From Chloroflexota bacterium (GTDB lineage Bacteria; Chloroflexota; Anaerolineae; Anaerolineales; UBA11579): a stretch of DNA of 64,000 bases. Below, in pieces: positions 1 to 64,000 of this stretch. Numbering within the stretch: the first letter of the stretch is position 1; every line of letters starts with the position of its first letter. Where the stretch lies: assembly GCA_018662365.1 (NCBI GenBank), contig JABJGH010000035.1, positions 149,040 through 213,039 of the forward strand. The letters are read 5' to 3'. The position numbers and the translations under genes are program-made. The notes under the pieces were generated by a model that ran no database searches, was not told where the DNA came from, and saw nothing but the letters and a program-made list of their open reading frames with translations.

Positions 1-575
1 TTGCCCGCCACCATATTGGGGCTCAAGACATTGCGGCTAAATGGCAAGCTACATTTTGTGCAAACGCTTCCCCCGGCAATACCATATTCTCCAATCGGTT
101 TCGCCCCACCCTTTTTGCCTAAAAGTGCTGGGACTACAGCACCGCCCACCGCAAACAAACCAACGACTAGCAAGATCGGCACTATCAATTTTAATGTGCT
201 GGCCATGGCGTCTTCACCACTCAAAAAAGTATTTACTTTGTCATTAGACAGAAGTTCCGTACCATCCGCAAGAACCCCGATCGCATATATAGTATGAACA
301 CCGGGGCCAAAATTTCGGGTGTGAAATTGCAAGTTGAATGGTTTACTATCCAAATTGCCGATCAATTGGTCGTCGATATAAAACTGTACTTCCACTAGAG
401 AATCCGGGCCAGAAGCGCGAATTGAAAAGGTGCCTTGAATTTCTCCATTGAACCCGCCATAACCATTATCCCGCGATAGCCTGATACTGAAATCAGAATC
501 TTGAGCCAATGCAATGCTTGGGAAAAGAAGCAAAAAAATAAGGATGATGCTCACAAGAATAGTTTTTTGTTTCAT
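1..575 (-). CDS. Secreted/membrane Ig-like protein with C-terminal zinc-ribbon-like start, truncated by window edge
   Basis: The reading frame is open from an ATG at 573-575 (preceded by AAAGGA) to the left window edge, so the C-terminus is missing. The N-terminus is a clear signal peptide ending near ALAQD. About 95 residues follow that resemble a bacterial Ig-like domain (pattern VEVQFYIDDQLIG...GVHTIYAIGV). Next come a membrane segment (LIVPILLVVGLFAVGGAVV) and a CTKC pair, which could open a zinc ribbon. It sits 15 nt downstream of the ABC permease and is probably co-transcribed with it. Substrate and function are unknown; an extracellular binding or accessory role for the exporter is only an inference. 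Confidence 0.75.
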   Translation of the reverse strand, partial: MKQKTILVSIILIFLLLFPSIALAQDSDFSIRLSRDNGYGGFNGEIQGTFSIRASGPDSLVEVQFYIDDQLIGNLDSKPFNLQFHTRNFGPGVHTIYAIGVLADGTELLSNDKVNTFLSGEDAMASTLKLIVPILLVVGLFAVGGAVVPALLGKKGGAKPIGEYGIAGGSVCTKCSLPFSRNVLSPNMVAG

Positions 576-590
576 TTGATTTCCTTTCAA

Positions 591-1391
591 TTATTTCCAA
601 CGGGTAAGAATTGTTTCCCGCTGGAAAAGCTGAGTAGCAAAATATAACATTCCGGCGTCAAGGACCAGCAAGATCAATGCGATCCAGATAATCACCGTTT
701 CGTTTACAGTGACCAATCCAAAAGATTGGCCCATGAAAAGTGCCAAAAGGGGCAGGACTACCAAACTAGATAGCTGCTCTGCAATTCTCGGGTCGTTTAC
801 ACGGGAAGAGATCATCACCGCAATGCTCACGCCTGCCACAGACAATAAGGGACCAAGACCAAAAATAGCCAAAAGCCAAACAGGTTCAAGCAACTTTAGG
901 AACACCGCTGTAGAGGCAATGATCGAAGTGCCGACCATAAAGACAATATAAGACAACCAAGTAACGACCAACGCGGGTGTTACCGCCGCAAAAGCTTTCC
1001 CTGCTAATAATTCCAGGGTGGTTAGAGGCGTGGCAAGCAAAGGCTCTAAAGTGCGGGTCGTTTTTTCCCCGACAATACTATAGGAAGCAATCGTTACCGG
1101 GATGATAATTGGCATCATTAAAAAGAGAATAATAAACTGCGAGACCAAAAAGAATTGGGTACAGTCCGATCCGGTTAGCGAGCCACAGACGGCAGCAAAC
1201 TCACTGGGCATCTCTTCAGCCGCAGAGAATGCTTGGGCGATGTCCCCGCCGCCCTGGGTGCTGTATAAAATATACAGAGGAAGCACAGTAAACAAGATCG
1301 GCATAAAAGCCACTGCGAAGAGCACGATCTTGTTTTTGAAAACTTCCCCCCACTCTTTCTTCATAATTTCCCAAATTTTAGTTGTGTTCAT
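591..1391 (-). CDS. ABC-2 type transporter permease
   Basis: Integral membrane subunit of an ABC exporter, about 266 residues with six hydrophobic segments. It has the ABC-2 hallmark stretch EKTTRTLEPLLATPL after the second membrane region. I chose the ATG at 1391 because GGAGAA lies 7 nt upstream; a longer reading from 1418 would run further into the ATPase gene. With this start it overlaps the end of the ATPase gene by 14 nt, indicating translational coupling. The Cys-containing extracellular loop (AAVCGSLTGSDCTQ) could form a disulfide. The exported substrate cannot be deduced. Confidence 0.88.
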   Translation of the reverse strand: MNTTKIWEIMKKEWGEVFKNKIVLFAVAFMPILFTVLPLYILYSTQGGGDIAQAFSAAEEMPSEFAAVCGSLTGSDCTQFFLVSQFIILFLMMPIIIPVTIASYSIVGEKTTRTLEPLLATPLTTLELLAGKAFAAVTPALVVTWLSYIVFMVGTSIIASTAVFLKLLEPVWLLAIFGLGPLLSVAGVSIAVMISSRVNDPRIAEQLSSLVVLPLLALFMGQSFGLVTVNETVIIWIALILLVLDAGMLYFATQLFQRETILTRWK

Positions 1392-2325
1392 TATTATTCT
1401 CCGAATTTGAAGACGCATTCACGAAGTGGAGGTAGACATCTTCAAGCTTGCGCCGCAGCTCCCCTACAAAGCGGATCTCTGCGCCCTGCTCGACCAATAC
1501 GCGGATCAATTCAGGGTTATGAATTTCTGGATCGTCTAAGGTAACGATCAGTTTTCCTTCGGCAAGTTTTGCTTCCTGCACAAACTCTTTTGCCTCAACC
1601 ACGCCCCTAAACTTCTCGTTTGCTTCGGCCAAATGGAAAACGACTGTGCGCCCGTAAAGTTGTCTCCGCAAATTGGCCGGAGAATCTAGTGCAAGCAGGT
1701 GAGATTTGAATACCGCGATTCGGTCGCAAAGCCGGTCCGCTTCATTCAGGTTATGGGTGCAGATCACGATTGTTCGGCCCGCATGTCTTAGCTCCTGAAT
1801 AAATTCTCGCACTAGCAAGGAGGCTTCAGGATCAAGACCACTGGTGGGTTCATCTAAGAACAGCACCTGTGGCTCATGAAGCAGAGCCCTTGCTATCGCT
1901 AGCTTTTGCTTCATCCCTTTTGAGAACTTGCCAACTTCTTCCTTGCGGCGATCCCAAAGCCCTAACATGCGCAAATATTTCTCAATTTGACCAGGCACAT
2001 CTTTAACTTCATACATGCTCGCAAAGAAGGCTAGGTTTCGTTCTGCGCTCAGGCGATCATACATACCTGGTGCCTCGGTCAAGATGCCAATATTCTTTCG
2101 AATATCATAATCATTCTTTCCGACTTCAAAGCCAGCCACAAAAGCTTCCCCCCCAGTTGGGCCGATTAAAGAACTCAACATTCGGATCGTGGTGGTTTTT
2201 CCGGCACCATTCGGCCCCAGCAGGCCAAATACTTCACCAGCGGGGATCAAGATGCTAAGCTTGTCTACGGCGAGATTATCGCCAAAACTTTTACTAAGGT
2301 TATTTGTAACAATCATTTCAGTCAT
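1378..2325 (-). CDS. ABC transporter ATP-binding protein
   Basis: Cytoplasmic ATPase of the exporter, about 315 residues. Visible motifs are Walker A GPNGAGKTT, signature FSKGMKQKL, Walker B VLFLDEPTSGLDP and the H-loop CTHNL. The C-terminal 90 residues form the accessory domain usual for multidrug/Nod-type exporters. The ATG at 2325 overlaps the stop of the upstream protease gene (ATGACTGA), giving coupled translation; a second ATG at 2316 is a possible alternative. Together with the permease at 591 it makes a complete two-gene exporter; a heterologous substrate cannot be assigned. Confidence 0.93.
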   Translation of the reverse strand: MTEMIVTNNLSKSFGDNLAVDKLSILIPAGEVFGLLGPNGAGKTTTIRMLSSLIGPTGGEAFVAGFEVGKNDYDIRKNIGILTEAPGMYDRLSAERNLAFFASMYEVKDVPGQIEKYLRMLGLWDRRKEEVGKFSKGMKQKLAIARALLHEPQVLFLDEPTSGLDPEASLLVREFIQELRHAGRTIVICTHNLNEADRLCDRIAVFKSHLLALDSPANLRRQLYGRTVVFHLAEANEKFRGVVEAKEFVQEAKLAEGKLIVTLDDPEIHNPELIRVLVEQGAEIRFVGELRRKLEDVYLHFVNASSNSENNNEHN

Positions 2326-3277
2326 ATCGGCTATCATCCAAATTTTCAGTAGTGATATTCACCTCTTGAGGTGTTGATAAAACAGGTTCAGGTGGAGCAG
2401 GATTGTCAATCATCTTTTCCTCGGGATCAGGATCCCCTTTTTGAAGCAGATAGATTATTCCTATGCTGAGCAGGGCGATCACAAAAAGCAGCAACTCTGT
2501 AACATATGGACCCCAAGCGACCACGCTATAAACGGCCACCGCATTGGTTAGTGTATGCCAAAGAATGGAGGCCAGGAACCAAAGAATATTTTTCTTCCTA
2601 AAGGCATTCAAAACCAATAGGCTCATTGCGAGATGAATGATAATCGCATTTACTCGCTCAATGCTTCCTAGCAGCATCTCGTACCAGGGCGCATTCCAAT
2701 ACACAGCGATCTGCCTCGCTGTTGCCTCCATGGCCTCCGGGGACACAAGAGCGGAAAGTTGTTCCGGCGAGGAATCCTTTAGCACCACCATTTGCAAGAA
2801 AATATAGAGTGCCCAAGCCCCGAAAAACATCGATTCAAAGCCACCGTGTCCAGCACCCAACATTAGCCCCTCAGACCATTTGCGAGTCTTTGGCAAAAAG
2901 CGAGCATAGACCAGATACCTTCCGGTCTCTTCAAACACACCGGCTGCCAGCCCCAGTAAAACGCCTGTCCAAACAAGCGACATCCCCGTTGAGTTTGTAG
3001 ATAAGCCAAGGTTTTCCATAATAGGGTTCAATACCCAGGCATTGAAGACGATATGGAGAATAAAAGTGATTCCCCAGGTGACCGCTCCCACTGCGTACGT
3101 ATTCCAGTCTGCGCCTAGCTTTCGTGCAATATAGATCCCTAACCCGATGGGTAGAATGATCATCAGCAGTGCATTTAGGAAGGGGGGAAATGTGCCGGGG
3201 TTTGAGAACAAAAACACGACGACCCAGCCAACAACGATCAAGGCGATTCCCGTAATAATAATTCTTGAAGTTTTCAT
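2318..3277 (-). CDS. YhfC-family intramembrane metalloprotease-like protein
   Basis: A polytopic membrane protein of about 319 residues with roughly eight hydrophobic segments. It carries the pattern expected for the YhfC/CPBP-related membrane proteases: EETGRYL, then GHGGFESMFFGAW, then a late HLAMSLL and WHTLTNA, so paired acidic residues and histidines sit in or near the membrane. The C-terminal 50 residues are soluble and Pro/Glu rich. The start at 3277 follows GGAAG at proper spacing; the 14-bp parS-like palindrome core lies just upstream. It overlaps the ABC ATPase start and probably shares its transcript. The substrate is unknown. Confidence 0.8.
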   Translation of the reverse strand: MKTSRIIITGIALIVVGWVVVFLFSNPGTFPPFLNALLMIILPIGLGIYIARKLGADWNTYAVGAVTWGITFILHIVFNAWVLNPIMENLGLSTNSTGMSLVWTGVLLGLAAGVFEETGRYLVYARFLPKTRKWSEGLMLGAGHGGFESMFFGAWALYIFLQMVVLKDSSPEQLSALVSPEAMEATARQIAVYWNAPWYEMLLGSIERVNAIIIHLAMSLLVLNAFRKKNILWFLASILWHTLTNAVAVYSVVAWGPYVTELLLFVIALLSIGIIYLLQKGDPDPEEKMIDNPAPPEPVLSTPQEVNITTENLDDSRYD

Positions 3278-3290
3278 TTTTTGCTTCCAA

Positions 3291-3306
3291 TGTTTCACAT
3301 GAAACA
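3291..3306. other. parS-like site (one mismatch)
   Basis: TGTTTCACATGAAACA differs at one central base from the ParB-binding consensus TGTTTCACGTGAAACA. It lies in the leader of the YhfC-like gene, 74 bp from the exact-consensus site, start to start. The pairing of two such sites supports a genuine parS cluster rather than a chance palindrome. Confidence 0.7.
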
Positions 3307-3358
3307 ATTTGGGGGGTTTAATCATTGAGCAGACATTATACGGCTAAACCAATAAAAA

Positions 3359-3386
3359 AAAGGATGTTTCACGTGAAACATCCTTT
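3359..3386 (-). other. Perfect parS consensus embedded in a 28-bp palindrome that also reads as a terminator
   Basis: Positions 3365-3380 are exactly TGTTTCACGTGAAACA, the parS consensus bound by ParB. The symmetry extends to 28 bp (3359-3386). On the minus strand the palindrome is followed by a run of T (3359-3354 region), so transcripts of the paralog gene ending at 3409 would meet a 14-bp stem plus U-tract. It may therefore serve as both centromere site and intrinsic terminator. Confidence 0.8.
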
Positions 3387-3408
3387 GGAATACCAAGAAT
3401 GTTTCGGC

Positions 3409-3927
3409 CTATTGGCGACTGCGTAACCTTGCCACGACAAAAAAGCCAGCGAGGGTAACCAGAATGGTTGGAATGGTGACGAAGAAGGGGAGCGCTTCGC
3501 TAAATTCATCTCCTGTGAGGAAGAAAACGATGGATCCCACAGCCAGGACCACTGCCATTACGATGCCCATCATTACAAGGGTTGTTTGTGAGGAGTTGGC
3601 GCCGTATTGGGTGCGATAGGGGTCCATCCCTGGGGGGAGAGACGAGTCTCTCCGGCGCGCATCTCTTCGGCGTTTGAAGCGAATGCGGGTGTCGTCTAGT
3701 TTTTCAACCAACTCCCAGCCCGCCAGAGATTCTTCTGCGAGTAAACCCTGAAACACTTCCGGTTTTCTGAATACTGGGCTTGTGGAGCGCACGATTTTAA
3801 ATTCCCAGTCTTTCTCCAGATCTTCAGATTTATAACTTGTCATTTCTTCTTCCTCTTGGTAAAGTTTTTTTCTTTGTTCTTCTGCTGCGTGGATGGCAAT
3901 AAAAGCGCCATGTGGAAAATGAGTCAT
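3409..3927 (-). CDS. Membrane-anchored protein, paralog of 3940-4338 (DUF4177-like domain)
   Basis: The product has 172 residues. Residues 1-28 contain HAAEEQRKKLYQEEEE, highly charged. Residues 35-85 form a small domain ending in AGWELVEKLDDTRIRFKR, which recalls the DUF4177 pattern (GWELV). After a basic linker come two C-terminal membrane segments. The start at 3927 has AGGAA upstream. An internal ATG at residue 29 also follows a purine-rich stretch, but the N-terminus is conserved in the paralog, so the longer form is preferred. Function unknown; it sits in an operon with a slipin and a GntR regulator. Confidence 0.75.
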   Translation of the reverse strand: MTHFPHGAFIAIHAAEEQRKKLYQEEEEMTSYKSEDLEKDWEFKIVRSTSPVFRKPEVFQGLLAEESLAGWELVEKLDDTRIRFKRRRDARRRDSSLPPGMDPYRTQYGANSSQTTLVMMGIVMAVVLAVGSIVFFLTGDEFSEALPFFVTIPTILVTLAGFFVVARLRSRQ

Positions 3928-3939
3928 TGGGGTTCCTGT

Positions 3940-4338
3940 TTAGCCCAGAAGGCTAACGAGCAGGGCGACGGTCCCCCCAACGAGAGCAAGTATGCCCAGA
4001 ACTACAGCCGCCACTCCGCTATCCGACATGCCAAATTTGGTGCGGTAGGGGTCAATTTGTGAGGGAAGCAAGTTGTCCTTTTTCTGCGCACTGATCGGGC
4101 GTTTGAAACGAATTCGGTTATCATCAAACTTCTCTACCATCACCCACCCCGCCATGTTTTCTTCTGCCTTGAGTTGTTCGATTACATCTCTGTTCTTGAA
4201 TTTTCCAGTCGAGGAGCGCATGATCTTGAATTCAAAATCTTCAGCTAATTCTTGACGTGTGTACGCTGTCATCTCTTCTTCCTCTTCATGTTTTTTCTTT
4301 TGTTCTTGGGCTGCGTGAGTAGCATGAGCGCCATGCAT
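3940..4338 (-). CDS. Membrane-anchored protein, shorter paralog (DUF4177-like domain)
   Basis: The product has 132 residues with the same order as the downstream paralog: charged N-terminus with HAAQEQKKKHEEEEE, domain ending AGWVMVEKFDDNRIRFKR, the shared phrase LPSQIDPYRTKFG, then one C-terminal membrane segment instead of two. The start at 4338 follows GGAG. The two genes are 12 nt apart and clearly arose by tandem duplication. The conserved glutamate-rich stretch just before MT(A/S)Y could be coiled. No enzyme motif is visible, and a structural or membrane-stress role with the slipin is only a guess. Confidence 0.75.
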   Translation of the reverse strand: MHGAHATHAAQEQKKKHEEEEEMTAYTRQELAEDFEFKIMRSSTGKFKNRDVIEQLKAEENMAGWVMVEKFDDNRIRFKRPISAQKKDNLLPSQIDPYRTKFGMSDSGVAAVVLGILALVGGTVALLVSLLG

Positions 4339-4359
4339 TTTGTGCTCCGTTACTGAGTA

Positions 4360-5319
4360 TTATTCTTCAGTTTCATTCTCTAAGTTCTGTTGGCCCATTG
4401 CGATCACACCGCTTAAGCCGCCCAGATTCATTGTGTCTAAAGCGCTGCTGGGCACGATCACCATCGCCCCTCGTTCTTTGAGGCCTTCAAATAGCATATT
4501 CATTGCCCTAAGATGTAACGCGGTCGGGTTGGTCTTATAGGCTATGGAGGCTTGAGCGAAGGAGTCGGCGATCTGCATTTCCGATTCGCCTAAAATCACC
4601 CTGGCCTGTCTTTCGCGCTCTGCCTGGGCTTGTCGTGACATGGCATCTTCCAGTTCTTGAGGAATAACGACATCTCGAATTTCCACAGATTGAACGCTCA
4701 CGCCCCAAGGGGTTGTGCGTTCATCGATAATTTTTTGCAGTTCTTCGTCCATCTTTGCACGTCCTACCAAAATATCTGCCAGGGCTAAGGAGCCGATTAC
4801 TTCGCGTAATGCGGTCTGAGAGGCCCAAGTGATCGCTGCCTGATAGCTTTCTACTTCTAATGCGGCCTTCTCGGCGTCCCACACCACCCAGAAGAGTACT
4901 GCATCGACATCTACAGGCACTGTGTCTTTTGTAAGTGTTTTTTCTGCGCTGAAGGCAGAAACCATTACGCGGTGGTCGATCCATTCTGTGATCATATCTA
5001 CAACGGGTATCATCCAAAAGATTCCCGGGCCATACAGGCCGCGGAATTTTCCGAAGCGCAACACGACCCCTTTTTCCCATTGCTTTGCGATTTTAAGTCC
5101 GAACAACACATATAACGCTAGGAACAGAGTGATAAAGAAAAAGGACCACAAGATCCAGGGAGCTGTCCCGTTTTCTGAAAAATAAACTGTTCCCACAGTA
5201 TTTATTGTGATTAATATGGCAAAAAACAAGCCCGCAATGCCGTTGATATGCTGTTTATCGTCTTTTTTGGTTCTGCTGGTCATTTTCTTTCCAAAGTTAT
5301 AAAAGGAATTGTTTTTCAT
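4360..5319 (-). CDS. Slipin / stomatin-like SPFH (band 7) membrane protein
   Basis: The product has 319 residues with two N-terminal membrane segments (about 28-48 and 54-77). The SPFH domain follows, beginning EKGVVLRFGKFRGLYGPGIFWMIPVVD and containing SVEIRDVVIPQELEDAMSRQAQAERERQARVI, a signature of slipins. The C-terminal tail carries the usual Ala-rich helix. Slipins scaffold membrane microdomains and are often paired with an NfeD-type protease; no NfeD gene is visible here. The start at 5319 follows GGAG at 8 nt. The gene lies 25 nt after the GntR regulator, so it is probably under that regulator's promoter. Confidence 0.9.
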   Translation of the reverse strand: MKNNSFYNFGKKMTSRTKKDDKQHINGIAGLFFAILITINTVGTVYFSENGTAPWILWSFFFITLFLALYVLFGLKIAKQWEKGVVLRFGKFRGLYGPGIFWMIPVVDMITEWIDHRVMVSAFSAEKTLTKDTVPVDVDAVLFWVVWDAEKAALEVESYQAAITWASQTALREVIGSLALADILVGRAKMDEELQKIIDERTTPWGVSVQSVEIRDVVIPQELEDAMSRQAQAERERQARVILGESEMQIADSFAQASIAYKTNPTALHLRAMNMLFEGLKERGAMVIVPSSALDTMNLGGLSGVIAMGQQNLENETEE

Positions 5320-5344
5320 TGTTTTCTCCGTAAAGTTTTATTTT

Positions 5345-5749
5345 TTAAGGCGTCGGTGGTGAGCCATCTTTTTTCCATTGATTAAGCTTCTTTTTCACAA
5401 GCTTTTCAATTTCTTCGGGGCTTGCACCTAGGCGATTGGTTTCAACCAGGTAATATTCTGTCAGGCGGGCAAGGTCTTTATTTCTTTGTTCTTTGGTCAC
5501 TTTTTCCGAGATGGGCTCCAGGATGAATGTGCCTCGTCCATGTTGGGTAGAAATGATGCTTTCTTCATCTAAGATGCGATATGCTCTTGCCACTGTGTTG
5601 AAGTTGACCCGTAGGTCTGCTGCCAATTGACGAACAGTGGGGAGTTGATCCCCGGGCTTGAGTTCTCCAGAAGAGATCTTGCGCTTGATCTGATCAGTCA
5701 ATTGAACATAAATGGGTACGTGCGATGTAAAATTTATTTCAATATTCAT
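5345..5749 (-). CDS. GntR-family transcriptional regulator (YtrA type)
   Basis: The product has 134 residues. The winged helix-turn-helix is near residues 10-75 (PIYVQLTDQIKRKI, DQLPTVRQLAADLRVNFNTVARAYRIL, GRGTFI). A short C-terminal helical dimerisation region replaces a large ligand-binding domain, as in the YtrA subfamily. Such regulators usually repress a nearby membrane-stress or ABC-transport operon that includes their own gene. Here it is first in a minus-strand operon with the slipin and the two paralogs, behind a strong promoter with repeated ATTGTAT boxes. The start at 5749 has AGGA upstream. Confidence 0.92.
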   Translation of the reverse strand: MNIEINFTSHVPIYVQLTDQIKRKISSGELKPGDQLPTVRQLAADLRVNFNTVARAYRILDEESIISTQHGRGTFILEPISEKVTKEQRNKDLARLTEYYLVETNRLGASPEEIEKLVKKKLNQWKKDGSPPTP

Positions 5750-5795
5750 AGTCCTATTCTTATTTCTGATTAGTCAATAAGGCCTGCTGTGTACG

Positions 5796-5835
5796 ATTGT
5801 ATTTATGTATCATTGTATCATTGATTGAATTGTAT
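5796..5835. repeat. Three ATTGTAT boxes at 16-17 bp spacing, possible GntR operator
   Basis: ATTGTAT occurs at 5796, 5812 and 5829, in phase at 16 and 17 bp. The last copy contains the minus-strand -10 box and the other two lie downstream of the predicted transcription start, where a repressor would act. Autoregulation by the adjacent YtrA-type regulator is an inference. Confidence 0.45.
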
Positions 5836-5857
5836 ACTGTTTTGGCTAAAGAGTCAA
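5829..5857 (-). promoter_or_regulatory. Sigma70-type promoter of the GntR operon
   Basis: On the minus strand, TTGACT (5857-5852) and TACAAT (5834-5829) are separated by 17 bp. Transcription would start near 5822, about 70 nt before the regulator start codon. Confidence 0.75.
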
Positions 5858-6010
5858 GAGCTACCACACGGAGTTTCTGGAACTTGTTTATTGTAAACAT
5901 TCCACTTTCGACTGCGTTGGCAAATACACCGTTTCTCAGCCTTAAGATAGCGTGGTAAAATCTCATTTACCTAGAAACCTAAGAAAAAACAGCTATTTTG
6001 GAGGCTGATG

Positions 6011-6913
6011 ATGGCAAAAGAAGAAAACGGAAAAGAGATGGCAAGCTATAAATTGAAGGCTGGTTTAGCCCAAATGCTAAAGGGCGGCGTGATCATGGAT
6101 GTGGTCGATGCGGATCAAGCAAAGATCGCCGAAGATGCTGGGGCCGTAGCTGTGATGGCCTTAGAGCGCGTCCCCGCAGATATTCGTGCAGATGGTGGCG
6201 TGGCTCGCATGAGTGACCCCGATATGATCGAAAAGATCATGGCGATGGTCAGTATCCCTGTAATGGCAAAAGTTCGCATTGGTCATTTTGTGGAAGCGCA
6301 GATTTTAGAATCGATTGGCATCGACTATATTGATGAATCTGAAGTGCTTACTCCTGCAGATGAAGCCCATCATGTCAATAAGCATAAATTCAAAGTCCCC
6401 TTTGTATGTGGCTGTCTTAACTTAGGCGAGGCCTTACGCCGCATCAATGAAGGTGCCGCAATGATCCGCACTAAAGGTGAAGCTGGAACAGGCGATGTTG
6501 TGGAAGCAGTACGCCATGCCCGCACAGTATTCGGTGCCATTCGACAACTGCAAACCATGGCAGAAGAAGAAGTCTATGCCTATGCTAAAGAAATTCGTGC
6601 GCCCTATCACTTGGTCAATGAAGTCAAAGAACTTGGACGTCTCCCAGTGGTCAATTTTGCCGCTGGTGGCATTGCTACCCCTGCCGATGCCGCTTTAATG
6701 ATGCAGCTAGGTGTGGACGGTGTTTTTGTCGGATCCGGCATATTCAAGTCTGGTGATCCCGCAAGCCGCGCTGCTGCGATCGTAAAAGCAACGACCCATT
6801 TCAATAACCCCGAAATCTTGGCTGATGTGAGCCGCAACCTAGGTGAAGCGATGGTCGGACGCCAAATTTCTAGTATGTCTGACGATGAAAAACTAGCTGA
6901 TCGCGGCTGGTAG
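6011..6913 (+). CDS. pdxS: Pyridoxal 5'-phosphate synthase subunit PdxS
   Basis: This is the synthase subunit of the DXP-independent vitamin B6 pathway, which makes PLP from ribose 5-phosphate, glyceraldehyde 3-phosphate and ammonia. The 300-residue TIM barrel is full length. Family motifs are visible: [20 protein letters not shown] near the N-terminus, [13 protein letters not shown] with the catalytic lysine, the [11 protein letters not shown] phosphate region and [11 protein letters not shown] chose the ATG at 6011, 6 nt after GGAGG (6000-6004); an ATG at 6008 is too close to that site. pdxT follows 6 nt later and supplies ammonia. Confidence 0.97.
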
Positions 6914-6919
6914 CCATCT

Positions 6920-7513
6920 ATGATCGTAGGTGTTTTAGCCATTCAAGGCGATTTTGGCGAACATATTAAGATGCTTCAGGGTCTTGGTGTTGAAACCCGC
7001 GAGGTGCGTTTACCCGAAGAATTGGAAAACCTCGATGGTTTGATCATTCCTGGAGGCGAATCAACCACGATTGGAAAACTTGCTAAAGAATATAAAATGA
7101 TCGAACCTCTTCGGAAATTCGGAGAGGAAAAAGCGGTTTGGGGGACTTGCGCGGGGGCGATATTTCTCTCAAAAGACGCCACCCGAGTGAAAACCGGCCA
7201 GCCACTCCTAAAATTGATGGATATCACCATTCAACGCAATGCTTTTGGCCGCCAAGTGAATAGCTTTGAAGTCGGCCTAGATGTACCAGCCCTTTCCGCC
7301 GTAAGCGAGGAAAACCCGCCCTTTGACAGCGTGTTCATTCGGGCACCCCTAATCGAATCGGTAGATGCAGAGGACGTCGAAATCTTATCCTCCCTTGAAG
7401 ATGGCACGATCGTAGCTGCCAAGCAGGGCAATTTATTAGCCACCTCATTTCATCCTGAACTCAATGATGATGATCGCTTTCATCGGTTGTTTTTAACAAT
7501 GATCAAAAAATGA
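6920..7513 (+). CDS. pdxT: Pyridoxal 5'-phosphate synthase glutaminase subunit PdxT
   Basis: Class I glutaminase that hydrolyses glutamine and channels ammonia into PdxS. The product has 197 residues, the normal length. It shows GGESTTIGK, the nucleophile cysteine in GTCAGAIFLS and the His/Glu pair in SFHPELNDD near the C-terminus, so the Cys-His-Glu triad is complete. It lies 6 nt after pdxS. The ribosome-binding site is weak, which suggests translational coupling. A strong terminator follows at 7522. Confidence 0.97.
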   Translation: MIVGVLAIQGDFGEHIKMLQGLGVETREVRLPEELENLDGLIIPGGESTTIGKLAKEYKMIEPLRKFGEEKAVWGTCAGAIFLSKDATRVKTGQPLLKLMDITIQRNAFGRQVNSFEVGLDVPALSAVSEENPPFDSVFIRAPLIESVDAEDVEILSSLEDGTIVAAKQGNLLATSFHPELNDDDRFHRLFLTMIKK

Positions 7514-7521
7514 ACCAAATA

Positions 7522-7550
7522 AAAAGCCCCAGACTTTCGGGGGCTTTTAT
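7522..7550 (+). terminator. Intrinsic terminator after pdxST
   Basis: AAAAGCCCC and GGGGCTTTT form the stem around an 8-nt loop, followed by T-rich sequence. It is nearly symmetrical and could work in both directions. Confidence 0.85.
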
Positions 7551-7597
7551 AATTCTCTAACCAAATTCTCCCATTTTTAACGTAAAATATTAATACT

Positions 7598-8551
7598 ATG
7601 ATTCGCCCATTTGAACTACGTGATATCCCCCTCCTCCATCGATATCGCCAACGCGGACTATTCTTAGATAGCATTCCAACCCTAACCTGGGGTCGCGCTT
7701 TGGTGCCCGCAGGAGCTGTGGTCTCTCCGATATCAGCGGCGATGGGCGTATTTACGGCCTATTACCAAGATGATGAGAAAACGCACGAACCAGTGATTGG
7801 CCAGATCACTCATTCAAACGGGGCCCCATTTGCCCATTTCACCTATTTGGCTCCAGACACCGCCATCGAATCCCCAATTGTCAGCCCTCTTCTAGAAAGC
7901 CTGATCAAACGTGTTGGTGAGCGCGGTGCCCAAAGTTTGATCGCCGAGGTAGATGAAGACTCCCAGACTTTCGAAGCTCTTCGAAAAGCAAACTTCAGCA
8001 TCTTTTCCCGGCAGACCCTTTGGCGAATCAATGATATTGAAATACCCGAAAATACAGGAAACGATTGGCAAAAGAGCACGCCTGTAGATGAAGTGAATAT
8101 TTGGCGCCTATACAATGCCGTGGTACCAACCTTGGTTCAAAATGTGGAACCATCCCCCGCTGGGCAGATGAATGGATGGGTTCATTACCAGGGCGGGGAG
8201 TTATTAGCCTTTATTGCCATGGTGCAGGGTCCCCGAGGTGTTTGGCTACAGCCATTCTTCCACCCAGAAATGGAAGACGTGGGTAACAAATTAACAGGAT
8301 TGATAGCTACGCTAGATCCAAAAAGTTCACGGCCATTATTTTTTTGTCTGCGCTCATATCAGGCTTGGTTTACTTCTACCCTAGAGAATATTGGCGCCGA
8401 ACCAGGCCAGAATCAGGCCGTGATGGTCAGAAGATTGGCAGTACCGATAAAAAAACCTGTTTTGAGTCCTCTGCCCCAGATCCAGCAGGGCACCGAACCC
8501 AAAACAACCTATTTCGAGATTCCGAAAAAGACCAAAAAGAACAAAGTGTAA
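7598..8551 (+). CDS. GNAT-like protein of unknown substrate
   Basis: The product has 317 residues. The first 12 residues (MIRPFELRDIPL) match the usual opening of GNAT acetyltransferases. The region around residues 95-140 (LLESLIKRVGERGAQSLIAEVDEDSQTFEALRKANFSIFSRQTLW) reads like the C-terminal half of a GNAT fold, with a second GNAT-like half after it. The acetyl-CoA binding loop (Q/RxxGxG/A) is not obvious, so catalysis is uncertain. The basic tail (PKKTKKNKV) is notable. It stands alone between pdxT and the R3H ATPase. The 170 nt after it are AT-rich with no further gene seen. Confidence 0.65.
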   Translation: MIRPFELRDIPLLHRYRQRGLFLDSIPTLTWGRALVPAGAVVSPISAAMGVFTAYYQDDEKTHEPVIGQITHSNGAPFAHFTYLAPDTAIESPIVSPLLESLIKRVGERGAQSLIAEVDEDSQTFEALRKANFSIFSRQTLWRINDIEIPENTGNDWQKSTPVDEVNIWRLYNAVVPTLVQNVEPSPAGQMNGWVHYQGGELLAFIAMVQGPRGVWLQPFFHPEMEDVGNKLTGLIATLDPKSSRPLFFCLRSYQAWFTSTLENIGAEPGQNQAVMVRRLAVPIKKPVLSPLPQIQQGTEPKTTYFEIPKKTKKNKV

Positions 8552-8721
8552 AGACATAACTTTTTTAAATATTTAATTTCCCTTTACCAAAGTATATGTA
8601 TTTCATAGAGTTATCGGAATATTTCCCATCTATATAAGAAAAGATTTATAATCAAGAGAAGGCAAGCGATAAAAATTGCTATGCCCATAGATTTATAATT
8701 TGGTTGAAAGAGACTTATTGA

Positions 8722-10335
8722 ATGACTAGAAGACAAATAACAGATGACCTAGATGCATTAATGGCAGTATTGCCAGAAGAAATTTCAAAAGCGGTCATAA
8801 AACAAAATAACAGTGACGATCTCCTGGAAATCGTGCTGGATCTTGGTCGAATTCCAACGTCCAGATTGGTTTCAGGTGAATTTGTCCTGTCTGACACAGA
8901 GGTCACCCGCGCCGATATCGATCATGTTGTCGAGCGATTGGGAGATATTGATTCAGATAATCGTGCCGGGCTTGAAAGAACCCTCCATCGCATTTCTGCG
9001 ATACGAAATCGCCGAGGTGATATCGTCGGTTTAACTTGTCGCGTCGGTCGCGCGGTTTATGGCACGATAGAGATTATTGAAGATTTGATTAATGAAGGGA
9101 AATCCGTTCTTTTGCTTGGTCGACCCGGTGTAGGAAAAACCACCATGCTTCGAGAGGCTGCCAGAATTTTAGCAGAATCCAAACGGGTTGTAATCGTAGA
9201 CACCTCTAATGAGATTGGTGGAGATGGGGATGTGCCCCATCCTGCCGTTGGACGAGCCCGCCGCATGCAAGTGGCCACTCCCGCCTTGCAGCACGAAGTG
9301 ATGATCGAAGCGGTTGAGAACCACAGCCCAGAAGTGATCGTGATCGATGAAATTGGCCGAGAAATGGAAGCGACAGCGGCCCGCACGATTGCTGAACGCG
9401 GAGTGCAATTAATCGGCACTGCCCACGGTAACACCCTTGAGAATATTTTGATCAACCCCACCCTTTCAGATTTGGTCGGAGGCATTGAATCGGTTACCCT
9501 CTCAGATGAAGAGGCCCGCCGCCGCCGCACGCAAAAAACCGTTTTGGAAAGACGCTCTCCCCCCACCTTTGATGTCTTAATTGAAATCCAGCACCGCAAC
9601 CAACTGGCGATCCACAAAGATGTATCCGCCTCGGTGGATGATCTTTTGCGAGGCTACCCCTCTCCCCCTGAAATCCGAATACGAAATGCAGATGGTACCA
9701 TCAAGGTTGAAAAAGCCCCTGCTACCAAACCCACCGCTCGTCGACCTTCGCATGGCGTGCAAGGTCCTCTGCGTCAAGAAACTGAAGGAAGAGTTCGTCC
9801 AACCCCTAATACAATCCGGGCTCAAGCAGACAACGGATTTGGGGAACTGTCTGTAAAACCAACCGCTAAAAACCCAGTCAGGGTTTATCCATTTGGGGTC
9901 GCCCGTAACCGATTAGAATCAGCAGCCAAAAATTTAGGGGTCCCGGCTGTATTAGCACGTGATCTTGGTGACGCACAAGTATTGGTTACCCTAAGAAGTC
10001 ATTATCGTAAACGCACCAGAATGATTGTTGATGCAGAAAGACGTGGTATGCCGGTCTATGTGTTGCGATCGAATACCGTCATTCAAATGGAACGATTTTT
10101 AGCAGGATTATTTGACCTAAATTTCAGCGAAGATGAAGATGATAGCAATGATGCCATTTTGCGGGAAACCCAAAGGGCGATTGATGCCGTCTTAAACGGG
10201 GAACGTTGGGTTGAAATGCAACCCGCATCTTCCTATGTGCGTCGTTTGCAACATGAGCTTGCTCAAAAATCCAGACTAGTTTCCCATTCCTATGGCAAAG
10301 AACCCAATCGTCGCGTGAGGATATTCAGCGAATGA
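8722..10335 (+). CDS. AAA ATPase with C-terminal R3H domain (Ycf45/SpoIIIAA-like)
   Basis: The product has 537 residues. Residues 125-300 form an ATPase related to the Ycf45/SpoIIIAA group: Walker A GRPGVGKTTMLREAARIL, Walker B EVIVIDEIGREMEA, and GTAHGNTLENILINPTL. A variable linker rich in Pro and Lys follows. The C-terminal 60 residues contain the R3H signature (SYVRRLQHELAQ, R-x3-H), which binds single-stranded nucleic acid. A role in RNA or ssDNA handling is known only in outline for this family. It overlaps tmk by 4 nt (ATGA). Confidence 0.9.
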   Translation: MTRRQITDDLDALMAVLPEEISKAVIKQNNSDDLLEIVLDLGRIPTSRLVSGEFVLSDTEVTRADIDHVVERLGDIDSDNRAGLERTLHRISAIRNRRGDIVGLTCRVGRAVYGTIEIIEDLINEGKSVLLLGRPGVGKTTMLREAARILAESKRVVIVDTSNEIGGDGDVPHPAVGRARRMQVATPALQHEVMIEAVENHSPEVIVIDEIGREMEATAARTIAERGVQLIGTAHGNTLENILINPTLSDLVGGIESVTLSDEEARRRRTQKTVLERRSPPTFDVLIEIQHRNQLAIHKDVSASVDDLLRGYPSPPEIRIRNADGTIKVEKAPATKPTARRPSHGVQGPLRQETEGRVRPTPNTIRAQADNGFGELSVKPTAKNPVRVYPFGVARNRLESAAKNLGVPAVLARDLGDAQVLVTLRSHYRKRTRMIVDAERRGMPVYVLRSNTVIQMERFLAGLFDLNFSEDEDDSNDAILRETQRAIDAVLNGERWVEMQPASSYVRRLQHELAQKSRLVSHSYGKEPNRRVRIFSE

Positions 10336-10958
10336 CATTCATTACCTTAGAAGGTCCAGAGGGAAGCGGAAAGACCTCCCACCTGCCTGGTTTGGCAGAC
10401 GCAGTTCGTGAAGCGGGGTATGCGGTGGTAGTCACCCGAGAACCGGGGGGCACACCCATCGGCGATGAGATTCGTAATACCATCCTTAAACTTGAAAATA
10501 CTGAAATGCATGCCACAACCGAGATCCTGCTTTTTCAGGCGTCCAGGGCGCAACTTGTAAACCAAGTCATTCGCCCCGCACTCGCTGAGGGCAAGATCGT
10601 CATTTGTGATCGTTACGCAGATTCAACAATGGCCTATCAAGGCTATGGGCATCAAACCGATTTATCAGAGCTTTCCCGAATTATTAATTTCGCCACTGGT
10701 GGACTTACCCCCAATCTAACTGTGTTGCTTGATCTTGATATTCTTGTGGGCCTTAAACGCAGATCGTCTGATGATGAAAATTGGAACCGTTTGGATGCCA
10801 AGGAGATCGAATTTCATCAAAGAGTGCGCAAGGGCTACCAGTTAATGATGGAAAAAGACCCAGAAAGATGGGAGAAAGTGGACGCCGAGCAGGATTTGGA
10901 AAAGGTAAAACAAGACCTGATCTCCGTGGTATTAAATAAGCTCGCAAAAAAAGATTAA
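10332..10958 (+). CDS. tmk: Thymidylate kinase
   Basis: Phosphorylates dTMP to dTDP for DNA synthesis. The product has 208 residues, full length, with P-loop EGPEGSGKTS, the DR(Y) motif in ICDRYADSTMAYQG and TREPGGTPIGDEIR. Translation starts inside the end of the R3H ATPase gene (ATGA overlap). Grouping with gmk downstream makes a small nucleotide-kinase operon. Confidence 0.96.
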   Translation: MTFITLEGPEGSGKTSHLPGLADAVREAGYAVVVTREPGGTPIGDEIRNTILKLENTEMHATTEILLFQASRAQLVNQVIRPALAEGKIVICDRYADSTMAYQGYGHQTDLSELSRIINFATGGLTPNLTVLLDLDILVGLKRRSSDDENWNRLDAKEIEFHQRVRKGYQLMMEKDPERWEKVDAEQDLEKVKQDLISVVLNKLAKKD

Positions 10959-11023
10959 CTTTACTTATCAATTAGAAAATTGCTTTCGTTTATAATTATC
11001 GGAAATATTTGCAGGAGAGTAAT

Positions 11024-11638
11024 GTGGTTCACGAGAATGAAAATGAAAACGAACCGTTATTGATCGTGATTTCAGGTCCGTCAGGGGTTGGAAAAGACAC
11101 GGTCCTCAATCGCTTAAAAAAGCGTAGCCAAAAATTTCATTTTGTGATTACTGCAACCACCCGCAAAAAACGCCCCAATGAAGTCCATGGGGTGGATTAT
11201 TTTTTTGTTACAGAAGAAGAATTTTTAGAGCTCATCGCCAAAGACGAATTGCTTGAGCATGCCTTGGTATACAAGGACTATAAAGGGGTCCCCAAAGAAC
11301 AAGTCCGCCTCGCTATGGCAAGCGGCAAAGACGTGCTCATGCGTGTCGACGTCCAAGGTGCAGCCACGATTAAATCCCTCGCGCCCGATGCAATATTAAT
11401 TTTCCTAAAAACTGCCTCAGAAGAAGAATTGGTCCATCGATTGGAAAAACGAAAAACGGATTCTCCAGAGCAAATGAAAGTACGCATTGAAACCGCCAAG
11501 AAAGAATATCAGCGAATCAAAGAATTTGATTACCAGGTAATCAATCGGGATGATGGATTGGATGAAACGGTTGACACGATCCTCACCATCATACATGCTG
11601 AGCATCATCGTACAGAACCCAAAAAGGTGCGTTTGTGA
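11024..11638 (+). CDS. gmk: Guanylate kinase
   Basis: Phosphorylates GMP/dGMP. About 204 residues with SGPSGVGKDTVL, the GMP-binding TTRKKRPNEVHGVDYFF and RVDVQGA. I chose the GTG at 11024 because AGGAG (11013-11017) lies 6 nt before it; an upstream TTG at 11009 lacks a site, and an ATG at 11022 is out of frame. The N-terminal run ENENENE is unusual. The stop overlaps the rhomboid start (GTGA). Confidence 0.95.
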   Translation: MVHENENENEPLLIVISGPSGVGKDTVLNRLKKRSQKFHFVITATTRKKRPNEVHGVDYFFVTEEEFLELIAKDELLEHALVYKDYKGVPKEQVRLAMASGKDVLMRVDVQGAATIKSLAPDAILIFLKTASEEELVHRLEKRKTDSPEQMKVRIETAKKEYQRIKEFDYQVINRDDGLDETVDTILTIIHAEHHRTEPKKVRL

Positions 11639-12471
11639 GCCAATCTCCAGGGTTTGACCCCAACGAAGCCGATAATCAATCCGTAACCCCCCTGCCTTCT
11701 ACGGGAGAGATTACCAATACAGGGATTCCTGTACCACCCCCTCCCCCAACCAATGTACGCGTAAACTTTCCTCAGCGCAAACCCTATGTCAGCTATTCCC
11801 TACTGATCATCACCGTGTTGGCTTATGGCTTGCAGGTTCTCACCGAAATCATCTTTGATATAGATATGATGGCTGCTGTGGGCATGAAAGTAAATTCGGC
11901 GATCATGGAAGGGCAGCTTTGGCGGTTAGTTACCCCCATTTTTTTACATGGTTCTCTGCTACATATTGGCTTCAATATGTATGCCCTTCATATCCTCGGT
12001 CCTCAACTCGAGCGATTCTTTGGTCATTGGGAATTTTTCCTTTTGTATATGGTCAGCGGCTTTGGTGGAGTAGTTTTTTCATTTATTCTTACCGAAAACC
12101 CCTCTTTAGGTGCTTCAACAGCTATTTTTGGATTATTGGGTGCGCAGGGAGTCTTTGCCTATAATAATCAACGTGTATTTGGTTTGCAGGCGAGAAAAGC
12201 ACTCCGGAGCATCGTGAACATTGCCGTGATCAATTTTATAATCGGCCTTAGTCCGGGCATTGATAATTGGGCACATATGGGTGGATTGATTGGAGGATTG
12301 GTAATTACCTATTATGGAGGGCCAGTTTTTACGCTCACCGGAAGTTTGCCAAATCTGGAAGCAACAAACGAAAAAACCAGCGAACAATTCATAATTGCTA
12401 CAGGGATCACTTTATTGTTTTTTGCATTATTGGCTGCTGCGATCATCTTTTTGCCAATAAGTCTGATCTAA
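11635..12471 (+). CDS. Rhomboid-family intramembrane serine protease
   Basis: The product has 278 residues. About 45 proline-rich cytoplasmic residues come first, then at least six membrane helices. The catalytic serine lies in GASTAIFG and the histidine in WAHMGGLIGG, with HIGFNMYAL and GPQLERFFG typical of the family. The GTG start overlaps the gmk stop by 4 nt. The 3' end overlaps the convergent AcnX small-subunit gene by 4 nt with no terminator between them. The substrate is unknown. Confidence 0.93.
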   Translation: MSQSPGFDPNEADNQSVTPLPSTGEITNTGIPVPPPPPTNVRVNFPQRKPYVSYSLLIITVLAYGLQVLTEIIFDIDMMAAVGMKVNSAIMEGQLWRLVTPIFLHGSLLHIGFNMYALHILGPQLERFFGHWEFFLLYMVSGFGGVVFSFILTENPSLGASTAIFGLLGAQGVFAYNNQRVFGLQARKALRSIVNIAVINFIIGLSPGIDNWAHMGGLIGGLVITYYGGPVFTLTGSLPNLEATNEKTSEQFIIATGITLLFFALLAAAIIFLPISLI

Positions 12472-12896
12472 GCCTTTTTATCAAATAGTATTTCCCCGCC
12501 TTCGTTTATTTCTAAAACCTGTCCATTTTCTATCTTATCAAAATCTTTCTCTTCTAAGGCCAATATCGGGATCGATAGCTGATAAAGTTCCTCTGCCACG
12601 ATTGTTGCTAGGGCAAAAAACGAATCGGTGCCGATCGTTAGGATCGCAGCGGGCGCATTTTTAGATTTAAAAGCCTCTAATAAGATCGCTGTAGTTGTGC
12701 TGGACCCTCGACTAAAGGGGAGCACTAATATTTTGCCAGCGGCAATTTGACCGGACAGGGGATGACGCCGGTCAATGATCTCTCCGGTATGTTGGTCGTA
12801 CCCCCCCCAAAAACTCAGCGGTTCATTACTCACCAACGCTTCTGCTTTGGCAGTTCCAGGAAGTACTACTCTTGCGCGGATTATTTCCTTATTCAT
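12468..12896 (-). CDS. AcnX small (swivel) subunit, DUF126
   Basis: About 142 residues. The swivel domain of aconitase X shows ARVVLPGTAKAEALVSNEPLSFWGGYDQHTGEIIDRRHPLSGQ and FSRGSSTTTAILLE, the standard DUF126 layout. In archaea the two-subunit enzyme dehydrates mevalonate 5-phosphate; in bacteria related AcnX enzymes act on cis-3-hydroxy-L-proline. Which substrate applies here cannot be read from sequence. The ATG at 12896 overlaps the large-subunit stop by 4 nt. Confidence 0.93.
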   Translation of the reverse strand: MNKEIIRARVVLPGTAKAEALVSNEPLSFWGGYDQHTGEIIDRRHPLSGQIAAGKILVLPFSRGSSTTTAILLEAFKSKNAPAAILTIGTDSFFALATIVAEELYQLSIPILALEEKDFDKIENGQVLEINEGGEILFDKKA

Positions 12897-14164
12897 CTTT
12901 CCATATCCCAAATGCTTTCGTCGCGGAGGACCGTTCCCTCAATCGTCGAATTTACACAATCCTCCAAAGAGCCATAAACGACTTCGGCGTTTAATAAACC
13001 TGGAGAATAAAAAGAGTATTTCGCAGAATTGGTCATCAATATTTTTATGGATTCGGGCAGCATCGGAGTGGTAAGAATGCAGGTATCCAAAGTAATTTTT
13101 GCGCCAAACGCGCGTAATTGATCAAGAAAACCCGCTTTTTCCGCCAATAATGCCATCGCACGGCTCGACGTGATAAGAAATTCAACATTTGGGGATTTCT
13201 TTTTCCCGGCTACCAGGGGGTTTATTTTTTTAAATTCATCTAAAGAAAAATGTGGGCTGCCCAACACGACCATATCGACTTGTTTTCCAGAAGAGGTCGA
13301 TAATTCGAGATAGGACGCATAGAGCTCTTTCATTGTAATGGTATGCCTTTCTGGCGGTTCTTTTCCTTGGAATGCAGCTTCCAAGGTCTCAGCCTCAGGG
13401 GTAACACCCACAAGGTGAAACATCGCTACCGCCCCAAAGGACGCCCCTGCCGCCCCCAAAGCCTTCAGTTGGTCATCATTCGGTTTAACTTCTAAGCCAT
13501 CGACCACCGGAATTTTTTCTCTCGCATATTTGCCCATCATTGCCCCCAGGACGGGATAAAATGAGTCGCTTTCTTGAAGTTCTTTCGGGATATTTTCTAG
13601 GCTGAGGAGTAATTGCCCCGCCCGGTTTTTTGTAAGGTGCAATCCTTGTGCGGGCACCCGCCCTGTGATGGCGGCGCAGATGTCTAATAAGTCTGGATAC
13701 CGTTCGGTTCTTGCCCCGATCACCGAATTTGCAAAAGCGATCGCATTGGATTCTCCCCAAGCGATCTGCTGACCAAATTCTGGGCGAAGTTCAGATTGAT
13801 AAGGAGCGCAGGTCCATGTAGGGACTGTGCCCATACTCTGGTAAGCGACCATTTGCCTTCGAGCTTTTTCTGCCCATTCAGGGGGCACCGCCCAATCCTG
13901 CCAATTGAATTCATCTACGCCACTGACATTTAAACTTGTCGGCACGACTACTTTTGCCCCCAGATTCATCAGCTTCTCTGCAAACTCTAGGGTGCCATCC
14001 CCAATAAATAAGGTGCTGTCGATATGCGCGCCGCTAATATCCATCAAGGTTTCAGCTTGATAAACCGCTGCCATTTTGACAATGATCGACATCGCCATTT
14101 TTGTGGCGGGCCCATGTTCCCCATCTAGTTTTTCTTGATCTTCTTTGCTTAAGCGTAAAGGCAT
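12893..14164 (-). CDS. AcnX catalytic subunit, DUF521
   Basis: The product has 423 residues and is a 4Fe-4S dehydratase of the aconitase X family. It has the N-terminal MAAVYQAETLMDISGAHID, the TWTCAPYQ cysteine, GESNAIAFANSVIGARTERYPD and a second cysteine in DTCILTTP. It is a separate polypeptide from the swivel subunit, as in the archaeal-type enzyme. It lies 1 nt downstream of an enoyl-CoA hydratase gene, so the three genes form one operon. The pathway is unproven: mevalonate or hydroxyproline metabolism are the candidates from family knowledge. Confidence 0.93.
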   Translation of the reverse strand: MPLRLSKEDQEKLDGEHGPATKMAMSIIVKMAAVYQAETLMDISGAHIDSTLFIGDGTLEFAEKLMNLGAKVVVPTSLNVSGVDEFNWQDWAVPPEWAEKARRQMVAYQSMGTVPTWTCAPYQSELRPEFGQQIAWGESNAIAFANSVIGARTERYPDLLDICAAITGRVPAQGLHLTKNRAGQLLLSLENIPKELQESDSFYPVLGAMMGKYAREKIPVVDGLEVKPNDDQLKALGAAGASFGAVAMFHLVGVTPEAETLEAAFQGKEPPERHTITMKELYASYLELSTSSGKQVDMVVLGSPHFSLDEFKKINPLVAGKKKSPNVEFLITSSRAMALLAEKAGFLDQLRAFGAKITLDTCILTTPMLPESIKILMTNSAKYSFYSPGLLNAEVVYGSLEDCVNSTIEGTVLRDESIWDMER

Positions 14165-14165
14165 A

Positions 14166-14948
14166 TTATTTTAGGTTTTTATAGTCGGGCAGTCGTTTTT
14201 CAAAAAAGGCAGTCAACCCCTCTTTATGTTCCCCGTCTTTCCCGGCGATCTCTTGAAGATAGGCCTCATAATCCAATACTTCCTCAAGGTTTGGCAATAT
14301 CGCTTTATTGAAAGCTTTTTTAGTCAGTCCGTATGTCTTTGTAGGTCCTGCAGCCAGTTTATTCGCCCAAACCTGCGCTTCTGCCATTAATGTTTCAGCA
14401 GGCACCAGTTTGTTCACCAACCCCCAGTCAAGTGCTAGTTCTGCGCTAATTGCTTGGTTAAAATAGGTGGCCTCTGTAGCGCGGCCTAACCCGATCAGGG
14501 CGGGCAATAGCAAAGAAACCGCGGAGTCGGGGGCTAAGCCAATGCCATTAAAGCCCACCATATACTGACTTTTTTCACTAGCAATCCTCAGATCACAGGC
14601 TAGTGCGACGCCTAATGCCGCCCCTGCAATCGGACCATTGATGGCCGCAACTACGGGTTTTTCCAATTGGCGGATCTGCAGGATCAATGGATTATAGGTT
14701 TCTAAAAGGTGCTTTCGAAAAGAAAGCCCCTCTGCTTGCATTACCTCTGTAAGGTCTTGGCCTGCGCTGAAGATCATTCCACTGCCAGTGAGCAGCACCG
14801 AACGAACTTCTATGTTCTCTGCTGCTTGTTTAAAGGCCGCCTGACAGGCTTTGATCAAGGCAGTGTCAAAGGCATTGGCCTTGGGGCGATTAAGTGTGAT
14901 CGATAAAACACCATTATTTATTTCAGCGATAAGGATAGTGTCAGACAT
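14166..14948 (-). CDS. Enoyl-CoA hydratase/isomerase family protein
   Basis: The product has 260 residues of the crotonase fold with the oxyanion-hole segments SAGQDLTEV and GPIAGAALGVALACDLRIAS. The acidic residue in GLAPDSAVSLLLP matches the PaaG-type isomerase position. The typical hydratase Glu pair is not obvious, so isomerisation or ring-acting chemistry is as likely as hydration. It is first in the operon with both AcnX subunits; a shared catabolic route is inferred from this order. Confidence 0.88.
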   Translation of the reverse strand: MSDTILIAEINNGVLSITLNRPKANAFDTALIKACQAAFKQAAENIEVRSVLLTGSGMIFSAGQDLTEVMQAEGLSFRKHLLETYNPLILQIRQLEKPVVAAINGPIAGAALGVALACDLRIASEKSQYMVGFNGIGLAPDSAVSLLLPALIGLGRATEATYFNQAISAELALDWGLVNKLVPAETLMAEAQVWANKLAAGPTKTYGLTKKAFNKAILPNLEEVLDYEAYLQEIAGKDGEHKEGLTAFFEKRLPDYKNLK

Positions 14949-15072
14949 TCAAGAATTCTCCTTGCGCGATCAATATTGTGCTAGTGTAGCATAATATTCT
15001 TGATAAAATCTGATAGACTAAGTCTGATCAAAATGAAATTGTTCTTTTGGAATTTTTACGAATAGGCAAAAA

Positions 15073-15930
15073 ATGAACCAACTCCCCGTTTGGCCGATCA
15101 TTAATAATATTATTTTTGATTGTGATAGCACCTTAAGCAGCATAGAGGGAATTGACGAATTGGCGCGGATGTCTGGGCACGAGCATGATATTGCCCTCTT
15201 AACCAAACGCGCCATGGAGGGAGATATCCCTTTGGAATCCATATATGGGCACCGATTAACAACCGCAGATCCTACCCAAAGTCAGGTAAGCCAGATCGCG
15301 GAGATTTATCGAGACACGGTTGTACCACATGCAAAAGAAGTGATCGAAGCGCTTCAGGCATTAGGAACAAAGGTCTTCATCGTTAGCGGTGGTTTAATTG
15401 AACCCGTGAGAAACTTTGGGGTTTGGCTGGGGGTACCGCGGGAGCATATTTTTGCTGTTGGGATGGAATATGATCAACTTGCTGGAGAATGGTGGAAATA
15501 TTGGGAGCAGCCAGGCAGGCGAAATCCACGGGAAAAATACTTGGGCTATGAGTCTAATCCACTAACGGTCACTGGCGGAAAGAACAGGGTGATCGCAGCG
15601 CGGATCAGAAGTCAATATAAAGGCAGAACGTTGTTGGTTGGAGACGGAATCTCTGACCTTGAAGCGCTGCCAGAGTTAGATCTTTTTATAGGATTTGGAG
15701 GAGTTGTTTACCGAGAACAGGTTGCTAAACAGTCTAATATCTATATTCACACCAACAGTTTAGCTGCTGTATTGCCAATTTCTTTAGGAAAACAAGGAAA
15801 TGTATCTCCTTACGCTTTGCTGTGGGCAGAAGGCCTTAGACAGATAAAAAATAAGGAAGTTGATTTTTTGGAAGAGTCAGAAAAAGACAAGTTTTTGGGT
15901 GCTTTGCGCCTAAAGAGTAGGAGGAGTTAA
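15073..15930 (+). CDS. HAD-family phosphatase, SerB-like
   Basis: The product has 285 residues. HAD motif I is DCDSTLSSIEG, motif II is VSGG and motif IV is GDGISDLEA, with the GIDELAR cap region seen in phosphoserine phosphatases. A stretch of about 25 residues after the cap (WEQPGRRNPREKYLGYESN) is not usual for SerB. The gene is 4 nt before a SerA-like dehydrogenase, which supports a role in serine synthesis. Because that partner is atypical, another phosphorylated hydroxyacid substrate should stay open. Confidence 0.82.
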   Translation: MNQLPVWPIINNIIFDCDSTLSSIEGIDELARMSGHEHDIALLTKRAMEGDIPLESIYGHRLTTADPTQSQVSQIAEIYRDTVVPHAKEVIEALQALGTKVFIVSGGLIEPVRNFGVWLGVPREHIFAVGMEYDQLAGEWWKYWEQPGRRNPREKYLGYESNPLTVTGGKNRVIAARIRSQYKGRTLLVGDGISDLEALPELDLFIGFGGVVYREQVAKQSNIYIHTNSLAAVLPISLGKQGNVSPYALLWAEGLRQIKNKEVDFLEESEKDKFLGALRLKSRRS

Positions 15931-15934
15931 AACA

Positions 15935-17530
15935 ATGTCCTATCAGATCCTTGTCACTGAACACCTCCCAGAAAGCGGATTGAACATCCTCAAACAAGCG
16001 AATGATATAAGCCTCTTTGGCCCGGTGCATAATCGTGCTGAGCTATTAGCATCTGTAAGAGATGCCGATGCGATTATTGTACGTTCAAAAACGATCGTAG
16101 ACAGGGAACTACTGGAGGCGGGCACAAAGCTAAAGATCGTTGCCCGTGCCGGTGCGCAATATGAAAACATTGATGTTGAGGAAGCTTCTCGGCGCGGGGT
16201 GATGGTGATGAATGCCCCCGAAGCAAATGTTTATGCGATCGTGGAGTATGTATTTGGCATGATCTTGGCGCTGGGACGCAAGCTTCCCCTAGGGGTGCAG
16301 TCCCTTAGAGACGGTAAATGGCTGCGGCATGAGATTGTTGGATTTCAATTATACGGAAAAACATTAGGGGTGGTTGGTTATGGCCGTTTAGGATATGAAA
16401 TCTCTATACGTGCCAGGGTTTTTGGCATCCATGTGCTTGTTTATGATCCTTATGTGGATCTTTCTGAAATCAGGGAACCGGGAATAGAAATTGTGGGGTT
16501 TTCTGAACTACTAGAACGATCGGACATTCTAACTTTACAAACCTCAATTTCCCCAAGCACTATCGGGTTGATGAACGAAGAAGCCTTTGCAAAAATCAAG
16601 AAAGGCGCATATTTGATCAATTGTGTTCATGCTGAGCTGGTGGATGAGGCAGCATTGCTTAAAGGTTTAGATGAAGGCAGTTTATCAGGGGCAGCACTGG
16701 ATACCTTTGCGAAAGAACCTCCTCAACCTAATTCCCCCTTGATTCATCACCCAAAAGTGCTTGCTTCGCCACATTTAAATCAGAACACAATAGAATCTCA
16801 AAATGAAACCGGCTTACAGGTTGCCACCCATGTTATCAATGCATTAAAAGGGGAAGACTATATCAATATTGTCAATTTGCCATTCAGTGCATCTGTTCCA
16901 TACAAAATAAATAAAGCCTATATTCATCTGGCAAATCGAATAGGGAAATTACTAGGACAGACGGCAGAATCCCCTATTTCGCGTGTAGAGATCGAACTAT
17001 TGGGAGATGAACTAGAACCGCTCATGCATGTTGCCGCTGCCAACCTTTTAGATGGGATGTGCTGCTTACCTACTGATCCTCATTATAATTGGGTATCGGC
17101 GCCGATATTAAGTTATGAAAAAGGATTAAAAACTGCACAGCTTAAAAACATTTTGGATCTGCCAGAATATCCCAATCTAATGATTTGTAAAGTGGTATGC
17201 GAAAATGGTCTTTCTCAAGTTGCGGCAGGGATTATCCGTTCAAATGAAGAAGCGAATATCGTGCATTATGACGGGTATAATGTGAACACGATTCCAGAAG
17301 GGAATGTTCTCGTTTTAGAAAACGAAGATATCCCCGGCGTGATCGGAAAGGTAGGCACTAGTTTAGGGGAAGCAAAAATAAATATTGTAAATTGGAGTTA
17401 CGGCAGAGAAATCATTGGGGGAAGGGCCGCATCCTTCATCAGCATTGATGGCGTTCCGCCAAAAGAAGTTTTAGAAAACCTTGAAAAAGAAGCCGAAATT
17501 TATCGGGCGAAATGGGTGAAGTTTGATTAG
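15935..17530 (+). CDS. D-3-phosphoglycerate dehydrogenase-like protein, catalytic Arg replaced
   Basis: The product has 531 residues with the full SerA layout: substrate domain (IVRSKTIVDRELLEAG), NAD domain with GVVGYGRLGYE, an intervening domain, and a C-terminal ACT domain (LENEDIPGVIGKVG...). However, the segment that normally reads N-(A/C)-x-R-G is NCVHAELVDE, so the active-site Arg is His232. The GGST after the catalytic His (ASPHLNQNT) is also changed. The Glu (FAKEPP) and His remain. It may be a divergent PGDH or a related 2-hydroxyacid dehydrogenase. The HAD phosphatase upstream points to serine or a similar pathway. Confidence 0.8.
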   Translation: MSYQILVTEHLPESGLNILKQANDISLFGPVHNRAELLASVRDADAIIVRSKTIVDRELLEAGTKLKIVARAGAQYENIDVEEASRRGVMVMNAPEANVYAIVEYVFGMILALGRKLPLGVQSLRDGKWLRHEIVGFQLYGKTLGVVGYGRLGYEISIRARVFGIHVLVYDPYVDLSEIREPGIEIVGFSELLERSDILTLQTSISPSTIGLMNEEAFAKIKKGAYLINCVHAELVDEAALLKGLDEGSLSGAALDTFAKEPPQPNSPLIHHPKVLASPHLNQNTIESQNETGLQVATHVINALKGEDYINIVNLPFSASVPYKINKAYIHLANRIGKLLGQTAESPISRVEIELLGDELEPLMHVAAANLLDGMCCLPTDPHYNWVSAPILSYEKGLKTAQLKNILDLPEYPNLMICKVVCENGLSQVAAGIIRSNEEANIVHYDGYNVNTIPEGNVLVLENEDIPGVIGKVGTSLGEAKINIVNWSYGREIIGGRAASFISIDGVPPKEVLENLEKEAEIYRAKWVKFD

Positions 17531-17694
17531 GTAGGCTGCTAATTTTTTTACTTGCAATAACTGAATGCATTAAAATTCATTAAAACGTACAGCGTTCATC
17601 ATAGTATGCTTAACTAAACTGTAATGTCAGACCTTTTCTTCTTCCGCTATAATTAAGCAAGTTTAAATAATGATGCTATATTCTAGGAAAAACG

Positions 17695-20064
17695 ATGAAA
17701 TTTACAAAAAATATCCAATTCGCCTTTGCCGCAATATTTTTTTTGGCAAACTGCAGCGGCATGACGAATACCGCTGATGACGAAAAAAATACCAACGTAA
17801 ATACAAACACAGCCTCTTTGCTTGAGAAAATCGAAGAGCCAGAAGAATTTCAAGAAAGTGAGTCGGCCAATTTAGCTGGTTTTGTATGGCACGACATGAA
17901 CCGAAACGGGATACAAGACGCTGAAGAACCAGGCATGGCCGAAGTGGGCGTATTCGTTCAAGATTCTGAAGGGGCAATAGTTGAAGACGCTCGCACAAAT
18001 AGTAGCGGCCATTATGAAATGGCCCTTGCTCCTGGGGACTATCGTTTTGGCGTAGTAAATCCTGATGGATATTATCTAACCCTGCAAAACCAGGGTGAGG
18101 ATCTCACTGACAGTGACCCAGATGCGAATGAAGGCGTTTCAGAAATTTTTACAATAGAAGCAGAATCGATAGAATACAATTGGGATGCTGGCTTGGTCCT
18201 TGAAACGATCTCCTATGGACCTCCCGGTAGCACATATCCCGATCCTACCGGACCAAAGCTCGAAGATTTCCCGGAAGGCTATAGTCCTCTCACCGGTTTA
18301 CCCGTCGCAGACCCCAGTCTGTTAACCATTCCATCGATGTCGATCTCGATCTCAAATTTCCCGGTTTCCGCCCGCCCTCAAGCTGGGCTGTCCTTCTCGC
18401 CAATTGTGTATGAGTTTTATATTGGTGAAGGCATGACCCGTTTCATGACCATTTTTTATGGGGAATTCCCCGAAAATGAAACCCCGATCTTAGGAGATTG
18501 CGAAGTAAATTCAGAACTACTCTCCTATGGCGATTTGATCCTCGGCAATCAAGTTTGGCATGACGAAAACCAAAATAATATTCAGGATATCCACGAAAGT
18601 GGCATCCCGGGCATCTGTGTCTCATTACTGGATGCAATAACTAAAGAGGTCATCTCCCAAACTTCGACAGATTCAAATGGTTACTATGGTTTTGAAGTTC
18701 TTCCCGAAACCAAATATCGCCTGCATGCCGCATTACCCGATAATTTTGCGTTCAGCAAAATGGATATGGGCGAAGATGATAATAAGGACAGTGACGTAAA
18801 TAGGGAAACCGGAATCACCGATATCATCCAAACCGGCGATGAAAACGACCTTTCCCGCGATATGGGCATGTACTTGCTCGAAGCACCCAAACCACCCGAG
18901 CCTGAAGAACAAGACGAAGAATATGGCACGATCGGTGATTTTATCTGGTTAGACAAAAATGCAAACGGTGTTCAAGACGAAGGTGAACCCGGCATGGCGA
19001 ACATTGAAATCAGGTTGTGGCATTGGAACGCCAGCACTTTCATTGCGGAAACCACTACAGATATTTGGGGCTACTACAGTTTTGAAGGGTTGAAAGATGA
19101 TGATCTCTACCGGGTAGATGTTACAGCCCCAGGCGGTTATGCCTTTGCAACGCAAAATGTGGGTGAAGACAATGCCAAGGATAGTGATGTGGACTTTGAT
19201 GGAAGAACGGACACCTTAAAAATTGATCTCAATGGTGCCGCCGACCTTACCTGGGACGCTGGGCTCATTCAACTCCAAGATCTTGGTCCAGTGCGCTCGG
19301 GACGACTCCCCTATAAATATATTAATGATCTGTACACGGGCAGCTGCCTGATCTATGCCGGTAAATCTGCAGGGTTGGATATCCCAAGCTGTGTGTTGGT
19401 TCAAAATAACACTGAGGAATCGGAAGACATAAACAACAATTATTTCAGCTTTGATAAGTTTGAAGAGGTTGCCAAAAACCTTACGAAACCATATAAAGGC
19501 ATAAACTATTCTGGAAATATGTTTAGCTATACGCCGCCTCCAGGCGGCATTCCTTTATCAGAATTCGTCATGTTCTATAACACCTATAATCAAATAAAAT
19601 GGATGGCGGATCCCCTTTCTGGTGGTTGGCTTCGCTTCAATGATATTGCCGATGGTACCAACACCTTCTACCCGAGCACAGACCGGCTAAATGGCAGGCA
19701 ACTTATTTACAATAATGTCGTCATTATGTTCGTCGAGCATGAAGTCCAAAATGTGGCTGGAACTGTGATCGATCTTCCCCCACTAACCCCCGGAAATTTT
19801 GGGCAGGCTTGGTTATTCCGAGATGGCATGTTCTACCCCATCTACTGGTCGACCATCGGTCGTGAATGGGAAATTGAAAATAATCAAATCCGGCCGATTA
19901 AATTTGTGGATGCCGAAAACAATCCGGTTCCCCTTCAACCAGGAAATACTTGGGTACATATCGTCACGCCCCAAACTTGCCTGACCGAGAATCCATTTAA
20001 CGCCACATGTCTCAAACCTTCGGGTGACCTTGATCCCTGGTTTGTTCGTTTTTATTCACCCTAA
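17695..20064 (+). CDS. Lipoprotein combining DUF3048 (YerB-like) and three SdrD B-like domains
   Basis: The product has 789 residues. A lipobox (LANC, Cys20) makes it a lipoprotein. SdrD B-like domains, each opening with the pattern W(H/L)D.N.NG(I)QD, occupy about 60-155, 275-395 and 408-530. The DUF3048 sequence starts near residue 195 (YSPLTGLPVADP, RFMTIFYGEFPE), breaks off, and resumes near 535 with GPVRSGRLPYKYINDLY, so domains 2 and 3 are inserted inside it. The C-terminal DUF3048_C half ends the protein. The acidic repeats probably bind calcium. A surface or cell-wall role is inferred. Confidence 0.85.
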   Translation: MKFTKNIQFAFAAIFFLANCSGMTNTADDEKNTNVNTNTASLLEKIEEPEEFQESESANLAGFVWHDMNRNGIQDAEEPGMAEVGVFVQDSEGAIVEDARTNSSGHYEMALAPGDYRFGVVNPDGYYLTLQNQGEDLTDSDPDANEGVSEIFTIEAESIEYNWDAGLVLETISYGPPGSTYPDPTGPKLEDFPEGYSPLTGLPVADPSLLTIPSMSISISNFPVSARPQAGLSFSPIVYEFYIGEGMTRFMTIFYGEFPENETPILGDCEVNSELLSYGDLILGNQVWHDENQNNIQDIHESGIPGICVSLLDAITKEVISQTSTDSNGYYGFEVLPETKYRLHAALPDNFAFSKMDMGEDDNKDSDVNRETGITDIIQTGDENDLSRDMGMYLLEAPKPPEPEEQDEEYGTIGDFIWLDKNANGVQDEGEPGMANIEIRLWHWNASTFIAETTTDIWGYYSFEGLKDDDLYRVDVTAPGGYAFATQNVGEDNAKDSDVDFDGRTDTLKIDLNGAADLTWDAGLIQLQDLGPVRSGRLPYKYINDLYTGSCLIYAGKSAGLDIPSCVLVQNNTEESEDINNNYFSFDKFEEVAKNLTKPYKGINYSGNMFSYTPPPGGIPLSEFVMFYNTYNQIKWMADPLSGGWLRFNDIADGTNTFYPSTDRLNGRQLIYNNVVIMFVEHEVQNVAGTVIDLPPLTPGNFGQAWLFRDGMFYPIYWSTIGREWEIENNQIRPIKFVDAENNPVPLQPGNTWVHIVTPQTCLTENPFNATCLKPSGDLDPWFVRFYSP

Positions 20065-20089
20065 GTCCTTATAAATCCTCCTCATAAGG

Positions 20090-20124
20090 AAACATGCCGT
20101 GGTTATTCGCCACGGCATGTTTTG
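20090..20124. terminator. Strong intrinsic terminator
   Basis: A 13-bp stem (AAACATGCCGTGG with its complement) closes a 7-nt loop at 20090-20122, followed by T. It separates the lipoprotein gene from the convergent dehydrogenase gene and may act in both directions. Confidence 0.85.
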
Positions 20125-20143
20125 AATTTCTTTTAAGTAAGAG

Positions 20144-21421
20144 TTAATTTCTTTTAAGTTTAAATATTATGCCATTTAGATCGGTGATATAAAGCTCTCC
20201 ATCTTCGTCACTCCCAAAAGACGAGATATTTGCATCGGTCTGAAATAAAAGTTCGTTTTGCCATTCTCCAGAATTGTTTCGCAATAATCCCCAAACATAG
20301 CCAGTGCAATAATCAGCGTAAAAATAGATGCCCTGCCACTCAGGATACAACTCGCCGCGATACACACTTCCGCCAGTTACCGAACAACCACCTTCCTGAT
20401 GAGAATATTCTGCAACGGGAAAAACCGAAGTAAATGATTCTGGAGGATTGTCTTCAAAACCGTGATTTCCCTCAAAATAATCCCAACCAAAATTAGTTCC
20501 TGCCGCTGTACTGAAAGGCAAAAAATTTACCTCTTCATAAATATTTTGCCCCACATCGGCCAAATATAGATCTCCATTCAAGCTGTCAAAGCTAAACCGC
20601 CATGGGTTTCGTAATCCGAGAGCCCAGATTTCGGGAACTGGATCATTGTCCACATCAAAACGAATTAATTTCCCCAAAAAGGAATCAGGGTTTTGCCCGT
20701 TTTCTAATGGGTCCCCAGCCAAACCTCCGTCCCCGATTCCTGCATAAAGATACCCATCAAGACCAAATGCCATCCCCCCCCCATTATGGTTTGAATAAGG
20801 TTGGTGAACAGTCAAATAGATTGTTTCTGTGGCAGGATCAGCGATATTTGGATCGGCTGAAACTTGAAACCTTGATATTGTTGTGTTGCCATTTAAATTG
20901 GTATAGTTCACATAAAAATAGCCGTTTAATTGATAATCTGGATGAAAAACGAATCCCAAAAACCCCTGCTCATTCCCAGAACTATCAATCAAATACTGTA
21001 TATCTAAAAATGGAGAACTCATTAGTTCCCCATTTTCCCAAATTCGGATAACGCCCCTTTGTTCCGCAATAAATATTCGCCCCGAATCATCATTCGCATG
21101 GGTTAGATCAATGGGTCGATCCATTCCGCTAAGGAACACGCTCCATTCATAATTCGCTGCCAATGGAAAGGAGTTAGCGCTAGGCACTTCTGTGTTTTCT
21201 GGAGTTGGAGGAATTTCTGTGGCCAGGTCAGGCTGGAGTGTTTCTGTGGGTACGGGTGATGAAAAGCTTGGCAGAGGAGTAATTTTTGCTGGAGGTGACA
21301 TATCTAATTTTTGATAGATCAATTTACCCAAAGCGAAAATAATAATGAGGGCAATGAGACCTAAACCAGATAAAATAATTATTAAAATCTTATTTTGGGC
21401 ATTTTTCGGTTGTTTGGCCAT
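20144..21421 (-). CDS. Membrane-anchored PQQ-type sugar dehydrogenase-like protein (GSDH fold)
   Basis: The product has 425 residues. One membrane segment near residues 12-33 is followed by a Pro/Thr linker, then a six-bladed propeller with glucose/sorbosone dehydrogenase motifs: IFIAEQRGVIRIWENG, FHPDYQLNGYFYVNYT, SNHNGGGMAFGLDGYLYAGIGDGG, GLRNPWRFSFD and LYLADVGQN. The propeller would be extracytoplasmic. Family members oxidise sugars with PQQ, but cofactor use is not certain in Chloroflexota homologs. Two cysteines (GGCSVTGG, DYCTGY) may form a disulfide. It is last in an operon with the two DUF1232 genes. Confidence 0.88.
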   Translation of the reverse strand: MAKQPKNAQNKILIIILSGLGLIALIIIFALGKLIYQKLDMSPPAKITPLPSFSSPVPTETLQPDLATEIPPTPENTEVPSANSFPLAANYEWSVFLSGMDRPIDLTHANDDSGRIFIAEQRGVIRIWENGELMSSPFLDIQYLIDSSGNEQGFLGFVFHPDYQLNGYFYVNYTNLNGNTTISRFQVSADPNIADPATETIYLTVHQPYSNHNGGGMAFGLDGYLYAGIGDGGLAGDPLENGQNPDSFLGKLIRFDVDNDPVPEIWALGLRNPWRFSFDSLNGDLYLADVGQNIYEEVNFLPFSTAAGTNFGWDYFEGNHGFEDNPPESFTSVFPVAEYSHQEGGCSVTGGSVYRGELYPEWQGIYFYADYCTGYVWGLLRNNSGEWQNELLFQTDANISSFGSDEDGELYITDLNGIIFKLKRN

Positions 21422-21426
21422 AAATC

Positions 21427-21795
21427 TTAATCTTCAGAGTTTAGATCTTCAAAATCGGCATCAATAATGTCTTCTTCATTGATCTCAATAGAATCACCCT
21501 CTTTCTTCCAATTCCCCGCAATCGTTTTTTCAATATCCGCCCGATGTTCATCCACAATTTCAGGCGGGCAAAGCTCAATGAATAAATATGCAAAAAACCA
21601 GATCACGCCAACATCATCAATCGGGGTCGGAATATCAAAGGGAGAGATTAAATAGATCAGAGATCCAAGGGGGAGCAATTTCAATAATGGGCTAATACGA
21701 TTGTCCAACCATAACCGCCAAACCAATTTTGCCTGGTCTGCGATGCCTTGAAAAAACCCACCCGAATTACCCGAAATTTTTTGAGGATTAGTCAT
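21427..21795 (-). CDS. DUF1232 (YkvA-like) membrane protein, copy 2
   Basis: The product has 122 residues. The DUF1232 core is SPLLKLLPLGSLIYLISPFDIPTPIDDVGVI followed by ELCPPEIVDEHR. The C-terminal 25 residues are strongly acidic (EEDIIDADFEDL). It lies 5 nt downstream of its paralog. No biochemical function is established for the family; the pair looks like a tandem duplication. Confidence 0.85.
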   Translation of the reverse strand: MTNPQKISGNSGGFFQGIADQAKLVWRLWLDNRISPLLKLLPLGSLIYLISPFDIPTPIDDVGVIWFFAYLFIELCPPEIVDEHRADIEKTIAGNWKKEGDSIEINEEDIIDADFEDLNSED

Positions 21796-21800
21796 ATTCT

Positions 21801-22154
21801 TTATTTATCCTGCTCTAAAAATTCTGCATCTAAAATGTCGTCGTTCGCTTGCCCACTGGTATCCGAAACCTCTCCCCATAGTTCTTTTCGGTGTTCTTCA
21901 ACCACACCCGGGGGGCAAAGCTCCATGAACATATATGTGCCTACACCAATAACTGCTGCATCATCCAATATGAATGGGACCAGATCTGGAGAGAGCAAAT
22001 AAATTAATGAGCCGATCGGCAGCAATTTAGCTAAAAAGGAAACCCGTCGATCTCGTAGCAAACGTAAAATCAACCGGGCCTGCAAAGATAAATTTTTCAC
22101 CATGCCCGGATTATTATTGATTATGCTCTTCTTTTGTTCTCTTTCTTCTGTCAT
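21801..22154 (-). CDS. DUF1232 (YkvA-like) membrane protein, copy 1
   Basis: The product has 117 residues with the same layout as the next gene: LAKLLPIGSLIYLLSPDLVPFILDDAAVIGVG, then ELCPPGVVEEHRKEL and an acidic end (DDILDAEFLEQ). The shared ELCPP and DAEF/DADF motifs are conserved beyond the core, so these probably matter. It heads the minus-strand operon that ends with the propeller protein. Confidence 0.85.
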   Translation of the reverse strand: MTEEREQKKSIINNNPGMVKNLSLQARLILRLLRDRRVSFLAKLLPIGSLIYLLSPDLVPFILDDAAVIGVGTYMFMELCPPGVVEEHRKELWGEVSDTSGQANDDILDAEFLEQDK

Positions 22155-22291
22155 TTTTCACTCCATTGAATGAATTAATTATACTATGTGGAAATAATTC
22201 CGAGAGATGGAGGAGCTTTACTCACCTTCAATAGCACTCTTGCATAGGTTTTCAATTACAATGGGCTGGCTAAACTGGGAGAACAACCATA

Positions 22292-23194
22292 ATGGATAAA
22301 AAAGTTGTACCCAACGCATTTTTGGTGTTGGTAATCGGGGCAGTGATCATTGGCTCTTCGCCGATCTGGATGCGTACTTCCAACGTTCCTGGGCCCGTGA
22401 GCAGTTTTTATCGAATGAGTATCGGCGCCCTCACTTTAACAATTCCCTTTATTCGAAATCTTCGAAAAAAGTCATTAGACAAAAAGGGCGTGCTCCTCGC
22501 AATCTTTGCAGGCTTATTTTTTGGTATTGACGTTTCTTTTTGGTCCACTGGTGTGATGCTAAGCGGGGCCAGCGTCCCCACATTAATGGCAAACGTTGCG
22601 CCTGTTTTTGTCGGGATCGGAACCCTAATCTTTTTCAAGAAAAAACTGAAAGGGCGTTTTTGGGTAGGCTTGCTGATCACACTGGCAGGCTCAAGCATCA
22701 TCTTGGGCAGTGACCTTAATCGGGAATTTGATTTAGGTTTGGGAGCTTTGTACGGCCTGGTTGCCGCTTTCTTTTATGGCGGGTTTTTCTTGTTCGCTGA
22801 ACGAAGCCGAGAAAAACTTGACGCCCTTTCCTTCTTTTGGATTTCAGTAACTACATCAGCTGTTTTCTTGTGGGGTCTCACCGGGGTTCTAAGTCAACCA
22901 CTTACCGGATACGATCAAAGAACCTATTGGATCTTTGTTTTCTTGGGCGTAGTTGTGCAGGCGATCGGTTGGCAATTGATTAATTATTCTCAAGGGAAAT
23001 TACCCGCATCCCTGATCTCCACGACCCTGTTAGGACAGCCGGTTTTTACCACTATTTTGGCTGGAATCTTTTTAGGTGAAGTGCTATCGATATGGCAGAT
23101 CGTCGGCAGCGTTACCGTTTTATTCGGCGTACTGATCGTGCTCCGCAGCAAACAAGAACGCCCAAATCAAAAAGTTGAAATCCCTCCAGGATAG
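22292..23194 (+). CDS. EamA/DMT-superfamily transporter
   Basis: The product has 300 residues with about ten hydrophobic helices arranged as two EamA repeats. Each repeat carries the family phrases (SPIWMRTSNVPGPVSSFYRMSIGALTL in the first; LGQPVFTTILAGIFLGEVLS in the second). It probably exports a small metabolite or amino acid; the substrate cannot be inferred. The C-terminus is basic and cytoplasmic. Confidence 0.9.
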   Translation: MDKKVVPNAFLVLVIGAVIIGSSPIWMRTSNVPGPVSSFYRMSIGALTLTIPFIRNLRKKSLDKKGVLLAIFAGLFFGIDVSFWSTGVMLSGASVPTLMANVAPVFVGIGTLIFFKKKLKGRFWVGLLITLAGSSIILGSDLNREFDLGLGALYGLVAAFFYGGFFLFAERSREKLDALSFFWISVTTSAVFLWGLTGVLSQPLTGYDQRTYWIFVFLGVVVQAIGWQLINYSQGKLPASLISTTLLGQPVFTTILAGIFLGEVLSIWQIVGSVTVLFGVLIVLRSKQERPNQKVEIPPG

Positions 23195-23309
23195 TATTCC
23201 CCAGGAAATCTGTTGATTCAACAATAACTAAATTTGTTTTTTATACAACCCTGAGAAAGAATTTCCGTATAGGATATTGAAAGTAGAAATTGAATTTTAG
23301 GAGATGGCA

Positions 23310-23948
23310 ATGAGTAAAAGAAAAAGCTTAACTTTTGGTGTTTTATTGATCTTGGTTGGCGCATGGTTTATGGCCGTACAATTTGTACCCGGATTAGAAG
23401 ACTGGTTCGAAAATTATGCGGACTGGCCTTTTTGGGTCATTGGCCCTGGCGTGGTGTTTTTAGCAGCCGCCGTGATTAGTGGCGTAACCGCCCTGGTCAT
23501 TCCTGGCTCGATCATTAGTGGTATTGGTGGCCTTTTATATTATCAAAACCAAACAGGTGACTGGGAAAGTTGGTCTTATGCCTGGACCTTGATCATTGGA
23601 TTTGTAGGAATCGGTGTATTCCTCAAACATTTATTGGATGGCAATATCCGCAAAGCCTTCAAGGAAGGTGGTGACACCATGCTTACTAGCGCCGTAATGT
23701 TCCTAATCTTTGGTTCATTTATGCGCTATTTCCTTGGCGAAGAACCCTTCTTTGGAGATTACTGGCCTGCATTGATCATCATTTGGGGTGTTTGGTTATT
23801 GATCAGACCCTCCTTCCGCAGTAAAAAGCCAAAAATTGAAGTAAATATTGATTTTGCCGATGATGGCGAAGTTGTAGATCTAGATATGGTCGATGAAGAC
23901 GAAGATTTGATGGACATCGATGACGAACTCAAGGAATTTGATAGTTAA
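23310..23948 (+). CDS. Multi-spanning membrane protein with acidic tail (LiaF-like/DUF5668-type)
   Basis: About 212 residues with five to six short hydrophobic segments in the style of the LiaF N-terminal/DUF5668 group (FGVLLILVGAWFM, WPFWVIGPGVVFL, YWPALIIIWGVWLLI). A 35-residue acidic tail (DMVDEDEDLMDIDDELKEF) follows. The ATG at 23310 is chosen because GGAG (23300-23303) is 6 nt upstream, whereas the ATG at 23304 abuts it. Function unknown; a membrane-stress sensing role is suggested only by resemblance. Confidence 0.75.
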   Translation: MSKRKSLTFGVLLILVGAWFMAVQFVPGLEDWFENYADWPFWVIGPGVVFLAAAVISGVTALVIPGSIISGIGGLLYYQNQTGDWESWSYAWTLIIGFVGIGVFLKHLLDGNIRKAFKEGGDTMLTSAVMFLIFGSFMRYFLGEEPFFGDYWPALIIIWGVWLLIRPSFRSKKPKIEVNIDFADDGEVVDLDMVDEDEDLMDIDDELKEFDS

Positions 23949-24007
23949 ATATCTTTTCCTTCCCCAATCGGTTTCGGCTCTCATATGAAACCGCTATTCC
24001 TTTCAAA

Positions 24008-24040
24008 GCCTAAGAAATATTATTTCTTAGGCTTTTTTTT
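24008..24040 (+). terminator. Intrinsic terminator after 23310-23948
   Basis: GCCTAAGAAATA and its exact complement form a 12-bp stem around a single central base, followed by eight T. Confidence 0.9.
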
Positions 24041-24071
24041 AATTAAACAAGGAATATTTATGCTGAATTCA

Positions 24072-24102
24072 GTGTCAATGTGACACCACTTTGGCTTATA
24101 AT
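24072..24102 (+). promoter_or_regulatory. Possible glyQS promoter with an inverted repeat
   Basis: TATAAT at 24097-24102 is a perfect -10 box without a good -35. Just upstream, GTGTCA and TGACAC form a 6-bp inverted repeat with a 3-nt spacer (24072-24086), which could be an activator or repressor site. Confidence 0.35.
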
Positions 24103-24158
24103 AGGTTGTCTGTGGGTAAAGCCTGCGAATAGTCTTTAATAAAACGAGAGCGAAACTG

Positions 24159-27158
24159 ATGACGAATGAGAAAATGAACTTCCAATCCATGATCTTGGCC
24201 CTCCACCATTATTGGGACGAGCAAGGTTGTCTAATCTGGCATCCTTATTACAGCCAAGTGGGCGCCGGAACGATGAATCCAGCCACATTTTTACGTGTGC
24301 TTGGCCCAGAACCATGGAATGTCGGTTATGTGGAGCCCTCTGTTCGCCCAGATGATGGGCGGTATGGAGACAACCCCAATCGTCTTCAGATGTTTTACCA
24401 ATATCAAGTGATTCTCAAGCCCGATCCTGGCAACCCCCAAGAACTATATTTAGGTTCCCTTGAAGCCATCGGCATTGATCCTAAAAAACACGATATTCGC
24501 TTTGTGGAAGATAACTGGGAGCAGCCCGCCATTGGTGCTTGGGGTCTAGGCTGGGAGGTTTGGCTAGATGGTCTCGAGATTACCCAATTCACCTATTTCC
24601 AACAGGTAGGTAAACAAGAATTAAATCCTGTATCTGTAGAGATCACCTACGGATTAGATCGTATCGCCGCACCCCTACAAGGTACCAATCATTTCAAAGA
24701 TATTCAATGGAACCAAGACCGGAAATTTGGCGATCTGAATATGCAGGGGGAGCAGGAACATTCAAAATACTATTTTGAAATTGCCGATGTAAATCGAACC
24801 CGTCAGATGTATGAATTAGCAGTCAAAGAAGTTGAGGCAGCCATTGAGGCAGATCTGATCTTGCCAGCTTACGACAATTTACTCAAACTCTCCCATTGGT
24901 TCAATGTTTTGGACACTCGTGGAGCAATTGGTGTCACCGAACGAGCCCAATTCTTTAAAAATATGCGCAACCTTGCGGGCAACATCGCCGAAATGTATAT
25001 CGAGGACCGCCAGCAACAAGAGTTCCCTTGGATGGATGAAACGGGCACAGAAGAAGTAAAAATAACAAGCATTAAAAAAACTACATATGCCCTCCCAGAA
25101 AAGAGCGCAGATTTCATATTAGAAATTGGGACAGAAGAATTACCGCCTAGTGACCTAGATAATTACATTGCCCAGCTTGAGAAATCTATCCCAGCTTTTC
25201 TCAAAGAAGCACGGCTTGAATTTGACTCTCTTGAAATTCTTGGCACACCCCGCCGTTTGGTCGTTTTGGTGAAAGAATTATCTCCCAATCAGCCAGATCG
25301 AGTTGAAGAACACAAAGGCCCACCTGCCAGCCGAGCTTTCGGCCCTGGGGGCGAGGCAACAAAAGCCGCCGAAGGATTTGCCCGCGGCAAAGGTGTTTCG
25401 GTCGAAGATTTAAAGGTCAAAGAAATTGATGGTGGTGAATACATCGTTGTCAGCGTAGAAGAAAAAGGTAAAGGTGCAATCGAGGTGCTCGCTGAAGCGC
25501 TCCCTGATTTGATCGCAAATTTGAAAACAGAGCGCACAATGCGCTGGAACAGTAGCAATATTGCTTTTTCTCGCCCAATTCGTTGGATACTGGCACTTTT
25601 CGGAGAGGAAATCGTCCCCTTTGAATTTGCTGAAATGAATGCGGAAGCAACGACCCGTGGTTTGCGTTTTAATAATGCTGAAAATGTAAAAGTAAAAGAT
25701 GCCCAAGACTATCTTGGTTTTATTAAAAAACAAGGCATCGTCTTGGACGTAAAAGAACGAAAACAGAGTATTGCTGAACAGGTTAACAAGTTGGCTGCTG
25801 AGGTAGGGGGTAAGGTCGAAATAGATGAAGCATTATTAGCCGAGATCACCCATTTGGTAGAAGCTCCCACTGCCCTAATCGGCCAATATGAGGAAGAACA
25901 CCTCAAGCTCCCCAAAGAGGTTTTGGTCACCGTGATGAAGAAGCACCAAAGATATTTCCCGGTGCAAAAAGACGGCAAGCTCTTGCCCTATTTTGTCACT
26001 GTAAAAAATGGAGACGATCAACATTTAGATCTTATTGCAGAAGGAAATGCAAACGTGGTTCGCGCCAGATTTGCAGACGCAGCCTTCTTTGTGGAAGAAG
26101 ACCTTAAACAAAAACTTGAAGACTTTCTGCCTCGTTTAGATACAATGACCTTTGAGTATAAGCTAGGCTCGATGCGCGACAAAACAAACCGGGTAACCAG
26201 CCTGGTGAGTAATGTTGCTGGGGAATTAAAATTAGATGATGTAAACAAGGTCGCAGCAAAAAGAGCGGCAGAATTATTTAAAGCCGATCTGGCGACCAAT
26301 ATGGTCACAGAAATGACTTCCCTGCAAGGCACGATCGGGCAACAATATGCTGTAGCCTCTGGAGAAGATCCAGCGGTTGCGGATGCAATCTTTGAACATT
26401 ATTTACCGCGTTTTTCTGGGGATATGACCACAAAAACAGAGGCCGGATTGGCCTTAGGTATTGCCGATCGATTAGACAGTTTAGTCGGATTGTTCACTGT
26501 GGGTTTAGGTCCAACCGGCAACAAAGACCCCTTTGCGCTTCGTCGGGCTGCGCTTGGTTTAGTGCAAAACCTGGTGACCTGGAATAAAGATTTTGACCTT
26601 CGCAAGGGCCTTGAGTTTGCCCAAAAAGAATTGTCCGTTGAAACCACCAAAGAGTCTCTTGAGGATACCCTAGAATTTATTCTCGGGCGTATGCGAAGTT
26701 TATTTGCCGAGGAAGGCTTTGCCCATGATGTCGTTGATGCGGTGTTGACCGCCCAAGGTCACAATCCTGCCAGTGCAAAAAGAGCGATCATTCAGTTGTC
26801 CGAGTGGGTCAAGAAAGAGAATTGGGACACCACCTTAGACGCCTATGCCCGCTGCGTGCGAATCACAAGAGATAAAGATAAAACCTATTTAGTTGACAAG
26901 GATGCATTCAAGGAAGAGGCCGAAAAAGCCCTTCATCAAGCAGTATCTGAAGCAGAAAAAGCAAACCGAGCCTCTGGTTCGGTGGATGATTTCCTTGCTG
27001 CCTTTACCCCCCTCATTCCTGCCGTTTCAAGTTTTTTTGATCAAGTAATGGTAATGGATGAAGACCAAACGCTCCGAGAAAACCGTTTGGGTTTACTCCA
27101 GAAAATTTCTGCCTTAGTAGCAGGTGTCGCCGACCTCTCAAAACTAGAGGGTTTCTAA
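24159..27158 (+). CDS. glyQS: Glycyl-tRNA synthetase, alpha and beta subunits fused
   Basis: The product has 999 residues. Residues 1-300 are the complete alpha subunit ([64 protein letters not shown]). After a linker of about 20 residues the beta subunit starts ([23 protein letters not shown]) and continues through [29 protein letters not shown] and a C-terminal HD-like and anticodon-binding region. Most bacteria encode these as glyQ and glyS; a single chain is known from Chlamydia and some other lineages. No frameshift is visible at the junction. Charges tRNA-Gly in the cytoplasm. Confidence 0.96.
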
Positions 27159-27270
27159 TTTTATAGAGAAACACATGAACTTTAGGGGCGCTAAAAGAAT
27201 TTATAATAGTAGGGCAAACGGAGGAATACCGTAATTCCCTTTCCCCATTAATTATGATTAAATTAATTTG

Positions 27271-27660
27271 ATGAATTTTAAATCAGGTTTCAAAATCGGG
27301 CTTTCTCTCCAAAAAGAGTTTCTTGTGTTGGATGAGCATGCTGCCGCCCATATTGGCAGTGGATCAATGAAGGTCTTGGCCACGCCCATGATGATCGCTT
27401 ATCTCGAAATCACTGCTCGAACGCTCTTGGATGAATATTTGCCCGAGGGGTATTCAACCGTCGGTACGCATGTCGATATCCACCATTTAGCACCGACAGC
27501 CCTGGGTAAAACTGTTCGCACAAAGGTTGTAATCAAGGAGATTGAAGATAAAAAAGTCCTCCTTGATGTAACTGCTTGGGAGGGAACGCGAAAAATAGGT
27601 GAGGGCATTCATGAAAGATACGTCATTGAAATTGAGCGATTTTTGGAAAGAATCAAATAA
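27271..27660 (+). CDS. Thioesterase of the FlK-like hot-dog family
   Basis: About 129 residues, a single hot-dog domain. It shows the pattern VLATPMMIAYLEITARTLLDEYLPEGYSTVGTHVDIHHLAP, with the T-E-H arrangement that is catalytic in the fluoroacetyl-CoA thioesterase group. Members outside fluoroacetate producers probably hydrolyse other small acyl-CoAs. The start is the ATG at 27271 just after an in-frame TTG; no good ribosome-binding site is seen. TATAAT at 27201 may belong to its promoter. Confidence 0.85.
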   Translation: MNFKSGFKIGLSLQKEFLVLDEHAAAHIGSGSMKVLATPMMIAYLEITARTLLDEYLPEGYSTVGTHVDIHHLAPTALGKTVRTKVVIKEIEDKKVLLDVTAWEGTRKIGEGIHERYVIEIERFLERIK

Positions 27661-27741
27661 AGGTGTTATCCCCGAGGGTTTTTAAGTAAATTAGGATATT
27701 TTAACTACCTGACTTAGTCAGTTTCACGTATAATTTTAATA

Positions 27742-28239
27742 ATGCCGATTTTAGAATCCAATTCTTATGAATTTATCAGCCGCAGCCCTGAACAAACACG
27801 GCGAGTTGGTATGCGTCTGGGCGCAGAACTAAAAAGTGGAGACATTATCTGTCTTGAGGGCGACCTTGGTGCAGGTAAAACCACTTTGGTTCAAGGCTTA
27901 GCCTCGGGTTGGGGTTCAACCGATCCTATTTCCAGCCCCACTTATGTCTTGGTCAATCAATATCGCCGCATAGACGATGAGCGATTTGCCCACCTGGATG
28001 CTTACCGTCTCCAAAACGCAATGGATGCTGACGCGCTTGATCTTGAAGAATTAATTGCCAATGGCCCCTTGGTCGTCGAATGGGCACCCCGCATTATCGA
28101 AGTACTCCCAGAGGAAAATCTCAATATTAAAATGACCTGGGTGGAAGAAGAACACCGCCAAATGTATTTTAAGGCCAATGGCGATTATTACCAAAAATTA
28201 TTAGAAGATTTTAAGAAAAGCATGCTGGGAGGCTCATAA
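27742..28239 (+). CDS. tsaE: tRNA t6A synthesis ATPase TsaE
   Basis: P-loop protein needed with TsaB and TsaD for threonylcarbamoylation of A37. The product has 165 residues with GDLGAGKTTLVQGLA, SSPTYVLVNQY and the HLDAYRL and VVEWAPR motifs typical of TsaE. It overlaps tsaB by 1 nt (TAATG). TsaD is not in the window, so the complex must be completed from elsewhere. Confidence 0.95.
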   Translation: MPILESNSYEFISRSPEQTRRVGMRLGAELKSGDIICLEGDLGAGKTTLVQGLASGWGSTDPISSPTYVLVNQYRRIDDERFAHLDAYRLQNAMDADALDLEELIANGPLVVEWAPRIIEVLPEENLNIKMTWVEEEHRQMYFKANGDYYQKLLEDFKKSMLGGS

Positions 28240-28910
28240 TGCTTTTGGCAATAGATTCTGCCACGCGAAAGATCGGGATCGCACTTTATAACGGTGTCGA
28301 AGTGCTTCATGAAGCCGTTTGGTCAAGCAAGAATCGACACAGCGTGGAACTTTCTCCCGCCATTGAATCCGCCTTAGAACGCGCCGGACATCAAATAACC
28401 GATCTTGAGGTAATTGGCGTTGCAGTTGGCCCCGGCTCATACACCGGGTTAAGGATTGGCATGGCGGTCGCCAAAGGTATCGCCCTTGCCAGGCATATCC
28501 CCCTCGTGGGGGTATCCACTTTTGACATACTCTCCACTGCGCAACTCATTGACCCAAACAACAAATTGGCTGTGGTGTTAGAAGCTGGCCGAAAACGAAT
28601 TTCTGCCAATATGTACCAAGTCAAAGCAGGAGCTTGGGTGCAAATGGACGAGCCAGATATCTATACCCCTGAAAAATTTGCAGCGGCAATCCAAGAACCT
28701 ACATTGGTCTGTGGTGAATTATCAGAAGAAGCTCAAAAACTTGTGCTGAGTAAAAACAAAAATATAGTGTTGGTTTCCCCTGCCTTAGGTCTTCGGCGCC
28801 CCGCATATCTCGCAGAATTGGCTTGGGCACGATGGAAGGCTGGAGAAACCGATGACCCTGCCAGCCTCTTCCCCAAATATTTACAAACCGGGGATAATAT
28901 TCCCGCATGA
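28239..28910 (+). CDS. tsaB: tRNA t6A synthesis scaffold TsaB
   Basis: The product has 223 residues of the ASKHA fold: LLAIDSATRKIGIALYN, HSVELSPAIE, VGPGSYTGLRIGMAVAKGIA. This is the inactive paralog of TsaD that bridges TsaD and TsaE. It overlaps rimI by 4 nt (ATGA). The order tsaE-tsaB-rimI is a classical arrangement. Confidence 0.95.
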   Translation: MLLAIDSATRKIGIALYNGVEVLHEAVWSSKNRHSVELSPAIESALERAGHQITDLEVIGVAVGPGSYTGLRIGMAVAKGIALARHIPLVGVSTFDILSTAQLIDPNNKLAVVLEAGRKRISANMYQVKAGAWVQMDEPDIYTPEKFAAAIQEPTLVCGELSEEAQKLVLSKNKNIVLVSPALGLRRPAYLAELAWARWKAGETDDPASLFPKYLQTGDNIPA

Positions 28911-29425
28911 GCTATGCAATGCCCCAAAATATCTCTATCCGAAGGATGGAGATAAAAGATATTGATGCTGTTCATCAATTGGATCAACGGTCATTTTCCA
29001 CGCCATGGGCAAGAAGAAGTTTTATATTCGAATTGGAAGAAAATGAAGCCTCACGCTCTTGGGTTGCAGAGGTAAGTACTGAAGAAAAAATTGTTGGTGC
29101 GATCATCTGTTGGTTATTGGTCGATGAGGTGCAAGTGGCAACTTTGGCAGTAGATCAAGCATATCAACGTAAATATATTGCAAAAAACCTCCTTTGTCAT
29201 GCTTTGGTCTCTATGATGAATGAGGGTGCCCTTTCTGCAACTTTGGACGTTCGAGAAGGAAACCTGCCGGCACAGGCTATGTATAGGAAGTTCGGATTTG
29301 AAATTGTGGGCAGAAGACCCGGATATTATCGGAACAATAGTGAGGCAGCCTTGCTTATGACCCTGAAAGAATTAAATGAAGCAAATCTCTCAAAAAACGC
29401 CTGTTTTACCGAAGGAATGAATTGA
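28907..29425 (+). CDS. rimI: Ribosomal-protein-alanine N-acetyltransferase RimI-like
   Basis: The product has 172 residues, a GNAT fold. The acetyl-CoA site is VATLAVDQAYQRKYIAKNLLCHAL, where Q-x-K-x-I/A replaces the usual R/QxxGxG, followed by LDVREGNLPAQAMYRKFGFEIVGRRPGYY, which is diagnostic for RimI. It acetylates the N-terminus of S18 in the classical case. The altered binding loop (YIAKN instead of GIG) may weaken activity. Its stop overlaps the next ATG by 1 nt. Confidence 0.88.
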   Translation: MSYAMPQNISIRRMEIKDIDAVHQLDQRSFSTPWARRSFIFELEENEASRSWVAEVSTEEKIVGAIICWLLVDEVQVATLAVDQAYQRKYIAKNLLCHALVSMMNEGALSATLDVREGNLPAQAMYRKFGFEIVGRRPGYYRNNSEAALLMTLKELNEANLSKNACFTEGMN

Positions 29426-30063
29426 TGCCTGATATTGCCCCATTGGAATTAATCCAACAAATTTCTCGTGAAGTAAAGGTTTGCAGCCTTTGCGAGCTCC
29501 AGCATTCTCGCTTGAAGGCGGTTCCTGGTTATGGTCAAAGCAGCGCAGAGATCATCTTTGTTGGAAACGCCCCAGACTTTTTCGAAGACAAAGAAGGGCT
29601 TCCTATGGTGGGCACAGCGGGTCTGATATTCGATGAACTATTAGAAAAAGAGAACTTGCACCGAAAACAGGTTTATACGACAAATATGGTAAAATGCCGC
29701 CCGCCAAATGATCGCCATCCAGAACCTTTAGAATTAGCCACTTGTCTTGTCTATTTGAATCGTCAACTTGAGGCCATTCAACCAAAAGTGGTGGTAACCT
29801 TAGGGCAATCTTCTTTGCAAAGGCTTATGCCAAATGCGAAACTTGAGGAGATGCACGGGAAGTTCGTGGAGATAAATGGACAGCTATATATTCCTTTTTA
29901 TCATCCCAGATCGGTAGTCAACAACCCGTCTCTGCGCCCTGTTCTCGAGGAAGATTTTAAAAAATTAATCACTTGGATCACTGATCCTAAAAATGATACT
30001 GAAGGATTTAACAAAATTTCAGTAAAGGAAGAAGATAAGCAAGAACAATTAAGCTTATTCTGA
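29425..30063 (+). CDS. Uracil-DNA glycosylase, family 4/5-like (Fe-S)
   Basis: About 212 residues. The cysteines VCSLC, KCRPP and ATC match the 4Fe-4S pattern of family 4 enzymes, with NMVKCRPPNDRHP and the C-terminal catalytic-loop motif HPRSVVNNPS. Motif 1, usually GEAPG, reads GNAPD here, so the second residue is Asn and the last is Asp. The protein ends QLSLF, a textbook beta-clamp binding peptide, which would recruit it to the replisome. The ATG at 29425 follows AAGGAA and overlaps the rimI stop. Confidence 0.9.
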   Translation: MPDIAPLELIQQISREVKVCSLCELQHSRLKAVPGYGQSSAEIIFVGNAPDFFEDKEGLPMVGTAGLIFDELLEKENLHRKQVYTTNMVKCRPPNDRHPEPLELATCLVYLNRQLEAIQPKVVVTLGQSSLQRLMPNAKLEEMHGKFVEINGQLYIPFYHPRSVVNNPSLRPVLEEDFKKLITWITDPKNDTEGFNKISVKEEDKQEQLSLF

Positions 30064-30068
30064 AAATT

Positions 30069-31388
30069 ATGAGTGAACATAAAGAAAAACTTCTAAAGAA
30101 ATTTAAAGATAAGACAGCCGTGATCGCTGTTTTAGGCCAAGGCTATGTCGGACTCCCCCTTGCGACAGTTTTTGGAGAAGCTGGTTTCACAGTCATCGGC
30201 ATTGATCCTGACCAGCAGAAGGTAGACAGCATTAATGAAGGGAAAAGCTATATTGAGGATGTCCCCACCGAACTGGTAGAAAAACTCGTTGCCGAAGGCA
30301 AGCTCTCCGCAACAACAGATTTCTCAAAAATCAAAGAGGTGGACGCGGTCAGCATTTGTGTGCCCACCCCATTACGAAAAACGGGGGATCCCGACCTTTC
30401 CTTTATCCTCACCGCCACCGAAGAACTGAAAAAACACTTATATCCCGGTTTGGCGATCGTATTAGAATCAACCACCTATCCAGGAACGACCAGGGAGTTG
30501 GTGCTCGATAATTTATCCCAAGGATCTGATCTGCAAGTTGGTGAAGATTTCTTCTTAGCCTTTTCGCCCGAAAGAGTTGACCCTGGTCGGGAAGACTGGA
30601 CCACGGTCAACACCCCCAAAGTAATGGGAGGCATCACCCCCAATTGCAGTGATGTTTGTGCGGTTTGGTATGAGCAAGCGCTTGAAACCGTGGTCAAGGT
30701 CACTTCCACCGAAGTTGCAGAAATGACCAAGCTTCTAGAAAATACTTTCCGCATGGTCAATATCGGTCTGGTCAATGAACTAGCCTTAATGTGTAACCGT
30801 CTGGGCGTAGACGTTTGGGAAGTGATTGATGCTGCAGCAACCAAACCTTTTGGCTTCATGAAATTTACCCCAGGCCCCGGGTTGGGCGGCCATTGCATTC
30901 CCATCGATCCTTTATACCTTTCATGGAAATTAAAATCGCTCAATTACACCGCTCGCTTTATCGAGTTGGCCTCCGAGATCAATACCGGCATGCCGCGCTA
31001 TGTTGTAAATCGTTTAATGGAATTTCTAAATGATCATGCCAAGTCCTTAAACGGCAGCAAAATATTGGTCTTAGGCGTAGCCTATAAACCCGATATTGAT
31101 GATTTACGCGAATCCCCCGCTTTAGATGTAATTTCCCTTTTGCAAGAAAAGAAAGCGGAAGTGAGTTATCACGACCCCTTTATTCCCCAACTACGACATG
31201 AAACCATTGAACTAGACAGTGTCCCCAATCTTATGGACGCTATTTCCGAGGCAGACTGCGTCCTCATCATTACTGATCATACTGAGTATGAATATTCGGA
31301 CATATTGAAAAATGCAAACCTGGTCCTTGATACCAGAAATGCTATCGGAGAAAAGGGCCGATTAAACGATAAAGTGGAGTTACTCTAA
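30069..31388 (+). CDS. UDP-N-acetyl-sugar 6-dehydrogenase (WbpA/WecC-like)
   Basis: Oxidises a UDP-sugar to its uronic acid for surface polysaccharide. The product has 439 residues with AVLGQGYVGLPLA (NAD site), CVPTPLRKTGDPDLS, ESTTYPGTTRE, FSPERVDPG and the catalytic Cys in GGHCIPIDPLYL. The C-terminal domain holds GVAYKPDIDDLRESPAL. The phrase FAFSPERVDPG points to UDP-GlcNAc or UDP-ManNAc rather than UDP-glucose. It overlaps the epimerase by 1 nt. Confidence 0.93.
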   Translation: MSEHKEKLLKKFKDKTAVIAVLGQGYVGLPLATVFGEAGFTVIGIDPDQQKVDSINEGKSYIEDVPTELVEKLVAEGKLSATTDFSKIKEVDAVSICVPTPLRKTGDPDLSFILTATEELKKHLYPGLAIVLESTTYPGTTRELVLDNLSQGSDLQVGEDFFLAFSPERVDPGREDWTTVNTPKVMGGITPNCSDVCAVWYEQALETVVKVTSTEVAEMTKLLENTFRMVNIGLVNELALMCNRLGVDVWEVIDAAATKPFGFMKFTPGPGLGGHCIPIDPLYLSWKLKSLNYTARFIELASEINTGMPRYVVNRLMEFLNDHAKSLNGSKILVLGVAYKPDIDDLRESPALDVISLLQEKKAEVSYHDPFIPQLRHETIELDSVPNLMDAISEADCVLIITDHTEYEYSDILKNANLVLDTRNAIGEKGRLNDKVELL

Positions 31389-32365
31389 TGGCTAGGTATC
31401 TTGTCACTGGTGTTGCTGGCTTTATTGCGTCTCGCGTCGCAGAGATCTTAATCGCTGATGGGCATCAAATCCTCGGCATCGACAACATGAATGATGCCTA
31501 TGACGTAAAAATGAAGGAATATCGCCTAGAAAAGCTTCGCTCTTTAGCAGGGTTTTCGTTTCGAGAAATGGATATTTCAGATAAAGAGGCAGTAGCTGGT
31601 CTTGCCGATAGTGGACCCTTTGATGCAGTGATCAATCTGGCAGCTCGAGCAGGTGTGAGAGCCAGTGTTGAAAACCCCTGGGTCTATGTCGACACCAATA
31701 CTACCGGAACCCTCAACCTTTTAGAGCTTTGCAAAAACAACCAAATACCAAAAATAATCCTCGCCTCAACCTCCAGTGTATATGGAAAGGATGCACCTCT
31801 ACCCACGCCCGAAACCGCCGAAAGCAAAATGCCCTTACAGGCTTATGCGGCCAGCAAGGTTGGGGCAGAGGCCATGGCTCACGCCTATCATTATTTGTTT
31901 GATATTGACGTGACCGTCGTCCGATATTTCACGGTTTATGGCCCCGCAGGCCGACCCGATATGGTCATGTTCCGTTTTGTAAAATGGCTCATGGAAGGCA
32001 AGAAACTTCAATTAAATGGAGATGGTAACCAGACCCGCGGCTTTACCTTTTTAGATGATATTGCGCGTGGCACAATCCAAGCCCTAAAACCAGTGGGATA
32101 TGAGATTATCAACTTGGGGGGACACGAATCAATTTCAATGAATGAATTGATCACAATGTTAGAAAAAGCAACTGGCAAAAAAGCTGTTGTGGAGCATCAC
32201 GAATTTCATAAAGCCGACATGTTAGCCAATCATGCCGACGTAACCAAAGCGGGGGAATTACTCGGCTGGGAGGCACAAGTTGGCCTCGAAGAGGGGATTC
32301 AACGCTTAGTGGATTGGTATGTCGAAAATCAGTCCTGGGCTAAAAACATTGACACAGGTGTGTAA
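31388..32365 (+). CDS. NAD-dependent sugar epimerase
   Basis: The product has 325 residues, an extended SDR with VTGVAGFIASRVAEIL (a GxxGxxA variant), LAARAGVRASVENPWVYVDTN, the catalytic STSSVYG and YAASK, and RYFTVYGPAGRPDM. The pattern matches UDP-glucuronate or UDP-GlcNAcA 4-epimerases. Together with the preceding dehydrogenase it would provide a uronic-acid sugar nucleotide for the cluster. Confidence 0.9.
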   Translation: MARYLVTGVAGFIASRVAEILIADGHQILGIDNMNDAYDVKMKEYRLEKLRSLAGFSFREMDISDKEAVAGLADSGPFDAVINLAARAGVRASVENPWVYVDTNTTGTLNLLELCKNNQIPKIILASTSSVYGKDAPLPTPETAESKMPLQAYAASKVGAEAMAHAYHYLFDIDVTVVRYFTVYGPAGRPDMVMFRFVKWLMEGKKLQLNGDGNQTRGFTFLDDIARGTIQALKPVGYEIINLGGHESISMNELITMLEKATGKKAVVEHHEFHKADMLANHADVTKAGELLGWEAQVGLEEGIQRLVDWYVENQSWAKNIDTGV

Positions 32366-32368
32366 GTA

Positions 32369-33739
32369 GTGATTGAAAAATATGTACCAAAGAAAATAAT
32401 AGCCCTTGTTAAGCGCGTCTTAGGGACGCCTGTTTTTCAAAGGATCATTAAAAACGCAAGTTATTTATTAAGTGCAACAGGCATCACAATGGTTTTGGCA
32501 ATAATTCAAGGAATTTTTGTTTTTCGAATTATTAGTCCAGAGGATTGGGGTTTATTAGGTGCAATATTCACTTTTACAACGGCAGCAAATAAAATAACCG
32601 GTTTTCGAATAAACGAACTCGTCGTGAGATATATGCGTTTATTCATTGAAGAAGGGGAACAAAATAAAGCAGCCGCAATTTATAAACTAGCAAGCCTCTT
32701 GGAAACGTTTAGTGCTTCTTTGGCCTTTATTTTAATATGGGTTTTATCGTCTTGGGGGGCTGAGTTTTTTGGAAAAGATGTGGCAACCCAACCCTTATGG
32801 ATTATTTATGGGACTGTAGTATTGATAAATTCGACCTTCGATAGTTCAAGAGGATTATTACAAGTTTTTACTCGCTTTCAGACGATTGCTGCCACAAACA
32901 TAATAAAAAGTTGCTCAACCTTGGCATTGGCTATTTATTGGTATTTTAATAACGGAGGATTAAATGAAATACTTCTCCTCTACATGGGCGGAAAATTGGT
33001 CGATGCTATCGGAAAAACCAGTGCTGCTATTTGGACAGCCAATCAAGAATGGGGATCAGGTTGGTGGAGTTCTTCACCACTAAGAATCTTAAAAGCAGAC
33101 CTGAAAAGCATATTTACTTTTGCATTTAGTACTAATTTTAGCGATACTATAAGCTTGGTTGCGAAAGATAGTGAAACGCTTTGGGTTTCCGCTTTCCTGG
33201 GAACTGAGGCCGCGGGATACTATTATTTTGCTACAGGGTTAATCGGGAAAATTAAACTTCCTATTTCACCGTTAGCACTTACCACCTATCCTGAATTAGC
33301 ACGTGAAGTCGCCAATAAAAAGTGGGAAAGTGTAAAAGATACACTTATTAGAAGTTCTAGATTAGCGGGTGTATATACATTACCAATAGTTTTATTCTTT
33401 ATGGTTTTAGGAAAGCCAGCAATTGAACTCTTGTATGAAGAAAACTTCTTGCCAGCATATCCAATATTGATGATTTTATTGATCGGCATGACTTTTGACA
33501 ACATCTTTTTCTGGAATCGAGTGGCATTATTAGCATTAAACCGACCGGTTTACCCCACCATCGTAAATTTTATCGGCATGATCATCAAAGTAAGTCTCAT
33601 CTTTATCCTTGTTGAACAATATCAAGCCTATGCTTTTGCTTCCCTTCTCTCCTTCTACTACATCTTTACTGTTGGCTTTGCTGTTTTGGGGGTCCGATCT
33701 GAACTAAACAAGAAAATGAGCGTAAGCGAAGCCGCATGA
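32369..33739 (+). CDS. Polysaccharide flippase (Wzx/MOP superfamily)
   Basis: The product has 456 residues with about 12 to 14 hydrophobic helices, the usual size of an O-antigen or lipid-linked repeat flippase. It would move undecaprenyl-linked oligosaccharide across the membrane. Starts with GTG at 32369, 4 nt after the epimerase. Its base composition is more AT-rich than that of the flanking sugar-nucleotide genes, common for such genes. It overlaps the next gene by 4 nt. Confidence 0.88.
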   Translation: MIEKYVPKKIIALVKRVLGTPVFQRIIKNASYLLSATGITMVLAIIQGIFVFRIISPEDWGLLGAIFTFTTAANKITGFRINELVVRYMRLFIEEGEQNKAAAIYKLASLLETFSASLAFILIWVLSSWGAEFFGKDVATQPLWIIYGTVVLINSTFDSSRGLLQVFTRFQTIAATNIIKSCSTLALAIYWYFNNGGLNEILLLYMGGKLVDAIGKTSAAIWTANQEWGSGWWSSSPLRILKADLKSIFTFAFSTNFSDTISLVAKDSETLWVSAFLGTEAAGYYYFATGLIGKIKLPISPLALTTYPELAREVANKKWESVKDTLIRSSRLAGVYTLPIVLFFMVLGKPAIELLYEENFLPAYPILMILLIGMTFDNIFFWNRVALLALNRPVYPTIVNFIGMIIKVSLIFILVEQYQAYAFASLLSFYYIFTVGFAVLGVRSELNKKMSVSEAA

Positions 33740-34857
33740 AAATTGCATTGATTGCCCCCTCATATATTCCCTCCCGACGAGCAAATACAATTCAAACGAT
33801 GAAAATGGCTCAGGCCTTTACGCATCAAGGACACCAGGTCCTTTTGATCGTACCCGGAGAAACCGCTAAATTTTCTTGGGAAGAACTTAGCCAGCACTAT
33901 GGGTTAAGCACCCAGTTTGAGATCGAATGGATGAGATCAACTCCCTTTTGGCGACGATATGACTTTGCCTATATCGCAGTAAAACGCGCAAAAAAGTGGC
34001 AGGCCGATTTGGTGTTTACCAGAGTCCCCCAATCAGCCGCAATTGCTAGCAACTTGGGAATCCCGACTATTTTTGAGATTCATGATTTCCCTGGGGGTCG
34101 GATAGGTCCGCTACTAGTCAAACGTTTTTTGAATGGAAAAGGGGCAAAAGCATTAATCTCTATCACAAAAGCCTTAGCAAAACATCTTCAAGAAGAATTT
34201 GATATCCCTGATTCTTTCATTACTATTGCACCGGATGGGGTAGATATCGATCGATACCAAAACCTACCCTCTAGTCAACAAGCACGCAAACTTTTAAAGT
34301 TGCAGGAAAATTTTACAGTAGGCTACACTGGCCACTTATACCCAGGTCGCGGCAGTGAGCTAATTTTAGAAATCGCGAAAGGACTCCCCGAAGTCAATTT
34401 CTTAGTGGTTGGCGGAAATCCCAAAGATATTAATTTGGTTCAAGAACAAGTCAATCATTTGGGGTTAAAAAACATCAATCTAACCGGGTTTATCCCAAAT
34501 GCTGAACTACCAACATATCAAGCAGCTTCAGATATTTTATTGATGCCTTACCAAAACCGGGTATCTGCCTCGGGCGGAGGGAATATTGCCAAATACCTCA
34601 GCCCCATGAAGATGTTTGAATATCTTGCAAGTCAGCGCCCGATCATCTCTTCTGACCTTTCCGTTTTACAAGAAGTGCTTAATCCTGATAATGCAGTAAT
34701 TCTGCCCATTGACCAGCCTGAGTTTTGGGCCAAGGAAATCACCAATTTAATCGTTGATGAAAGTCGCAGAATAAACTTGTCGAAAAATGCTCGGCTCACC
34801 GCAGAGAAATATAGCTGGAATGAAAGAGCGCTTCAGGTCTTGTCATCCCTAAAATAA
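33736..34857 (+). CDS. Glycosyltransferase family 4
   Basis: The product has 373 residues of the GT-B fold. The C-terminal half has the GT4 donor site: TVGYTGHLYPGRGSELILEIAKGLP, then PNAELPTYQAASDILLMPYQNR and KMFEYLASQRPIISSDLSVLQEVL, with the E-x7-E region altered to an E-Y-L form. It probably transfers a sugar from a nucleotide donor in repeat-unit assembly. Donor and acceptor are not known. Confidence 0.88.
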   Translation: MKIALIAPSYIPSRRANTIQTMKMAQAFTHQGHQVLLIVPGETAKFSWEELSQHYGLSTQFEIEWMRSTPFWRRYDFAYIAVKRAKKWQADLVFTRVPQSAAIASNLGIPTIFEIHDFPGGRIGPLLVKRFLNGKGAKALISITKALAKHLQEEFDIPDSFITIAPDGVDIDRYQNLPSSQQARKLLKLQENFTVGYTGHLYPGRGSELILEIAKGLPEVNFLVVGGNPKDINLVQEQVNHLGLKNINLTGFIPNAELPTYQAASDILLMPYQNRVSASGGGNIAKYLSPMKMFEYLASQRPIISSDLSVLQEVLNPDNAVILPIDQPEFWAKEITNLIVDESRRINLSKNARLTAEKYSWNERALQVLSSLK

Positions 34858-34887
34858 AGTTATAATTAGGGGTTGAAATTATCTTAG

Positions 34888-35865
<978 letters not shown>

Positions 35866-35888
35866 AAAGTTTTGGGATGCAATAGAAT

Positions 35889-36902
35889 ATGAATACAAAA
35901 CTCAATAAAGTATTGAAAATGGATGGGAAAAGCACATTGAAAACATCGATTATTGTGCCAGTCTATAATGAAAAAGAATCCGTACCTGTCTTGCATGAGC
36001 AAATTCATCAAGCCATGGATGGGTATTCAGATAGCTGGGAAGTTATTTATGTTGATGACGGAAGCAATGATGGCAGCCCCCTCGTATTAGAAGAAATCGC
36101 CAAAAATGACCCTGACCATGCCCGAGCAATAGTATTCAGGCGTAATTTTGGCCAAACGGCTGCAATTTCTGCGGGCATCGATTATTCTCGCGGCGAAGTC
36201 ATTGTTTTGATTGATGCAGATTTGCAAAACGACCCCTCTGATATTCCCATGATGTTAGACAAAATCTATGAAGGCTATGACCTAGTCAGTGGCTGGCGAA
36301 AATCAAGGAAAGATGCCTTTATTACCCGTACGCTTCCGTCCAATATTGCCAATGCTTTGATCTCAAAATTTACGGGGGTGAAATTGCACGATTATGGCTG
36401 TAGCCTCAAGGCCTATCGTCGTGAAGTGATTACCGGATTTCGCTTATACGGTGAAATGCATCGTTTTATTCCTGCTTATGCAGGTTCAGTGGGCGCAAAT
36501 ATCGCCGAAGTAGTCGTCAAACATCACCCTCGTCGCTTTGGAAAAGCAAATTATGGCTTAGAACGCACGGTGAAGGTGCTTCTCGACCTGATGACGGTGA
36601 AATTCTTGAGCAGCTATGCAAAAAAACCGATCTACCTCTTTGGTGGCATTGGCATGGGCTTGATGGGTCTTTCGGGGATCGGGTTTTTGTATATGGCATA
36701 CCGCAAATTTGTTGCAGTAATTAGTGTTACGGAATCCCCTTTCTTTTTGCTGAGCATCATGTTTTTCATCCTCGGTATCCAAGCTATCCTAATGGGCTTG
36801 ATCGCCGAATTAACCGTTCGGACCTATCACGAATCGCAAGAAAAACCGATCTACGCCGTTCGATATATTGTGGATGGGGATAAAAAAGAAGAAATTAAAT
36901 AA
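35889..36902 (+). CDS. Family 2 glycosyltransferase with C-terminal membrane helices (GtrB/DPM-like)
   Basis: The product has 337 residues. The catalytic domain contains SIIVPVYNEKESVPVL, VIYVDDGSNDGS, the DAD motif in LIDADLQNDP and a QRRNF-like VFRRNFGQTAAISAG. Two C-terminal membrane helices follow, as in polyprenyl-phosphate sugar transferases such as GtrB. It probably charges undecaprenyl phosphate with a hexose. The start at 35889 lacks a close ribosome-binding site; ATG at 35922 is an alternative. Confidence 0.9.
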   Translation: MNTKLNKVLKMDGKSTLKTSIIVPVYNEKESVPVLHEQIHQAMDGYSDSWEVIYVDDGSNDGSPLVLEEIAKNDPDHARAIVFRRNFGQTAAISAGIDYSRGEVIVLIDADLQNDPSDIPMMLDKIYEGYDLVSGWRKSRKDAFITRTLPSNIANALISKFTGVKLHDYGCSLKAYRREVITGFRLYGEMHRFIPAYAGSVGANIAEVVVKHHPRRFGKANYGLERTVKVLLDLMTVKFLSSYAKKPIYLFGGIGMGLMGLSGIGFLYMAYRKFVAVISVTESPFFLLSIMFFILGIQAILMGLIAELTVRTYHESQEKPIYAVRYIVDGDKKEEIK

Positions 36903-36960
36903 TTAAAATAGCGTTACTTGCAATTTGACACTGCTGCGAGTATAATTTTTGAGCTTAATC

Positions 36961-37034
36961 GGGCGGGTAGCTCAGCTGGTTAGAGCGTTGCGTTGACATC
37001 GCAAAGGTCGTAGGTTCGAGCCCTATTCCGCCCA
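36961..37034 (+). tRNA. tRNA-Val (GAC)
   Basis: A complete cloverleaf can be drawn. The acceptor is GGGCGGG with its partner ending in CCGCCC and one G-U pair. The D-arm is GCTC/GAGC, the anticodon stem TTGCG/CGCAA with loop TTGACAT, and the T-arm has TTCGAGC. The anticodon GAC is at 36995-36997. The 3' CCA is not encoded. It lies alone between two glycosyltransferase genes and has its own terminator. Confidence 0.96.
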
Positions 37035-37040
37035 CAATAA

Positions 37041-37067
37041 AAAGCAGGCCTATGGTCTGTTTTTTTG
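37041..37067 (+). terminator. Terminator after tRNA-Val
   Basis: CAGGCC and GGTCTG form a short stem around TAT, followed by eight T. Confidence 0.75.
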
Positions 37068-37086
37068 TTACTTCACTAGGAGACCA

Positions 37087-38184
37087 ATGGAAAAGGAAAA
37101 AGAATTAACTATTATTATTGAAAACTTGGCTGGTGGGGGTGCAGAACGAAGCCTTGTTAATTTAATGAATTATTTAGCAGAAAAAGGCTGGAAAATTATC
37201 CTGATCATGGTCAAAAAAGAAGGCGTTTTTTTAGACCAACTTTCTGGGCGGGTCCGGATTCACAATATTAACGCAAAAAATATGTACTTCAGCATATATC
37301 CTCTAATTAGATATTTTAAAGAAAACGCTCCCAAATTGGTTTTTTCTTCTTTGGATTTGATGAATTTAATTACGATTATTGCTGTTCGATTAGCACGTGT
37401 TGACACAAAAACGATCATCCAGGTTGTAAATTTTGTATCATTACAAAAACGATCCAAAATAAAAAAACTGCTCGAAAAAGCATTGATGACTTTTCTTTAT
37501 CCCCGGGCAAATAAAATTGTTGTTCTTTCAAAGGATGCCGCCATTGACCTGGAAAAATATGCAAAGGTTCCTCGTGACCAAATAAAGGTTATTTATAGCC
37601 CAAATATCACAAAGGAATTATTGAATATGGCAAAAGAAAATCCTAGACATCCTTGGATTCATAACCCAACTCTTCCTGTGATTTTGGCCATTGGTCGGCT
37701 GAATGAGCAAAAGAATTTTTCCAGGCTCTTAAGAGTTTTCAGAAAAGTAAAAGATGAAATTGATGCCCGATTAATAATTCTAGGCGAGGGAGAGGAGCGC
37801 GAGCTGTTGACTTCTAAAATTCACTCCTTGGGTTTATCGGAGGTTGTAGATATGCCCGGTTTTGTTAATAACCCATATGCATTTTTAGCAAACACAACGG
37901 TTTTTGTATTATCGTCTGATTACGAAGGTTTAGCTGGCGTAGTAATTGAGGCCTTAGCTTGCGGAGCTCCTGTAGTATCCGTTGATTGTCAAAGCGGACC
38001 CCGAGAAATATTGCATAATGGGAAATATGGAATACTCGTGCCAATGAATGATGAAGAATATTTTGCCATGCAAATCATTGAAACCATTAACGGAAATATA
38101 AAACACGTGCCAGAAACTTGGTTAGAACAATTTGCGGTCGAATATTCTGCTTCAGAGTATATAAAGTTATTTGAAAGTATTTAA
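37087..38184 (+). CDS. Glycosyltransferase family 4, AT-rich
   Basis: The product has 365 residues, GT-B fold: N-terminal LAGGGAERSLVNLMNYLAEKG, C-terminal ILAIGRLNEQKNFSRLLRVFRKV, LGEGEERELL, and the E-x7-E-type SSDYEGLAGVVIEALACGAPVV. It resembles N-acetylgalactosamine transferases of capsule clusters. Start ATG follows AGGAGA. It is richer in A/T than the earlier cluster genes and lies beyond the tRNA, so it may be a later addition. Confidence 0.87.
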   Translation: MEKEKELTIIIENLAGGGAERSLVNLMNYLAEKGWKIILIMVKKEGVFLDQLSGRVRIHNINAKNMYFSIYPLIRYFKENAPKLVFSSLDLMNLITIIAVRLARVDTKTIIQVVNFVSLQKRSKIKKLLEKALMTFLYPRANKIVVLSKDAAIDLEKYAKVPRDQIKVIYSPNITKELLNMAKENPRHPWIHNPTLPVILAIGRLNEQKNFSRLLRVFRKVKDEIDARLIILGEGEERELLTSKIHSLGLSEVVDMPGFVNNPYAFLANTTVFVLSSDYEGLAGVVIEALACGAPVVSVDCQSGPREILHNGKYGILVPMNDEEYFAMQIIETINGNIKHVPETWLEQFAVEYSASEYIKLFESI

Positions 38185-38245
38185 ACTTATTAGCAGAACC
38201 AACACCATTTCTGATTCTAGCATCCCCATTCCACCCACTGAAAAC

Positions 38246-38273
38246 AACTTGCTTTCAGCAGGTTATTTTTTAT
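38246..38273 (+). terminator. Terminator after the AT-rich glycosyltransferase
   Basis: AACTTGC and GCAGGTT pair (one G-U) around a 5-nt loop, followed by ATTTTTTA. Confidence 0.7.
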
Positions 38274-38374
38274 AAAAGTTAATTTGGTTTAGTATAAAAT
38301 CATTTTAAAGTGTATTTTATGGATTGCAAAAGTAATAAGTAAAAAACCAATTAATATGATGGAGGTTCATTGTT

Positions 38375-38896
38375 ATGAAATTAATTGCGAAACCCAGTGA
38401 AGGCGAATTTGCTCCTTATACCAGCATGTATATTGATTTATTGCCAGATGACCTTCAAATAATTAAACACTTACAAGAAAACTTAATAAATACAACACAG
38501 TTTGCCCGTTCTTTTCCTGAGGAAAAACTGGGGACGCCCCACAAAAAGGGCGAATGGACAATAAAAGAAATACTCGTACATATTATCGACGACGAAAGAA
38601 TTTATTGTTATCGAGCCCTGCGCTTTGCACGCAATGACTCCACGATTTTGCCTGGCTTTGAACAAGATGATTATGTTCCATTTTCTCGAGCAAATAGTCG
38701 GGAGCTTGAGGATATCCTTGAAGAGTTTTCTGCTGTAAGGATGGCCACAATTGCGTTTTTCAATAGCTTAGATCATGAATCCCTGACCCGAAAAGGGGTC
38801 GGCAGCGGTAATAGTATGAGCGTGCGTGCTGCTGCCTATCATATTGCCGGTCATGAGTTACATCATGTTAACAGTATCAAAGAGAATTATTCATAA
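38375..38896 (+). CDS. DinB-family metal-binding protein
   Basis: The product has 173 residues, a four-helix DinB/YfiT-like fold. The likely metal ligands are His in GEWTIKEILVHIIDDERIY and the two His in AAYHIAGHELHHVNSI. Known relatives are thiol-dependent transferases with mycothiol or bacillithiol, but the substrate is unknown here. It stands alone with its own promoter region and terminator. The start at 38375 follows GATGGAGG. Confidence 0.88.
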   Translation: MKLIAKPSEGEFAPYTSMYIDLLPDDLQIIKHLQENLINTTQFARSFPEEKLGTPHKKGEWTIKEILVHIIDDERIYCYRALRFARNDSTILPGFEQDDYVPFSRANSRELEDILEEFSAVRMATIAFFNSLDHESLTRKGVGSGNSMSVRAAAYHIAGHELHHVNSIKENYS

Positions 38897-38934
38897 CTAT
38901 TTGTGGTTCGGATAAGATATCCATCCGCCCACAG

Positions 38935-38966
38935 AAGAACTTGCAAACTGGCAAGGTTCTTTTTTA
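38935..38966 (+). terminator. Terminator after DinB-family gene
   Basis: AGAACTTGC pairs with GCAAGGTTCT (one bulge) and is followed by six T. Confidence 0.8.
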
Positions 38967-39088
38967 ATGCTCTTAAATATTGCTATATTATGCTATTATT
39001 GTCCCTGCAAACCCTAAAACTACTCTTCCTGTTTGGATAAATACCTAAGTATTTTAGAGTTTATTTTTATTTATGGAAATCGAGGTTC

Positions 39089-39901
39089 ATGAAGGTTATT
39101 TATTTATTATTACGCATAATTCGCCGTTTGCTCCCCGAAAAAATCACGCGTTTTCTCCTAAGGCATGAGATATTCATTGCTCCCGGCTTGGAAACGACTG
39201 ATCCTGATCAGGCTGTGGATGCCTACATAAATAGATTAAAAGAAGCCAACATTTCAATAGTGGGCAAGCGAATATTAGTGTTTGGTTATGGAGGGAGTTT
39301 TGGTTCAGCATGTGAGCTCTTGGCAGCGGGCGCCAGCCATGTAACCCTCACAGACCTTTTTGCCCCAATAAACAATTCACGAAACCGGAAAGTACAGAAA
39401 AAGTTCAGCAACTATTTATCCCTGAACGAAAAAGCGGTCGTCCCAAAACCCGAGTTCATTACATTGATCCATGGAGATATTGTGGATCGAGCCAAAGACA
39501 TCGTTGTAGATATCGTTTTCAGCAATTCCGTTTACGAACATTTAGATGGTATTGACAAGATCACCAAAGCGCTTGCAAGTTGCACGGCGAAGGATGGCAG
39601 CCAGGTTCATTTTATTGACCTACGTGACCACGTCTTCAATGACCCTTTTAGAATGTTAACCTTTTCCAAAGAAACCTGGCTGAAATGGTTGAACCCCACC
39701 AGCCATCATAACCGCCATCGCCTTTGGGATTATCAAAAAGCATTCGAAAACAACTATAAAAATGTAGACATCAAAGTCTTAGAGCGCGAGATTGAACCCT
39801 TAGAAAAATTGAGAGAACAAATCAAACCAGAATTTTTATCAGGGGATATTGAAAAAGATTCCGTCACGCTTATATCTGTACTGGTTTCGAACCCCAAATA
39901 A
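39089..39901 (+). CDS. Class I SAM-dependent methyltransferase of unknown substrate
   Basis: The product has 270 residues. Motif I is ILVFGYGGSFGSACELLAAGASHVTLTD, motif II/III FSNSVYEHL. The phrases IDLRDHVFNDPFRMLTF and NRHRLWDYQKAF are seen in methyltransferases of polysaccharide and O-antigen clusters. It lies 2 kb from the glycan cluster and might act on its product. The N-terminus is basic and amphipathic, suggesting membrane association. Confidence 0.8.
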   Translation: MKVIYLLLRIIRRLLPEKITRFLLRHEIFIAPGLETTDPDQAVDAYINRLKEANISIVGKRILVFGYGGSFGSACELLAAGASHVTLTDLFAPINNSRNRKVQKKFSNYLSLNEKAVVPKPEFITLIHGDIVDRAKDIVVDIVFSNSVYEHLDGIDKITKALASCTAKDGSQVHFIDLRDHVFNDPFRMLTFSKETWLKWLNPTSHHNRHRLWDYQKAFENNYKNVDIKVLEREIEPLEKLREQIKPEFLSGDIEKDSVTLISVLVSNPK

Positions 39902-40017
39902 CTTTCAGCCCTTCCTAGTCATCAAAGTAGCGCCATAACTCGGCGACCATCCCCGTAAAATCAAAATTTCCCACCACCCCATCCCCCCCAAAAACCCCAA
40001 GTAAGATTCCCCTCCGC

Positions 40018-40045
40018 TTGACAATCTAAATTTCCAACATATAAT
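40018..40045 (+). promoter_or_regulatory. Consensus promoter of the thrS T-box leader
   Basis: TTGACA (40018-40023) and TATAAT (40040-40045) are both perfect and are 16 bp apart. Transcription would start near 40052. Confidence 0.9.
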
Positions 40046-40051
40046 TACAAT

Positions 40052-40310
40052 CACATTAAACATATTACGCCATGACCGGGACGAGTAACCGGGTAGTTAC
40101 TAGCAGAGAGAGGCCACCTTAGACTGAAAGCGGCCTTTAGCAGCCCCCAGCCAAAACCCCCCGTGAGCGTCGACCAGAAAAAGATTCCCTCTTGAGTATG
40201 GAAAACGGTTGACCCCGTTATCCCGTCCATAAGATAGACGATCATCGTCTAAACTTAGGTGGAACCGTGCAAGCTGATGCTGGCGCCCTGAGAGGTGCGA
40301 GCATTTTTTG
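40052..40310 (+). promoter_or_regulatory. T-box riboswitch upstream of thrS
   Basis: The leader ends with the T-box sequence AGGTGGAACCGTG at 40257-40269. Upstream it has a GACGAGTAA segment (40080-40088) and a GCAGAGAG box (40103-40110), both typical of aminoacyl-tRNA-synthetase leaders. A terminator hairpin follows (ATGCT-GCGCC paired with GGTGC-AGCAT, 40277-40304, then six T). Uncharged tRNA-Thr would stabilise the antiterminator and raise thrS expression. I did not assign the specifier codon. A further hairpin (GGGCAA/TTGCCC) sits at about 40320-40337 before the ribosome-binding site. Confidence 0.9.
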
Positions 40311-40360
40311 TTTTTATAAGGGCAAGTTTCTTTTGCCCACTAACCGATTGGAGAAGAATT

Positions 40361-42175
40361 ATGTCAGAACTAACCATACCCTACGAAGAAACGGAGATCT
40401 ACAAGGTCCGTCATTCCCTTGCCCACATCATGGCCCAGGCCGTCAGCGAACTATTTGAGCCCGGCGAAGCCAAGATCGCCATCGGTCCCCCCATCGATAC
40501 CGGCTTCTACTACGATTTCGAGCTACCGCGTCAACTCACCCCCGAAGATTTCAAGGGCATCGAGAAACGCATGCGCCAGATCATTGGCGGCAAGCACCCC
40601 TTTGAAAAACGCATCGTCACCGCCGAAGAAGCCAAAGCAGAGTTTGCTGGCCAAGAATTCAAGATTGACCTGATCGAAGGGCTCGAAGCAGGCGGCGTAG
40701 ATGAATATGGCGAACCCCTCGAAGGTGACGTTGAGATCTCCTTCTACACCCACGATACCTTCACCGACCTCTGCCGCGGCCCCCATGTCGAGCACACTGG
40801 CCAGATCAATCCTTCCGCCTTCAAGATCATGAGCATCGCCGGCGCCTACTGGCGCGGCGATGAAAAGAATGCCCAACTTCAGCGTGTCTATGGCACGGGT
40901 TGGAAGAACAAAGACGAACTCAAAGCCCATATCCAGATGCTCGAAGAAGCCAAAAAGCGCGACCACCGAAAATTAGGTCGCGAGCTAGACCTCTTCTCCT
41001 TTGACGAGGAAGTTGGCCCCGGCCTCCCCCTCTGGACACCCCGCGGCACCGTCATCATTGACGAGTTAGAAAAATTAGCCAAGGAAGTCGAGCGTCGTCA
41101 CGGTTACAAACAGGTCCGCACCCCCCACCTCACCAAAGAAGACCTCTTTATCCGCAGTGGTCACCTGCCTTATTATGCCGAAGGCATGTATCCCCCCATG
41201 GAACTCGACGGCAGCAATTATTATGTCAAGCCGATGAACTGCCCCTTCCATCATAAGATCTTTGCCAGCAGCCACCGCAGCTACCGAGACCTGCCCCTCC
41301 GTCTCGGCGAATACGGCACTTGTTATCGCTACGAGAAATCCGGCGAACTTTTCGGCCTCATGCGCGTCCGCTCCATGCAGATGAACGACGCCCATATCTA
41401 TGTCTCCGAAGCCCAGTTCGAAGAAGAATTCATGGATGTCATCGACATTTACAAAGAATATTTTGAACTCTTCGGCATCGAAAAATATGTCATGCAGCTC
41501 AGCTTACATGCCGCCGACGGCCTTGGCAAAAAGTACGTCGATAACGAGGCCCTCTGGATCAAGACCGAAGGCATGGTCCGCCAAGCGATGATCAACGGTG
41601 GCGTGCCCTTCGTTGAGGAAAAAGATGAAGCCGCCTTCTACGGCCCCAAGATCGATGTCCAGATCTGGTCCGCCATCGGCCGTGAATTCTCCCTCGCTAC
41701 CAACCAGGTTGACTTCGCCGTTCCCGAGCGTTTTGACCTCACCTTTGTCAATGCCGAAGGCGAAGAAGAAACCCCGCTTTGTATCCACCGTGCCCCACTC
41801 AGCACCCATGAGCGCATGGTCGGTTTTCTCATCGAACATTATGCTGGCAAGTTCCCCGTCTGGCTCTCCCCCGAGCATGTCCGCGTCATCCCCATCACCG
41901 ACGCCCATGCCGACTATGCCAAAAAGTTAGCCGACGACCTCTATAATCAAGGCTTCCGCGCCGAAGCCGACCTCGGTGACAAGCGCATGAACGCCAAGAT
42001 TCGCGATGCCCAAAAGATGCAGGTGCCCTATATGCTCGTCGTTGGTGACGCCGAAGTAGAAAACGGCACCGTCTCCCTCCGCAAACGCGATGGCAGCCAG
42101 CAAGACGGTCTTCCCGTCGCCGAATTTACCGCCATGCTCAAAGAAAAGGTCGAAACCCGCTCCCCGGAGTTGTAG
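40361..42175 (+). CDS. thrS: Threonyl-tRNA synthetase lacking the TGS domain
   Basis: About 604 residues. There is no N-terminal TGS domain: the protein opens directly with the editing domain (HSLAHIMAQAV, later DLCRGPHVEH). The class II core follows (MNCPFHH, RVRSMQMNDAHIYV, CIHRAPLSTHERM), so the zinc ligands Cys, His and His are present. The anticodon domain completes the C-terminus. I chose the ATG at 40361 since GGAG is 8 nt upstream. Codons end in C far more than in most neighbouring genes. The last 65 bp recur twice downstream. Confidence 0.96.
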   Translation: MSELTIPYEETEIYKVRHSLAHIMAQAVSELFEPGEAKIAIGPPIDTGFYYDFELPRQLTPEDFKGIEKRMRQIIGGKHPFEKRIVTAEEAKAEFAGQEFKIDLIEGLEAGGVDEYGEPLEGDVEISFYTHDTFTDLCRGPHVEHTGQINPSAFKIMSIAGAYWRGDEKNAQLQRVYGTGWKNKDELKAHIQMLEEAKKRDHRKLGRELDLFSFDEEVGPGLPLWTPRGTVIIDELEKLAKEVERRHGYKQVRTPHLTKEDLFIRSGHLPYYAEGMYPPMELDGSNYYVKPMNCPFHHKIFASSHRSYRDLPLRLGEYGTCYRYEKSGELFGLMRVRSMQMNDAHIYVSEAQFEEEFMDVIDIYKEYFELFGIEKYVMQLSLHAADGLGKKYVDNEALWIKTEGMVRQAMINGGVPFVEEKDEAAFYGPKIDVQIWSAIGREFSLATNQVDFAVPERFDLTFVNAEGEEETPLCIHRAPLSTHERMVGFLIEHYAGKFPVWLSPEHVRVIPITDAHADYAKKLADDLYNQGFRAEADLGDKRMNAKIRDAQKMQVPYMLVVGDAEVENGTVSLRKRDGSQQDGLPVAEFTAMLKEKVETRSPEL

Positions 42176-42199
42176 AACCAATTATTTCATTAATGGAAT

Positions 42200-42454
42200 G
42201 GAGAATGGGAGCATTTGCTCTTCCCCATTCTCCCAGGAAGACGTTTTTTGTCTTCCACCATTCTACAAGGAAGCGGTTTTATCGCTTCCAATTCTCCTAA
42301 GGAAGATGGCTGTTGTCTTCCAGAAGACGTTTTATCGCTTCCAGAAATCGTTTTTCGATTTCCAATCTTCAAAAATGTAGAATGGGGGTTCTTGTTGTCC
42401 CCCATTCTACAAGGAAATCGTTTTTCGATTTCCACTTTCCTGCGAAGGCAGGAA
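42200..42454. repeat. Palindrome cluster A downstream of thrS
   Basis: A dense array without a gene. Long hairpins are at 42200-42233 (stem GGAGAATGGG) and 42377-42410 (stem GTAGAATGGGGG). Six 21-nt mini-hairpins of the form 7-bp stem, 7-nt loop lie at 42236, 42269, 42301, 42322, 42343 and 42413. A TTCCTGC-GAAG-GCAGGAA hairpin is at 42437-42454. The stems of the mini-hairpins differ but almost all keep pairing (GGAAGAC, GGAAGCG, GGAAGAT, AGAAATC, GGAAATC). The remaining sequence to 42595 holds the leader of the next gene. Confidence 0.88.
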
Positions 42455-42595
42455 TCCTGATTGTTTCTCCTTTAAACCTTGAGCAGCGTACCATCATTTC
42501 AGAAACAGTCAAATTTCGTTGTACAATGGAAGTACACAGTTTGAACGGGGGCAAAACAAACGGAACGATGATTTTTTTCTGAGAAAGGAGTCAAT

Positions 42596-42937
42596 ATGAA
42601 GAATCGATTCTGGACTTTTATTCCCGCTACCAAACTCGGCAAGTGGTCTGTCGCCCTCATTATCGCCATGTTTTTGCTCTTTTTCCTCGGCTCCTCCCTC
42701 ACCAACACCCTCTATCGCGATATCCCCTCCGGCAGCACCATCCCCGCAGATATTTTTGCCCGCCCCGTCCTTGGCCTTGCCATGCTCTCCGGCATGCTTG
42801 CCGGGGTTGTAGCCCTCTTCACCGGGCTGTTTGCCATCAAAAACCAACACGAACGCTCCCCCCTCGTCTACATTTCCACCCTCATTGGCGCACTTCTCCT
42901 CGTCTTTTTAATTGCAGAGGTCCTCTTTCCCCATTAG
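42596..42937 (+). CDS. Small membrane protein, unknown
   Basis: The product has 113 residues with three hydrophobic helices (about 18-35, 58-80, 88-108) and a basic N-terminus. No family recognised. Start ATG follows AAAGGAG at 6 nt. Codon use is C-ending like thrS, which suggests long residence or a shared source. It sits between thrS and a degenerate copy of the thrS 3' end, so it may be cargo of the duplication described there. Confidence 0.75.
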   Translation: MKNRFWTFIPATKLGKWSVALIIAMFLLFFLGSSLTNTLYRDIPSGSTIPADIFARPVLGLAMLSGMLAGVVALFTGLFAIKNQHERSPLVYISTLIGALLLVFLIAEVLFPH

Positions 42938-42975
42938 GTTTATAAAGCAGGGGATATAGATTAGCAAAGAGAAAT

Positions 42976-43094
42976 ATCTCCACCTATAAACGCGCCGACA
43001 GCAAACAAGACCGGATTTCAATCCGAGCCTCCCCATATCCGACTTCGCCGACATGCTTAAAGAGAAGGTCGAAAGCCGCTCCCCTGAGTTGTAA
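42976..43094 (+). pseudogene. Degenerate copy 2 of the thrS 3' end
   Basis: Positions 43029-43093 match 42110-42174 of thrS at 53 of 65 bases. In frame it reads MLKEKVESRSPEL and stop, against MLKEKVETRSPEL in thrS. Weaker similarity extends upstream to 42976 (aligned with thrS from 42071), with a 14-nt insertion that breaks the frame. The differences are mostly conservative, so it looks like the C-terminus of a related thrS rather than random decay. Confidence 0.85.
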
Positions 43095-43113
43095 GAAGTG
43101 AAATTTGCTTAAT

Positions 43114-43261
43114 GGAGAATGGGGAGCCTTATCTTTTCCCCATTCTCCAAGGAATCCGTTTTATGGATTCCACCATTCCTGCGAAGGCAGGAATCTCGCT
43201 TTACCTCCCAATTCTCCAAGGAAACCGTTATTTGGTTTCCAGAAGTCGTTTTATGACTTCC
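43114..43261. repeat. Palindrome cluster B after the second thrS end
   Basis: One long hairpin at 43114-43148 (stem GGAGAATGGGGA) is followed by mini-hairpins at 43151 (stem GGAATCC), 43220 (GGAAACC) and 43241 (AGAAGTC), and by ATTCCTGC-GAAG-GCAGGAAT at 43175-43194. The order repeats that of cluster A. Confidence 0.88.
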
Positions 43262-43312
43262 AGCGCCCTTGTTCTCCTCCTTTAAATCTATTATTCTTAA
43301 GTTCGAGGTTTT

Positions 43313-43810
43313 ATGACGAATTCTGATACCCCCACCGATTGCTCACTTTGTGAGTGGTTGCCCGATGACCCCGATTATGTGTTTCTGCATGAAACCGAGT
43401 ACTGGCGCATTGTTCTAGCCCCCAATCAAAGCCTTTTGGGGCGGTGCGTGGTTTCCCTGAAAAGACATTCTGGCGACTTAGCCGACCAAACCCCCGAAGA
43501 AGTATTAGATTGGCTAAACATCTTGCAACTGCTTGAAAAATCGCTCCGGTTAGCATTTGACGCCACCATGTTTAATTGGTCTTGCTATATGAACCACGCT
43601 TATCGAGAGTCCCCACCCGCACCCCATATTCATTGGTGGGCTGTCCCACGCTATAATCACCCTGTCCATTTCGAGAATAAGGTCTTTGAAGATGCTCAAT
43701 TTGGTAATCCCTATCACCACGATCAGATTGATCTGCTTCCCAAAGAACTCCATCACCAGATTGCAGAAAAACTGAAAGTGGCTATTAATAAATCACTTTC
43801 TAAAGAGTAA
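43313..43810 (+). CDS. HIT-family (histidine triad-like) protein
   Basis: The product has 165 residues. The N-terminal CSLCEW pair may bind zinc. The core ends in PHIHWWAVPRY, a histidine-triad variant in which the third His is replaced by Trp, as in ApaH/HIT-like hydrolases with degenerate motifs. LVSLKRH-like VVSLKRHSGDLADQTPEE supports the family. It might hydrolyse dinucleoside polyphosphates. Start ATG has GAGG upstream. It lies between thrS-end copies 2 and 3. Confidence 0.82.
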   Translation: MTNSDTPTDCSLCEWLPDDPDYVFLHETEYWRIVLAPNQSLLGRCVVSLKRHSGDLADQTPEEVLDWLNILQLLEKSLRLAFDATMFNWSCYMNHAYRESPPAPHIHWWAVPRYNHPVHFENKVFEDAQFGNPYHHDQIDLLPKELHHQIAEKLKVAINKSLSKE

Positions 43811-43847
43811 GTTTTCTCTCTTTTCCCCCGGAACCTCCCACCAGGCC

Positions 43848-43900
43848 AAATTCGCCGTAATGCCCAAAGATAAGTTGAATGCGGCTCACCTGAATTATAT
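43848..43900 (+). pseudogene. Degenerate copy 3 of the thrS 3' end
   Basis: The stretch from AAATTCGCCG to TTATAT aligns with thrS 42123-42175 with about three quarters identity and one single-base gap. It shares TTCGCCG and CCTGA with copy 2, so it is closer to that copy than to thrS itself. It is not translatable as a ThrRS end. Confidence 0.65.
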
Positions 43901-43933
43901 AAATAACAAAATTAATTTTCTATTATTATGAAC

Positions 43934-43963
43934 GAAAGGTCGTCTTTGGCCTTCTTTTTTTTT
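43934..43963 (+). terminator. Probable terminator before the defence-like gene
   Basis: GAAGGTC (one bulged A) pairs with GGCCTTC, followed by nine T. Confidence 0.6.
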
Positions 43964-43970
43964 GTGATGA

Positions 43971-43998
43971 TTGACTCAAAAGGGTAAGACTGTATAAT
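43971..43998 (+). promoter_or_regulatory. Promoter of the AAA-DUF4435 gene
   Basis: TTGACT and TATAAT are separated by 16 bp. Start of transcription falls near 44005, and AAAGGAG precedes the ATG at 44058. Confidence 0.8.
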
Positions 43999-44057
43999 AA
44001 TATATGTTTTGGAGATACTGAATATTTTTATACGGGTGGCTTTAAAGGAGAATAACA

Positions 44058-45653
44058 ATGAAAATCGAATTGCCCAATAAAACAAACGCTTCAGAAAGGA
44101 CTAATATAGATTCAAAAAGTGTTGTGGTTATTGGTGCAAATGGGGCTGGTAAAACGCGGTTTGGTTCTGAAATTGAAAGAACACACCTTCGGAAAACACA
44201 TAGAATCTCTGCACAAAAATCTTTATCAATGCCAGAACAAGTTAGCCCCACATCAATGAAAAATGCAGAAAATGATTTTCGTTATGGTCACACTAGAGGA
44301 AATTTTAATAATATAATCACAAGTCGCTGGAGTAGTAAACCTAACACTTTTTTATTAAACGACTATGGAAAACTAATGGTTTTGCTTCACACTGAAGAAT
44401 ACGAAGAATCTATAAAATTTAAGTACTCCTACTCCCCTGGTCAAGGGGATGATAAACCAGTAACAAAGTTAGATAGAATAAAGAATATTTGGGAAAAAGT
44501 ACTTCCTCACCGAAAAATAAAAATTAATGCAGGAAATATTGAAACTTACCCAACAAATTTCCCTGATACCAAATACAATGCCGCTGAAATGAGTGACGGT
44601 GAAAGGGTTGTTTTTTATTTAATTGGGGAGGTTGTTTCAGTTTCGGAAAACTCAATTTTAGTAATTGATGAACCCGAGATGCACCTTCACAAATCGATAA
44701 TAAAACCATTGTGGGACAGAATTGAACACGAAAGACCAGATTGCACTTTTATATATTTGACTCACGATATTGACTTTGCTTTGTCTCGCCTAAATTCAAC
44801 GAAAATATGGGTAAAGGGTTACGATGGAGTGTCATGGGATTATGAAATACTAGAAGAGAATGACAAAATACCAGAACAGCTTTATCTTGAAATTCTTGGA
44901 AGTAGAAAACCCGTATTGTTTATTGAAGGGGACGATTCGAGCATAGATTACAAATTGTTTCAGCTGACATTTCCTGACCACAATGTAAAACCAATAGGGG
45001 GTTGCACAAAGGTTTTTGAAACAACGAAAGCATTTAATGAACAAAAATCTTTTCACCACATCGAATCTTTTGGCTTGATCGATAGGGATAGAAGATCTGA
45101 TGAAGATATAAGAAAAATCGAAAAGAGAAATATATGGATTGCCGATGTAGCTGAAGCCGAAAATTTCCTTTTATTAGAAGAAGTGATTTTCATTGTTGCA
45201 AACAAGATGAATAAAGATGCAAAAGGGGTATTTGAGTCGGTAAAAATCAATGTGATTGATTTTTTTAGTAGCCAAATTGAGTTTCAATCCGCACAACATA
45301 CTTTGGCCAGCATTGAGACAAATCTAGGAAAAGCAACTAACTTTAAGAGTATCAAAAATTACTCGGATTTAGAAACAAGTTTAAATGATTATTGGGCTAA
45401 TCTGGATATTGCAAACACGTTCAATATAATAAAAACTAAATTTGAAACGTTAGTTTCAAACCAGGACTATGTTGGAATTTTGAAAGTTTTTAATAATAAG
45501 GGACTAATTCCAAATTCAAAGGTAGCAAGTTTGTGCGATCTAAAATCATCCAATAATGCTTACCTTAATTTTATATTGGCTATATTAAAAGAAAAATCAA
45601 AAAGCAGTGAGATTATTCAAGAGGCTATAACTAGAAATGTGCGGATGGATTAA
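44058..45653 (+). CDS. Fused AAA ATPase-DUF4435 (TOPRIM-like) protein, PARIS/OLD-like
   Basis: The product has 531 residues. The ABC-type ATPase half has Walker A GANGAGKTRFG, signature MSDGERVVFY, Walker B ILVIDEPEMHLH and LTHD. The second half from about residue 285 begins PVLFIEGDDSSIDYKLFQ and includes FGLIDRDRRSDEDI, the acidic E...DxD arrangement of TOPRIM/DUF4435 nuclease domains. AriA (ATPase) and AriB (DUF4435) form the PARIS anti-phage system, and fused forms are known; OLD nucleases share the logic. A defence role is inferred. AT-rich relative to neighbours. Confidence 0.82.
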   Translation: MKIELPNKTNASERTNIDSKSVVVIGANGAGKTRFGSEIERTHLRKTHRISAQKSLSMPEQVSPTSMKNAENDFRYGHTRGNFNNIITSRWSSKPNTFLLNDYGKLMVLLHTEEYEESIKFKYSYSPGQGDDKPVTKLDRIKNIWEKVLPHRKIKINAGNIETYPTNFPDTKYNAAEMSDGERVVFYLIGEVVSVSENSILVIDEPEMHLHKSIIKPLWDRIEHERPDCTFIYLTHDIDFALSRLNSTKIWVKGYDGVSWDYEILEENDKIPEQLYLEILGSRKPVLFIEGDDSSIDYKLFQLTFPDHNVKPIGGCTKVFETTKAFNEQKSFHHIESFGLIDRDRRSDEDIRKIEKRNIWIADVAEAENFLLLEEVIFIVANKMNKDAKGVFESVKINVIDFFSSQIEFQSAQHTLASIETNLGKATNFKSIKNYSDLETSLNDYWANLDIANTFNIIKTKFETLVSNQDYVGILKVFNNKGLIPNSKVASLCDLKSSNNAYLNFILAILKEKSKSSEIIQEAITRNVRMD

Positions 45654-45786
45654 TATTAAAAACAATTGCCATTGCCTTTTAGTTATTTTGCATGTTTAAA
45701 TATAACACCTAGTTCCAAGTTTTATAAATAATCCTTGTCAAAAATAAATATAATTCAGAAAAATTACCAAAAATCCAGGGTCTTTA

Positions 45787-46386
45787 ATGAGTGCTAGTTT
45801 ACAATCAATCCCCGTAATCCAAAAACAAGGTGACGATCCTTTCCTCAGCAAGGGGGAATGTCTGAAAAATAAGTTAATCAACTTCTGGCAGTGGGCATTT
45901 TCCGACCTCTCAAATAATGCCATTCGTGGAGTTTTAGCCGAATACATTATTGCCTATCAGTTAGGCATTACAGAAGGAGTTAGAACAGAATGGGATGCGT
46001 ATGATTTAGAAACGAAAGATGGGGTTAAGCTTGAAATAAAATCTGCTGCCTATCTTCAGTCTTGGGAGCAAAAAGAACTTTCAGCCATTTCCTTTGGCAT
46101 TGCCCCCACTCAAGGCTGGAATGCCAGCACAAATGAGTACAGTAATGAAGTCAAAAGACAGGCCGACATCTATATTTTTTGCCTTTTGCACCATAAAGAC
46201 AAACTGACCCTCAATCCTTTAGATTTAGATCAATGGACCATTTATCTTTTACCCACCAAAATCCTAAACGAAAAAATCCCAATGCAAAAAACGATAAGAT
46301 TGTCCTCTTTGCTCAAACTAAATCCAATCGAGACCACCTTTGAAAACATTGAAAGTGCGCTAAAGGCTATTGCTAATGAACAATAA
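45787..46386 (+). CDS. Conserved protein with PD-(D/E)XK-like motif
   Basis: The product has 199 residues. It opens with SKGECLKNKLINFWQWAFSDLSNNAIRG, then LAEYIIAYQLG, EWDAYDLET and LEIKSAAYLQSW. Asp followed by E-x-K with an upstream Glu fits a PD-(D/E)XK nuclease core, yet no activity is documented that I can name. The second half (ADIYIFCLLHH, LDLDQWTIYLLPT) is also conserved in such proteins. It is 133 nt after the AAA-DUF4435 gene, and its 3' end overlaps the next gene by 11 nt. Confidence 0.72.
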   Translation: MSASLQSIPVIQKQGDDPFLSKGECLKNKLINFWQWAFSDLSNNAIRGVLAEYIIAYQLGITEGVRTEWDAYDLETKDGVKLEIKSAAYLQSWEQKELSAISFGIAPTQGWNASTNEYSNEVKRQADIYIFCLLHHKDKLTLNPLDLDQWTIYLLPTKILNEKIPMQKTIRLSSLLKLNPIETTFENIESALKAIANEQ

Positions 46387-46894
46387 ATCCAAGAAAATCA
46401 TCGTTATTCTGGTTATTCTTATTTTATGTGGTGTTGTTTCTGGAATACTACTCCTAGCAACAAGCGGTTTTTCCTTGATAAAAACCTCCCCCGAAGCATC
46501 CGCCCATTACTATTTGACTATCAATGAAGCGATTGCCAATGATTCCTATTCAAATATGCAAATCCGCATTTCGGGTGCAGTTATCGGAGATAGCATTCAA
46601 CATAATCAAGAAAAAAACGAACTAACCTTTTTGCTCGCCGATCTCCCCGCAGACTATTCTGTTGTTGAAAAACCAGGGGAGTTGCTGGATTTATTGGAAA
46701 ATGTTGTGAATGACCCAAACATCCAAACGATCCAAGTAGTATTTTCTGGGTCCCCACCAGCACTTCTTGTAAATAAAGCCCAAGCGATTATGATTGGTGA
46801 AATTCAATCCGATGGTGTGTTTTATGCAGATGAAATACTTTTAAAATGCCCATCCCGCTATGAAGAAGCTGTACCAGACCAAGTAATGGACTAA
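46376..46894 (+). CDS. CcmE-like OB-fold protein with CxxxY motif
   Basis: About 172 residues. One N-terminal membrane anchor is followed by an OB-fold domain with the CcmE pattern: RISGAVIGDSI, LTFLLADL, IQVVFSGSPPALL, and IMIGEIQSDGVFYADEILLKCPSRYEEA. The heme-binding HxxxY is Cys158-P-S-R-Tyr162, the CxxxY variant found in archaea and some anaerobes. No other cytochrome c maturation gene is in the window. The ATG at 46376 lies inside the preceding gene; an upstream in-frame TTG is less likely. Confidence 0.75.
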   Translation: MNNKSKKIIVILVILILCGVVSGILLLATSGFSLIKTSPEASAHYYLTINEAIANDSYSNMQIRISGAVIGDSIQHNQEKNELTFLLADLPADYSVVEKPGELLDLLENVVNDPNIQTIQVVFSGSPPALLVNKAQAIMIGEIQSDGVFYADEILLKCPSRYEEAVPDQVMD

Positions 46895-46981
46895 ATTATT
46901 CGTCTTGGTCTTTTAAATCCACTCCCAAGTCCTCACATCCTCTTATTTTTCATTTTTTAATCGCATTTGATATGTATTTTC

Positions 46982-47111
46982 TTGCAACCTAACCCCATTC
47001 CATAAAGAAGTTAGCATAATCCACGTCAACTCAATAATGTTCCATTCGGGGTTCAAAGGGGGTGAAACCCCCTTGCGGGGGTGGTGGGGGTAAGCGCCCC
47101 CACCAAAAAAA
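46982..47111 (-). repeat. Intergenic repeat, copy 1
   Basis: Shares with copy 2 the termini (TTGCAA-CTAACCC at one end, CCCCCACCAAAAAA at the other) and a 34-bp identical block at 47030-47063. It contains a GGGGG-TGAAA-CCCCC hairpin. Confidence 0.75.
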
Positions 47112-47170
47112 AGGAAAATGCCCCAATAACAAATCCACTGCATCCACCCGGTGCCGCCCCGGTCCCAAAT

Positions 47171-47266
47171 TCCTCTCACAAAATTACTTGCCCGGGTACT
47201 AACGTGTCCAAAATCCCCTCACAAATTTACTTACCCGGGCACTAAAAATACTTGCCCGGCAACTAA
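47171..47266. repeat. Degenerate tandem repeat with CCCGGG core
   Basis: Two 32-bp units at 47171-47202 and 47214-47245 match at 28 of 32 bases and lie 43 bp apart. A shortened third unit (ACTTGCCCGG-AACTAA) ends at 47266. Each contains TTACTTRCCCGG before ACTAA. Confidence 0.75.
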
Positions 47267-47388
47267 TTTAAACATTTGCACAAAAAATAGATGCACACCT
47301 GTTGGGGTAGGGGGGTTAAGAAGGGGTCGAAAAACCCAAAAACCAACTAGTCCTTTTATCCCCCTTTTCTAAATTTTCCTTCTAAATG

Positions 47389-47446
47389 TGGAGAATGGGG
47401 CGTTGTATTTTGTCCCATTCTCCTAAGGAAACGGTTTTATCGTTTC
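47389..47446. repeat. Palindrome pair of the thrS-end type
   Basis: A long hairpin (stem GGAGAATGGG, 47389-47422) is followed after three bases by a 21-nt mini-hairpin (stem GGAAACG, loop GTTTTAT, 47426-47446), the same order as in clusters A and B. Confidence 0.85.
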
Positions 47447-47501
47447 CAAATTCCCCACATCCGAAACTTTGCAATTTTAGGGAATATGTATTCAAGGCTT
47501 C

Positions 47502-47680
47502 TTGCAATCTAACCCTCAACCTAAAGACTTCAGCAGGTTCCTCGCCCACTCAATAATGTTCCATTCGGGGTTCAAAGGGGGTTTGGAATAAAAAACATTC
47601 CTTGGAGAATGAGGTGAAACCTCATTCTCCCTTAGCGAAGCGGCGGGGTGAGTGGGGGGACTTACCCCCACCAAAAAACA
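47502..47680 (-). repeat. Intergenic repeat, copy 2, enlarged by palindromes
   Basis: Matches copy 1 at both ends and through the block around 47550-47583. Its middle carries extra hairpins: GGAAT-ATTCC at 47585-47601 and GGAGAATGAGG-TGAAA-CCTCATTCTCC at 47604-47630. The two copies thus differ by insertion or exchange of palindromic segments. Confidence 0.72.
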
Positions 47681-47876
47681 AAATAAAGCCAAATTAATCC
47701 TGATCTCATTCCTACAATAGTAGCTATCTAACCTAAAGTACCACCAAATTGATGCTTGCATAAACAGAACATGTGTGCTACAATCTAAGCTAGACGGGAG
47801 GGACATTGTTTTTGGGGCGTTTCAAAACCATGCAAAAGAAAAAAAGAAATAAACCAGCTTAATCAATTCTAAACCC

Positions 47877-47896
47877 GCAGCAAAGCGCTTTGCTGC
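47877..47896. repeat. 20-bp perfect palindrome
   Basis: GCAGCAAAGC and its exact complement without loop. It lies 80 bp beyond the end of the rRNA methyltransferase gene. No T-run follows on either strand, so terminator function is doubtful. Confidence 0.6.
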
Positions 47897-47976
47897 CAAC
47901 TGCAAGACAGCACCTTAACAACTAAATAGGTATACTGCTTCCGGTGAGAACCGCCTGCATAAACGCGCAAAAGAGA

Positions 47977-48777
47977 TCACTTCCGAATCAAATACGCCAA
48001 CTCCGTCTCAAACTCAAACCGCTCCACCGCCCAATCCTTCCCCTCCACCAGCTGATTGAATCGCGCCTCATAATTTTCCCGCATCCCCTTATCCCGTCCC
48101 CCCAAACTCTTCGCCGGAAACGAAACCAAAATATACTTCGCATTCAACTGCTCCAATAACCGTTCCCCAGCCTGCTTATCCACCTGTTCCAAGCAGGGGA
48201 TCGTCTTCAACACCAATGCCAGATCCACCTCGGTACTCGGCGGGTTCGATATCACATCACAGCTCTGAGCCGTCCCATCTATCGGTAACAGATTCAACAC
48301 ATCCTGCACAAACCCGATCATATCCCCATAAATATCACAGGCAAAATACTTCGTCCCGCTCGGCAGGTTCATCCACGGGATCGTCAACGGATTCAACCCG
48401 CACGCAATATCCAGCACCGACTCAAACGGGGGCAAACTCGCAAAGATCGAGGTATAAAAATGATCCAAGATCGGCACGCGTTCCTTGGTAGACGCATGGT
48501 TTTCCATGATCTCCAGCAAAAGCAGCTCAAAGGTCTCAACATCATATTGGTATTCGGTCAGATCTGAGAGCCATTCGGCATACGGTTTTTGGCCGCCCAA
48601 ATAAGCGCCCCCAACCTGATGCAATTTGTTCTTCGTCGCCTTCACCGCCTCTTTCAATTTCCGCCCCTTGGCAAGTTCATCCTTACCGATCCGTGCCACC
48701 AATCCCGGGTGTATCGCCCGATATTTAGCGCTCCCCAGCACAGCCGCGATCAATTGATCTAAAACCTCATCCACCAT
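47977..48777 (-). CDS. 16S rRNA m7G1405 methyltransferase homolog (ArmA/Rmt family)
   Basis: The product has 266 residues. The family phrases are clear: helical N-terminal domain with KYRAIHPGLVARI and KNKLHQVGGAYL; HASTKERVPILDHFYTSIF; SAM site VLDIACGLNPLTIPW; CDIYGDMIGFV; and VSFPAKSLGGRDKGMRENY near the C-terminus with ELAYLIRK. Members methylate N7 of G1405 in 16S rRNA and block 4,6-disubstituted aminoglycosides such as gentamicin. Its start overlaps tgt by 11 nt, so both are made from one RNA. Whether it gives resistance or has a native role is open. Confidence 0.9.
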   Translation of the reverse strand: MVDEVLDQLIAAVLGSAKYRAIHPGLVARIGKDELAKGRKLKEAVKATKNKLHQVGGAYLGGQKPYAEWLSDLTEYQYDVETFELLLLEIMENHASTKERVPILDHFYTSIFASLPPFESVLDIACGLNPLTIPWMNLPSGTKYFACDIYGDMIGFVQDVLNLLPIDGTAQSCDVISNPPSTEVDLALVLKTIPCLEQVDKQAGERLLEQLNAKYILVSFPAKSLGGRDKGMRENYEARFNQLVEGKDWAVERFEFETELAYLIRK

Positions 48778-49855
48778 ACGCGCTCATCCGTTCTTCCAGC
48801 AAATGCATAAAATGTAAATTATGCAGGGTCGCCAATCGAAAATAGAGATGGTCGTTGATCTTCCACAGATGGTGCAGATACCCCAGCGAATAGTTTTCGC
48901 AGGTGTGGCAGTCACAAAATTCTGAGATCGGCCGGCTCACCTTGGTATGTTTCTCGTCATTCACGTACAGATAACTAAACCACTTATCCACCAGTCCCGC
49001 CTCGGTTATATATGTGAACAAACGTCCCCGGCGTGCATCGCGGGTCGGCAGCGCGCTGTCAAACATCTGATACCCCAGTTGGTAGCAGGCGAACACATTC
49101 TTCGGATGCCCCACACCCAGCGCGTGCATCGGAAACTCCCCGGGAATTGCTTCCCGTGTAAAGCCCAAAATATCCTCTAGTAATTTCCCCTCTCCGTCCA
49201 ACGGCCATCCCCCAAATCCATAGCCATCAAAGCCAATTTCCAAGAGTTGGTCGGCACATGCCTTGCGCAATGCCAGCGAGCCGCCGCCCTGCACCACCCC
49301 AAAGATCTTCGGTTGTTGTTCAACAGGTAACTTTTTCTCTTGCATCAAACGATCAAACTCTGTTCGGCAGCGTTTTGCCCAAGCCGCAGTGCGATCCACC
49401 GCCGTTTTTTGCGTCTCCTCCGAATCATCCACATGTGTGCAGTCATCCAGGCAAACCACAATATCCGCGCCATAAGCGATCTGTAGCTGGATCACCTTTT
49501 CCGGGGTCAGTTGAAACTTTCGCTGTTCGCCAAATTTCCGAAATACGATCCCCTTATCCGTCAAACTCCCCATCTTCGGGTTCTCCCGAATCACAGAGTA
49601 CGCCTGAAACCCCCCGGAATCGGTAAGGATCGGACCGTTCCAGCCGCTCATTTTATGCAATCCCCCCAGCGCTTGAATCGTAGAAGACCCCGGCTTTTGC
49701 ATCAAATGATAGGTATTCATCACCAATGCCTGAGTTTTCGCCGCTTCAATATCGCGCGCATCGAGCGCACGCACCACCCCTTGCGTGCCGTCCGGCAGAA
49801 ATGCCGGAAACTTTATCATGCCATGCGGCGTTTTTAGCTCTTCAAGAATTGCCAT
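48767..49855 (-). CDS. tgt: tRNA-guanine transglycosylase, divergent
   Basis: Exchanges G34 for a 7-deazaguanine in tRNA with GUN anticodons. The product has 362 residues with TDSGGFQ, VVQGG, the nucleophile Asp in FDSALPTRDARRG, and zinc ligands CDCHTC...HH. The base-binding loop GGLAVGE of bacterial enzymes reads GGWPLDGEG, one residue longer with changed side chains, so preQ1 specificity is uncertain. No queuosine synthesis gene is nearby. It is co-transcribed with the rRNA methyltransferase. C-ending codons resemble those in thrS. Confidence 0.92.
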   Translation of the reverse strand: MAILEELKTPHGMIKFPAFLPDGTQGVVRALDARDIEAAKTQALVMNTYHLMQKPGSSTIQALGGLHKMSGWNGPILTDSGGFQAYSVIRENPKMGSLTDKGIVFRKFGEQRKFQLTPEKVIQLQIAYGADIVVCLDDCTHVDDSEETQKTAVDRTAAWAKRCRTEFDRLMQEKKLPVEQQPKIFGVVQGGGSLALRKACADQLLEIGFDGYGFGGWPLDGEGKLLEDILGFTREAIPGEFPMHALGVGHPKNVFACYQLGYQMFDSALPTRDARRGRLFTYITEAGLVDKWFSYLYVNDEKHTKVSRPISEFCDCHTCENYSLGYLHHLWKINDHLYFRLATLHNLHFMHLLEERMSAYGG

Positions 49856-49879
49856 ATAGATTGATTATGTATAAACCTT

Positions 49880-50239
49880 CTAAGCGTTGTCGTCTTCTTC
49901 ACTAGAAAAATGATCGCTCGCTTTTTTTAACTCACTATTTACTTTTTGCAATACGGTCATCAAACCTTCTCGGGCTTTTTCTTCCACCTCACCACTGCGA
50001 AGTCGTTCTCCAAACTCATCCACTTCATTAATGAATTTTTGGCCGGTTTCACTTGCACTAAAGCTGGTCACAAAATCTGTCAGCGCCGTGCCTAACTGAT
50101 TGATCCCCTCGGTAATATCTCCCTGAAATTTTTGCCGTTCTTCGCTAGCCCAAGCTTGGTTGAAAGCAGATTTGAGATTTTCGCTAAATTTGCTAAATTC
50201 CTCTTTGAATTCCTCATTCATGCTTTTATCTTCAGTCAT
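49880..50239 (-). CDS. Small helical protein, unknown
   Basis: About 119 residues, almost entirely helical and strongly charged (many Glu/Lys), with no membrane segment or cysteine. Patterns such as FSKFSENLKSAFNQAWASEE and LQKVNSELKKASDHF suggest amphipathic coiled coils. The ATG at 50239 is favoured by GAGGAG 6 nt upstream over an ATG at 50257. It is separate from tgt by 24 nt and could be its upstream neighbour in one transcript. No family assigned. Confidence 0.75.
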   Translation of the reverse strand: MTEDKSMNEEFKEEFSKFSENLKSAFNQAWASEERQKFQGDITEGINQLGTALTDFVTSFSASETGQKFINEVDEFGERLRSGEVEEKAREGLMTVLQKVNSELKKASDHFSSEEDDNA

Positions 50240-50438
50240 TTTTAACTCCTCTTGCATAGTTTAACACACAGATATATAATAGCCTTTCATATTTGTTATT
50301 AACCCACGGGAAAAATAAGGGATAATAATAAAACCTGTTCTTAATCTATATACGGATTTTTGAAAAAAATGTTTCTTCCGTAAAGAGATTAAGGAAATAT
50401 TATTAATTTCATAAGTAATCCTGGGGCAGCAAAAACAT

Positions 50439-52472
50439 ATGGTAACCAACGAAACAAATATAAATCCCTTAAGCCTTGAGCAAATGCGCGAAGTACTAAA
50501 TGCAATCGCCATCTTTACAAATAAGAAAGAGATTAAGGGAATTGCAGAAGAAGCATGCAAGCAGATCACAAAATTTTTGGGTGCAGATTCTTGTGCTATT
50601 TTCAATTGGGATAAAGATAAGAGCAGCCTCGTTCTTTGGGCTGAAAACTCCAGAAAACATAAAAAATTTGACCCAGATTGGTTTACACCATATCTATTAG
50701 ATGACTATCCTACTTCTCTACGGGCATTAATCTCAGGGAAACCAGTACAGATCCAGGTCGATGATCCAAATACGGATGTGAATGAGCGGAAATTATTGTT
50801 GAAATTTGAATCAAAGACGATGCTGAAGCTGCCATTAATTTCAGGAGATGAGATCATTGGATTGGTGGAAATAGTAAATAATGATCGGATCCGTACATTT
50901 ACCGAAAATGAAATTGCCTTAGTGACGTTATTACTCAATCATGTGGGAATTGCCATTCATCGGGCAAAGTTGTTAGAAGAGGCAAATCAACGCGCAGCAG
51001 AGATGTCTGCGATTCGTGATGTGAGCCTTGGGTTGACAACGAACCAAAGTTTTGAAGATGTCCTCAAGGTGATATTGCAAAGCACCTTGAGTTTATTTGA
51101 TGATGCCATGGACGGGCATATCTTTATTTATAATAATGAACGCTTAAAGTTCGGGGCCGCATTATGGGCAGATGGCAACTTGAGCGGCTCGATGGCAGAG
51201 CCTCGGGAAAATGGCCTGACGTATACGGTTGCCCGACAGGCAAAAATCGAGGCGGTTGAAGACATTGCCACACACCCTCTTTATATTAATAATCCTCATA
51301 ATTGGCAAGGAGCGATCATTGGGCTGCCCTTACGCAATCAGGGCCGGGTGGTTGGGGTGATGAATTTGGGTTTTTATCATCCCCGACAATTTACTAATGA
51401 TGTTTTACAAGCCCTTACTACGTTGGGTGATCAAGCTGCAGTTGCGATCGAACGATCAAATAACATTGAATTGATAAAAAAAAGAGCTTCTGAATTAGAA
51501 ATTCTTCGTAATGCAACCATGGTGTTGACCTCTTCCCTAGATCTTGAGGAAGTGTTGTCTGCTGTGCTTGCAAGCTCGCTAAAATTTTCAGATGATTCGA
51601 TGGACGCACATATCTTTTTGGTGGATGAAGACAAGTTGTCTTTTGGTGGTGCTTTATGGGCTGATGGGAGGGAAGAAAGCACATGGTCAATTCCGAGAGA
51701 AGACGGGCTTACGAATACAGTTGCAAGAAGTGGGGAGATCTTGGCTGTAGAAAATGTAGCAGAACATGCAATTTATTCAGCGAGAAAAGAGCGGAGTAAA
51801 ATGTTAAAGGCTATTGTAGGCATACCGATCATTACAAAGGGAAAGGTGATTGGGGTGTTGCGGCTCGCATACTATAAGACCCAAGAATTTTCTGAAGATT
51901 TCCTTCGGCCTTTGGTCCTTTTGGCCGATCAAGCAGCCCTCGCAATTGAAAATGCGCGTTTGCATGAGATCGTTAGCAAACAAGCGATCACCGATTCGCT
52001 GACTGGATTGCCAAATCGGAGAGCGTTTGAACTGCAATTAGAGCACGAAGTAAACAGAGCGGATCGTTATGGCCATCCAATTATCTTGGTGATGATCGAT
52101 CTTAATAATTTCAAATGGGTTAATGATAATTTTGGGCATCCTGTGGGGGATAAAGCATTGAAAATGGTCGGAGAATGTTTATCGGCAAATATCCGATGCA
52201 CTGATTTTATTGCTCGGTTGGGTGGCGATGAATTTGGGTTGATCCTTCCAGAAACAGACATGGTCAATGCGACCAAAGTAACGGAAAAATTAACCAAAGC
52301 GATCAAAGCCTATTCCTTCCCGTGGCGGGAAGGGAATAAAGAAAAGCATTCAATCGGGATAACTTTTGGTATTGCGAGCTATCCACAGGACGCGAAGACC
52401 TTTGAAGAGTTGGTTTTGGTTGCAGATAAAAACTTTTATGAAGCAAAGGATGGCAATTCCAGAAAGGGATAG
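50439..52472 (+). CDS. Diguanylate cyclase with three GAF domains
   Basis: The product has 677 residues, cytoplasmic. Three GAF-like domains occupy about 25-165, 190-335 and 355-505; the last two share phrases (LKFGAALWADGN and LSFGGALWADGR), so they arose by duplication. The GGDEF domain has RLGGDEFGLILPE and an RCTD five residues before it, the inhibitory I-site. It should make c-di-GMP from GTP in response to a GAF ligand. GGDEF with intact residues suggests an active enzyme. No EAL domain is present. Confidence 0.95.
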   Translation: MVTNETNINPLSLEQMREVLNAIAIFTNKKEIKGIAEEACKQITKFLGADSCAIFNWDKDKSSLVLWAENSRKHKKFDPDWFTPYLLDDYPTSLRALISGKPVQIQVDDPNTDVNERKLLLKFESKTMLKLPLISGDEIIGLVEIVNNDRIRTFTENEIALVTLLLNHVGIAIHRAKLLEEANQRAAEMSAIRDVSLGLTTNQSFEDVLKVILQSTLSLFDDAMDGHIFIYNNERLKFGAALWADGNLSGSMAEPRENGLTYTVARQAKIEAVEDIATHPLYINNPHNWQGAIIGLPLRNQGRVVGVMNLGFYHPRQFTNDVLQALTTLGDQAAVAIERSNNIELIKKRASELEILRNATMVLTSSLDLEEVLSAVLASSLKFSDDSMDAHIFLVDEDKLSFGGALWADGREESTWSIPREDGLTNTVARSGEILAVENVAEHAIYSARKERSKMLKAIVGIPIITKGKVIGVLRLAYYKTQEFSEDFLRPLVLLADQAALAIENARLHEIVSKQAITDSLTGLPNRRAFELQLEHEVNRADRYGHPIILVMIDLNNFKWVNDNFGHPVGDKALKMVGECLSANIRCTDFIARLGGDEFGLILPETDMVNATKVTEKLTKAIKAYSFPWREGNKEKHSIGITFGIASYPQDAKTFEELVLVADKNFYEAKDGNSRKG

Positions 52473-52544
52473 TCGCTGGGGGAAAAGCAACGCGGTATAA
52501 TTTTCAAATTCAAATTTATACAATCCAATATTGAGGTGTTCAAG

Positions 52545-53591
52545 ATGACTCTGCCAGCAATTGACGAGAAATATTTTCAGGAATTTTTAGTCGAATTATT
52601 AAACTCGCCAAGTCCAACAGGTTTTTCCCACCATGCAGTTTCTCTAACTAGTGACCATCTGAAAAAGTTCCCAGCGCTAGAACTTTCTGCGACACGCAAG
52701 GGAGGGCTGGTTGCGTTTTGGAAGGGGGAAGAAAATAATGAACCAAGAGCCTTAACCGCCCACTTGGATACTTTGGGTGCGATGGTCAAAGAAATTAAAT
52801 CCAATGGACGATTGAAATTAACCAAATTGGGGGGTTTTGCCTGGAATACTGTTGAAGGGGAAGGATGTGATGTGCATACAAATAGCGGGGAAATTGTCCG
52901 CGGGTCCCTCTTGTTTTCAAAATCATCCAGCCATGTGTATGGTGCTGCAGTCAATAATGAGAAACGAGAGGATGCCTCAATGGAAGTTCGGTTGGATGAG
53001 CGAACAACCTCCGGTGAGGAAACCAGAGCGTTAGGCATTGAGGTTGGAGATTTTGTAAGCTTTGATCCGAGAGTTGAGATCACCAATGGTTTTGTTCGAT
53101 CTCGGCATTTGGATGATAAGGCTTGTGTGGCATCGATATTGGCAGCTGTGAAAGCCTTGTCTGATGCGGGTTTGAAACCAAAACAAGACACAACGCTCCA
53201 TTTTAGTAATTATGAAGAGGTGGGGCATGGGGCAGCAGCGGGCTTCCCAGAAAATTTATCCGAATTGGTGGCTGTAGATATGGCGGCAATAGGAGATGGG
53301 CAAACTTCCGATGAGTTCCATGCAAGTATTTGCGTGAAGGATTCAAGCGGACCTTATCACCATGGGCTTAGTCAAAAACTTCGCAAATTGGCAGACGAAA
53401 ATGATATCCCTTATAAAGTGGATATCTATCCATATTATGGCTCAGATGGCGAGGCCTATTGGCGGGCGGGTGGAGACGTAGCGGTGGCCTTGATCGGCCC
53501 CGGGGTGGACGCTTCCCATAATTATGAACGCAGCCATATGGATGCAATGAACGCAACCACGCAATGGATCATGGCTTATTTATTGAGCTAA
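52545..53591 (+). CDS. M42-family metallopeptidase (glutamyl/deblocking aminopeptidase-like)
   Basis: About 348 residues. Metal-binding motifs are AHLDTLG, DDKACVASILAA, NYEEVGHGAA, VDMAAIGDG and a final ERSH, the dinuclear zinc pattern of M42. The PDZ-like insert of the family lies between. ATG at 52545 follows GAGG; GTG at 52536 is less likely. Such enzymes trim N-termini of peptides as large tetrahedral assemblies. Confidence 0.93.
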   Translation: MTLPAIDEKYFQEFLVELLNSPSPTGFSHHAVSLTSDHLKKFPALELSATRKGGLVAFWKGEENNEPRALTAHLDTLGAMVKEIKSNGRLKLTKLGGFAWNTVEGEGCDVHTNSGEIVRGSLLFSKSSSHVYGAAVNNEKREDASMEVRLDERTTSGEETRALGIEVGDFVSFDPRVEITNGFVRSRHLDDKACVASILAAVKALSDAGLKPKQDTTLHFSNYEEVGHGAAAGFPENLSELVAVDMAAIGDGQTSDEFHASICVKDSSGPYHHGLSQKLRKLADENDIPYKVDIYPYYGSDGEAYWRAGGDVAVALIGPGVDASHNYERSHMDAMNATTQWIMAYLLS

Positions 53592-53624
53592 ATTTTAATT
53601 TTCTAAAAAAAAGTGAGAGACTCG

Positions 53625-54623
53625 GTGAAATTAGATACTTTTTTACCTCCTTATACACAATTGAGTGAAATCCCCGCAATGACAAAAGCGGTTGAAGAAT
53701 TCGGTTTTGATGGTGTTTGGGTAGCAGAAACACAGCATAACCCGATGTTGGCCTGTGCTTTGATCGCGGAGCATTCTAAAAAAATCGAATTCGGTACTGC
53801 TATTGCGGTAAGTTTTGCGCGTAGCCCTGCCGTGATGGCACATACAGCCTGGGACCTATCCGAATTATCTGGAGGGCGTTTTATTCTTGGGTTGGGGACG
53901 CAGGTAAAACCCCATATTGAAAGACGGTTTGGAATGCCCTGGCCAGAATCCCCGGTAGCAAAACAACGCGAACAGATCGAATCGATTAGAGCGATTTGGG
54001 AGAGCTGGATGAGTGGGGAAAGAATAGGATATCGGGGGGAATATTATAAGTTAACCTTGTCGTCCCCTTTTTTTACTCCTTCAAAAATTGATCACCCAGA
54101 CGTGCCAATCTATATTGCAGGGGTGAACACGGGATTGGCTCGCTTGGCTGGAGAAACGGCAAATGGTTTCCATGTGCACCCATTTCATACCCCTCAATAT
54201 CTGAGGAACGTACTGCTTCCCGCAGTTGAGGAAGGGGCAAATAAAACCGGCAGAAAAAGAGAAGATGTGAGCATGGTAGTGAACGCCTTTGTAATCACAG
54301 GGGATGGAGATCGGGAAACCACACGCCAGCAAATTTCTTTTTATGCTTCTACGCCATCCTATCGAAGGGTAATGAAAGAACATGGATGGGAAGATGTTGG
54401 CGAAAAATTGTCTAAATTAGCTGCTAAACAGCAATGGATGGAAATGTCTGGGCTTATCACAGATGAAATGCTTTCCTTTTTTGCCACGGAGGCCTCCCTC
54501 GAGAATTTGGCGGAGGCATTAAAAGAACGATATCAAGGCCTTGCCGATCGACTCACGATCTATATCCCTTTTTCCCTGGGAGAGCACGATGCCCTGTGGA
54601 AGACAGTGAGAAAAGGTTTTTAG
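53625..54623 (+). CDS. F420-dependent LLM-class oxidoreductase
   Basis: About 332 residues of the luciferase-like TIM barrel: FGFDGVWVAETQHNPML, IEFGTAIAVSFARSP, LSGGRFILGLGTQVKPHIERRFGMPW, PIYIAGVNTGLARLAGE. The closest type is the group also called TIGR03617 in actinobacteria, which uses coenzyme F420. GTG at 53625 follows GAGAG and gives the usual start MKLDTFL; GTG at 53613 has no site. The substrate is unknown. Followed 3 nt later by a dipeptidase gene. Confidence 0.9.
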   Translation: MKLDTFLPPYTQLSEIPAMTKAVEEFGFDGVWVAETQHNPMLACALIAEHSKKIEFGTAIAVSFARSPAVMAHTAWDLSELSGGRFILGLGTQVKPHIERRFGMPWPESPVAKQREQIESIRAIWESWMSGERIGYRGEYYKLTLSSPFFTPSKIDHPDVPIYIAGVNTGLARLAGETANGFHVHPFHTPQYLRNVLLPAVEEGANKTGRKREDVSMVVNAFVITGDGDRETTRQQISFYASTPSYRRVMKEHGWEDVGEKLSKLAAKQQWMEMSGLITDEMLSFFATEASLENLAEALKERYQGLADRLTIYIPFSLGEHDALWKTVRKGF

Positions 54624-54626
54624 CCC

Positions 54627-55724
54627 ATGACAGACAAAAAATACTTGTTTGTTGATTCGCATCAAGATATTGCATGGAATATGCTTAGTTTTAGGCGTGA
54701 TTATCGGCATACAGTTGCTGAAACGAGAGCTCGCGAAAAAGCTACTCAAATCCCTGAGTGGAATCAAGACACGATTTTGGGAAGAGACGCATACAAAGAA
54801 AGTAAAACGGCGCTCGTTTTTTCAACTTTATTCGCTTCCCCTATTCGGCATAAAGAAGGAGAGTGGGATAACAATTGTTATAAAGATTTTGATGAAGCCA
54901 GAGAAATGTACCGCAAACATATTGATGTCTATCACCGATTGAGCGAGGAGCAGCCAGATAGCTTTCAGTTGATCACCAATCAAGAGCAACTTAATGCACA
55001 TTTATCTTTATGGGAAGAGCCGCAAGAAGACCATCCAGTAGGATTGGTCGTCTCAATGGAGGGAGCGGAAGGTATTCGGCATCCCGAAGAATTAGAAGAG
55101 TGGTGGAATTTAGGATTGAGAATGATCGGACCTGCGTGGGCTGGCACGCGGTATAGCGGCGGTACGAGAGAACCGGGACCCTTGACCAAAGATGGATATG
55201 CCTTATTAGACGCCATGGCCGATCATGGCTTTATTTTGGACATCAGCCATATGGATGAAGAAGCAGTTTTTCAGTCGATTGATCATTATCCAAAACGTAT
55301 TATTGCAAGCCATGCGAACCCGCTGGGGATGATGAAAGGGAGTGACAGTAATCGATTCTTGTCGGACCGGGTGATCGAGGGAATAATCGAACGAGAAGGA
55401 ATAATCGGGGTGGTGATCTATAATGTATTTTTGAAACATGGCTGGGTAAAAAATGATCCCAGAGAGGATGTTTCCCTCACTCTTGTTGCAGATCATATCG
55501 ATTATATTTGCCAGATCGCAGGAAATGCGAAACATGTGGGCATTGGCAGTGACGCGGATGGGGGATTTGGTTTACAGTCTTTGCCAATGGGATTTGACAG
55601 TTTGGGAGATGTACAAAAAATACCGACCTTGCTTGCCCAAAAAGGCTACTCAGATAAAGATATCGCTGGTATCATGGGCAAAAACTGGATCGGATTTTTG
55701 AAAAATAGCTTGCCGGAAACTTAA
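54627..55724 (+). CDS. Membrane dipeptidase-like metallohydrolase (M19)
   Basis: The product has 365 residues. Zinc ligands of the renal dipeptidase family are visible: FVDSHQDIAW, VSMEGAEGI, ISHMDEEAV, ASHANP and GIGSDADGG. No signal peptide, so cytoplasmic. The family cleaves dipeptides, often with D-residues. It overlaps the next gene by 1 nt (TAATG) and follows the LLM gene closely; a joint pathway is not evident. Confidence 0.93.
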   Translation: MTDKKYLFVDSHQDIAWNMLSFRRDYRHTVAETRAREKATQIPEWNQDTILGRDAYKESKTALVFSTLFASPIRHKEGEWDNNCYKDFDEAREMYRKHIDVYHRLSEEQPDSFQLITNQEQLNAHLSLWEEPQEDHPVGLVVSMEGAEGIRHPEELEEWWNLGLRMIGPAWAGTRYSGGTREPGPLTKDGYALLDAMADHGFILDISHMDEEAVFQSIDHYPKRIIASHANPLGMMKGSDSNRFLSDRVIEGIIEREGIIGVVIYNVFLKHGWVKNDPREDVSLTLVADHIDYICQIAGNAKHVGIGSDADGGFGLQSLPMGFDSLGDVQKIPTLLAQKGYSDKDIAGIMGKNWIGFLKNSLPET

Positions 55725-56179
55725 TGAGTGAAATCGAAAGACCTCAAATACAAAACCCTCGAAATCGCCTGAGATTTGGGTTATCCTCAATGGTAATTGG
55801 GTTATTTATTTTTATTTTGGGCGCAAAACCACAATGGTTTAATTTGGATGCAAGCGAGGCAATCGGGTTTATTCAAATGGGTGTGTTTTCATTTGGACTA
55901 GTCTTGATCTGTGCGGGGGGGACATTGAGCTTAGATGCTTTGTGGAAATCAGAAGCACGGTCTATCGTTGCGGATCTAGGGCTGCGCTTGGCATGGACGG
56001 GGTTGATCGTTGCAATACTGTCTGCTCTAGCAGATATGATCGGGGTGGGCACGCGACCTTTTCCGGAGTTTCAAATTTTCTTTGGATATTGGCAAGCTCG
56101 AGGTGTGATTGCGGGTGAGTTAATCATGATCGTTGGGTTTTTAATGATGATTCCTTTTAAACCGAAGGAAAAAGATTAA
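55724..56179 (+). CDS. Four-helix membrane protein, unknown
   Basis: The product has 151 residues with four hydrophobic helices (about 20-37, 45-70, 88-107, 126-145), all short and connected by small loops. A slightly basic cytoplasmic tail ends the protein. No family recognised. Coupled by 1-nt overlap to the dipeptidase and followed by a terminator. Confidence 0.8.
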   Translation: MSEIERPQIQNPRNRLRFGLSSMVIGLFIFILGAKPQWFNLDASEAIGFIQMGVFSFGLVLICAGGTLSLDALWKSEARSIVADLGLRLAWTGLIVAILSALADMIGVGTRPFPEFQIFFGYWQARGVIAGELIMIVGFLMMIPFKPKEKD

Positions 56180-56211
56180 CTTCATTTGTATATTGAGATA
56201 AATTAATAATA

Positions 56212-56250
56212 AAAACCCCAGGGCAGTTTAGGACCTGGGGTTTTATTTTT
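56212..56250. terminator. Bidirectional intrinsic terminator
   Basis: AAAACCCCAGG pairs with CCTGGGGTTTT around an 11-nt loop, with T-runs on both strands, between convergent genes. Confidence 0.9.
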
Positions 56251-56263
56251 TTAAAGAAAATAA

Positions 56264-57622
56264 TTATGCTGGCTTGACGAGTTTTAGTGCTTCAAGCATA
56301 TCTTCATTCGAAGAAAATTTAAAGAAGGGCAACTCTTTTTTCTCTGCAATGGCATTTTCGATTAGGGTGAGTTCTTTAATTTCGGCGCTGGTAACAAAGG
56401 GATCGCTATTTGATTTTAACTCTTTTTGGAGCGCTTGAATGATCTCAACCGGGGGGGGAGAGGTTTCCTTTTCCCCTAGATATTCTGCCAATGCTTTTGC
56501 CCCTTGTACGCCATCTTTGCGGGCGGTGCCAACTAGACCACTGCTTGCTTCCCTTGCCCAACCCGCCAAGAAGACCCCATCTATTGCTGTGTTGGTTTCT
56601 AAGTCATAGGCTTCAAATGAAACATCTTCAATTGGGTAGGCTGGTGTGGGGCTTTTAGCAAATTCTCCCCATTTATCGAGGGGTAAGCCAAACTGTTGGT
56701 CAACTTGGTCGCCAATGCAAAATACAACGGAATCGGTTTCAATTCTTTTTGTTTTACCCAGCCCAATCGAGCGGGTTCCTTTGCCATCTTCCCTGAGTTT
56801 GAGGGTGGTTTCTTCCACTTCAAGAGCGATAACTTTGCCATTTCCATCGCCGATGATCTGTTTGGGTTGCTGCAAGAAGCTCAGTTTGAAATCGGTGTCG
56901 GATACGGATTCTTGGGCAGATTTCTCTGCAGAAAAAATAAAATCTTTGGCGGCTTGAGCGTCTTGACCTACAGATTCCATTAAGTCTTTGGCTCGGTCAA
57001 ACTCTGAGTCAAGGTCAGCAAGGTTTAAGTTTTTAAAGACTAGGCTCATTTCTTTTTTGGTAAATTTGACGTCAGCGGGACCTCTTCGGGCAATGGAAAT
57101 GACCTGATCTACATGCAAGTCTCGGATTGCCCAATGGGCAATGTCTAACATGACGTTCCCCACCCCGATAATGGTTACCTTTTTTCCGATGGGATAATCT
57201 TGAGAGCTGTATGGCGGAAGTTGATTGTAGTGATAGACCAAATCTTTGGCATGATAAACCCCTTCGAGATCTTCCCCGGGTAGCCCTAGCCATTTTGTGC
57301 CTTGGGCACCTACTGTAACCAAGATGGCAGAAAAACCCATTTCTTTAAGGTCAGCAATCCTAAGGTGGGCATTTTGGCCGACACTGACGTTGCCAAAATA
57401 ATGGATATTGGGGTCATCGATCACTTTATGGAATTGCTTACGAAGGCCATTTTTCATTTTATGTTTGTTATGAAAAATACCATATTCGGCAAGCCCCCCA
57501 TATTTGATATCTCTGTTGATCAGGGCAACTTGTGCCCCGTTTTTTGCTAAGTGGCTTGCGGCGAATAATCCGGCTGGTCCGGCGCCGATCACGGCTACAG
57601 AATGATTAATATTGTTTTCCAT
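56264..57622 (-). CDS. FAD-dependent NADPH:ferredoxin reductase-like protein
   Basis: The product has 452 residues of the adrenodoxin-reductase/glutamate-synthase small-subunit fold: FAD motif GAGPAGLFAA, the second nucleotide site IIGVGNVMLDIAHWAIRDL, GTKWLGLPGEDLEGV and AGWAREASSGLVGTARKDG. It should transfer electrons between NADPH and a ferredoxin or similar carrier. A hydrophilic C-terminal region of 60 residues is added. It is a single-gene transcript; the partner carrier is not nearby. Confidence 0.9.
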   Translation of the reverse strand: MENNINHSVAVIGAGPAGLFAASHLAKNGAQVALINRDIKYGGLAEYGIFHNKHKMKNGLRKQFHKVIDDPNIHYFGNVSVGQNAHLRIADLKEMGFSAILVTVGAQGTKWLGLPGEDLEGVYHAKDLVYHYNQLPPYSSQDYPIGKKVTIIGVGNVMLDIAHWAIRDLHVDQVISIARRGPADVKFTKKEMSLVFKNLNLADLDSEFDRAKDLMESVGQDAQAAKDFIFSAEKSAQESVSDTDFKLSFLQQPKQIIGDGNGKVIALEVEETTLKLREDGKGTRSIGLGKTKRIETDSVVFCIGDQVDQQFGLPLDKWGEFAKSPTPAYPIEDVSFEAYDLETNTAIDGVFLAGWAREASSGLVGTARKDGVQGAKALAEYLGEKETSPPPVEIIQALQKELKSNSDPFVTSAEIKELTLIENAIAEKKELPFFKFSSNEDMLEALKLVKPA

Positions 57623-57884
57623 TTAAGGATAAACCTCCAAATCTCTCGCTTTTAGTATAGGGTTCTAGCGCCCCGTTATCAAGCATGATAAACAAGGTCT
57701 AATTTATACCAATAGCAAAAATTATACTGTATTCGGGTGAAATAAAATATTTTATTTTTGAAAGAAAAAGGAGGAAATATTTGAAGAATGATTAGATAGG
57801 GGGGAATGCTGGTTATCATTTCCCTTCTGAAGTATGATACGGCAGCGAATGAGGCCTTGAAAAGATTAGGCGAAGGATGTTAAT

Positions 57885-58784
57885 TTGTCAGCAGATGCAA
57901 TCTCCTATGTGATACTCCTTGGATTCATGTACGGTTCCTCTTTATTGGTGTCTAGGTTTAGCCTAAGTCAATTCGATGCAACTACTTACGTGAGTGCCCG
58001 AATTTTCCTGTCAGCCATTTTATTTTTATTGATTTTTATTTTCTCCTCCAAGCATAAGATTCCTAAAGACAAGAAACTTTGGAAACAGGGCGCATTTTTG
58101 GGCATTGTGGGAACGGCATTGCCAATGAGTATGATCAATATTTCGTTGAAATATCAATCCAGTGGGATCACAGCTATTTTGTTGACATTGGGTCCAGCGA
58201 TCACTGTGTTTTTGGCTGCACTATTTTTGGAAGATGAACCATTGACGAAAAAGAAAGTGTGGGGGATTGTCTTGGCATTAAGCGGGGCTGTATTATTGAT
58301 CGCTCTCGGGGAAAGCGGATTGCCGGATGTAAGCCGGGCGAACCCACTTGGGTATTTGCTAGTGTTGATTGGCATGGTGGGGGGAAGTTCGTCGGTGGTT
58401 TATACACGTAAGTATATGATAGGTGAGGATTCGATTGATGTGACCGGGTTGCGGATGTTCTTTGCTGCCTTGACGGTCATTCCACTTTCATATATTTTTG
58501 TGAAATTTGATTTTAGCCGAGTGACGTCGATGGGTTTGGTTGCTCTGGGATGGGCTACGGTCGTGGGTACATTTTTGGGGATGCTGCTGTCTTTTCATAA
58601 TGCAAAAAGATTTGGGGCAACAGCTTCATCGATGCATACCTATGTGGTAACGATTGTGGCTAGTTTGGGGGGCGTGCTCTTACTGGGTGAGTCGTTTACT
58701 GTGGGAATGTTCGCGGGGTTGTTGCTTATTATTGGGGGAGTGAGCTTGATCTACCAAAAGAAAAGAAATGTGCCAGCTATATAA
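57885..58784 (+). CDS. EamA/DMT-superfamily transporter
   Basis: The product has 299 residues, about ten helices in two EamA repeats (ILLTLGPAITVFLAALFLEDEPLTKKKVWGIVLAL; STMHTYVVTIVASLGG-like SSMHTYVVTIVASLGGVLLLGESF). The start is a TTG at 57885 with AAGGA upstream; no in-frame ATG fits. Probable metabolite exporter, not the same as the transporter at 22292, with which it shares only the family features. Confidence 0.87.
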   Translation: MSADAISYVILLGFMYGSSLLVSRFSLSQFDATTYVSARIFLSAILFLLIFIFSSKHKIPKDKKLWKQGAFLGIVGTALPMSMINISLKYQSSGITAILLTLGPAITVFLAALFLEDEPLTKKKVWGIVLALSGAVLLIALGESGLPDVSRANPLGYLLVLIGMVGGSSSVVYTRKYMIGEDSIDVTGLRMFFAALTVIPLSYIFVKFDFSRVTSMGLVALGWATVVGTFLGMLLSFHNAKRFGATASSMHTYVVTIVASLGGVLLLGESFTVGMFAGLLLIIGGVSLIYQKKRNVPAI

Positions 58785-58832
58785 TTTAATGATTTGGCTT
58801 TGGGGGATTGGTGAAGCTAATTGGGCAAGAAA

Positions 58833-61214
58833 TTAATTCTCTAAATAGATGATCGTGACGCCATCTCCACCTTCGGAGGGGCCGCCCGGTTCAAAGCGGG
58901 ATATTTGGGTATGGCCTTTTATTTCTCGGCGGACTGCATCTCTTAGTTTGCCGGTACCTTTTCCGTGAACGACACGCACATAGGGTAAGCCAGCCATGTA
59001 GGCGCGATCTAAATAAGCGTCCAATGATTCTAATGCTTCGTCAACCGTTTTCCCTCTGAGGGAGAGTTCAATGCCGGGGGAATCAACTTTAAAGGCGCCG
59101 GTGGGGGCAGCGGTGACATTTTTCTTTTCTACGACAGCCCCAGAAATTAGGTCGAGGTTATATAGTTCCACGCGAATCCGCAGATTGCCAATCTGCACTT
59201 CTGCATCATCGAGGCTGAGGGCAGTGACCACCCCTTCGATGCCGAGAGTGCGGAGCATTACTTTGTCCCCCAGGCGAATGGCGCGTTTTAGGGTTTGGGG
59301 GAGGTTTTCGGTAACCTCTTTTCGTTCGGCTGGTTCTTCGATCATTTCATCGAGGGATTCAGCCTGTTCTTCAATCTCTTCTATGGCATCGATCGGTTGG
59401 CGCGCCCGAGCAAGCTGTTGGCGGGTTTTGTTGATCTCCTCTTGGAGATTTCTGACCTCTTCTTGCGCTTCATTTCTGGCAAGGTTAATGATCTCTAGCC
59501 GCTCGTCTTCTATTTTTTCTAATCTTTCGCCCAGATTTGCACGTACGGTTTCAACATCGGTGCGGGCTTTTTCGGCGGCATCGCGGGCAGCACGAGTGAG
59601 TTCGCTCTGACGGTGAATTTCGTTGAGTAAATCTTCGGCGCGCAATTCAGAAGGATCAATGGTGGCGCGGGCTTTTTCAACGATCTCTTTTTGTAAGCCG
59701 AGGCGTTGGGCGATGGCGAGTGCGTTCGAACGACCGGGCAAACCAACCATCAAATGATAGGTGGGGCTTAATGTGTCCATATCAAATTCGACACTGGCGT
59801 TGACCACCCCGGGGGTGGCGTGCGCATAAGATTTTAGTTCGGGGTAATGGGTGGCAACCAAGGTGGGGATACCAGATTCGATCAGAAAGGAGAGCATGGC
59901 TTGGGCAAGAGCGGCGCCTTCTTGTGGGTCGGTGCCAGCACCTAACTCATCAAAAATGACGAGTGAGGATTGATCTGCCTTATCGAGGATCTTAATAATG
60001 TTAGTGATATGCCCCGAGAATGTGGACAGGGATTGTTCGATGGATTGTTCGTCGCCAATGTCAGCAAAGATGTTTTTAAAGAGGCTGATCTGAGAGCCGG
60101 CTTGGACAGGGATATGCATACCGGATTGGGCCATAAGGGCTAAAAGACCGGCGGTTTTAAGGGTGACAGTTTTGCCACCGGTGTTGGGACCGGTGATGAC
60201 CATAACGTAGGTGCTGGGGTCAAGGTCTAGATCGATAGGGACGACGGTGTCTTGATCGAGGAGGGGATGGCGCGCTTGATAAAGACGCATGGTTAAGCCG
60301 GGGTTGGTTCCGTCTTTTTTCTTATTAAATTTGACCAGCTCAGGCGCAGTAGCGTTTAAGTTTTCGGCATATTTTGCGCAAGCAAAGCAGAGGTCTAAGG
60401 CGGCCAAAGTTTCCACAGCAGATTGAAGTTCGTAGATATGCTCGCCGATCTTGTCTGAGAGTTCGGCAAGGATGCGGCGAATTTCGTCTTCTTCGGCTAG
60501 CTGTAGTTCGCGATATTGATTGTTGAGGTCGACGACTTCGAGGGGTTCAACGAATAAGGTTGCACCGGAGGAGGAGATATCATGTATGACTGATTTGACG
60601 CGTCCCTTGGCATCTGATTTGACAGGGAGCACATAACGGCCATCGCGCTGGGTGATGATCGCTTCTTGGAGAAAGGGGGCGATCTTGGCGCTGTTGAGCA
60701 GTTTTTGCATGCGGCTTAGTAAGCGGTCATGGGCAACCTTGATCTCGCTACGGAGATTGCCTAATTTGGTGGAGGCGCTGTCTAAGACGTCGCCGCGTTC
60801 TGAAATGGTGCGGGTGACGGCATCTACCAAGCCGAGGGGGCCAGGAAAACCTTGACTGATCTCCCAGAGATTGGGATAGGTTTGGCTTTCCTTTTCTAGT
60901 TGGCGGTCGAGTGTGCGAACGGCAATGAGGGTGGATTTGACATCTAATAATTCCCCAGAGGTGAGCACCATGCCTCGGCTAGCGGCTTCTGCAATCTTAC
61001 GAATATCGCGGGCGCCCCCGATGGTTGTGTTGGGGTTCACTTCAAGGAGTTGACGCGCTTCGCTTGTCTCGGCTAGGGCGCGCTTGGCTTTAAAGAGGTT
61101 GGAGAAGGGGGATAGATTTTGAGCCTTTTCTATGGACGCGTTGAAGGAGGCATAGCCTGCCAAGTTCTCCAGCACTTTGTCGTATTCTAAAGTTTTTAGC
61201 GTCTTTTTATCCAT
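58833..61214 (-). CDS. mutS2: Endonuclease MutS2
   Basis: About 793 residues. The MutS-like core has GPNTGGKTVTLKT, IGDEQSIEQSLSTFSGHI, VIFDELGAGTDPQEGAALA, followed by a long coiled-coil arm and the C-terminal Smr domain with LRGKTVDEALESLDAYLD and HGKGTGKL. Known functions are suppression of recombination and rescue of stalled ribosomes. The ATG at 61214 is preferred over an upstream TTG. Preserved Smr residues suggest nuclease activity. Confidence 0.96.
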   Translation of the reverse strand: MDKKTLKTLEYDKVLENLAGYASFNASIEKAQNLSPFSNLFKAKRALAETSEARQLLEVNPNTTIGGARDIRKIAEAASRGMVLTSGELLDVKSTLIAVRTLDRQLEKESQTYPNLWEISQGFPGPLGLVDAVTRTISERGDVLDSASTKLGNLRSEIKVAHDRLLSRMQKLLNSAKIAPFLQEAIITQRDGRYVLPVKSDAKGRVKSVIHDISSSGATLFVEPLEVVDLNNQYRELQLAEEDEIRRILAELSDKIGEHIYELQSAVETLAALDLCFACAKYAENLNATAPELVKFNKKKDGTNPGLTMRLYQARHPLLDQDTVVPIDLDLDPSTYVMVITGPNTGGKTVTLKTAGLLALMAQSGMHIPVQAGSQISLFKNIFADIGDEQSIEQSLSTFSGHITNIIKILDKADQSSLVIFDELGAGTDPQEGAALAQAMLSFLIESGIPTLVATHYPELKSYAHATPGVVNASVEFDMDTLSPTYHLMVGLPGRSNALAIAQRLGLQKEIVEKARATIDPSELRAEDLLNEIHRQSELTRAARDAAEKARTDVETVRANLGERLEKIEDERLEIINLARNEAQEEVRNLQEEINKTRQQLARARQPIDAIEEIEEQAESLDEMIEEPAERKEVTENLPQTLKRAIRLGDKVMLRTLGIEGVVTALSLDDAEVQIGNLRIRVELYNLDLISGAVVEKKNVTAAPTGAFKVDSPGIELSLRGKTVDEALESLDAYLDRAYMAGLPYVRVVHGKGTGKLRDAVRREIKGHTQISRFEPGGPSEGGDGVTIIYLEN

Positions 61215-61323
61215 TGCCCGCAAAGTGTACCATAGAAGAACTTCCCTTTAAATAGGTGAAAAGGGGCTGAAGACGAAGATTTTGGGTAAGAAAAGGATTA
61301 TTTGTGAAATATATAATTAATGA

Positions 61324-61352
61324 TTGACATTGTGAAAAAATTCATTTACAAT
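61324..61352 (+). promoter_or_regulatory. Near-consensus promoter of a putative RNA gene
   Basis: TTGACA and TACAAT are separated by exactly 17 bp. No protein gene lies downstream on this strand. Confidence 0.85.
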
Positions 61353-61358
61353 GGGATT

Positions 61359-61515
61359 AAGTGAATAAGCCGCTGCAATTATGGTGAATAAAAACGAGTC
61401 AATCGCATAAAATGCATAGGTCGGACGTGTGGTATTTCTCTCAGGAACCCCTCCCGGCTAACGTTCGTTTTGTCAAACTGTGAGCTCCAATACACCTGGT
61501 TGTGGCGGCTTTAAC
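61359..61515 (+). ncRNA. Structured non-coding RNA, possibly 6S-like
   Basis: From the promoter a transcript of about 155 nt would close with a 12-bp stem (61367-61378 with 61500-61511, two G-U pairs), then GGTG/CACC (61383-61386 with 61493-61496), an asymmetric opening and AAAACGA/TCGTTTT (61391-61397 with 61465-61471). The long bent hairpin with an inner bubble recalls 6S RNA, but I cannot prove the family; SRP and tmRNA do not fit. The rest of 61215-61574 is AT-rich without genes. Confidence 0.55.
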
Positions 61516-61574
61516 TTTAATAATCGCATTTATTCTTATTGTGGTATCCCCTGAAGAACTTTTCCCTATATGAA

Positions 61575-62363
61575 TTACCAAAGCGTGCGAGAGAGCCCAC
61601 CATCGACAAAGTAGGATACGCCGTTGGTGTATGAGGCGGCGTCTGATAGAAGGAATGCGCCTGTTTGTCCAAATTCTTCGGTGGTGCCAAAGCGACCAAG
61701 GGGGATGGGTGCTTCCATTTCTTGGATGATGGTGGCGGGATCGAGCCCCCGCTTTTGGGCACGGTCTTCGGAAAGCTGGGTGATGCGGTCGGTCATGATC
61801 ATGCCGGGGACAAGGTTGTTGACGCGAATGCCATCTTGAATGAGGTCTCGGGAGAGAGATTTGACGAGGCTGGTGACACCGGCGCGCATGACATTGGAGA
61901 GGAGGATGGTGTCGATCGGTTCTTTGATGGAGGAGGAAGTGATGGTGAGGATCGACCCAGATTTTTGGGCTCGCATGGTGGGGAGGACGGCATGGATCAT
62001 GCGCACTGCACTCATGAGGGTGAGTTCAAAGGCATTTTGCCAATCTGATTCATCGAAATCGTCAAATTTTCCAGCAGGGGGACCACCAGCATTGACAACG
62101 AGGCCATCGATGCGGCCGTGTTGTGCGATGAGGGGTTCTACCCATTGGCGGATGCTGTCTCCATCTTTTGCATTGAGCACAGCACCTTGTACTTTGCCAT
62201 CATGTTGGCTGAGGGCTTCGACAGCAGCATTTACCTTTTCTTGAGCGCGACTGGCGATGCAAACTGTGGCACCTTCTTTGATGCAGGCTTCGGCGATGCC
62301 AAAGCCGAGGCCGCGACTGCCGGCGGCGACGAGGATGATTTTGTCTTTTAGGTTTAGGTCCAT
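61575..62363 (-). CDS. SDR-family oxidoreductase without the classical YxxxK
   Basis: The product has 262 residues. NAD(P) motif AAGSRGLGFGIAEA, NAGGPPAG and the SSS catalytic serine are kept, and the C-terminal YFVDGGLSR fits. In place of YxxxK the sequence reads SNVMR, a form seen in a subgroup of FabG-like proteins. Activity and substrate are therefore uncertain. It is a single gene followed by the putative RNA on the opposite strand. Confidence 0.88.
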   Translation of the reverse strand: MDLNLKDKIILVAAGSRGLGFGIAEACIKEGATVCIASRAQEKVNAAVEALSQHDGKVQGAVLNAKDGDSIRQWVEPLIAQHGRIDGLVVNAGGPPAGKFDDFDESDWQNAFELTLMSAVRMIHAVLPTMRAQKSGSILTITSSSIKEPIDTILLSNVMRAGVTSLVKSLSRDLIQDGIRVNNLVPGMIMTDRITQLSEDRAQKRGLDPATIIQEMEAPIPLGRFGTTEEFGQTGAFLLSDAASYTNGVSYFVDGGLSRTLW

Positions 62364-62485
62364 GGGGGAGCTCCTTCTAAAGGGCGTTTGCGTACAGGAA
62401 TATTATAACAATGTCAGGGGGAAGGTATTTTCCCAAAATAAAATAACCAGGTGGGAGATTTAATGTTGAAAGACTGTAGGTAAAA

Positions 62486-63382
62486 TTACTTAAATATCAA
62501 GAAATTTCCCCAATTATTGGGAAAACCCATTCTATTAATTGGGATGTCTGGAAATTTTACAAGGAGATTATTAAAATCTTTTATTAGTGAATTGTCAGGA
62601 GTGATTAAATCTAGCATATATTTTAAAATCCCTAAAATTATAAAATAACCATCATTTTTTATTCGCGTAGGAGTATGAAATTCGGGGTGATATTTAGACG
62701 AAGGGATACCTGGTCTAATTGGTAACACACGGTTCCACAGTCTCGCATGATGAGCACTAATATTTCTTATATTTGTCAAAGTATGAAGCCAAGATATAAG
62801 AGTGGAGGAGTGAAGGTTGTATTCTTTTGCAATTGGAACTAGTATATTCATTGGTAAATTCATAAAAATAACGGATAATTGCCCAAAAGTTATTGTCTCT
62901 GCTACCATCCAAAAGGGCAAATTTGGTTCCGAAAAATATTTTCTTCTATAGGATTTAATGAATTCTTCTTGACTCCGATTAACATTTTGGGTAATCCTTA
63001 ACATCATATTTTGATGAGCTATTGGAGACAAGGAGGAATTAAAGCAATTATGATCTGTGTAACAAAAAGAGCCGTGTAATTGGGTGAACTTTTCAACCAT
63101 TTGTGTGCGAAATAAAGCAATATCAATAGTTTCTATTGCCGAAAATGTTAGTCTTCGAAGATCAGCATCAAAATAGTATATACCTTTAATTTGGTCTAAA
63201 GTTGTCCCCGGGATGTAATTGTCTGTATTTGGAATACGAAAGGGATATAAGTAACCAGTTAAACGATAATAATTAACTTTGTGAAGAAAATATTCCAATT
63301 CATCAGGCCTTGCAATTAATCCACGACTAATTAACAGACTTGATTGTTGATTGAAATTTAATGGAGGTTTTGTATAATGCAT
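62486..63382 (-). CDS. Abi_2 (AbiD/AbiF-like) HEPN protein, putative RNase toxin
   Basis: About 298 residues. The Abi_2 order is evident: FNQQSSLLISRGL, HKVNYYRLTGYLYPFR, IKGIYYFDADLRRLTFSAIETIDIALR-like, and the HEPN motif RNISAHHARLWNR (R-N-x3-H-H). Homologs cause abortive infection in lactococci by RNA cleavage. The start at 63382 is 6 nt after GAAGGG. Immediately upstream is a hairpin RNA ending in a T-run, arranged as in AbiF-associated RNA. AT-rich, probably horizontally acquired. Confidence 0.9.
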   Translation of the reverse strand: MHYTKPPLNFNQQSSLLISRGLIARPDELEYFLHKVNYYRLTGYLYPFRIPNTDNYIPGTTLDQIKGIYYFDADLRRLTFSAIETIDIALFRTQMVEKFTQLHGSFCYTDHNCFNSSLSPIAHQNMMLRITQNVNRSQEEFIKSYRRKYFSEPNLPFWMVAETITFGQLSVIFMNLPMNILVPIAKEYNLHSSTLISWLHTLTNIRNISAHHARLWNRVLPIRPGIPSSKYHPEFHTPTRIKNDGYFIILGILKYMLDLITPDNSLIKDFNNLLVKFPDIPINRMGFPNNWGNFLIFK

Positions 63383-63396
63383 TTTCCCTTCTTTAT

Positions 63397-63453
63397 ACAA
63401 AAACCCGCCACATTGCAGCATGTCCCAAAGAACAGAGGCTTGGCGGGTATATT
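63397..63453 (-). ncRNA. Hairpin RNA upstream of the Abi gene (AbiF-RNA-like)
   Basis: An 8-bp outer stem (ACCCGCCA with TGGCGGGT, 63448-63441 and 63410-63403) encloses AGC/GCT and GTTC-TTTG-GGAC. A five-T run then ends it as a terminator 14 nt before the coding start. The 57-nt product with its own promoter matches the layout described for abiF RNA motifs. Antitoxin function is inferred from reports on that class. Confidence 0.72.
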
Positions 63454-63459
63454 ACTACT

Positions 63460-63487
63460 ATTGTAATGGAAATCTACGACAAGTCAA
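63460..63487 (-). promoter_or_regulatory. Promoter of the hairpin RNA and Abi gene
   Basis: On the minus strand TTGACT (63487-63482) and TACAAT (63465-63460) are 16 bp apart; transcription would start near 63453. Confidence 0.8.
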
Positions 63488-63600
63488 GTAATTCCTTTTG
63501 CAAGTTGTCGGAAAGAAGCTAACAGTAATAACTTCTTTTTTCATTATAACAGTTCATTAATATATTGAATATAATAATTGCTGAAATTGGGTAAAAGACA

Positions 63601-63631
63601 AAAAAAAGCAGGAGAGTTAAATCTCCTGCTT
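63601..63631 (-). terminator. Terminator of the small membrane protein gene
   Basis: AAGCAGGAGA and its complement form a 10-bp stem with a 6-nt loop, followed on the minus strand by seven T. Confidence 0.85.
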
Positions 63632-63663
63632 AAGCAATCGGATCCCCCATTTGCTTTTTTTAA

Positions 63664-63870
63664 TTATTGTTTAGCCAAATAGCCTTTGTAGAACACAAAG
63701 ATCAAATAGGATAAGACTGCGGCGGCGGCCATGGTGACCCAGTATTCCCAGGTTTTCATGATCTCGAGACCAAGGAATTGACCAAGGTAGACAGTGGTTG
63801 CGGCAAACAGAATTACGAATGTTCCAAACAACCAGAACTTCATTAACCGCAACATTTTTTCTTTATCCAT
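63664..63870 (-). CDS. Small two-helix membrane protein, unknown
   Basis: About 68 residues with two hydrophobic helices (roughly 9-32 and 40-62) and charged ends. ATG at 63870 follows GGAGG by 8 nt; the in-frame TTG at 63885 overlaps that site. No family recognised. The 115 bp beyond it to the window edge contain nothing I can support. Confidence 0.75.
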   Translation of the reverse strand: MDKEKMLRLMKFWLFGTFVILFAATTVYLGQFLGLEIMKTWEYWVTMAAAAVLSYLIFVFYKGYLAKQ

Positions 63871-64000
63871 CTCTTCATCCTCCAAGATTATTGATAATTA
63901 ACTCATCATAGCATTGAATGGGGGTTATTAACTTTTCATTCTTGTTAGTTTTTATGCGGGGAAATGAAGGGGATTATTCGCTCCTCGCGACTGCATCTTG

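Follow-up and report, generated by a model that had tools for sequence, protein, structure and literature searches.

In REPs of the GTAG type, the hairpin bears at its foot a tetranucleotide with which TnpA-REP makes contact (PMC8266576). REPs of the CGTC type have no transposase link, and show stems of 8-9 bp, loops of 4-5 nt and a CCA tail (PMC3733652). Complementary changes in the stem were found to be the rule in a survey of REPs (PMC3733652), and the arms of REPINs also change in compensating ways (PMC3116915). The hairpins at the ends of IS200/IS605 elements, 20-25 nt long with T-containing loops, are read as folded single strands (PMC6006769, PMC8266576).

A hairpin family that stands close to these systems is described here. 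It was seen in a window, by which we mean the whole stretch of 64,000 nucleotides that was analysed; it lies on contig C13 of a genome of 2.79 Mb (66 contigs, 94% complete). The sequence-only reading of this DNA had listed ten 21-nt units sharing an outer GGAA/TTCC, with inner stem pairs that vary together. Such a unit is called H2 below, and H1 is the other hairpin that precedes it. The features concerned are the following (positions in the window).

42200..42233, + strand: H1 hairpin of array 1, GGAGAATGGGAGCATTTGCTCTTCCCCATTCTCC (from the sequence; repeat family D1)
42236..42256, + strand: H2 unit GGAAGAC-GTTTTTT-GTCTTCC
42269..42289, + strand: H2 unit GGAAGCG-GTTTTAT-CGCTTCC, with a stray H1 3′ arm CCATTCTACAA before it
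42301..42321, + strand: H2 unit GGAAGAT-GGCTGTT-GTCTTCC, with one G.T pair
42322..42342, + strand: degenerate H2 unit AGAAGAC-GTTTTAT-CGCTTCC, inner pairs broken
42343..42363, + strand: H2 unit AGAAATC-GTTTTTC-GATTTCC
42376..42411, + strand: H1 hairpin with a double change of the outer stem, GTAG...CTAC replacing GGAG...CTCC
42413..42433, + strand: H2 unit GGAAATC-GTTTTTC-GATTTCC
42437..42454, no strand assigned: degenerate CGTC-type REP (TTCCTGC GAAG GCAGGAA), directly 3′ of an H2
43029..43093, + strand: decayed copy of the thrS 3′ end (42110-42174), 82% identical, preceding array 2
43114..43148, + strand: H1 hairpin of array 2, GGAGAATGGGGAGCC...TTCCCCATTCTCC
43151..43171, + strand: H2 unit GGAATCC-GTTTTAT-GGATTCC
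43175..43194, no strand assigned: REP of the CGTC type, ATTCCTGCGAAGGCAGGAAT, intact here but interrupted by an H1/H2 insert on contig C15
43220..43240, + strand: H2 unit GGAAACC-GTTATTT-GGTTTCC
43241..43261, + strand: H2 unit AGAAGTC-GTTTTAT-GACTTCC
47390..47423, + strand: H1 hairpin GGAGAATGGGGCG...TCCCATTCTCC
47427..47447, + strand: H2 unit GGAAACG-GTTTTAT-CGTTTCC
47585..47601, - strand: short-stem H2 GGAAT-GTTTTTT-ATTCC
47604..47630, - strand: H1 hairpin GGAGAATGAGGT-TTC-ACCTCATTCTCC

Direct reading of the ten listed sites shows all three inner pairs formed in nine of them, with the triplets GAC/GTC, GCG/CGC, GAT/GTC (one G.T), ATC/GAT (twice), TCC/GGA, ACC/GGT, GTC/GAC and ACG/CGT. In the remaining unit, at 42322 (AGAAGACGTTTTATCGCTTCC), one inner pair out of three is formed. 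At the composition of the window, at least nine fully paired triplets out of ten would be expected by chance with a probability of 3e-11. Thus, the statement that pairing is kept in nearly all units is borne out, and the list itself needs two corrections: the unit at 42322 is broken and the one placed at 47426 begins at 47427.

The whole genome was then searched in an unbiased manner with the pattern GGAAnnnGTTnnnnnnnTTCC, with no pairing condition. At the 20 sites obtained, 46 of the 60 inner cells are paired, against 29.6 with shuffled 3′ arms, and none of 20,000 shuffles reached such a value. Compensatory pairs therefore exceed chance genome-wide, and the sequence-only reading, which had proposed this check and staked its case on the outcome, stands on this point. 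Twenty units aligned together (A2) give a covariation score of 0.391, versus 0.102 after shuffling, and the score falls to 0.10 or less when the partner position is slid. With a wider set of units (alignment A4) the score rises to 0.538, versus 0.142 for the shuffled set and at most 0.133 for the slid controls; double changes occur in six of the seven stem pairs and 92.3% of the cells pair. Finally, among 37 distinct units, 35 from the host genome and two from a relative (G023), pairs 2-6 comprise 177 Watson-Crick cells out of 185, as compared with 115 after shuffling, the others being 2 G.T, 1 A.C and 5 of other kinds. The hairpins are real and their covariation is far above chance.

The GGAA motif of the first reading belongs to a larger family, of which it is one branch. 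Ahead of every strong unit stands the 3′ arm of another hairpin, in the arrangement ...CATTCTCC-AA-GGAA...TTCC-A. This other hairpin, H1, has the form GGAGAATGG...CCATTCTCC, its loop ranging from a few nucleotides to several tens, and the usual layout is a GGAG...CTCC hairpin (H1), then AA, the 21-nt H2, and A. A covariance model including this flank and built from GGAA units only (R1) recovered units in which the outer stem has also changed in pairs: GCCAACG/CGTTGGC, GATAACG/CGTTATC, GCTAACA/CGTTAGC, GCAAATA/CATTTGC and GGAGACG/CGTCTCC. The outer GGAA/TTCC, taken at first as the common part of the family, thus covaries as well (GCC/GGC, GAT/ATC, GCT/AGC, GCG/CGC); in the window already, three listed units (42322, 42343 and 43241) begin with AGAA. 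Since the outer stem too changes in pairs, the invariants are the loop, the first G-C pair, kept in most copies, and the flanks. The 7-nt loop reads GTTTYAY, with G first in 37 of 37 units and T at position 3 in 35 of 37, and the flanks CTCC-AA...A are conserved as sequence. Nearly all stem letters are replaceable, as pairs. Variants with a short stem keep the 7-nt loop (GGAGT-GTTTTTT-ACTCC), a copy with a longer stem is found on contig C27, and H1 also has paired variants: GTAG/CTAC at 42376-42411, GGAGTTTGC/GCAAACTCC on C23 and GGAGTTCC/GGAACTCC in G023. The proposal that the fold and not the sequence is under selection is therefore not supported in that form: pairing in the stem survives double changes, but loop and flanks are conserved as sequence.

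A wider covariance model built from alignment A4 (R2) gave 37 matches at E<0.01 in the host genome, about 36 of them distinct after removal of one shared contig end. The units are spread over at least twelve contigs, between unrelated genes; all examined copies are intergenic, and several contigs terminate within the repeats. Tandem arrays have a single H1 5′ arm followed by a repeated module made of the H1 3′ arm and H2, with a period of 31 nt (C58:2674-2766), and H2 alone is repeated with a 21-nt period at 42301-42363. Mirror forms, rc(H2)-TT-H1-AA-H2 with one common H1, occur at C48:90949-91047 and on C15. Larger segments have also been duplicated around the arrays. A 65-nt stretch from the 3′ end of thrS (42110-42174) recurs ahead of array 2, so that a segment made of the thrS tail and an array was duplicated around a 113-aa ORF. 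On C58, an 83-nt gene start has two copies with 86% identity, one on either side of an H1-H2 element (L051:6255-6337 and 6436-6518).

Several other features were observed. The decayed thrS copy carries a small palindrome (CGGATTTCAATCCG) that is absent in thrS. A T-box leader lies directly upstream of thrS (window 40063-40293; 77 bits, below the 93-bit cut-off of Rfam, E 1e-15). The arrays adjoin a gene for an AAA_21 + DUF4435 protein, a defence-like ATPase (44058-45653). A second family of palindromes, rich in G, is present at 47040-47113 and 47640-47680 (GGTGGGGG..CCCCCACC, CCCCCGCAAGGGGG, with the common tail CCCCTTTGAACCCCGAATGGAAC) and also on C15, C26 and C48; a weak Rfam match on the copy at 47040-47113 (E 3.7) is far below the gathering score. 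An operator-like sequence, AGAACATATGTnCTA, recurs in promoter-like sequence at L054:14205(-), L058:7060(+), L062:173(+) and window 47766, three times directly 3′ of an H2; by sequence reading, it stands upstream of unrelated genes (helicase, acyl-CoA dehydrogenase, pyruvate phosphate dikinase).

Movement of the block as DNA is best supported by one nested copy on C15 (C15:130620-130748, locus L126). There, the loop of a CGTC-type REP is the exact point of interruption, GCGAGATTCCTGCC and TTCGCAGGAATGG being separated by a 98-nt block organised as rc(H2)-TT-H1-CCGC-degenerate H2. Joined together, the flanks give GCGAGATTCCTGCCTTCGCAGGAATGG, identical to the reverse strand of window 43173-43199, where the REP is intact. 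In this single clean case no base was lost and none duplicated. Single-strand transposons produce no target-site duplication, so the absence of such a duplication at this site is compatible with movement.

The distribution of the repeats points in the same direction. Searches with R2 over 400 genomes of the order yielded one other positive, G023, a member of the same taxonomic family as the host, with two copies; these large samples used stricter filters and weak copies may be missed. Among 24 genomes of this taxonomic family, G023 was again the only one besides the host. Its copies are convincing (GGAGTTCC..GGAACTCC-AAC-GCGAACAGTTTCATCGTTCGC-A) and lie 3 and 33 nt before tRNA genes. No copies were found in a genome of the same genus (73% complete) or in two scans of viral contigs. 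Some candidates were set aside. The single R2 match at class level (396 genomes), in G657, looks coding-like; R1 gave many matches at E~1e-3 in relatives, the best 19 of which are mostly coding-like chance matches that do not conform to the family; and a wide contig scan gave three single matches in unrelated phyla, about what we estimate chance to produce. At thrS, a comparison with orthologous empty sites is precluded across the taxonomic family by the loss of synteny on the downstream side. The repeat family is real and lineage-restricted, and its sporadic distribution fits mobility, not vertical inheritance.

How, then, should the covariation be understood? It does not by itself establish the selection inferred at first, because template switching within a hairpin can produce double compensatory changes in one step, without any selection, as documented for hairpins (PMC8794818). 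Template switching remains a live contributor. Taken to its end, this idea would make the units relics of tandem and dispersed duplication whose arms have been matched by template switching, with neither function nor active spread. The rarity of pairing intermediates and the partial gene duplications beside the arrays, the thrS tail (82%) and the C58 gene start, fit such a history. It would leave dispersal to many unrelated loci unexplained, however, and template switching has no reason to keep the loop and the flanks; no unit was found with its loop inverted. We regard this explanation as unlikely, and attach the same low probability to a role as RNA. In that case H1-H2 would be transcribed at mRNA 3′ ends or in leaders, as a stabiliser or as a processing or termination signal, and the covariation would reflect selection on the RNA fold. 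Array 1 indeed folds strongly, with z -9.8 as RNA, but z is -10.1 as DNA and the measure does not discriminate. It starts 25 nt past the thrS stop, where there is no T-tailed terminator, and the relatives G008 and G003 have ordinary ones after thrS. The orientation of H2 mildly favours the direction of the downstream gene (16 of 21, p=0.03, hand count), and some copies lie just before tRNA genes or promoters, as in G023 or on C31, where the copy stands between tRNA-Tyr and tRNA-Thr; a part in RNA or in gene regulation is thus conceivable. Nevertheless, G.U pairs are nearly absent from the variable stem positions, whereas they make up 17 of 222 pairs (7.7%) in tRNA stems used as a control (Fisher p=0.0016, with only ten tRNAs). 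Such a scarcity of wobble on both strands is more readily reconciled with hairpins of DNA, or with arms copied from each other as templates, than with an RNA evolving slowly by compensatory changes. Only the pair adjoining the loop departs from this; it is A.C in 15 units and may be part of the loop. Moreover, no T tract follows the hairpins, and identification as intrinsic terminators was rejected; Rfam gave nothing relevant over the hairpins at E<5 and no match at gathering score, mirror forms would act on both strands, and the family is present in one relative only.

It may also be imagined that the units are ordinary REPs whose RAYT (TnpA-REP) is absent from the assembly or was lost. Their size, palindromy, intergenic location, doublets and complementary stem changes match REPs and REPINs (PMC3116915), and as a short imperfect palindrome, repeated, and intergenic at the loci examined, H2 agrees with the general definition of a REP. 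The foot of the hairpin nonetheless bears no tag on either side: in the aligned units the flanks are CTCC-AA and A, and no GTAG-like tetranucleotide (GTAG, GTGG, GYAG) occurs there. The CGTC end tag is also absent from H2, as are an AT stem start, a 4-5 nt loop and a CCA tail. The view that no known REP family fits thus agrees with the tags of the described REP superfamilies (PMC3733652). As for a mobiliser, a PF01797 search of this 94% complete genome found no intact RAYT. Its one Y1_Tnp match, on C52, lies towards the C terminus of a receiver-domain protein of 540 aa, with PEYIQW in place of the HUH motif and apparently F in place of the catalytic Tyr; judging from these residues, the domain would be inactive. 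The RAYT link suggested earlier was examined in this way, and the sole Y1-transposase-like gene found in the genome is a response-regulator fusion in which the HUH and Tyr residues look lost. We therefore consider ordinary REPs with a missing RAYT very improbable. The fusion gene itself (L059:3261-4883, - strand), with a receiver domain and a Y1-transposase-like domain, possibly represents a domesticated HUH domain in a regulator.

On balance, we think it fairly probable that the units belong to a non-autonomous palindromic repeat, H1-AA-H2-A, that spreads as DNA between genes in the host lineage. The element consists of H1 (GGAG...CTCC), AA, H2 with a stem of 5 to 11 bp and the loop GTTTYAY, and a final A, sometimes in mirrored form. 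Its spread as DNA would probably take place at replication forks, in the form of a folded single strand, and an enzyme supplied in trans would read the hairpin, its loop and its CTCC-AA/A foot but not the letters of the stem. Stems would drift as pairs, either because broken hairpins are no longer copied or because template switching copies one arm onto the other, or both. After insertion, the module made of the H1 3′ arm and H2, which is observed in tandem repeats of 21 or 31 nt, would multiply locally. A bolder proposal, which we hold to be rather unlikely, is that these repeats form a class of bacterial mobile hairpins recognised not by a foot tag but by the conserved loop and the H1-AA-H2-A layout. 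They would move without a RAYT and insert into the loops of other palindromes, so that one hairpin comes to lie inside another, with stems that stay free to evolve as pairs. In any case, the family offers a clean and testable example of a repeat that keeps its pairing and its loop but not the sequence of its stem. It sets apart two causes that are usually merged, selection on a hairpin and repair of palindromes by template switching. If the nested-insertion reading is true, it points to an enzyme acting on hairpin DNA in a lineage that lacks a working RAYT. Should it be false, the family still serves as a caution that an RNA is not proved by covariation alone.

Comparison with known systems helps to place the repeat. 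With the integron attC site it shares a structure that is conserved with little sequence conservation, and AAC...GTT is present in many H2 stems. In contrast to RYYYAAC/GTTRRRY, the AAC/GTT of H2 adjoins the loop and not the base, the unit is only 21 nt long and no cassette lies between copies. An attC identity was rejected since no R boxes are found at the base of H2 (G..C, variable letters). The end hairpins of IS200/IS605 and their non-autonomous derivatives resemble H2 in size and in their T-containing loop, but no left-end/right-end pair around a gene or a MITE body was seen, and no active TnpA was found. CGTC-type REPs, such as Neisseria dRS3-like repeats, have covarying palindrome stems, no transposase association and a short unpaired tail, as does H2, and they occur in the same arrays of the window; H2 differs from them by the lack of the CGTC tag, a loop of 7 nt instead of 4-5, and its coupling to H1. 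The likeness to GTAG REPs and REPINs covers short intergenic palindromes arranged as singles, doublets and clusters, variable stem length, and complementary changes of the arms (PMC3116915, PMC3733652, PMC8266576). Here the differences are the missing GTAG tag, the conserved 7-nt loop (REPs usually have 2-5 nt), a number of only about 36 copies, modest for a REP, and the lack of a working RAYT. No named Chloroflexi family of such a form was found in the open-licence literature. The family lacks both tags, its conserved loop is longer and its partner hairpin is compulsory; it is therefore placed beside REPs, not as a REP. It is best read as a new REP-like or MITE-like variant among the bacterial interspersed palindromic repeats, one that spreads as DNA.

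Follow-up and report, generated by a model that had tools for sequence, protein, structure and literature searches.

PARIS is a known bacterial antiviral defense in which the infected cell sacrifices itself. In the available part of one survey (PMC9122126), it is reported to be present in 5.2% of genomes, either with its two genes separate or with both fused into one; the fusions were described there in 2022 and were sought with their own profile, which was run as a "loner", and the DUF4435 Toprim domain is given as itself weakly related to OLD. In two-gene PARIS, a hexamer of AriA holds AriB and phage anti-restriction proteins free it; the freed AriB dimerizes and cuts tRNA-Lys, and translation halts (PMC11455837; also the available part of PMC12409363).

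We analyzed a stretch of 64,000 nucleotides from a Chloroflexota contig (hereafter the window), in which a first-pass annotation had singled out two adjacent genes, here called P1 and P2 (Table 1). Our reading, to which we assign a probability of roughly 0.82, is that P1 encodes a single-chain PARIS protein, and P2 a separately acquired, stand-alone PvuII/BisI-like endonuclease that is often borne by prophages. Judged from its sequence, P1 is the one-protein version of this defense.

Table 1. Positions of the two genes and of the features upstream of them in the window
Feature	Position	Strand	Remarks
thrS 3' end, in the gene itself	42080-42175		
thrS 3' end, second copy	42988-43093		alignment score 89
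thrS 3' end, third copy	43836-43899		decayed; score 46.5; ~160 bp before P1
Terminator-like hairpin and T run	43936..43962	+	between the 43313 gene and P1
Sigma-70-like promoter, TTGACT-16-TATAAT	43971..43998	+	11/12, consensus match only; upstream of P1
P1	44058..45653	+	531 aa; fused AriAB (PARIS) protein; coordinates confirmed
P1, ABC/AAA ATPase half	~residues 1-282		
P1, DUF4435/Toprim nuclease half	~residues 283-515		
P2	45787..46386	+	199 aa; stand-alone, with a nuclease fold of PD-(D/E)XK (PvuII/BisI-like) type; regarded as independent of P1; coordinates confirmed

The ATPase-Toprim protein and fused PARIS

The first gene had been annotated as encoding AAA and DUF4435 domains in a single chain, and Pfam bore this out: AAA_21 matched residues 174-237 of P1 (42.9 bits against a cut-off of 27), and DUF4435 matched residues 283-515 of the same chain (67.1 bits against a cut-off of 27; E 2.7e-18). 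The rule for fused PARIS in the available part of PMC9122126, namely AAA_15 or AAA_21 together with DUF4435 in one protein at Pfam-type thresholds, thus describes P1 when it is scored with Pfam models in place of the paper's own fusion profiles. The proposed comparison with PARIS, OLD and Gabija profiles pointed to fused AriAB, and the profile search did not place P1 in a housekeeping AAA family. The PADLOC fused AriAB model PDLC02982 matched P1 over its full length (E 1.3e-140, 467.8 bits; residues 2-522 on profile positions 26-559 of 570), far better than did the second AriAB model and the separate AriA and AriB models (E 1.3e-17 to 1.8e-13, the latter value being that of AriB). When P1 was aligned with 14 relatives, the same AriAB model matched each of the 15 rows. 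Both sets of catalytic motifs are intact in P1 and invariant in all 15 rows: G26-A-N-G-x-G-K32, S179-D180-G181-E182, P206-E207, H211 and T235-H236-D237 in the ATPase half, and E290-G291, D342-x-D344, E366 and E368-N369 in the Toprim half. A near full-length match was also found in PHROGs to phrog_25246 (E 1.1e-121), which is labeled "ABC transporter" and classed as a moron.

P1 therefore has the same chain of AAA_21 and DUF4435/Toprim as the PARIS fusion AriAB, at 531 aa against a profile of 570 positions. Since one-gene PARIS fusions are already in print, as the available part of PMC9122126 attests, it belongs to the described fused form, and the earlier suggestion of an undescribed variant is not upheld.

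The chain had also been likened to OLD nucleases, and we weighed the possibility that P1 belongs with the OLD or Gabija-type nucleases and not with PARIS at all. The plan, an ABC-type ATPase joined to a Toprim domain, is the same, and when Foldseek was used alone, cohesin, GajA, Rad50 and PtuA ranked first, so that GajA (8u7i_A, E 2.1e-6) stands high among many ATPases. However, the GajA profile reached only E 9.2e-5, at residues 171-214 in the ATPase signature region, a score far from that of AriAB, and the Gabija, Septu and AbiL PADLOC models were likewise confined to the ATPase half. The nuclease half is DUF4435, with no OLD Toprim family found in it by Pfam at E<=1, and no UvrD-like GajB helicase adjoins P1, whose neighbors are a HIT-like gene, P2 and a CcmE-domain gene (Pfam). 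The OLD and Gabija profiles reach no further than the ATPase part in common, although the DUF4435 Toprim is itself weakly OLD-related; we regard this explanation as highly improbable.

The fused PARIS reading was also compared with predicted structure. The AlphaFold model of P1 had a mean pLDDT of 86.5 and a pTM of 0.52, so that it is uncertain how the two halves are positioned relative to each other. In VIA-align 2, the top match of the ATPase half was E. coli AriA (8v45_C, Z 14.9, rmsd 3.7, 225 aligned). AriA chains from 8v45, 8ux9 and 8v46 led the VIA list at Z 14.9-14.7, although this comparison of ATPase folds does not separate AriA from PtuA of retron Ec83, which ties at Z 14.7, and barely covers the Toprim half. 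P1 shares with two-gene E. coli PARIS an ATPase fold and a DUF4435 nuclease half. It differs in being one chain where that system has separate AriA and AriB chains, and in a sequence that lies beyond the reach of phmmer (E 0.17 to the AriA sequence in the PDB). No AriB chain was found in the PDB by sequence search with P1. The two-gene AriB of a Paraburkholderia sabiae plasmid likewise gave nothing relevant among PDB sequences, and the alignment of nuclease halves, which fits the two-gene AriB row poorly, was left out of the analysis.

By analogy with characterized two-gene PARIS, the most likely activities of P1 are sensing, tRNA cleavage and abortive infection, and the same logic is our best guess because both catalytic sets are kept. 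The AriA-like ATPase half would most likely sense a phage protein, which in known PARIS is an anti-restriction protein, and would keep the AriB-like Toprim half inactive until then. The Toprim half, once released or rearranged, would cut host tRNA, whereupon translation would stop and the infection would abort. AriB release from AriA as published would be impossible in the same manner for P1 unless the chain is cleaved. In addition, the target tRNA and the trigger may differ from those of E. coli PARIS, given the distance from AriA and the lack of an AriB chain among the sequence matches.

Matches to P1 were found in 53 plasmid records, 32 of which cover at least 80% of the query; the closest among the plasmid matches listed is on a Synechocystis plasmid (52% identity, tblastn), and the relatives in Synechocystis and Parabacteroides are single genes, as is P1. 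A scan of genome contigs gave at least seven loci from 595 stretches, six of them genuine AriAB and one (L040) weak. A single-sequence search of viral contigs returned relatives of neither P1 nor P2. Among 298 genomes of the class, 12 matched P1, and four remained as relatives (E<1e-30) after eight with E 2e-6 or weaker were dropped. Among 350 genomes of the phylum, the PADLOC search matched 43, of which 41 with weak rows were dropped as ATPase cross-hits because the same search also matched 6 of 14 control genomes; full-length AriAB thus occurs in two, our own genome and one other (G401). Among 41 near relatives, our own included, a full-length match was found in our own genome only. The neighbors of three relatives, scanned as examples and not as a measure of rate, include other defense genes. 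Both PARIS forms occur together on the P. sabiae plasmid, where a two-gene AriA/AriB pair directly precedes fused AriAB (L028, 3411-7686); elsewhere the fused gene has an OLD/AriA-like ATPase on one side and a TIR protein on the other (L084), or is followed by genes for a type III restriction enzyme and SIR2 (L035).

The adjoining endonuclease-like gene

The second gene had been annotated as PD-(D/E)XK-like, and both sequence and predicted structure support this. In an alignment of P2 with 28 relatives from viral contigs (n=29), W36, R47, E52, E83, K85, A88, Y129, F131 and W150 are invariant, and D73 is kept in at least 90% of the rows. In the AlphaFold model (pLDDT 86.2, pTM 0.84), E52 belongs to a helix and E83-x-K85 to a strand; the residues E52, D73, E83 and K85 make up a PD-(D/E)XK set. 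The structure matches are to restriction endonucleases: Foldseek gave NhoI (8rpx, E 1.1e-4) and Eco15I (E 1.6e-4) as the best, VIA gave Eco15I at Z 9.6, NhoI at Z 9.3 and PvuII at Z 7.3, and I-Ssp6803I and PvuII come after NhoI and Eco15I. These matches define a fold class and not close kinship, since Z values of 8-9 go with poor TM-scores of 0.3-0.5.

Sequence searches gave P2 no family name: there was no Pfam match at E<=1, the best NCBIfam match had E 0.13, and no PHROGs family was found. Among PDB sequences P2 had no match, and a repeat search gave only E>=0.2, to different proteins. The PADLOC model mREase_II (PDLC03212) matched residues 43-101 partially (E 0.0052), and matched 7 of the 29 family rows at E<=1. 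P2 resembles PvuII and the BisI family of modification-dependent endonucleases, a family marked by cleavage of GCNGC bearing 5mC and to which NhoI and Eco15I belong, in fold and in the order of an acidic residue in a helix, an aspartate and then (D/E/Q)-x-K. The catalytic motif is QVK in NhoI and QIK in Eco15I according to the available part of PMC11347163, whereas the P2 family has E-[IV]-K (EIK in P2 itself), and the BisI-type Q-x-K is absent from P2, E83-x-K85 being invariant in the 29 rows. P2 is therefore predicted to be PvuII/BisI-like in fold, and the weak sequence links do not establish membership of the BisI family.

P2 relatives are encoded on 42 viral contigs (L041-L082), and dereplication of all P2 loci left 54, our own included. 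A recombinase of the serine or tyrosine clusters lies at +1/+2 in 18 of the 33 viral loci left after dereplication; these 18 do not amount to 18 independent events because several are near-duplicates, and one of them (L048) has only a short opposite-strand member of a recombinase cluster. Regulators of cI/Cro type lie upstream of the P2 relatives in one cluster of 10 loci. In prophages the family thus recurs with repressor and integrase genes as neighbors, often in the slot between the two. In cellular genomes and plasmids, the relatives are scattered singletons with dissimilar neighbors: 10 of the 298 class genomes and 8 of the 350 phylum genomes carry one, 14 plasmid records match, and 3 of the 41 near relatives have one (our own genome, G622 and G613).

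It might be argued that P2 is an inactive regulator or immunity protein of prophages with a PD-(D/E)XK fold, since it is located in the lysogeny control region, where regulators also occur. However, E52, E83 and K85 are kept in all 29 diverse rows and D73 in nearly all, as expected of an active enzyme, and we think an inactive protein unlikely. For P2 as an endonuclease, the simplest suggestion would be a modification-dependent or otherwise self-restrained nuclease against foreign DNA, since no recurrent methyltransferase partner was seen: among 143 neighboring ORFs (>=100 aa, +/-2 genes) from 50 of the 54 P2 loci, one MmeI-type methyltransferase was found in the 25 of 113 neighbor families displayed.

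Composition, signals and repeats around the two genes

Upstream of P1 lie thrS, identified by eye from its translation, and the HIT-like gene, whose Pfam match to HIT (E 0.07) is under the cut-off. The base composition of P1 (GC 33.6%, GC3 28.0%) is well below that of thrS (GC 55.1%, GC3 67.9%) and tgt (GC 52.0%, GC3 59.0%), P2 being intermediate (GC 39.3%, GC3 39.5%), and within 39-50 kb the GC skew is clearly positive across P1 only. Base composition thus supports a foreign origin of P1.

A ribosome-site-like stretch, AAAGGAG, precedes the ATG of P1. The sigma-70-like site upstream is one of 16 found in the scan, against 13.5 expected in shuffles. The terminator-like hairpin is the sole such site within 43200-48000, a weak signal given the 4.9 expected in shuffles; its position between the 43313 gene and P1 suggests that P1 may start its own transcript. 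Between P1 and P2, which are co-directional and 133 bp apart, the same scan, a weak guide, found no terminator-like site, so that the two may be co-transcribed in this genome.

Downstream, the ATG of a CcmE-domain gene (Pfam) overlaps the 3' end of P2. This gene (46377-46894) is a second, orphan copy, a further one being present in the genome on contig C52; in relatives, a ccmF-sized ORF comes next after ccmE. A unit of P2 and the ccmE-like gene was considered and rejected: the P2 relatives in G622 and G613, of the same family, have no adjoining ccmE, and the ccmE genes of four relatives (L175-L178) have no adjoining P2. The overlap is therefore local, as neither gene adjoins the other in these relatives. 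Further on, an FmrO-family ribosomal RNA methyltransferase is encoded at 47977-48777 on the minus strand (Pfam E 4.3e-58). The FmrO family includes aminoglycoside-resistance enzymes. An ORF that looks similar by eye lies about 4 kb from a fused AriAB relative (L160).

The interval had been described as variable and full of repeats. The repeats are real, but the long families lie outside both ORFs, at 42.2-43.3 kb upstream and 47.0-47.7 kb downstream. Palindrome-like repeats of the form CCCCATTCTCCAAGGAA..GTTTT..TTCC turn up repeatedly in the gaps that flank the genes on either side (42198-43263 and 47389-47614), and a looser core pattern occurs five times in the whole genome, three of them at this locus. 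After the ccmE-like gene, 47003-47697 holds three units of 23 nt together with two long imperfect ones (61 nt at 85% and 55 nt at 71%). Two further copies of the thrS 3' end lie downstream of that gene, and all copies end near the stop codon. The second copy was shown by direct alignment and was not listed by the DNA search of our own genome; the third exceeds both the best of 200 shuffles (41.5) and the best score elsewhere in the window (38.5). None of 20 scored relatives, a set that left out L194, L210, L188 and L209, showed repetition in its thrS 3' flank beyond its own shuffle maximum, and no recombinase was recognized near the copies. From the sequence, DNA appears to have been inserted or accreted repeatedly behind thrS.

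Pairing of the two genes and its meaning

The first-pass annotation had also proposed that the second gene adds a second nuclease. This holds for the fold of P2 and is not supported for its role as a partner, as the two genes do not co-occur in the other loci examined. Counting AriAB loci of at least 192.8 bits, with L086 and L087 taken as one and flanks of 0 to 6 kb a side, we found a P2 relative in none of 22 other fused-AriAB loci, and P1 in none of 53 other dereplicated P2 loci. In the class sample, P1 and P2 occur together only in our own genome and in G038, which carries them on separate contigs; in the phylum sample, full-length AriAB and P2 occur together in our own genome only. No plasmid accession was common to both when the best 30 of the 53 P1 records were compared with all 14 of P2. 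On these locus counts and samples we reject a conserved operon, and the best reading is that P1 and P2 are "loner" genes that were acquired independently and share one variable interval.

Alternatively, P1 and P2 could work together as a two-gene system: PARIS would be triggered by an anti-restriction protein, with P2 as either the restriction nuclease under guard or a second effector. Their adjacency on one strand, the short gap without a terminator-like site and the foreign-looking GC of both genes would fit such a system, as would the sensing of anti-restriction proteins by PARIS (PMC11455837) and the type III restriction enzyme adjoining the P1 relative at L035. However, the pairing recurs at none of the other loci counted, P2 is found repeatedly among prophage repressor and integrase genes, P1 and P2 differ in GC skew and GC3, and the stop of P2 overlaps the start of the ccmE-like gene with no coupling to P1. 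We therefore consider a single system very unlikely. Quite unlikely, too, is a more elaborate proposal, that the P2 family comprises undescribed stand-alone, probably modification-dependent endonucleases that prophages place between repressor and integrase for superinfection immunity, and that P2 is stacked here behind fused PARIS as bait and guard. If this were true, PARIS would be set off by a phage whose anti-restriction protein disarms the P2 nuclease.

Neither gene alters what is known of the types of system. The chief side result is the unannotated P2 family, which is widespread, has no name in Pfam, NCBIfam or PHROGs and takes a regular position in prophages, and is a practical candidate for a new phage-resistance gene. 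P1, as a divergent fused PARIS from beyond the well-studied enterobacteria, would be a test case for the activation of a nuclease that is tethered to its own inhibitor.
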